From Struthio camelus (taxonomy: Eukaryota; Chordata; Aves; Struthioniformes; Struthionidae), in NCBI RefSeq assembly GCF_040807025.1, contig NC_090943.1, positions 121,161,900 to 121,225,899 on the forward strand: 64,000 nucleotides of DNA, in the 5' to 3' direction. The position numbers were made by a program, and so were the translations under genes. Positions within the stretch are counted from its first letter, which is position 1. Each line of letters starts with the position of its first letter. Below the pieces are notes generated by a model. The model did no database searches. It was not told the DNA's origin and saw only the letters and a list, made by a program, of their open reading frames with translations. Below, one piece after another: positions 1-64,000 of the stretch.

Positions 1-2905
1 TGTCTGTAGATCAACAGACATGAACATGGCAGACTAAAAATTAGTAATTGTGAAAGGAGAAGGAAAGCGGTGTATCATGTAGTAAAGACTCTGTTTAATG
101 TGTGCTTTTTATATTGAATAGTTCTTCCAGAAAGGAGGTGTGACAGAAGCACTTAATGAGCGTGAACTCTTCAATGCTGTCTCAAATTTAAATATTGCAG
201 CTGACAATGAAGTAGACTTCCAAGCAGAGGTATAACTTTCTTTGTGTTTAACACTGTAATTTGGTTAGCTGTCAGCTTTTGTAGTTCTTTAACTTCTAAA
301 TTTAGCTAGCGTTATTAGTGTGTATGAGTATAATTTCAGCAACCATTCTGTGTTTCCTTTTCGACACAGGCCTCACGTGTTGAAGGCCTCACGCCTTTTG
401 ATTGTTTTCACCTGGAACAAACATTTTCCAAAACTAAAACTGTCAGACCTCCCTAGCCAGCTCCTGCTCTCCATGGTGCCAAGTATAAAAGACTCTATGT
501 TGCATATAGTTGCTCCTTTCAGTGCTCTGGATAATTTGATAGGCTATTTTAGTTAAAAGCTACCTTTGTTGTCCTGCCTTGCGAATATTAAAGGTGATGT
601 GTAGAGAAAGGAAAGGTATTTAAAAACGAATGTATTTTCCTGCTTATTTTTAATCAGTTAAATTCTTTACATTTTTTAATAAATTTAAAGTTGTAGGCTA
701 ACACTTTGCATGTTCTAAGCCTAAACTGATGCATGTAAATTCATACTCATCTAAATATGGAATAGGAATCTCTGGTCTCTTTTTGGCTTTTTATTTTCAA
801 GTTTTGGCTGTTACTCCTGCAGGCATGAGTCCTGGTATCATATCAGATGCTAAAAATAAGTCATCAAAAATTTTGCATTTACTAATTAAAATAAGGGTTT
901 CAGGGCAATTTTACCCTGTCTTCTTCTTAAAGCAGTGCAAGTCAATGCTGGTCCTGCATGTAGTAAGTGAGAATTTAGAGCTATTCAAAAGCTTTCAAAT
1001 TGAGAAAGAGGGAAATGGAACAGTGTAAAATTACATGAAGGTGAGTGGGTGTGTGTGTGTTCTTTTTTTTTTTTTCTTTTTTAGACTGTTCCAAGGTGCT
1101 TCTAGATTAGTTCATCAAGCCAAAAAATTCCTTTTCTGTTGTGCATTTTGGATAATCTTTTTTTTTAACTAATATTCCAATTTGGTGTGGGTTTAGTTGT
1201 TTTTGTTTAATGGAAAAGTCTTACATAGCTGTTTATATACATGAATTTGGGTAGCCCACTCCTAAACTTTGGACTTAGACTTTGGTCTCTAGTAACTTAG
1301 AAACCTATCTCCCTTGGAGTATAAAAGAAAGCAATCCGAACATAGCAATCTAAAGGTCAAAATAAGCTATAGAATTGTGATACTTTCTTTATGCAAAACA
1401 CTTAAATGCAAGTGTGTTCTGCTTTCACTGTTGATAATGATGGCAGTGGGTTTGTAATCTTAGTATTACTTGAAATTTCTCCATTATTGATGGATAGCCT
1501 GAATAAAGCAGAAGTGTTTAGAGCTGGAGAAAGGGATGCTTTTGCACATTGGGGAATACAGTTGAAGATGTAAGAAACATCCTGTCTTCTCTGCAACTCA
1601 TGCATTTAAGTTATATTGCATGAAGCTATAAAAGGAGTGCTGCTTGTTCTCCTAAACCATGGAAAACAGATGTTTTCAGGTGTACTTACAAAGTATATCG
1701 CGTCATACATTTGACTGAATCATTGAAATAGAAATATTGTATATACCTGCTCAGTCACTTAAATCTACCTTTCAATAGTACTTGGAACGATCTTGGTGCA
1801 GGCATGGTTTTATGATTTCAGAACGGGTTTATTTTTGGATCTCTAGATTGAAGCTTTAGAGAAGGTGAATGAAGATCACGTGCAGAAACATGGAAAGAAA
1901 GTGTCTGCATTTCCAAGTGATGGAGACCCGCCTATATATGATGAATAGCACTGAGTGTAAAGCTGCTAAAAGAAGAAACACAAATTTGCTGCTTCTGACT
2001 ATGTTGGTGCAGTGGTAAACGTCAGCTACCACTGTTGAGAGGGTGGTTGACTTCAAATACCAAAATGGAAAACAGCAAGCATATGGTGATGTGTCAGTGT
2101 GTGTGTTTTTTTTGTTTTGTTTTTTTGTTTTTTTTAAACTTAGCCCACACATGAGGCTGGCACTGTGAGAATGGAATGTCACTGCCTCTATGGATGTTCT
2201 GACACTTTCACCAACTGTCCAGTTACATTAGACTAATGTAGCTGAGGTGGTCATGTTTTGCATGATTCAGAGCTTATATGTTTTAGTATTTAAAAAAAAA
2301 AAAACGAATTGAATTCTAGATTGTCTAAAGTATTTATGGGAAAGCACTCTAGAAGAGTCCCTTCTTCTCTTTCCTATTGTTACTTGAAAAGCTAGTTGGA
2401 AATCGTTTATAGGCACAGTGTCAAAGCCTTTCACCCTTCTCCCCTGAGAGCAAAATGAAAAGTCAAACTACAGGCTGCAATCATATGAAAATGCTAATTT
2501 AACAAAACAATGTCTCTATATATGCAAAAATCTGGACTTTCCCATTTGAAGTAAATGGGAGTGTGGCACAAACTACCTCTGCGAATGTATTTGGGTATTC
2601 CATGAGAAACCAGCCAGCAGAGGAGGACTTTGGAATACCAGGAAATACTGGGGGCTGCGATCTGGCTGCACAGCAAAGAGGAAGTTCAGTTAGCTTCATT
2701 CTTAACAAAGAGGTATTTCCCAGGACTTAGTGCAAGCCAAAAGCAATTCTCTGTATTAATTTTGTAGCCTACACTGGAATTCTGAGTTCAGCATCATTTT
2801 CATTCACCTGAAAAGTAATCATAGACTATGAGAGCCAAATCCGATTAGAATTATTTTTGAAAGAAGCTTTTTGCATACAGGTGCACAAATAAAGCTCAAA
2901 AGTAT
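1..2905 (+). CDS. RIOK3: RIOK3, 3' end of the gene (last two coding exons and 3' UTR)
   Basis: RIOK3 is an atypical serine/threonine kinase of the RIO family, linked to cytosolic 40S ribosome maturation and to antiviral signalling. Only the C-terminal tail beyond the kinase domain is in the window; the rest lies to the left of base 1. Coding exons are 122-229 and 1847-1948, joined in phase 0, giving about 69 residues. They include FFQKGGVTEALNERELFNAV and end in GDPPIYDE, which match the conserved RIOK3 C-terminus as I remember it. Bases 1-121 are intron, ending in an acceptor AG at 120-121. The 1.6 kb intron 230-1846 shows no repeat or RNA gene that I recognise. The 3' UTR end is uncertain: AATAAA occurs at 2888-2893 and again at 3686-3691. 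Confidence 0.9.
122..229 (+). CDS. RIOK3: RIOK3 penultimate coding exon
   Basis: The acceptor is ...GAATAG and the donor is GAG|GTATAA. The exon has 36 whole codons, starting FFQKGGVTEAL and ending ADNEVDFQAE. The acidic, hydrophilic C-terminal tail of RIOK3 follows the RIO kinase fold, so no catalytic residues are expected here. Confidence 0.9.
1847..1948 (+). CDS. RIOK3: RIOK3 last coding exon with stop codon
   Basis: The acceptor is ...CTCTAG. The exon starts IEALEKVNEDHVQKHGKK and ends DGDPPIYDE followed by TAG at 1946-1948. The mammalian tail, as I remember it, reads LLYDE at the end, so this bird copy appears one residue shorter there. Confidence 0.9.
   Translation: MEALEKVNEDHVQKHGKKVSAFPSDGDPPIYDE
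2888..2893 (+). terminator. candidate RIOK3 polyadenylation signal
   Basis: A canonical AATAAA lies about 940 bases past the RIOK3 stop. A second AATAAA at 3686-3691 is an equally possible distal site. The sequence alone does not decide which is used. Confidence 0.4.
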
Positions 2906-2909
2906 TTGT

Positions 2910-5585
2910 CTCTAATGCTTTTATTCTCAATGTCAGTCTTTCTGAATGTTTGTGTGTAACACTTTTGTAATTTTTAGCCAGCTCTAACAATCTTGCAGAG
3001 TTTCTCTCCATGTTTAAAGATAAACTAATGTAGCGTGATGGTTTGGAATTAAATTCTGATCAACTTTTTAACTTCTTGATTGCTCTTTCTGATGCTGCTC
3101 TTTATCAAGCAGAATATAGTGTTGCTAGGTGTGACATTCTCACAGTGTGCTGTGAAAGTGTTTTTGTTTTTTTCTATTGGAAAACTGATGGCAAAGTAAA
3201 AACTTAAGATCTTGTAGTAGCATTTTTTGGTGTGGTTCTTTGTAAAAGCAGTTCATTGGTCATCCTTAATCCTCAATACTACGCTGAAGTGGTGTTAGGG
3301 TGCAGCTACACTAGCTCATTATAACATTAAAATAATTGACTGTTTTGATGGCTACTTTAAATAACTGTGACTCTTGTGCCTGTCTCATCTCTGGGACCTA
3401 GATGCTGTGTGTGTGTTTTGGTTTTGGGTTTTTTTTTTTCTTTCAGTTAGACAGTCATGTTGCCCTTTACCTCTCAACTCTCCTAAGTAAAAGAACTCAA
3501 GTCTTTTAGAGACATTAGTATTTTCCTAATGACTGCCAGAAACAGTTGTAAAAATAACTGAAGGCAAGAGAAAGAATAGAAGAATATGCAGTGATACAGG
3601 TGTGGTTTGGATATTCCTTCAAGAAAGGCTGAAAGCATGTTAAATGTAATCAAACCTTTCTCCAAGCATTAAAAGGACAGGCTAGAATAAAACTATGCTT
3701 TTCTTTTTAAAGTTTCAATATTCCTCTTGGTTTCTTGGGGAAACAAGTTTGTTTCCAAAACAGTTGCTGATACGGTACAACTTTCTTGTCCAGCAATGAT
3801 GTTAAATTGTCAAGAAGGATGTTTGCATCAAAAGTGAGGTGGGAAGACAGCAGAAGTAAGGGGGTGAGGGTAGGGTAAACCTTCCTTTGAAAGAAAGGAA
3901 GTTGACAGCAGCAGAGCGCTTGAATAGGAACTTCAGTTGCTACTCTGCCATTTGTAAAAGGTTCTTTCTAAAATCTGTCTAGCACAGACTTAAGAAAACA
4001 AACAAAACCCCAAGCCCCCAAATGCTCTCCAAGCCTGGGATTTAAAGCCACTGGGCCTGCTTATCACTTCTCTTTGACAAAAATTGTTACTTAAACAACT
4101 TTTTCACTTCCAGCACTAAAATTTGCTCAGGAATCCTTAGTGCTTGTAAGGCACTGTGTAGAGCATTTGGGAAGAAAAAACAAAAAAGGGAAAAGCTGCT
4201 CATACAAGCATTTTCCTCAACTCCAGTTGAAGTAAAATGTTTCAGGATTATTTTTAGTTAGGCAGGTTGAATCTCTTAAAAGTAAATCTAGATTTTTCAT
4301 GGTCAAAATTATAGTCATTGGTTTCGTTCACTTTTCTGAGGTTGACTGTTCTAATGGACAATTCTAAAACTATCACAAAGTTGAATGTTACATACTCAAG
4401 TCTAGACTGAGATTGAGCTGACTTTCCCCCCCCCTCCATTTTCTACCATGTGTATATTCAAGTTTCAGTACTTGAAAGAGGAAGTGCTGTCCTCTAGGGA
4501 GAGAGTAGAAAGTTAAACACAGGTAGAACTTCTTAAATTTTGACTTTGAGGTTTTGTAAAAAGTTGTACTTTCAAGTGTACTTGAAATACAGAATACTTT
4601 CCAAGCGTATTCTGAACACTCCAGAAGTGATTGTCCTCTCCACTCACCATCCAATTGATTGGGCGGAAGGGTTTGGCAGAAGAAATAGCTTGTGTTACAA
4701 TTCCTTCTCCTGACTTCAGTTTCTCTAGTTTGATGTGAAATTACTGAACTTGGACCAAGCAGATCACAAGTCAGCAGGCAGGTGTTTGCATGATACTGTG
4801 TTAATAAGAGGTACTTAAATTTGTATTTTTCCCTCTACTAAATTGCGTCATTCCAGTCTAAGCTGAAAACTGTAAATTGTATGACCGCCAGGGTTTTTTT
4901 TTTTCTTTGAGTATTTTTGTTTCTTTTAACTTCCCTTCCTGAGCGTAATGGTCAGTAAGCAAATACATAATTGGTGAGATGATCCCGCAGAATTTCTCAG
5001 TGATACTATGGGTTTTGTAACTAGTGAAAAAGTGCAGTAGACTAGTGCATAGAACAACCAACCTTGATTAGTTTGTTGCCCAAACTAAAAGGCAAATAAG
5101 AAAAAAACATGAATATTGAGAAGCAATCCAGATTTTAACTTTAATAATACTTTGTTAGTAAAACGTAATTCCTGGAGTAAGGTGCGTGTTAAGTGTAGAA
5201 ATTTAAGTTCTCTTTCTAATGTATTTAATAACCATAGCTGCCAAAAAGCAGTTAAATGCTTCAATGCAATTATCAGTAACACCTGCATTTTAGCGATTAT
5301 GAAGTGAAGCATGAACAAAAGCTGTGACGCAGTTGGTTCCCTTTGTCCCCCAAAGTTTCTTTTTTCGTTTTTTTCCAGAAAGCGTTTTAAAAGGCTGTTA
5401 CAAAGGCGTTCCCTTTCCTGTGTGAAATGTCTCAGCTGAAGCTATTTTCCTTCCCCTAGGCTAACAAAGTGACTAGGTATTTAAGAGGCATACCTTAAGG
5501 TATAGGAAAACATATTTACTCGGGCAGCTTCGCTGAAGAGTAGTATTTAACTGAAGCGTTAACACGCAGGAAGGAATAAAAGTGG
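2910..5585. other. RIOK3-RMC1 intergenic spacer
   Basis: This is AT-rich DNA with short poly(T) and poly(C) runs (for example near 4426-4436) and no coding exon, RNA gene or transposon that I can recognise. Its left part may still be RIOK3 3' UTR if the distal AATAAA at 3686 is used. Short open frames here have no splice context and no recognisable family. Confidence 0.6.
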
Positions 5586-5898
5586 GCAGTTTTGAGTGCT
5601 ATCACCGGGGCTGGGCGGGCGCCGCGGCCAACGGCCGCCGGGGGGGGGAGGGGCGGGGCCGGGCGCAGCCCCGCCTCCTGCCGGCAGCTGCCCGTCAGCG
5701 AGGCGGGGGCGGTGGGGGCCGCGGAGGTGCGCGCGCGCGCCCCACCCCCCGAGGGCGGGGCGGGGGCGGAGCTCTCGGAGCGCTCAGGCGCCGCCTCCCC
5801 TCCTCAGCCGGCCGAGGCGGTGGGTCACCCGCGCGCTCCCGGCCGCCTCCGCTTCGGCGCCCTGCGCCTTTAAGGGCCGGCCGGCTGGCCGGCCGGGC

Positions 5899-5908
5899 GT
5901 CACGTGGG
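5899..5908 (+). promoter_or_regulatory. CLEAR-like E-box (GTCACGTGGG)
   Basis: Eight of ten bases match the CLEAR consensus GTCACGTGAC bound by TFEB, TFE3 and MITF, including the full CACGTG core. It lies in the core promoter of RMC1, a late-endosome gene. Binding is inferred. USF or MYC/MAX could use the same core. Confidence 0.5.
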
Positions 5909-5995
5909 CGGGGAGTGTAAACAGGAAGCGGGCGGCCGTTGGGGGAGTTCGTTGGGGACCGTTGGGGCCGGGTGTCGCGCGCCGCCGCCGCCGCC

Positions 5996-6178
5996 ATGAG
6001 CCGTGAGGCGCCGCCGCCGGAGGAAGAGGCGCCGGGTGGAGAAGGAGGAGGAGGAGGAGGAGGGGAGCGCCAGGGCGACGGCGAGGGCGGCTGCTACCTG
6101 GCGCTGTGCGCGCGGCCCGTGCACTTCGAGAAGGCCAACCCCGTCAACTGCGTCTTCTTCGATGAGGCCAACAAGCAG
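5996..6178 (+). CDS. RMC1: RMC1 exon 1 with an expanded N-terminus
   Basis: The exon has 61 codons, MSREAPPPEEEAPGG onward. Residues ~16-23 are a glycine run from a GGA/GGC repeat at about 6040-6064. The conserved protein begins near residue 32 (CYLALCARPVHFEKANPVNC). In human the protein starts almost directly at this conserved part, so about 28 residues are extra here. The donor is AAGCAG|GTGGGC. Confidence 0.9.
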
Positions 6179-9100
6179 GTGGGCGGTGGTGGCGGCTGGT
6201 CGGTCGTGCGTGCGCTCCTCCTGGGGGGGGGGACCGGCGGGGCTGCGGGCGGGACGGAGGAAAGCGGCTGCTGAGCTCGGCCGCTCCCGCGGCTCTTTGA
6301 CCGCTGTCTGTCCTGCGCTCCCTTCCCGTTGCCTCTGCCCCGGGTTCCCTGATGGAGGTGCGGGGAGAGGGAGCGACCGGCGGCTCCGGGCCACCCTCTT
6401 TGGGCCGCGCCTGGTTTTGTAGGCTTGGGTGACGGCTTGGGTCGTGGCCTGAGCCTAAGCCTTACCCAGGGCTCTGTTGCCTTCCCGAGAAGAGAGGATC
6501 GGCGCTGTCAGCAGAATTCAAGATGTGAGCAGATCATGGATCTTTACCGTGCCATAAAGATGTGTTCTGTTTTGATACGGTTTTTTCCCCTCTCCTTATA
6601 ATGCCATGGTTTGATTTTACTCTTTTTTTTTTTTTTTTTTTTCTGCTGCTGTTGAGCGTTAGGCTTGCGGTTCTGCTTGTGTGGAGCTGCTCCAACCTGG
6701 GGTCTTGCCGCTGGATGGTAGCGGTTTGTCAGAACCTGTTAACAAGGGAAGCTGGATTTTTTTCCCCCATATATAAAAATGGCATTTATTGTGTTATCTG
6801 CCGTGTTTGTCACTTTTAGTGTCATGAGGTCTTTCTGGGATTATTCAGTCAGCCCTTTTTCTTTCTATTCTGAATGCCCTAATGTTATTGGCAGACTTTG
6901 CCCTTTTGTTACTAGCTTGTTTTCTTAGATTTTACAACTCGTGAAGTTCAGTATATTCATAAATGTCAAATTAGTATCTGTAGCTTTACTTGTGGCTGGC
7001 ACCTGAATGGATACTTTGTTTTACTTTTTTTTCTTTTTAAGACATAATTCTTTTAAGCTTGTTTCTCCTTAATATCCCAATGGACTTCTGAACAATTGGC
7101 TGAGTACAGCTAAAATGTCCACAGTTTATCCTAATGTTCATTTAGATGTGAATACTTTCAGCTGTCTATTTCCTGTAACCATTCTGTAACCTAAGCATTC
7201 GCAGAATTGAAATATTCAAGCATGCATGGTATGGATAAAACCAATGTCATATTGGGGGGGGGGAGATATTTCTGGGGTACATTTCTTGCTGGAGGGGGGA
7301 GATATTTCTGGGGTACATTTCTTGCTGGGGGGGGGAGATATTTCTGGGGTACATTTCTTGCTGTTGCTCTCTATTCTGAATCAGTAGTGTTCTTTCTCTT
7401 CATCAGCTATAATCCTTTACTTATATTGTTGAGGAACAGAATGTGGAATGGTAACTTAAATACAGCGTCTCCAGACAAACACATTTAAGTGTGGATGAGA
7501 TAAAGCTACACAGAAACTGAATGTTAAGAGCTCATTTAAAAGAAACATTTTTCAGTTGTAAATATCAATTTCCCTTTTTTTTCTTGCTGCTTAGAATTCT
7601 TTTTAATTTTCCGTATGTCTCCAAATCATTTGTAGTCAGCGTTTCAATGACTGTTTCCCACACAAACAGCCTTCTGAGAGATCTGTCCTTCCTAGCTTCC
7701 AATTTATTGCTTATGGTTCATTCCTCGCTCACTGGCCAAATAGCTAACTTAAAATGAAGTTTAAGACAGCATTACCTTCGTTATTCTATCTACAATATGA
7801 GAAACACTTAAATTCTAGTGAGGCTATGGACTTGCTTGCAGTACATAGCCTTGAAGCCTGTGCTCCTGCATGAGCATACTGCACCGGCAGCATGGCTAAT
7901 ACTACAAAATAATATATCTATTATTCTGAGAGCTGATCTGTGCGTCTGGTGCTTCTACAAGCATAATTATGACAGTAAGGTGCCTGTGTGACTTTTTTTT
8001 TTTTTTTCCCTCAGACAGTTTGTAGAACCATGACTTTTTTTTTAATGTTAACTTATTCCAGTTCAACAAGTGGTATTGCTCTAACAGGTTTTATACAAAG
8101 GTATATGCAGTTGTACTAAGGTTATAAGTGTAAGCCAGCTAAAACCTCTTCAGCAGAGACAAAACTGCACATTACTATTAAACTATTCCTGTCTAATAAC
8201 ATGTTCTGACAAGATCAAGCATCTGGGTCAGTGAGTTGTTTCCTTTCCCACTCACCTGGCTGTTTTCCCTTTTATTTTAAACAGTGCCCTGATGTCTCAG
8301 ATATTTTTACTAATACCTGACTTGAAGAAGATATGAATATACCAAAAAAACCCTAAGCTTATACAGTTTTTTTTACTGTTTTAACTTGCCCGGTAATTCA
8401 GAATATGCCTACCAGGCTTTTCCAGTGCTGTTTAACATGATTATAAATATGGTAGACATTTGCCTACAGGATTCTCCAGGACAGAACAATTCTGTTAAGA
8501 ATCTGCTTATAATAGGGGATGTAAAAAGTGGATGTATTTGCTAACTGGTTTAAAGGATATCTTTAAAATTCTACCCGTTAACATGAAAACATCTCAAAAC
8601 TTAAGTTCTGATGTGAAAAAAGGCAAAGTATGCTATAAAGTTTTTCCCTTTTGTGGGAAATGTTAGGTTACGTCCTGCTTAGATGAGCTCCAAGTAAACT
8701 TGGAGCTCCGGAGGAAAGAATTGAATTCAGTGATTCTCTGTGAATTCACAGATCTATGTAAGAGTAAAAACTGCGTCTAGCATTTAAAAAAAAAAAAAAA
8801 AAGTATGGTTTATGAAGGGGAAAAAAAGCATGTTAAGGTTATGATTTTGAGTAACCTACAAATGTGTTGTAAATGGTTTTTGTAGGTTTTTGCTGTTCGA
8901 TCTGGTGGAGCTACAGGAGTTGTTGTTAAAGGTTTGGAGGATAAAAATCCCATCTCATTCAGGTAAGGCACCTTCATCTTTGTTACGTTAGGATAGAATT
9001 CCGTAATTTTAAAATTACGTGGTACTGAGTCCTGATATACTGTGATTCAGGCATAAAACTTATAAATAGTTGTGATCGTCTTTTGACTTTGTTCTTAAAC

Positions 9101-12100
9101 ATCATCTTGCAGTTAACATGGCATGCTTTGCCCTCGTGAATTTATAATCTTCTGGAAAAGAGTTAGGCTGTGGCTTTTTCTTTTTAAACAGCAATATTAA
9201 TACAGCAATGTTTTGTTAAAACATGCTGGAAATATGAAAGAGTAGGGGAGATACAAACTTGTGATTACTACAGCAGCTTTGACTTACCCAAGGATGCAGT
9301 TTAGCAAGCTCAACAAAATGAAGTCAACTTTACATATGTAGGGAACTAGAATCGGAGGCAAGAAATTCAGAAATTGAAGTGCAGTATTTCCTATTTGTAG
9401 GTTTCTTGCCTTCTCTCTCTTGCTTAATCTAGCTTGCTTTCTTTTATGTCTTCTGTCTCTTGTGGGAAAGCCCCCGCCCCCGAATCTTACAACAGTTCTT
9501 GCAATAAAACTACTTTCTTTTCAGCGTTTTTATAAATGTCTCTATTAAACGCGATGGCTCTTTGCACTCTGCTTGTCCATATATTAGGAAATATTCTTTT
9601 ACTCAAAGGTTGCTTAAATCCAGATATGGATGAAGCAATTTGTAGTTGAGGTGTTTAACCTATTAGCTATTATGTAGAGCCTATTCTGAAAGGTGCCCAA
9701 GTACCCTCGGCACTAATGTTGAGGGAACTGAAAACATTCAGTGAACTTTGTAAGGTTCTTGAACGTGGCAACACTGACTCCACGGTTTTTCTGGTTGACT
9801 GTCTAGCTCTCTTTTTGTCTTCTGTTTCCAGCATACATTAATGTCTTATTAATTCCCGTTGTACTGATGCTAGTTTGGTAGCAATAAATGTGGTTGTGGA
9901 ATATATATATATTTTTGAATGATGTGAAAACACCCTTACTCCATCTTTAATTTCAAAAATTCTTCTAGAGGAGGTATCCTAGCAGGGGGAGATGAGTAGG
10001 TTCGTGTCAATTAGCAGTAGTTCTGGAAGTAAAGGAGCTGTTCTGGGGATGTCAGCAGGCGTCACAGACTTACTCCAGGCTTACTGGGATAGAACCGAGA
10101 ACGCATGTTTCAGTAGTTCCAGGCTTCTAATTCCACATCATACACCAACAAAGCTGAGCATTTTTGGTGACTTCAGGTGCTAATTTACATTGTATGGTCT
10201 TAGCCATCTTTCTGTAATGAATGTGTGCAGTACTTCCTGCAGAGTCAACTGCTTTCATTTTCCAACAGAGTTCTGCAACAAACTATCTTAGACATTATTT
10301 CCTTAACTCTTCCTATATAGGATGGAAGATAAAGGAGAAGTGAAGTGCATCAAGTTTTCCTTGGGAAACAAGATACTGGCTGTCCAGAGAACTTCAAAGA
10401 GTGTGGTAAGAAACCTATACCCTGCAGACGGGGAATTTGAGCTGGAACTCTAGTACCTAATGCCAGAGCAGAAGCCGCTGAGACAAAAGCAAGAGAGTTC
10501 TGGTGGCAAACACAGCTTTAGTAAAAATTCCTTTATCACCCTTGAAGGCGGAACAGCCAGCAGTTAACATTATTGTTTTGCTAGTATCACTGTTTTAAAA
10601 CAAAAAAAAAAAACCCAAAAAGCTGACTCCTATAAAGCCCCCTCTGAAGGGGAGAGAAGTAAGAGATAATAGTGTAGCTTATCAAATTATTTTTGATGAG
10701 GTAATATTACAGATCAAGGAGATAAGTTTATTTCTATTTATTTGCTTCATAACTGGTAACATATTTCATGTGCCTTGTTTCAGGATTTTTTGAATTTTAT
10801 TCCAGACAGCCCTCAGCTAGAATATACACAGGAATGCAAGGTAAGTTAAATAAATGTCCAAAGTTTACATGCTGAAGTAAAGCTCTAATGCTAGTTATCC
10901 TGATGGCCTCTACTCTACAAGAGAACTATTTGAGATACCGTCCAAAAACTAATGTGAAATAAATGATAGAGGTAGTCACTACTATCTATCTGAATTGAGG
11001 TTGATGACAAGCATTAACAATATCCAAAAAAACTTCCTGGTCCTAGTCACTTTAATCCTTTCCTAGAAAGGACTGGAAATGCTGTGGAGGCAACAAATGT
11101 CAAGATCGGAGGAGAAGAAGCTAAGGGCTGATTCTGTGAAAACAGTATACAGTAATTTCACTAATACTACACATGTTAATTTGGATTTTGTACCTTAATT
11201 TCACTGATAAGTGATAATCAGCTGTTACTAGTTTGCATACTATTTTTGGTATTTTTGAACAGCCTTTCTGATTTCTTTCCTTCCTGCCCCCCCACTATTT
11301 TACCAGAAATAAATATCATTGCATTTGTTTAGAACTTTCCAACCTGTAACTAAGAGAATTACAGTTCAGGGCAATATGATGCTACAGTAAATTTTTAAAC
11401 TTACAGCTTGTCAAGATTACTTTATTCCTGCTGACTTTGTTTCATTGTTTAGGATTATGTCTTTGAGTAAGCCATCCTAGCAGAGCCTTCATGGTAGTGC
11501 TCTGAGTGAAGCCATGGGAAATACTTCCACTCAGTTCTTCATTTCTGGCAGTAGAAGGAACAGGCTTTTCATACCAGGAATTGGTTGACTTGGTAATGTG
11601 ATTTGAAGCAAAATAATTTGGTTGTATTTAGGGGGAGAAGAAAAACTGACTCGCAAAAAAAAAAATCTTGCGTGCCACCATAAACACAAGTCACATAGTA
11701 GCTATGTACATATATACTTTTAGGAGTCTTCAAGCAGATGCGTGTTGTGTGTCTAGCCGCAAAAAGCGTCAGCTTCAGTGGTTGGATAACTAAACTACCT
11801 TTGATCTTGCATTCTTTATTTAGTTATAATAGCTTGTGAATACTTTATTTTACCAAATAAAAGAGTGTTTGTCTGCTTGTTTGTTAAAAGACCAGGAATG
11901 CCAATATTCTAGGATTCTGCTGGACAAGCTCTACAGAGATCGTCTTCATCACAGATCAAGGAATTGAATTCTATCAGGTAGTACAAATAATTCTATGGAG
12001 ATTTGAAAATGTGTCTGTAGCTTGTATTTTGAGTCCCTATTCTCTAGCCCTCAAATTGATTTTTTTTTTTTTTTTTTTTTCCTCTGAGTAGCATGCTTTT

Positions 12101-15100
12101 TGGAATTTAACAAGTTATTAAGAACAGGTTAACAAAGAACCTCTTTAAAAAATACTGAATTAAGCATTGACAACTCTAGATTAGTTAATGCTCTTGACCT
12201 GTGTGGAAATAAAAATCTAAATCTAATGTGAAATATTATTTCATGTAAAACAAATTAGCATGGGAGGGTTGTGTATATGCTTAAAATACAGTGAAGTTTG
12301 CAACAGACTGTATCCTTCCTGTGGTGATATCATTGTCTGAGTTTCTCTCTGTTATTTTTAATTACCTTTGCGTACATTTTTGGAGTAGTCTAATTAATAA
12401 ATAGCCCTTTCTGAAGATCATGGTGAGGGATACTGTAAACTTTGTGCATAGTTGCGCACAATTAATCCGGGAACTATGCTATAGCGTTTCATTTAATTAC
12501 TGTTCCTAATAACAGATACTAAATAGTGACTGAAAATGCAGCATTATTTCCTGCTGATTGGGGGGGGAAAAGACTGCTTGGCACCTGAAAGGGTTATGAA
12601 CATCACCCCTGCAGGTGAGAGGACCAAATCAAAAAAGTAGGTTAAAAAAAATTATTTAAGCCCTTTAAAATGAAGAGATTCAGTTGATATATGTCATCTT
12701 AGGTTTTATAAAAACAACTAAGTAAACTAGAGGGTGGAGAAGGCAGCAAAGAGATTGTAATAACTTTTATAAATCTTCAGCAGTTACCTAAAGCTCTAGG
12801 TGTTTTCTCCATTTATACCCAGACTTAGGTGAGGGACAAGGCAGCATCTTTCAGCTCATGAGAATTTGAGAAGGATTTGATGTGCATTTGCTTAGGTACA
12901 ATAAATTGGTCCCTGAGCTTTAATTTTCAGATTTCTGATTCTTAACTCTAGCATTGTAAATGTTTTTAAACTTAACTGTTTATTGCTTAAAATTCCCGGC
13001 CACTGTGCAGTAACATTTGTGGTGGTGGAATCCTGATGGTAATGTAGTCGTAATGTCCTATGTTTCCAGGTATTACCAGAGAAACGAAGTTTAAAACTTC
13101 TGAAAAATCAGAGTATTAACGTCAACTGGTATATGTATTGCCCAGAGAGCTCTGTTATTCTTTTGTCAACCACTGTCCTCGGCAATGTCCTGCAGCCGTT
13201 CTATTTCAAGGTAAAGGGATATGTTCCAAACTTGTGTGTACTATTTTTTTTTCTACTAAAAAAAACACGCTACTTCTTCACTTGAATATTCTGTCTCTTT
13301 CCCTGGATTTCTTTGAAGAGATGCATGTGTTCACATCCTTAAATGACAATAAGCAAAAGATAAAGCAAAAGCCTGGAAGCTAGTTGCTAAAGAGTGTTTA
13401 ATTTCAAGTAATTCGCTCTTTCTTATGTTGTCTTTGGAATGAAGTGCATCTAGGTAGTGTTTGACAGTTGACCTTGAGAAAGGGTAGGGGGGAATTACTA
13501 AGCTAATGCTCAGTAACTTAAGCATCTTTCAAGAAATATGTTTTCATTTAAATAAGCATACTTTCATTATTATTATTATTTCTCATATGGGCATTTCCAT
13601 TCTGTAGCATGATAATACAGAAAAATTAAGGGCTTTTCACTTGTGATTGTAACTATAACCTTCCAAATGTGAATGAATTTGAAAATGAACAAAAGAAAAA
13701 AAGGTAGCAGATCAGAAACAACTATTGCCTGAAGATAAGAGAGCTTAGTTTACAGTACTCATTTCTCTTGGTGTTTGTCCCTTTGGACAGCATTTAAAGT
13801 TATAGGGAAGATATTTTTCTTTTTGGCTTGGGGAAAACAGTGTAGTGAAAACTAGAATCTATTTTTAAGTTAATCATACAGTAAGATGACTTAAAAACTG
13901 AGGAAAAGAACTACAGAGTTCAGCATAAAATTAAATTTTTCTTCCAGTAGTCCAAGGGAGGAGACTTAATTTTTTTTTTTTTTTAAATAGGTTTTCTGGT
14001 TTGAGATAATATGAGCTGAGGGTTTGTACTGGATCCTGAAACGATGCTCTCTTTATAGGTGGCTAGGTGGAACTTGTTAGCCTCTCACCTTTTCTTTGCA
14101 AGGACTCAGCTTGTGCTTCTCTGTTCTTAGTGTTTTATTTCAACTTGCAGCTTGTAGGTAGCAAATAATTTTTTTTTCTGTATTCAGAAGGTAGTTTTTA
14201 AAGATTTTCTGAGAAAGGTGCTTATAGCAAAATAATCTTTGTAAATAAAGCTTTGGTAAAGAAAGTTTCAGTAGTGTTCACACCTCACACTCAAGAATAA
14301 GTTAACGAGAGTAACTGGGTAAGTGAGCCTCCGTAGAAGCTTTGGGGTTTTGGCACTTCTGAAAATTTGCTTAAATATAAATTCCACAGGGAAAGAGGAA
14401 GAGAAGAAAGCTTAGGTAGGAGCAGGGGTACTCTCTAAATATAAGGCAGATTCTGGAGTTAGCAGTAACAAAAGGAGACTGACTGGTAGGAGGTACTGAT
14501 TTTTCTCCTTCCCAGTAAGAGCGGGAGGATATGTTTCACTGGGAGAAAGGAAGTTAGAGAATTCTGGCTGAAATCTTCAGGCCAATTGTAAGTGTGTTTT
14601 GCAAACAGTTTTGTATTGATTTAATTAAATTCAAGGTTTTTTCGTGTTTTTTAGCCAAAGTTACTGCAGTAGAATCTTAAAATGATCAAGGTGCTAAATT
14701 TACAATACCAGAAGTGTGCGTTTAGGATCAGAGTACAAATCTTTTTTTCTTTTTGGATATTGCTGCTTTTCACCTCATGGGGGGGCTATTGGTATAGCAC
14801 ACGATTAAAAGCTAGTCAAGAGTTTTCTGCTTCATATCTTAACACTGGATTTGTTTTGTTCTGTGTGTTTTGTTTTTTTTCCCCTTTGTTGCTGTTTAAC
14901 AGAGTGGAACAATGTCAAAGCTATCAAAATTTGAAATTGAATTACCTGCAGCACCCAAGTCCTCCAAGCTCAGCCTTTCTGAAAGAGATATCGCTATGGC
15001 TACAATGTATGTATCTGATCAAGCCTTTACCTTCCTTTGCAAAGTATGACAGTTTAGGGATGCTGAGAGAATACAAGCACAGTAACATAGTTGCACTGGT

Positions 15101-18100
15101 TTCTTGTTTTAGCAGTACTCTGCTTGAAAGTGCTTTGGTCACTCCCTTAACAAAGAGTCTAAAGGACTGTTGGTGGGGGGGTGGAGCTAATTGGGGAGTC
15201 TTACATGTGTGTTTTGTTTGGTGTTTTTTTTCCTCTCCCAGAAAGCTTGTGAATGCTTCATCCTTGAACTGATATACTAGTAGAGCTGCTCTTAACTGTC
15301 TGACTTGCATGAGCAGAGGCCACGTGTTTTATATGATTTATCAAGCAGTGTTTCAGTCTTCCACACTTAATTAATTGATCATCTGACTGACTTAATTAAT
15401 CTCCCAGCTGTTGTTTTAAGATAAGACATATGGCTCTGACAGACTAGTAGAGTAAGACAACTTCCTGCTTTTGCTGCAGAAAGGAGATCTAAGTCTCATA
15501 TCCTTCCTAGCTCTTTATTTGAAAGTAATGCCTTAATCCTGTTGTCTCATTAGATATGGACAGCTTTATGTCCTCTATTTGAGGCATCACTCAAGGACTT
15601 CTAATAGCACAGGAGCAGAAGTAGTTCTCTATCACTTACCAAGGTAAGAGCACAATAAAGAAGAGAAGTGGTATAAGACTTCTACATTTCTACTTTAACT
15701 AGGCTTACTGACTAGTTCTTCTCATCTCTAATTATTTCTATAGGGAAGGCTCCTGTAAGAAGACACATATTTTAAAGCTGAACAGAACAGGAAAGTTTGC
15801 ACTAAATGTTGTGGATAACTTGGTGGTAGTACATCATCAGGACACGGAGGTCTGATTTATTTAACTTCTAAAAGTTATAGGCAGATCTTAATTTGGACCT
15901 GTTAGCTCTGGAAAATATTGCTGCAGGTGCTTAGCTTTGCCAAAAGCCAGAGTATCTGCAGGAACAAAAACAAAGTGTGAAACTATTAAAGGAAGAAATT
16001 AAAATGCCTAACCTTGCAGTGGTGAGCTAACACTTAATTAGGGCTCTCTCTGATACCTGTTTTTTCAGACAGCAGTCTTTTTAAAATTGGTTAGTTTTCT
16101 ATGATACTCCTGCTGTTGCATTGTATAGGTGTTTAAGGCATGTACAAAAAGGCAGAGTTATATTGGATACTAAATTATCAATCCTGGGAACTGCTCAGAA
16201 GCAAGCATTTGAATGATCAGTTCTTCCTCTTTGAAGGCCCAGACCTGCTAAAACTTCTAGGAACAAAAATGATCTTATGCATAAGCTGTACATGTGAAGC
16301 TTGCTTGGTTGTAGTCTCAGTGGAAAGGTTTAATCAGTGGGAAAGCTAGAAGTAGTACTTGGCTCTTAACATGTGGAAAGGCTTTTGTTTCCTGAATTAC
16401 CTCCTGCTGGACAGCTTTAAGAACTGGGTCAACATATCCCATTAGGATGATTAGTTAACATTTCAGTTATAATTCACATTTAATTTGACATGTTAGCATT
16501 CAACCCAGAACTCTTATTCTCCAGCATTCAGGTCAGCCTATAAGCGTGGCTGTATAGACAGAGAAAGCAGATAGTAGACTGAATAGGGTAGATAGCAGTA
16601 GTAGCTGTCTTGTTTCATTAGTACCAGCGCTGAAGTGTGTTTCCATTGTGCAAGGCCTTTTTTTTTTTTTTTTTTTTTTTTAAAAACGAGTGTTAGTGAG
16701 CTGAGTTTAACAAAACTGAATGTGGAAATAAGGATATCATGGGATGCTGTGCAATTTTCCATCACTGTACAGCATCCATAAATGAAGCAGAGAATCTAAC
16801 ATGACTTAATATAAGAGTACAAGATGAAATGTGAAAAGTAACCTGAATACCTCTAAATGGGTGCCAATTCATGTGTACTAGACTGAAGGAAAGCTTCTCT
16901 TTTCCGTTTCAGACTTCAGTTATATTTGACATCAAGCTAAAAGGAGAATTTGATGGGACTACTACCATCCATCAATTTGTACTTCCACCTCGATCGATAC
17001 AACCCTATCAAATACCTGTGGCAGGTAGAAGTACAGCAAAATAACCTTGATAATGTTATGATGCTTACTGAATTCCACAGCTGGTGTACTAGAGTACTTC
17101 AGTCTTTAGGAGGCTGGTTACAGATACTCTCCTCTTGCATATTTAGGAGAGGGAGGGAAGAAAATAACAAGGAATTGTATCCAAAATCTTGTCCTAGATT
17201 TGTGCCCACTACAAAAAAGTTAAGAGTTGCTCTTCAAGATATGCACCCTCTGCTAGCACCTTGAAGCATTACAGAGTGAAGATCTTCTACAATTTTGTGC
17301 TCTGTTTATTCTCTTATTTTCCAAATTTTCCATAGCTGTAAAAGCTGGTATGGCATGAACCTTGCTCAAGTCCTCTTCCTGCTTCTTAGGCCCAAGTTAC
17401 AACTATTGGACTTCCTAAGTCACACAAAAGAGAACCTGCTGCACTTTGCTAAAGGTATAGCGGATAACTTGCACAGCACAAGTACCTTCAAGCTAAGAGT
17501 AGCTAGAAATCACCTAAGCATAGTTCGACTAGCACATGGGAAATCAGTGTCCTTGCAGTAAAGGAAGAGACCCGTCAAGGGGAAAGGATCGCGTCTTAAA
17601 AGCTCTTTAACGTTTCTATTTTGAAGTCACTAATGGAAGGGAGGAATAAGTCAGTGTGAAGAGGTTAGTGTTAATTTTAAGGTTAGTAGCATACATATAT
17701 AAATACACCAAAGAAAAAAGTTTATGCATTTGAAATTACAGCTTTAGAAATGGAATGATTTTACTTGTGTAAAAAGAAAAATGTACCATGTTTTGAAGAA
17801 CAGCACTTTACTTTCCCAGAGTCAGGTTTTTTTTTTTTTTTATACTCTAAGTGAGCTAGCTACATGAGTGGGTATAACTTTCTGCCTGCATGCTATAGGA
17901 TTGCTAGACATGTGATCCATATTGTGTTTTTTTTTTTTTTTCCAGTTTAAGCTTATGGCTTGTATTTTCCTTAGTGTGAAAGAGGTGCACAAAGTACTAC
18001 TGTTCTTTACCTAGTGTTTATTTGCCTGCAGGTCCAGCCTCTGTGACAAGTCAATCTCCTGTTCCATGTAAACTCTGTATCCTTTAAATACTCTGCTAAA

Positions 18101-21100
18101 ACATAGAATGCTTCCTGAAGACTCACTTTATGTACCAAGAATGGAGAAAATAAGTAGCTGTTAGTCTAACCCCTTAAGGCTCCTACTAATACTGTTCATG
18201 CATATGTACATCTTTAAGAGGCTTTATGGCTTGTGTAGTAGTTAAGAGGGAATCCAAGGGGGTTGTAAGAAAACCCTACTGCACTATACTGGAGACTTGT
18301 ACTTGTTTGGTGCACATCCACTAATTCCACACACAAGATGTGCATGAGAATATATGACTGAAGACCCTATAAGAAAAGGGCTGTGATAGTAAATGAAAGT
18401 AGTACCACCAAGCTCTGCTTCAGTCTAGTCCATTAACATGAATTCAGTGGTTAATAGTTTAGAAACAATACTGAAATGGGTTTTAAAGCTTTAACTTCTA
18501 GATTCTTCTTCTTGGATTGTCTTTCAGCCTGACATTATCATCAGTGCAAGTGAAGGTGAGTGCTAAGCTATTTGGGAGCCTGCTGTACTCCAGTGTGAGG
18601 TACAAGCTTCTTGTACACTAAAGGTATAAAACAGCTTGAAACAGTGACTCAGCAGGTGTACCCAGCAACATGAATGGGCCTGGCAGTGATGTCAGAGTTT
18701 GACAATATCCTTGCAATGTTTGAAGATGATAATGCAGTTCTAAAGCATAGAGTATAGTCTCTATTTATTCTTATAAGAAGTGAAGAGTCTGGTTATGTAG
18801 ACCATACTATTCAAGTCAATTCACTTGGTGTTTTATTCTTTCAAATCAGGTTACCTCTGGAATCTTCAGGTGAAACTTGAGCCTGTAGTTAACCTCTTGC
18901 CAGATAAAGGAAGACTAATGGAGTTCCTTCTCCAGAGGAAAGAATGCAAAATGGTTATCCTGTCTGTATGCTCTCAAAGTAAGTGTGTGTGTGCGCATAG
19001 TTTTTTTGGTTTTAAGTGCTTTACTGGTACCCCGTGGGAGTGAAGTAGTGCTTATTCTGTCAGTACTTGTACCAGTTAGCTGGACTGCCCCTGTTCACAT
19101 TCAGGATGATTTCTGAAGCTAGCTTTGTCTTGTAGCAGAAGCATAGAATACTCTGAAACATTGTTCTAAAAGGAATTCTTAACAGCATGAAAGAGTCCAG
19201 CTCCCCAGCTGCCCTCACTCCTTTTAATTAAAAATATATCTGCTGTTTCTTTTAAAGCTCAGAGTAGAGATCACCTTCCAAAAAACAAACTTCAAACCTA
19301 CAGGTTGTTTTTTCTCTAGGATTTAACGCATAGTTCTTTTTCTTTTTCAGTGCTCAGTGAGCCAGAAAGGCGATCGCTGTCTGTGATTGCAACTGTTTTT
19401 GACAAACTGAATCATGAATATAAGAAGTACTTGGAAGCTGAGCAAAGCTATACTATGGTAAACCCTGTTAACTACAGCAGCTTACAAAGTTAGGGTAACA
19501 GCATGCAAGTTTCAGGTTGCATCACAGTAGAAGTAAAATAGCTGCTCCTTTCTACCTTGGAAAGTCAGATTTACCACAAGATTAATCAATCCCTGGGCTG
19601 CTTCAGACTCCCCTCTGCCAGGTACAGTAGGTCCCCCCATTTGCAATGACAGTTCTGTTCCATAGTCTGCTGTGGCAGAGACTGCATAGCTTCTCTCCAG
19701 TGTGAGAAGTAGTATAACTCTAGTGCTGGAGAATGAAGCAAGGTAGAAGTTCAAAAAGCAACTCATACAATCTACAACTGTCAAATTCCAGACCAGTGAC
19801 AATGTGGCATAGTCTTTCACTGCACAACAGATGCAGGACTGATAAATGACAGAATTAGTGCTGGAACATGCTAGCTTAGCTAACTAACTGTAGTAGTAGA
19901 GCTATATACTGTGTTGATGTAGGCTTTCACATTTCAGTAAGTTTGCTTAGCTGCTGGCTTTGAGGCATAAGTGTTAACTATATTTATTAACTTTCAAAGT
20001 CAGTCTACAGAGTCCACACTGAGGAAAGTGCATCCAGTATACATGATAACAGATGTGGAGTTGCTTAGTAACAAGCAGGTTTATAACCACATTCCCAGTG
20101 TAGAATAGTACAAAGCTAGCCTCTGTCTAAAATGAGTGGCACAGGTTTTAATGAAGTCTCAACATAAGGTGTTCTTTTAGTAATGCTTTCTTTCTGTAGG
20201 TGGTTGAAGCAGGCCAGAGTAGGAGTAATCCACTCCTGAAACGCCCAGTTCGCACTCAAGCTGTTATTGACCAATCTGACATGTACACCCATGTTTTATC
20301 TGTATTTACTGAGAAGAAGGTAAGTTAACTCAAAGTGCTGGCTAAGTAGTAGTTTTAGCAGCAGCTTTAAGTTGATCATTTGGCATAGCCTGCAGGAAGC
20401 ATCATTCCTGTCAGGATTGTGACCTCAGTTACCATCCTTTGGGATGGACTTGTCATTCTCAGGGGAAGCTCTGCAAGTTCCATCTAACACTTCTTTTCTT
20501 GTCCAGGAAGCACCTCATAAGTTCACTATAGCAGTCTTGATGGAATACATCCGCTCTCTTAACCAATTCCAGATTGCTGTTCAGGTAAAGCACTTCTACA
20601 TGTGTGAAGTATCAAGTGTATCACATCACTTGATGAAGTTAGATGGAATCTCAGACCAGTCTTGTTCAGGAAGTAATAGCTTAGACCTAATACTACAACT
20701 TTAGAACCAACAGAACTTGATGCTGGGAAACCCCAAACCTTTGCATACATAATACAAAATAGTTTAAATTGTCTTTACTTCAGGAGGCAAGGTTATTCAA
20801 GAAATAGCATTTAAGTCATATGCAATACTGCCTTCTAGATCTAAAGAGATCTGATATTGAAACATGCCTTTGATCTTCCTACATTCACAGCACTACTTAT
20901 ATGAGCTGGTCATCAAAACCCTTGTTCAACACAACTTGTTCTACATGCTCCATCAGTTTCTGCAGTACCATGTGCTCAGCGACTCCAAGCCTTTGGTACG
21001 TAAGATGAGCCACTTCATTAAACTGTTGATGGAGGTGGAAAGTCTTGAGACTTTTAAGGTTATTTCTGCTTTTGCCCTAGGCTTGTCTATTACTGTCCCT

Positions 21101-22343
21101 GGAAAGCATTTACCCTCCTGCACATCAGCTCTCTCTGGACATGTTAAAAGTAAGCATTTCAGACTGTAGTAACTGTCACATGTAAGCTAGACTTAAAACA
21201 GCTTACCTAATCATCCCTGAAGTGACTACCTAGCATCTAAATTATTAGCAGCATTGCCTTACAGCTGTGATTAATTTCAGAGGCTTTCCACTGCAAATGA
21301 TGAAATAGTGGAAGTTCTGTTGTCCAAACACCAAGTTCTGGCTGCTTTGAGATTCATCAGAGGTATTGGAGGCCATGACAGTATTTCAGCCCGCAAATTC
21401 CTTGATGCTGCAAAACAGGCAGAAGATAACATGCTTTTCTATACTATATTCAGATTCTTTGAGCAAAGAAATCAGCGGTTACGGGGAAACCCTAGTTTCA
21501 CACCAGGTAAGCAGTAAACAGAGTTAAGCCTAGACAATTCATTTTGCACAACTGAATTAAGACCTTTTACTTCTATTCCAGTGGAGGCAGTATGATGTGA
21601 AAGTAAAATGCTTGATTTTAGACTTACCTTTAAGCATAGTTTGAGTTGCTTGGCTTACCCCATAGTATACTGCACCCAGGAAAAGACCTAGTTTGAGCCA
21701 GACCCAGGAACTTGCATACTAGACTAACCTGTTTTGCCTTGCAGTTGCTGGCATTGCTTAGTTTAGCAATGCCATCAACTCCAGTTAGCTTTCAGTCAAG
21801 CTAAGAATTGGGTCAAAGAAAGCCTTTGAGTTTGTCTATTTCCACCAGCCTTCCAAAAATTCTAGGCATACTACATGCTAAGATTCCTCTCACTTAGAGA
21901 AAACCCCCCAAGTTAAGCCACTTGCACCAGAAGCTTGTTAATCAAACAGTCTGTAGGCTCAGAATTCTATTTGGTGGTCTTAAATCTGGAGGAGTGGAGA
22001 ACTCACTGATGCGAGTCTGCTGGCTAGATACAAGCACAAGACCAGACATCTGCTTTAGCATGAGACTGCTTGTCCCAGGACTGGAGATACCTCAGTATTC
22101 TACTGCTTTAAAAAGAGAAAGTCATTCAGCTCCTCTGCTCCAAGGCATTAAAGGCAAAAGCTGGTATTTGCATTTGAGAAGATTGAAACTACACCATCTT
22201 GTTTCTCAGGAACAGTTTGTTCTCTTATTTTCAATGCTAATAACTTTTGTTTTGCCCTCTTAGGTGAGCACTGTGAGGAACACGTCACCTTCTTTAAAGA
22301 AGTTTTTGGAGAACAAGCTCTCATGAAGCCTACAACATTCTGA
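5996..22343 (+). CDS. RMC1: RMC1 (C18orf8), regulator of the MON1-CCZ1 Rab7 exchange factor, complete
   Basis: RMC1 is the third subunit of the metazoan MON1-CCZ1 guanine exchange factor that activates Rab7 on late endosomes and autophagosomes; it is needed for NPC1-dependent cholesterol export. Twenty coding exons: 5996-6178, 8886-8962, 10321-10405, 10784-10840, 11891-11977, 13070-13210, 14903-15006, 15554-15643, 15744-15849, 16913-17024, 18032-18076, 18502-18555, 18850-18978, 19351-19457, 20200-20319, 20507-20584, 20891-20995, 21081-21149, 21281-21506, 22264-22343. All introns are GT-AG, phases close exactly, and the product is 684 aa (human about 657). Recognisable stretches include EKANPVNCVFFDEANKQ, GEFDGTTTIHQ and NLFYMLHQFLQYHVLSDSKP. 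The extra length is an acidic, glycine-rich N-terminus. The ATG at 5996 is in a good context (GCCGCCATGA). Confidence 0.96.
7254..7363 (+). repeat. 36-bp minisatellite, three copies, in RMC1 intron 1
   Basis: The unit is a G-run followed by AGATATTTCTGGGGTACATT and a TTCTTGCTG tail. AGATATT recurs at 7264, 7300 and 7336, exactly 36 bases apart. The only visible variation is at the G-run and its junctions, so the array is young. Because 36 is a multiple of three, it creates a spurious repeated reading frame. Confidence 0.9.
8685..8708. repeat. 24-bp near-perfect palindrome
   Basis: Arms GAGCTCCAAGT and ACTTGGAGCTC are exact reverse complements separated by AA. It lies in RMC1 intron 1, about 180 bases before exon 2. 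Confidence 0.8.
8886..19457 (+). CDS. RMC1: RMC1 exons 2-14: N-terminal beta-propeller region
   Basis: Residues 62-459. This part has short strand-like repeats typical of the WD40-like propeller of RMC1, for example VKCIKFSLGNKILAVQRTSK, ILGFCWTSSTEIVFITDQG and FALNVVDNLVVVHHQDTE. In the Rab7 exchange factor this half packs against MON1-CCZ1. Intervening introns contain only short poly(A/T) tracts (long T-runs near 12060 and 16660) and no transposon that I could recognise. The exon 9 donor (GAG|GTCTGA) is weaker than the others. Confidence 0.88.
9002..9019. repeat. 18-bp perfect palindrome
   Basis: CGTAATTTT followed at once by AAAATTACG, with no spacer, in RMC1 intron 2 just after exon 2. 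Confidence 0.8.
20200..22343 (+). CDS. RMC1: RMC1 exons 15-20: C-terminal Mic1 domain
   Basis: Residues 460-684 form the alpha-helical Mic1 (colon cancer-associated Mic1-like) domain. Visible conserved segments are VLMEYIRSLNQFQIAVQ, FYMLHQFLQYHV, LRFIRGIGGHDSISARKFLD and FYTIFRFFEQRNQRLRG. The protein ends EQALMKPTTF then TGA. Helical domains of this kind are related to those of HOPS/CORVET-type tethering proteins; that relation is family knowledge, not seen directly here. Confidence 0.9.
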
Positions 22344-22374
22344 AATACTCTTCCACTGAAATGTATAAACTTAA

Positions 22375-22380
22375 TTTATT
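22375..22380 (-). terminator. NPC1: NPC1 polyadenylation signal
   Basis: TTTATT on the + strand reads AATAAA on the NPC1 strand, about 520 bases past the NPC1 stop. I saw no other canonical signal between the stop and this point. Cleavage would fall near 22350-22365, right beside the RMC1 stop codon, so the two transcripts overlap tail to tail. Confidence 0.7.
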
Positions 22381-22420
22381 GCATTTAAGTAGATTTTGAA
22401 CTACAAAATTGCTATTTTAT

Positions 22421-22426
22421 AATAAA
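22421..22426 (+). terminator. RMC1: RMC1 polyadenylation signal
   Basis: AATAAA lies 78 bases after the RMC1 stop codon and is the first canonical signal. Cleavage would be expected near 22440, giving a very short 3' UTR of about 100 bases. Confidence 0.8.
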
Positions 22427-22900
22427 GTATATACAAGACATTTTGGCAAATAGTACTAAAAATATTATAACTTGTGATGGCTTCCCCCTAAAAATAGAGA
22501 CAAAAATTGCATTGACCTGCATTTAAAATTAGTGTCAGTGGTTTAGCAGTCCATTCTCATATGGATGTCACCTCAGTTTTGCTGACGAAAAGCTATTCAA
22601 CTTGCAGCACAGCTGGTTTAGGTTTCTAGAAGATGTAGAATCTTGCAAAACAGAAGTGTTTCAGTAGTCTTGTTAATGCATTTAGTTTTAGTAATACTGT
22701 TATGTGAGCCACATGTAGCATTTCCTGAGTTTAAAGCCAAGTCCAAAGCTGCAGCTGATATCTTCTAGTTGAATCTGTGCGGGAATCTGTGCAGTGGTGG
22801 TTACAGTGTGATAGTCATAAAACATTGCTGCACTTCAGGTCTTAGTCTGAGCTGGGTCTCAGCCACAGTTTATGGAGTCCACTGAACACTGTTAAAAGGA

Positions 22901-51699
<28,799 letters not shown>

Positions 51700-51970
51700 G
51701 GCGGCGCGGGCAGGGACGCGGCAAGACGGGGACGCCGCTGCCGGCTGAGCGCACGGCGACCGTGGAGAGGGGAGGGGGGGAAGGCAGAGCGGCAGCGGCG
51801 GCAGCGCCCGCGCAGGTCCGGAAGGGCCGCTCCTCGGCAGGCCGGGCGATGCTGCTGCCGGCCCCGCCGCCGGCCCCTTCGAGGAGCGGCGGGAGGCCGC
51901 GCCCGCCCGCCTGCGCCAACCGCCGCCCGCCCGCCGCCGCCGCCGCCCCGCCCCTGGGCGCCGCCTTCGG

Positions 51971-52017
51971 CTCGGCTCGGCTCGGCTCGGCTCGGCGGCG
52001 GGGCGGGGCGGGGCGGG
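51971..52017. repeat. CTCGG pentamer array followed by GGGGC array
   Basis: Five exact CTCGG copies run directly into roughly four GGGGC-type units containing Sp1-like GC boxes, about 270-320 bases upstream of the NPC1 ATG. Confidence 0.85.
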
Positions 52018-52619
52018 CGCCCAGCCGCCTCACGCCACGCCGCGTCCTGGCCTCGCCGCCGCGGGGACCCGCTGCCCCGCCCGCCCCCCAACGGCCGCGC
52101 TGCCGTGGGGGAGGGGCGCGGCGCGCTCGGCCCCTCCGCCAGCACAGACCGGGTGTGTGTGTGTGTGGGGGGGAGGTCAGTGCCCCCCCACCCCCCCAAA
52201 ACCGTGACACAGGGCGGTTTGTTGCCTTCCATCGTAACCCCCCTCCCCTTCCAGTGACCCGAAATTTGCTGGGCGCCTGGCGTGGGCCGCGGCGAGGCCT
52301 GCACGCAGCCGCCGCCCTGGCCGAGCGCTCTGGGCTGGCCGGTCTCACGGCTCCCGCGTTGGTCAGAAGCAGCTGTGCACTTGTTGCCTTTGCCGGGCGA
52401 AAACACGCTGGAAGATAGCGATAAGAGGCTAGATAAAATTCCCCAGCTTTGGCCCCGGGGATCGGCAGCGAAGTGGGCAGGAGGGCGGCCTGGCTGCAGA
52501 AGCGGGTGAAAATAAGGGCTGCTGGGCCTTGGGAAAGCGGCGCCGGCCCACGCGCCTTGTGCCCCGTGGCCTGGCGTTGGCAGCAGCCCGGTCATTTCGG
52601 GGGGAGAACAACGTGCCCG

Positions 52620-53450
52620 CAGAAAACTTCAGGCTGGGAACTCAGGCTGCTCCTGTTTGATAACCGATCTACTCATGATTTCTTATTTCAGTTGAGTCTT
52701 GTGATCTGCCATTTCCTGGGAACTGCAGTTGTGACAGCCTGTTTCCATGCTCTGACGGCAAGCAGAGGCTCAGCGAATGCTTCGTATGCTGGGTTAATTT
52801 TTGCAGAGCAAGTTGTGCCTCTCCAAAATGAACAGTTCTGTGCAGGTTGTGTCAGCAGTATATTAGCAATTTATCTGAGGGGCATGGAATATTATATAGT
52901 TTATAAATGTCTGAGTGGTTTTAAAGATACCGGCTTAGACACAAGCTTCTTAATTTTCCTTTAAAATTACTAATTCATGATTTTAAAGCATTCTCCCACT
53001 CCCACTCCCATATGTATTTGGGCATGTGGATAGGTACTATTACAGTACAGCCACAACAAAATGAAAGTAAAAATAGCTTCACAAACAAGTTTGCCTGGAA
53101 TGAAAACAGTTCTTGGTGTTGATTTCACAGAGGTTTTTACTGCAGGGGAACTTGGCTTGCAGCATTTTGTTTGTTGTTCATAAAGTGCTGACATCGAGTG
53201 GCCTGACTGGTGTTGCAATCATTAATTTGGGAGTAAAGAGATTCCAGTCTGCTAATCTGTTTGTAATCTGTCTCGAAGGAAACACACTGAAAGCAGGGTG
53301 TCACACATTCGCATGCAGTTTCTCTATGATTTCCCCACCAACTTACTGCCTTTGTGGCTGTGTAGTGCACATGATACAACTAGAATAAAATACGTGATTT
53401 GGCTGATATTGCCATCTGTTGACAATAATGTAAATTGCTCTTGGTATTAT
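52620..53450. other. gene-free flank upstream of NPC1
   Basis: Composition falls back to AT-rich beyond the CpG island. No exon of a known gene, RNA gene or transposon is recognised. A + strand open frame at 52449-52964 crosses the island edge, but I see no family resemblance or splice context for it. Confidence 0.5.
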
Positions 53451-53790
53451 AGATTCATAGGCTAATTTAGGTCGGCAGGACCAAGGTCCCAGATGGGACC
53501 TCTGGAGGTCATCCAGCCCGACTTTCTACTCAGAGCAGATACAGTTAGATCAAGGAATTGTCCAATTGGATTTTGAATAGTTTCAAAGATGGAGGTTTCA
53601 CAGCTTGTCAGGGCAAACTGTTGTGGTATTTGACCACACTCCGAGTAAACCTTTTTTTCTTGTATCTAAAGAGATTCTCCCATGTTTCAACTTGAGTCTG
53701 TTGCTGCCTGTGCTATCATGGTGCCTCGCTGAGAAGAGCGCTACTCCATCTTCTCTGTGTCCTGCCAGTCCCAGGCCGGGCAGCTGTGCA
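53451..53790 (-). mobile_element. old CR1 3' fragment, antisense
   Basis: Read on the - strand this is a degraded CR1 3' end. On the + strand it starts AGATTCATAG, then GGGACCTCTGGAGGTCATCCA, the reverse complement of the CR1 end motif seen intact at 58830-58860 and 61940-61975. The following bases keep the order of CR1 ORF2's last codons, but with many substitutions and small gaps. It is far older than the CR1 pair at 56.3-62 kb. The right boundary is approximate. Confidence 0.75.
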
Positions 53791-56296
53791 ACATGTCCTG
53801 GAGCACAGAGCTGGGTATTCTTTCGATCTTAATTGCAGCTTTCAGAGATTGAGGCTGTGGAACTAACTATATCAGTGCCCTGGCATTAAAAAGTGGACTT
53901 ATGCTGTTTCCATGAGTATTACAGAGCAGTTAAGTTAGCACCTTTAACTGTGTCATCTTAAAGTTCTCTTTCCTTTTGGGCAGGGAAGAAGTAGCCCTGA
54001 ACAGTTAACTCAGATCAATCAATGTCACAAACGCCTAACAGCTGATTGCCAAGTCTGTAGGAGAGACCATCCTCGCTGCCATCTGCTCCTGCTGAAGAGC
54101 CTGTACCAAATTTTGTCTTGTTAGGCTTCTTTTAAAATCCAAGACTATGAGTAGCTTTTAGGGATTGTCTCTTTGGAAAGCTAATGGGGGAATAGTTATG
54201 TGGGTTCTCAGCAGTGTACACAAGACTAAATGTTGCCACTTGCAAGAGGAGGCCGATATTAATTCACAGCATAGGATGCCATTTTGGTGTCCCCATCACA
54301 CCAAACAAGTCCTCTGGTTGCCCATCAGGACCAAATAAACCGTTTCCCTCACTGAACACCTCCCCTTTGGTGTAAAGGTGTCTGCCTGGGAGCTAATGTA
54401 AAATAATTCCTTGCTTTGTTTTGTTCTGCGTCTTGGACAGACATCCCTGAGCTTTGCCTTCAGAGGTGTACTGTGTTTCCATTGCTTTACCCGGTCTAGA
54501 AATGAAACTGTGTGCCACTTCCACTAGAAACTCAGGAGTCTAATGGCAATTAGACGGTGCAATTTCTAGATTACAATCTGTAAAAAGATCTACTTGCACA
54601 TACAAATTGAAACACAGTTTGTGACCACTTTGCAGGGAAGGCAATTAACATGTCCATTGCTGGTTTTTTCCATAACTTATTATGAGCCTTTATTATTTGT
54701 ATTGCGATATCACCCAGAGGACATTGCAAGAAGTGGGAGCTATGTTAAGCAACACCTTGCACAACCGTGTAGGAAAGCATGATACTCTTCTTGGAAGTCT
54801 TGCAGTCTTTGCGAAGACAAGCTTCAACAAGTGGGTTAGCAAGTTTCACCCAATTTCACACAGCTCCGCTTTTGTGTAGAGCCAATCCAAACCACTGCCA
54901 CGTGTTCCAAGAATATTTTTCCAGCTAAACCAGCATAATACTTGTCAAGCTGAGGGAGCTGACAGCAACCTGCCTGATGCTGCCAACAGTCAGTTAAATA
55001 TACATGTATCAGGTGATGCTGAATCAAATCTTTTTATCTTTTCATCATCGTATCTGCCCTAATGTGTTTGTATGGCTGCTCAACCAACCCGTTCCACTAT
55101 GTCCCTATCTAACCTTAGTAAGTCCTATAGTCACTCTTCAACATCAATATCCTTTCTGCATTTATCACTGAGGTCACTGGAATATGTTCATTTTTATTAC
55201 ATGTTCTGGATGAAGTTATTTATTCTCTACTAGTGAAAGCTTGAGACTTGAATTCAAAAGAGTCAAAGTTTGTTCCAGCTTTGTTGCAAACTTGCTGAGT
55301 GATCTAGACAGGTCCCAACCTCTTCAGTACAATTTCCTCTTCTGTAAAGTGGTACCAACTGCATGGCAACATGGGCTCTAAGATCTTCAAAAGGATGTTA
55401 ACAGTGAACTGTTGAAGGAAAACACTGTAGAAGTGCAGCTTATTATTGCAATAGAGTTTGGGGAAACACTGAACTTTGCTGTAAGCAAATACATGCAGTG
55501 TGTATTCAGGCCAGATACTATCCGTAAGCACCGCTGTGCTAACAAAATTCAAAGTTCACTCCTATTAACAGTTGTATGTTGCTCCTGGTTCCCATTAGCA
55601 TCTTTAGTTTACTGAGTCCCTTTGAGCACCACGGTGCCGCTTGATGAGTAAGTCAGGATTTGCTCTCAAGGTGGAGAATATGGGGAGGACAGTCACAGGG
55701 GAGTCTCTGTGGGCACTACCAAAAGCTGACTGGGCAGAGGAGCAGGAGGCAGGTTCATGAGCCACAACTCACCTGTTTACTCATGGACTTTGAAGACCTT
55801 TTGTCATATAACAGTCTGTCCCAGTGAATAGGGTCCGGTACAGAAGCATGGCCAAGGGAGAGCCTATAGAGACAGCTCTTGGAGGCTTCAGAAAGTGGAA
55901 TATTCCTTCAACCTCCTTCTGCTATACAGTCCATGCAAACAGACCACGAGATTCTGGTATCCATCTCCTAAGGGAATATAAGAGCTTATACCCATACACT
56001 GGACACATAATAGGCATGCATACATATATACCACACAAGAACACACATGTGCAGTGCACACAAAGGTGCAGTCTGTTTCAGGTCTCTGTTGTATGTTTTT
56101 TAACATTCAAATGATAAAGGAATAATCTCAAGCAGTCTCTTTCAATGGATAATTATTCTCCTCACTGAAAACCCACTGCTTGAAGGTTTGAATTTGTGCA
56201 GTTTCACCCTCCTGACTCTGCTTTTTCTTATGTTTTTTTTTGTGCAAATTAAGGAGCTCTCTGCTACAAGAATTCATCCTTTGTAGTTATTTACAA
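53791..56296. other. intergenic stretch without recognisable genes
   Basis: AT-rich unique-looking DNA. I see no conserved exon, RNA gene or further repeat. Short open frames here are at chance length. Confidence 0.5.
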
Positions 56297-56416
56297 CAGA
56301 GGCAGCGAACAGACGCAGCAGTTTGCGCAGCAGTTCGCGCAGAAGGGCGCCAGAAGGCAAAGAAGGCATCTCTCCATTTTGCACATTTTGCACAGTGGTG
56401 TGTCCTTCCCCGGGGC

Positions 56417-58801
56417 ATGGTCATGACACGCTGCAGAGCACATTCCCCAGTGGCTGCGGGAGGTGCTGCATTGGCTGTATCTGAGGCCTCAACCCAGACA
56501 GACCCTCAGACAGCAGATGCAGCTCTGCAGGTGTCAGGCTGCAGGGAGTGCCTGGGGCCTCTCCGTGAGGCCTGGGCTGACAGTCAGCTCTCCTGTGTGA
56601 GGTGTGCTGTGGTTGACCAGTTGCATCACCAGATAAAGGAGTTACAGGAGGAGGTTAGTAGGCTGCGTAGCATCCGAGAGGATGAGCGGGAGATTGACAG
56701 GGCGTTCTCGGAGACTCAGCTCCGGGAGTCCCCTGCCCCCACTGCAGCGGAGGTGTCAGAGGGCTCAGCACCGTGTGTAAAGGTGCATCATAACGCTGTT
56801 GAAGAGGGCTGGAAGCTGGTGATCTCTCGTAGAAGGAGAAAGGTTCTTGCTCCTCCTCAAGACTTACCCTTGAAGAACAAGTTTAGCGCCCTCCAAGCCG
56901 AGGAGGAGCTGGGCATGGCTCCAAGGGAGGCAACTGGCCTGGCAGACCCTGTGCCGTGCAGGAACCCTCGGAAGAAACGGCGAGTGATTGTTGTGGGTGA
57001 CTCCCTGCTGCAGGGGACAGAGGCACCTATCTGCCGACCTGATCTCTTGTCCAGAGATGTTTGCTGCCTGCCAGGGGCTCGAATAAGAGATGTCGTGGAA
57101 AGACTGCCAAGGCTTGTCCACGCGTCGGACTACTACCCTCTGCTGATCTTCCATGTGGGTGCTAATGACACGAAAGGCAAACTGGAAACCATCAAACGGG
57201 ACTTCAGAGCTCTGGGAATGGTGGTCAAGGGTCTGGGAGCCCAGGTGGTTTTCTCCTCAATCTTGCCTGTGAGGGGAAAGGACAGGAGGAGGAGTAGACG
57301 AGTTTTCCAAGTTAACAGCTGGCTGCGCCGCTGGTGTTGGCAACAGGGCTTTGGTTTCTATGACCATGGGACCCTGTTTGAAGATCAACAGCTGATCTCC
57401 ATCATCTCTAGGCCTCTCTCCATCATCTTTGAAAGGTCCTGGAGATCAGGAGAGGTGCCTGAGGACTGGAAGAAAGCCAATGTCACGCCAGTCTTCCAAA
57501 AGGGCAAGAAGGAGGAGCCAGGAAACTACAGGCCTGTCAGCCTCACCTCCATCCCTGGAAAGGTGATGGAACAGCTCCTCCTGGAGGTCATCTCTAAGCA
57601 TCTGGAGGACAAGAAGGTGATCAGGAGTAGTCAGCATGGATTCACCAAAGGGAAATCATGCTTGACCAATCTGATAGCCTTCTATGACAGAATGACTGGC
57701 TGGGTAGATGAGGGCAGAGCAGTGGATGTTGTCTTTCTGGACTTCAGCAAGGCTTTTGACACTGTCTCCCATCACATCCTCCTAGGTAAGCTCAGGAAGT
57801 GTGGGCTAGATGAGTGGACGGTGAGGTGGCTTGAGAACTGGCTGGATGGCCGAGCTCAGAGGGTTGTGGTGAATGGCGCAGAGTCGAGTTGGAGGCCTGT
57901 GGCTAGTGGTGTCCCCCAGGGGTCAGTCCTGGGCCCAGTCTTGTTCAATATATTCATCAATGACCTGGAGGAAGGGACAGAGTGCACCCTCAGCAAGTTT
58001 GCTGATGATACTAAACTGGGGGGAGTGGCTGACACACCAGAAGACTGTGCTGCCATTCAGAGGGACCTGGACAGGCTGGAGAGGTGGGCGGAGAGGAACC
58101 TCATGAAGTTCAAGAAAGGCAAGTGCAAGGTCCTGCACCTAGGCAGGAATAATCCCATGCACCAGTACAGGCTGGGGACTGACCTGTTGGAAAGTAGCTC
58201 TGCCGAGAAGGACCTGGGAGTGCTGGTGGACAACAAGTTAAACATGAGCCAGCAGTGTGCCCTTGTGGCCAAGAAGGCCAATGGGATCCTAGGGTGCATT
58301 AGGCAGAGTGTTGCCAGCAGGTCGAGGGAGGTGATCCTGCCCCTCTATTCAGCCCTGGTGAGGCCTCACCTGGAGTACTGTGTCCAGTTCTGGGCTCCCC
58401 AGTACAAGAGAGACATGGCACTCCTGGAGAGAGTCCAGCGGAGGGCTACCAAGATGATTAGAGGGCTGGAGCATCTCTCCTCTGAAGAAAGGCTGAGGGA
58501 GCTGGGCCTGTTCAGCCTGGAGAAGAGAAGATTGAGAGGGGATCTCATCAACGTGTACAAGTATCTGAAGGGGGAGTGTCAAGAGGATGAGGCCAGCCTC
58601 TTCTCCGTGGTGCCCAGCAACAGGACAAGAGGCAATGGGCAGAAACTGAACCACAGGAAGTTCCATCTGAACCTGAGAAAAAACTTCTTCACTGTGAGGG
58701 TGACAGAGCATTGGAACAGGTTGCCCAGAGGGGTGGTGGAGTCTCCTTCGCTGGAGATATTCAAAACCCGTCTGGATGTGATCCTGGGCAATATGCTCTA
58801 G
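56417..58801 (+). CDS. fused frame: CR1 ORF1 joined to a truncated reverse transcriptase
   Basis: One open frame of 794 codons plus stop from the first ATG. Residues ~1-326 are outer ORF1: a Cys-rich segment ([12 protein letters not shown]...CVRC), a probable coiled coil ([18 protein letters not shown]), a basic stretch, then an SGNH esterase-like domain with GDS (S196) and GAND (N250). From ~327 the frame enters the nested CR1: reverse transcriptase with [18 protein letters not shown] and FADD motifs, ending at the normal ORF2 stop. The esterase DxxH block and the RT N-terminus (including the GPDG region) are absent. The fusion arises because the insert adds 1491 bases, a multiple of three. 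It is a genomic accident unless shown to be expressed. Confidence 0.85.
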
Positions 58802-58887
58802 GTGACCCTGCTTGAGCAGGGAGGTTGGACGAGATGATCTCCAGAGGTCCCTTCCAACCTAAACGATTCTGTGTGATTCTGTGTGAT
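57397..58887 (+). mobile_element. nested 5'-truncated CR1 inside CR1 ORF1
   Basis: The left junction follows GCTGAT at 57391-57396. The insert begins within ORF2 at the segment matching about 60505 of the outer copy and runs to the CR1 3' end and tail (GATTCTGTGTGATTCTGTGTG). The outer ORF1 resumes at 58888. TGAT at 57393-57396 and again at 58884-58887 fits a 4-bp target-site duplication. Read side by side, its RT region differs from the outer copy at only about two to three dozen positions over some 1.45 kb. Same orientation as the host element. Confidence 0.88.
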
Positions 58888-58975
58888 GGGGAGAGATGGG
58901 ATCCACCTTACCAAGCGGGGCACGCGTGTCTTTGCCAACAGATTGGCCAGCCTGGTACGGAGGGCTTTAAACTAG
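58888..58975 (+). pseudogene. severed C-terminus of CR1 ORF1 (esterase DxxH block)
   Basis: Codons here read [18 protein letters not shown] and end with TAG at 58973-58975. DGIH (58895-58906) is the third esterase block, normally near residue 330 of ORF1 and carrying the catalytic histidine. It now lies 1491 bases away from the GDS and GAND blocks and has no ATG of its own. Joining positions 57396 and 58888 gives exactly 356 codons including the stop, which shows ORF1 was whole before the insertion. Confidence 0.85.
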
Positions 58976-58980
58976 GCAAG

Positions 58981-61914
58981 ATGGGGGAAGGGGAGTGGTA
59001 TAGTGGCAGGGGAGTCAGTAAAACACCGCTCAAGTCAGGATGCCTCCAGCGGGTGCATACAACCAGGGGAGACAGCATGGGACATGGCTATGGAGGATCC
59101 TCTTGCACCTCTTCTGGGAAGCCTGCGTGCTTGACTGGCTCTCTCAAATGCCTGTATACCAATGCACGCAGCATGGGGAATAAGCAGGAAGAGTTAGAGA
59201 TCTGTGTGCGGTCGCAGGGCCATGATCTCATTGCAGTGACAGAGACATGGTGGGATAGTTCACGTGACTGGGATGCTGTCATGGATGGCTATGTGCTTTT
59301 TAGGAAAGACAGGCCAGGAAGGCGAGGTGGTGGAGTTGCTCTTTATGTGAGGGAGCAACTAGAATGTATGGAGCTCTGCCTCGGGGTGGATGAAGAGCAA
59401 GTTGAGAGCCTATGGGTAAGGATTAAAGGGCAGGCTAACATGGGTGACACTGTTGTGGGGGTCTACTACAGGCCACCTGATCAGGAGGAAGTCATCGATG
59501 AGGCCTTCTACAGACAGCTGGAAGAAGCCTCACGATCACAGGCCCTGGTTCTCATGGGAGACTTCAACCACCCTGACATCTGTTGGGAAGACAGCACAGC
59601 TAGGCACAAACAGTCAAAGAGGTTCCTGCAAAGCATTGATGATAATTTCTTGACCCAGGTGGTGGAGACGCCAACGAGGAGAGGTGCAATGCTAGACCTT
59701 GTACTAACGAACAAAGAAGGTCTAGTTGGAGAGGTGAAGGTTGGGGGCAGCCTTGGCTGCAGTGACCATGAGATGGTGGAGTTCAGGATCCTGCGAGGAG
59801 GGAGCAGGGCAATGAGTAGGATTGCAACGCTGGACTTCAGGAGAGCTGACTTTGGCCTCTTCAGGGACCTACTTAGGGGAATCTCCTGGGGTAGGGCCCT
59901 AGAAGGAAGAGGGGTCCAAGAGAGCTGGTTAATATTCAAGCGTCACTTCCTCCAGGCTCAAGATCGGTGCATCCCTCTGAGGAAGAAGTTCGGCAAAGCG
60001 GGCAGGAGACCTGCATGGATGAGCAAGGAACTCCTGGCAAAACTCCAGCAGAAGAAGGAAGTGTACAGAATGTGGAAAAGGGGACAGGCCACTTGGGAGG
60101 AATACAGGGACGTTGTCAGAGCGTGCAGGGATGCGACAAGGAAGGCTAAGGCCCAGTTGGAATTAAATCTGGCAAGGGATGTCAAGGACAACAAGAAGGC
60201 CTTCTTCAAATACATCAATAGCAAAAGGAAGACTAGGGAAAACGTGGGCCCGCTGCTGAATGGGGCAGGTGCCCTGGTGACAAAGGATACAGAGAAGGCA
60301 GAGTTATTGAATGCCTTCTTTGCTTCCGTCTTCACTGCTAAGGCCAGTCCTGAGGAATTCCAGACCTTAGAGGCAAGAGAGGAAGGCTGGAGAAAGGAAG
60401 ACTCTCCCTTGGTGGAGGAGGATCAGGTTAGAGATCTTTTGTCCAAACTTGACATCCACAAATCCATGGGCCCCGATGGGATGCACCCACGAGTGCTGAG
60501 GGAGCTGGCGGATGTTATCGCTAGGCCACTCTCCATCCTCTTTGAAAGGTCCTGGAGATCAGGAGAGGTGCCTGAGGACTGGAAGAAAGCCAATGTCACG
60601 CCAGTCTTCCAAAAGGGCAAGAAGGAGGAGCCAGGAAACTACAGGCCTGTCAGCCTCACCTCCATCCCTGGAAAGGTGATGGAACAGCTCCTCCTGGAGG
60701 TCATCTCTAAGCATCTGGAGGACAAGAAGGTGATCAGGAGTAGTCAGCATGGATTCACCAAAGGGAAATCATGCTTGACCAATCTGATAGCCTTCTATGC
60801 TGGAATGACTGGCTGGGTAGATGAGGGGAGAGCAGTGGGTGTTGTCTTTCTGGACTTCAACAAGGCTTTTGACCCTGTCTCCCATCACATCCTCCTAGGT
60901 AAGCTCAGGAAGTGTGGGCTAGATGAGTGGACGGTGAGATGGCTTGAGAACTGGCTGGATGGCCGAGCTCAGAGGGTTGTGGTGAATGGCGCAGAGTCGA
61001 GTTGGAGGCCTGTGGCTAGTGGTGTCCCCCAGGGGTCAGTCCTGGGCCCAGTCTTGTTCAATGTATTCATCGATGACCTGGAGGAAGGGACAGAGTGCAC
61101 CCTCAGCAAGTTTGCTGATGATACTAAACTGGGGGGAGAGGCTGACACACCAGAAGACTGTGCTGCCATTCAGAGGGACCTGGACAGGCTGGAGAGGTGG
61201 GCGGAGAGGAACCTCATGAAGTTCAAGAAAGGCAAGTGCAAGGTCCTGCACCTAGGCAGGAATAATCCCATGCACCAGTACAGGCTGGGGACTGACCTGT
61301 TGGAAAGTAGCTCTGCCGAGAAGGACCTGGGAGTGCTGGTGGACAAGAAGTTAAGCATGAGCCAGCAGTGTGCCCTTGTGGCCAAGAAGGCCAATGGTCT
61401 CCTGGGGTGCATTAGGCAGAGTGTTGCCAGCAGGTCGAGGGAGGTGATGCTGCCCCTCTACTCAGCCCTGGGGAGGCCTCACCTGGAGTACTGTGTCCAG
61501 TTCTGGGCTCCCCAGTACAAGAGAGACATGGCACTCCTGGAGAGAGTCCAGCGGAGGGCTACCAAGATGATTAGAGGGCTGGAGCATCTCTCCTCTGAAG
61601 AAAGGCTGAGGGAGCTGGGCCTGTTCAGCCTGGAGAAGAGAAGATTGAGAGGGGATCTCATCAACGTGTACAAGTATCTGAAGGGGGAGTGTCAAGAGGA
61701 TGAGGCCAGCCTCTTCTCCGTGGTGCCCAGCAACAGGACAAGAGGCAACGGGCACAAACTGAACCACAGGAAGTTCCATCTGAACCTGAGAAAAAACTTC
61801 TTCACTGTGAGGGTGACAGAGCGTTGGAACAGGTTGCCCAGAGAGGTGGTGGAGTCTCCTTCCCTGGAGATATTCAAAAGCCGTCTGGATGTGATCCTGG
61901 GCAATATGCTCTAG
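58981..61914 (+). CDS. CR1 ORF2, endonuclease-reverse transcriptase, intact frame
   Basis: 977 codons plus stop. It nicks target DNA and reverse-transcribes CR1 RNA at the nick. An APE-type endonuclease fills roughly residues 55-275: N61 (in YTNARS), E88 (in VTETWW), GDFN at 193-196 and SDHE at 261-264. The reverse transcriptase spans roughly 480-800: [12 protein letters not shown] with D625, [10 protein letters not shown], and FADD at 711-714. No stop or frameshift was seen. Compared with the nested copy it has FDPVSHH instead of FDTVSHH, and other scattered changes. The ATG at 58981 lies five bases after the ORF1 stop; an alternative ATG is at 59077. The frame is open further upstream, into the nested copy's 3' UTR, by chance. 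Confidence 0.92.
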
Positions 61915-61974
61915 GAGACCCTGCTTGAGCAGGGAGGTTGGACTAGATGATCTCCAGAGGTCCCTTCCAACCTA

Positions 61975-62006
61975 AACGATTCTGTGATTCTGTGATTCTG
62001 TGATTT
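61975..62006 (+). repeat. CR1 3' octamer tail
   Basis: About three to four units of the octamer ATTCTGTG end the outer CR1. The nested copy at 58865-58887 has a variant ten-base unit, GATTCTGTGT, twice. CR1 reverse transcription starts from such short repeats rather than a poly(A) tail. Confidence 0.88.
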
Positions 62007-64000
62007 AGGCCATGAACAAGTCACACCACTTTCTCTTGAGAAACTGAATAGATGGAAATGCTTTATTGAATTGTGACTGTAGAAATATTTGACGTTGACT
62101 CAAAATGCAGCTCATCACAACAGAAAATTGTGGTAATAAGGCAAAAGGCCTGTGATGTCAAAGACAAGGTCAAAATAAAGTTTGCAGTGTAGACTCTTTT
62201 TCCCTTTTATAATGAGCATAATCTACTGCATACCGTAGTAAGTGTATCAGAAGGGTGTAGACATTTAACTGAAGTAGGTCAGATCAGTGTAAAGGTCAGT
62301 TTTAGCTTTAAGAATAGTAACTTAACTATCAAGATATATTTGACTAACTGAACAAAAGTACATTCTTATTCCTCTTGGTTCCTAAATTGCCTGTGTGTAA
62401 TCTTCCCTTCAGATCTAACCTAATGGACATTAATGTCAAAGGGAGTCTGTCAGTGACATCTAGATCTTTGAAACAAACCTTGTTATGTCATGCTAAATTA
62501 AGTCTTCCCGTTTTTCAACTAGGGCATTGGCCTTATTTGTTTTGTGAATACTATCTCATCTAAAGACCTGAAAAATAATAAAGGTCTAATGAATCAAATG
62601 GAATAGAACAACATCGTCTTAATGTAAATAGAAAATAGAAAACTAATTCTAGTATTCTACGAAGGGAAAGAATAGAACGTGGAGGAAGGGAAAAAGACAC
62701 TGCAGTATGCAGACAATTAGGATAATCTGAATAGTATATTCTTTTTTATTGGAATGATGATATGGAAAATGTGTTTTAGCAAAGCAACATTTCTGTTGTA
62801 GAATATTAATCTGACATTGAGTTACATAAAATTTATATAGATATTATCAAATGCATAAAGGGTAGGTCAAAGGAAACTATGGAATTCAGAAAAGTATGAA
62901 ACTAATATGAAATTTCCAAGGACCAAATGCAGAGCTGCTGTGAGAAGGCACAACTCCATTTAGTCCCATATGTGCAATACAATACTGCATTGCTGGAGAA
63001 AAGAGCCATGTGAATAATCTTTGGTTGAATTCTTAGCATACATTAACATTTAACACCACTGGCTTCCAAACAAAGACAGTATTTTATGTCTGTTCAGTGT
63101 TTATGTTAAGTGAAATACAAATGGGCTAGTTTTTGTGCTACTTCATTTTCTGTACCACAGTTCTGAAATTACTGAGACAACATGAGATTTGGCTTATTTA
63201 TGGATTTCCCAATAGTCACTATGATTGGATGAATAAGGAAGTATGAATTATTCTTGCAATTAGGCCCTGACTCTGAGACAAATAATCATTGTTTCTAATA
63301 AAGTGCATTACATATGACCTGTAGCTGCTTGATTTGGTGCACTAGTCCTCTCTAGTCTTCTAAACTAAACAAAGGTGGCTGGATCTATAGTGAGATGTTT
63401 TCACTCCAAGGAATGAATAGCATGTGCAAGGAGTGGCATTAAGTCAGGAAGTACAAGACTGCCTTTTGTATCAAAATACATCACCCTGCACGTAGCACTA
63501 CAGCACAACTACCTTAAATGAAGAGCTCCATACATCTGTGAGCTCTAAGGCTACACCACTGCCATGTCACTGATGGGATACGAGTCTTCTCTACCCGCCA
63601 CTGGCCTTCCCTTGCGCTTGTCCCCATCCTACAATGGCTCGATATCCATGAAATAAAGGAATGATGCTCTGTACTTTTCCTTGACTCATGTAACTTGTTC
63701 TTGCTTGCACATACTTTACACGCACTTGCAGCTGATAGGAAATTACCAGGCTACAGGACCAGCGTAAGTAAGTCTCAGGCAGAGGAGACGGTAGGCTGGG
63801 CGCCTGGATTTTAACATGCAGAGAAGCCAGCCTAAAAGCACTGTGCTACTGGAGCTGCTGTGTTTGTGTGAAATATATGTATATATGGCACGTTTTGAAA
63901 AAACACTTTGGCCAATTTTCCTATTCTAGTTCTATTTCATGTCATTACGTGCTACGTGCTATCCTGCTGTCTATGAAATGGATTTGGTGCCCCTTCATTT
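62007..64000. other. intergenic flank after the CR1 pair
   Basis: AT-rich DNA without a recognisable exon, RNA gene or repeat. AATAAA is present near 63651 on the + strand, and TTTATT occurs at about 62062 and 62744, so 3' UTR sequence of an unseen neighbour (in human ANKRD29 comes next) cannot be excluded. Confidence 0.4.

Follow-up and report, generated by a model that had tools for sequence, protein, structure and literature searches.

Insertion of a 5'-truncated CR1 into ORF1 of another member of its young family near NPC1 in Struthio camelus

The Locus and Its Surroundings

The window, i.e., the whole analysed stretch of 64,000 nucleotides of Struthio camelus DNA (contig NC_090943.1, positions 121,161,900 to 121,225,899), contains reading-frame matches to RMC1 (20861-21166, + strand, E 6.9e-17) and NPC1 (25922-26251, - strand, E 3e-33), with the exons of the two genes on opposite strands, and a pair of CR1 (chicken repeat 1) LINE copies on the upstream side of NPC1 (Table 1). 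Between 50 and 54 kb, about 4 kb from the CR1, lies a CpG-rich stretch that presumably corresponds to the NPC1 promoter. The window also holds the 3' end of an old, decayed CR1 with an in-frame stop (53492-53661, - strand) and a 36-bp tandem repeat (7258-7363; 2.9 copies, 98% matches), while Rfam gave no match in the window.

Both copies of the pair lie on the + strand in the same orientation. The outer copy, which is interrupted once, has kept both ORFs; the first-pass annotation had placed it at 56297-62006, where CR1 is indeed present, but the element starts at 56294 and ends at about 62002. Besides the candidate duplication ATTTA at its ends, a second 5-nt match (ACAAG) is found farther from them. 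The whole inserted stretch (57397-58887) has 1491 nt, a number divisible by three; its CR1 part begins inside ORF2 and ends in a CR1 tail, as do truncated LINE copies. The earlier claim of a young CR1 within ORF1 of a CR1 of the same family is confirmed, as the junctions, the rejoined frame and the uninterrupted relatives agree, and the insert can be described as a 5'-truncated CR1.

Table 1. Features of the nested CR1 pair (positions in the window)
Feature	Positions	Strand	Basis or remark
Candidate 5' target-site duplication ATTTA, outer CR1	56289-56293		ATTTA also at 62003-62007
5' UTR of outer CR1, upstream part missing	56294-56416	+	longer in other long copies
Outer ORF1, left part, esterase body	56417-57396	+	PDB 4c1b match; sub-threshold Pfam Lipase_GDSL_2
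Accidental open frame, ORF1 into nested RT, 794 codons + stop	56417-58801	+	
TGAT at left junction (target)	57393-57396		
Extra nucleotides at 5' junction	57397-57403	+	inside 12-bp direct repeat
Nested 5'-truncated CR1: RT region, 3' UTR, tail	57404-58883	+	RVT_1 124.7 bits
TGAT at right junction (duplication, or end of nested tail)	58884-58887		
Outer ORF1, right part, with predicted Asp-x-x-His (DGIH)	58888-58975	+	
Outer ORF2, endonuclease + reverse transcriptase, open frame including stop	58981-61914	+	
Outer 3' UTR, predicted hairpin + octamer tail	61915-62002	+	
Candidate 3' target-site duplication ATTTA, outer CR1	62003-62007		

Coding Capacity and the Effect of the Insertion

ORF2 of the outer copy combines the endonuclease (Pfam Exo_endo_phos, 54.9 bits) and the reverse transcriptase (RT) of a CR1 LINE; its start codon is uncertain, the frame being open from 58825. 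Pfam RVT_1 scores the nested RT at 124.7 bits and the outer RT at 118.5 bits; within 58981-61914 the RVT_1 match has 115.8 bits. The body of outer ORF1 matches the zebrafish ORF1 structure PDB 4c1b (E 2.4e-16) and reaches 25.7 bits with Pfam Lipase_GDSL_2, under the cut-off of 32.9. By its structure match, outer ORF1 is an esterase ORF1 of type IV, the type of vertebrate CR1 and L2.

The insertion separates this esterase body from a D-x-x-H motif (DGIH, 58895-58906). In ZfL2-1, the catalytic triad is formed by S143, D279 and H282 (PMC3905857), and by analogy the Asp and His of DGIH may serve as the catalytic pair of the outer protein, which the insertion is therefore predicted to have cost its Asp/His pair; the 28-residue right piece of ORF1 alone gave no match in a structure search. 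The nested RT frame continues the outer ORF1 frame. Because about one insertion in three falls in frame, the resulting 794-codon frame is no evidence of function; the ORF1-RT fusion is accidental, and no function is proposed for it.

Relatives in the Host Genome

A search of the host genome (1.452 Gb in 262 contigs) with the nested copy as query gave 6250 first-look candidates, 40 of which were scored; 39 of these are other than the query, all at 99%, and 35 of the 39 were fetched. These 35 are the best matches to the nested copy, so that the comparison of the two copies with them is biased against the outer copy, and outer-type relatives are under-sampled because the sample was picked by similarity to the nested one. 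The fetched copies differ from their own consensus at only 1 to 9 of 1466 sites, and across 85,739 bases of their ORF2, sites with the outer base being omitted, there are 224 substitutions, including 3 stops, and a single deleted base.

The other long copies reach at least 10 nt farther upstream than the 5' end of the outer copy. Five of them (L017, L025, L030, L041, L044) have in common a long stretch of 5' UTR, seen in their first 360 bases in element orientation (from about 180 to 270 bp upstream of the outer start). In L025, TATATAAG stands about 25 nt ahead of AGAGCGCAGC, near the starts of L012, L019 and L037; to judge from these motifs, the stretch may possibly comprise a promoter and start site. 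On contig C18 of the same genome (about 2438000-2464500; L047-L051), a 6,928-bp unit is repeated four times head-to-tail, each unit with a 2.1-kb truncated CR1, and in almost every 1-kb step the identity between the units is 0.99 to 1.0.

At the 3' end, the outer tail consists of 3.5 units of 8 nt with the octamer ATTCTRTG. The nested tail unit, ATTCTGTGTG, is extended by TG, an extension that recurs in 6 of the 35 copies and is absent from the outer one. The predicted 3' UTR hairpins are unremarkable against shuffled sequences (z -0.97 and -1.20; 32 and 28 of 200 shuffles were equally good).

Junctions and the Empty Site

The first-pass annotation described sharp junctions with TGAT repeated at both ends. 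TGAT is indeed found at 57393-57396 and at 58884-58887, with the right flank beginning at 58888; its status as a 4-bp target-site duplication is ambiguous, however, because the 3' TGAT could equally end the nested tail, which reads (ATTCTGTGTG)2 followed by AT and which TGAT fits as well. The empty site is identical under either reading. As had also been claimed, outer ORF1 closes when the insert is left out: the joined flanks (56417..58975) form 356 codons counting the stop. Moreover, the insertion site is covered by 16 of the 35 fetched copies and is uninterrupted in all 16, with the sequence CAGCTGATGGGGAGAGA in 15 and one substitution in the remaining copy (L040). The empty state is therefore observed directly, beyond the deduction from the frame. 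The host element is continuous on either side of the guest, which is the configuration of a nested transposition (TinT).

At the 5' junction, all 39 other scored host-genome matches to the insert (40 scored, the query included, of 6250 first-look candidates) start at base 57404, from which it follows that 57397-57403 is not CR1 sequence. These seven nucleotides lie in a 12-bp direct repeat (57396-57407 = 57417-57428), and random 7-nt fillers reach a junction repeat of 12 bp in a fraction of only 0.0001 of 20000 trials. In chicken cells, ZfL2-1 inserts are reported with extra nucleotides or microhomology at the 5' end (PMC4245944). Regarding target-site duplications, CR1 inserts without them according to PMC2169234, whereas PMC4245944 gives duplications of 3-5 bp for a LINE of the CR1/L2 type in chicken cells; among the 35 copies, 6 have none and 11 only 3 nt (an unshuffled count, with 3 nt being within chance).

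Divergence, Order and Age

The expectation of a few dozen differences between the copies holds: aligned over 57404-58883 (nested) and 60517-61994 (outer), they show 30 mismatches and one 2-nt gap, i.e., 1448 of 1480 alignment columns (98%) are identical. The proposed order, outer first and nested second, is certain, since the guest sits inside ORF1 of its host. The further step from near-identity to closeness in time, however, does not follow. Pairwise divergence is the sum of both ages and of the divergence between the source copies, and similarity therefore does not date the interval. The two copies are in fact unequal: the nested one differs from the consensus of the 35 at 12 of 1466 sites, 11 of them common to the outer copy and 1 private (the fourth base of the nested body), whereas the outer one has 40 differences in the nested-covered region, 11 shared with the nested copy and 29 absent from it. 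A large part of the 2% is thus apparently a difference between source lineages.

Over its whole length, the outer copy has 85 substitutions against the consensus in 4205 columns and no stop; gap columns are confined to the 5' UTR (extra bases in the copies being uncounted). Of these differences, 33 are private, while 52 recur in the nested copy or in some other copy among those fetched. CpG losses in the two directions are similar in number (10 and 13), a pattern that differs from simple decay of an old copy. In the 2732 columns that precede the RT third there are 45 differences, 30 of which are found in other fetched copies, leaving 15 private ones compared to 1 to 11 in 12 other long copies (two of which cover 2341 and 2445 columns). 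Assuming a neutral rate near 2e-9 per site per year, 0.55% would amount to about 3 million years, as an upper bound. Both insertions look recent, and closeness in time is therefore plausible, but the nested pair gives an order and no interval; the outer copy may perhaps be a few times older than the nested one.

Other routes to a date or a polarity were rejected. The ratio of transitions to transversions between the two copies (13 to 17) seemed odd, but the relatives themselves show 136 to 88 against the consensus; the nonsynonymous share (19/28) comprises too few sites to separate decay from source differences. Distant RTs give a mixed picture: L001 and L002 both side with the nested copy at NIFIND, but L002 has the N of the outer one at residue 115.

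Origin of the Nested Copy

The locus almost certainly arose through target-primed reverse transcription, which took place twice within one young CR1 family. A CR1 with both ORFs would have inserted upstream of NPC1; later, CR1 machinery would have nicked ORF1 of this outer copy beside TGAT, and copying of a second CR1 RNA would have started at the 3' tail of that RNA and reached the RT region. The end of the unfinished cDNA might then have been joined with a few extra nucleotides matching the insert's own 5' end. The outcome would be a truncated daughter of 1.48 kb in the same orientation, with the outer esterase domain split and the frame open into the nested RT. The structure, the junctions, the uninterrupted site in relatives, the order and the family are shown directly, whereas the target-primed mechanism, the self-templated filler and the recent date of both insertions are inferred. 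Points that weigh against this reading are the ambiguity of TGAT, the statement in PMC2169234 on missing duplications, the low yield of duplications among the 35 copies and the hairpins that do no better than shuffled sequences.

The least improbable alternative is sequence exchange: after the insertion, gene conversion with the outer copy might have overwritten patches of the nested one, or a recombinant RNA might have been the source of the nested copy. In either case, exchange would account for part of the 98% identity. This is unlikely, but it accommodates the unexpected finding that 11 of the 12 nested departures from the 35-copy consensus are the outer copy's base, with 3 of these variants (60706, 60999, 61227) in none of the 35 copies. 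FastTree also pairs the two copies (support 0.93), with branches of 0.0208 for the outer and 0.0008 for the nested one. Shared and unshared sites follow one another in a clustered order (9 runs, P 0.0018), yet the clustering fades when neighbouring sites are merged (P 0.017 at 2 nt, 0.16 at 10 nt, 0.42 at 15 nt). Furthermore, 8 of the 11 variants in common are also present in one or more of the remaining fetched copies, and a side lineage can therefore explain the sharing; outer-type relatives are under-sampled among the 35. Outer-type bases are found at 19 of the 85 sites in L012, about 158 kb upstream of the nested copy on the same contig, and likewise at 19 of 85 in L041, 12 of them at 58897-59733. 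A nested copy that is a mosaic, with RT patches overwritten from the host element 3.1 kb away, in a family whose copies exchange sequence widely, is an unlikely picture.

The shared variants and the tree pairing would also suit a nested copy that is the direct daughter of the outer one. Mother and daughter should, however, have mutated equally since the insertion, and the outer copy has 29 consensus differences that are absent from the nested one, which has a single private variant; the outer copy is also without at least part of its 5' UTR, and direct descent is very improbable. A DNA-level duplication of the outer 3' third, without retrotransposition, would yield the same family, orientation and 98% identity, but it is scarcely credible for a copy that stops exactly at the CR1 tail, includes nothing of the outer 3' flank, has junction features of the LINE type and carries a TG-extended tail that the outer copy lacks and 6 of 35 other copies have. 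Similarly, the many near-identical family copies (6250 first-look candidates) could mislead assemblers into fusing two CR1 loci; an artefact of this kind is highly unlikely, given the base-for-base agreement between the reading frame, the flanks and the site as relatives read through it, within a contig of 173.7 Mb.

Implications

With two reverse transcription events as the preferred reading, the pair is a clean but ordinary example of a well-known type of event. It provides a clean marker of relative date near NPC1, possibly usable as a presence/absence marker too, and shows at a single locus how a sister CR1 with both ORFs preserved is disabled by a truncated daughter. New details are the 12-bp repeat at the 5' junction, the accidental 794-codon frame and the loss of the predicted esterase Asp/His pair. 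The case also calls for caution: the age of a nested pair should be judged against a large set of genomic relatives and not from the similarity of its two members. If the nested copy were a mosaic after all, the divergence between guest and host would understate both ages, and nested pairs of one family could serve to measure conversion.

Comparison With Known Systems

Outside the host genome, no relative was found in viral_contigs, either by protein or by the 17-nt CR1 3' motif, nor by blastn among phages and plasmids. Of three matches in genome_contigs, two have 24-25% identity and the third has 54% over 39 residues. About 90 nt of CR1-like RT sequence, 72% identical to the nested copy, stand at the start of a contig that is filed as a Eubacterium MAG (JAGHJI010000019.1; L003:1-110) and are likely host DNA or a chimera.

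Nested CR1s are well documented: 1,978 are given for chicken (Kriegs et al., 2007; PMC2169234) and 6,752 to 9,100 for each of four crocodilians (Suh et al., 2014; PMC4316615). With thousands per genome, the present pair is therefore a case of a known kind. The TinT method likewise reads relative order from CR1-in-CR1 insertions; here, however, guest and host belong to one family, and cases of the same subtype were dropped as uninformative according to PMC2169234; fine variants would be needed to use the present pair in this way.

Several bird orders are reported to have large numbers of full-length and intact CR1s (Galbraith et al., 2021; PMC8665684). As in the recently active avian CR1 described there, endonuclease and RT share one frame, the 3' end is a microsatellite and copies are recent, whereas the nested unit ATTCTGTGTG exceeds the octamer in length and differs from the AAATTCYGTG decamer of CR1-W. 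The zebrafish LINE ZfL2-1 likewise combines an esterase ORF1 with short duplications and 5' extra nucleotides or microhomology (PMC3905857; PMC4245944). For the related ZfL2-2, in contrast, a large share of the extra nucleotides is traced to the flanks, while those described here match the insert's own start.
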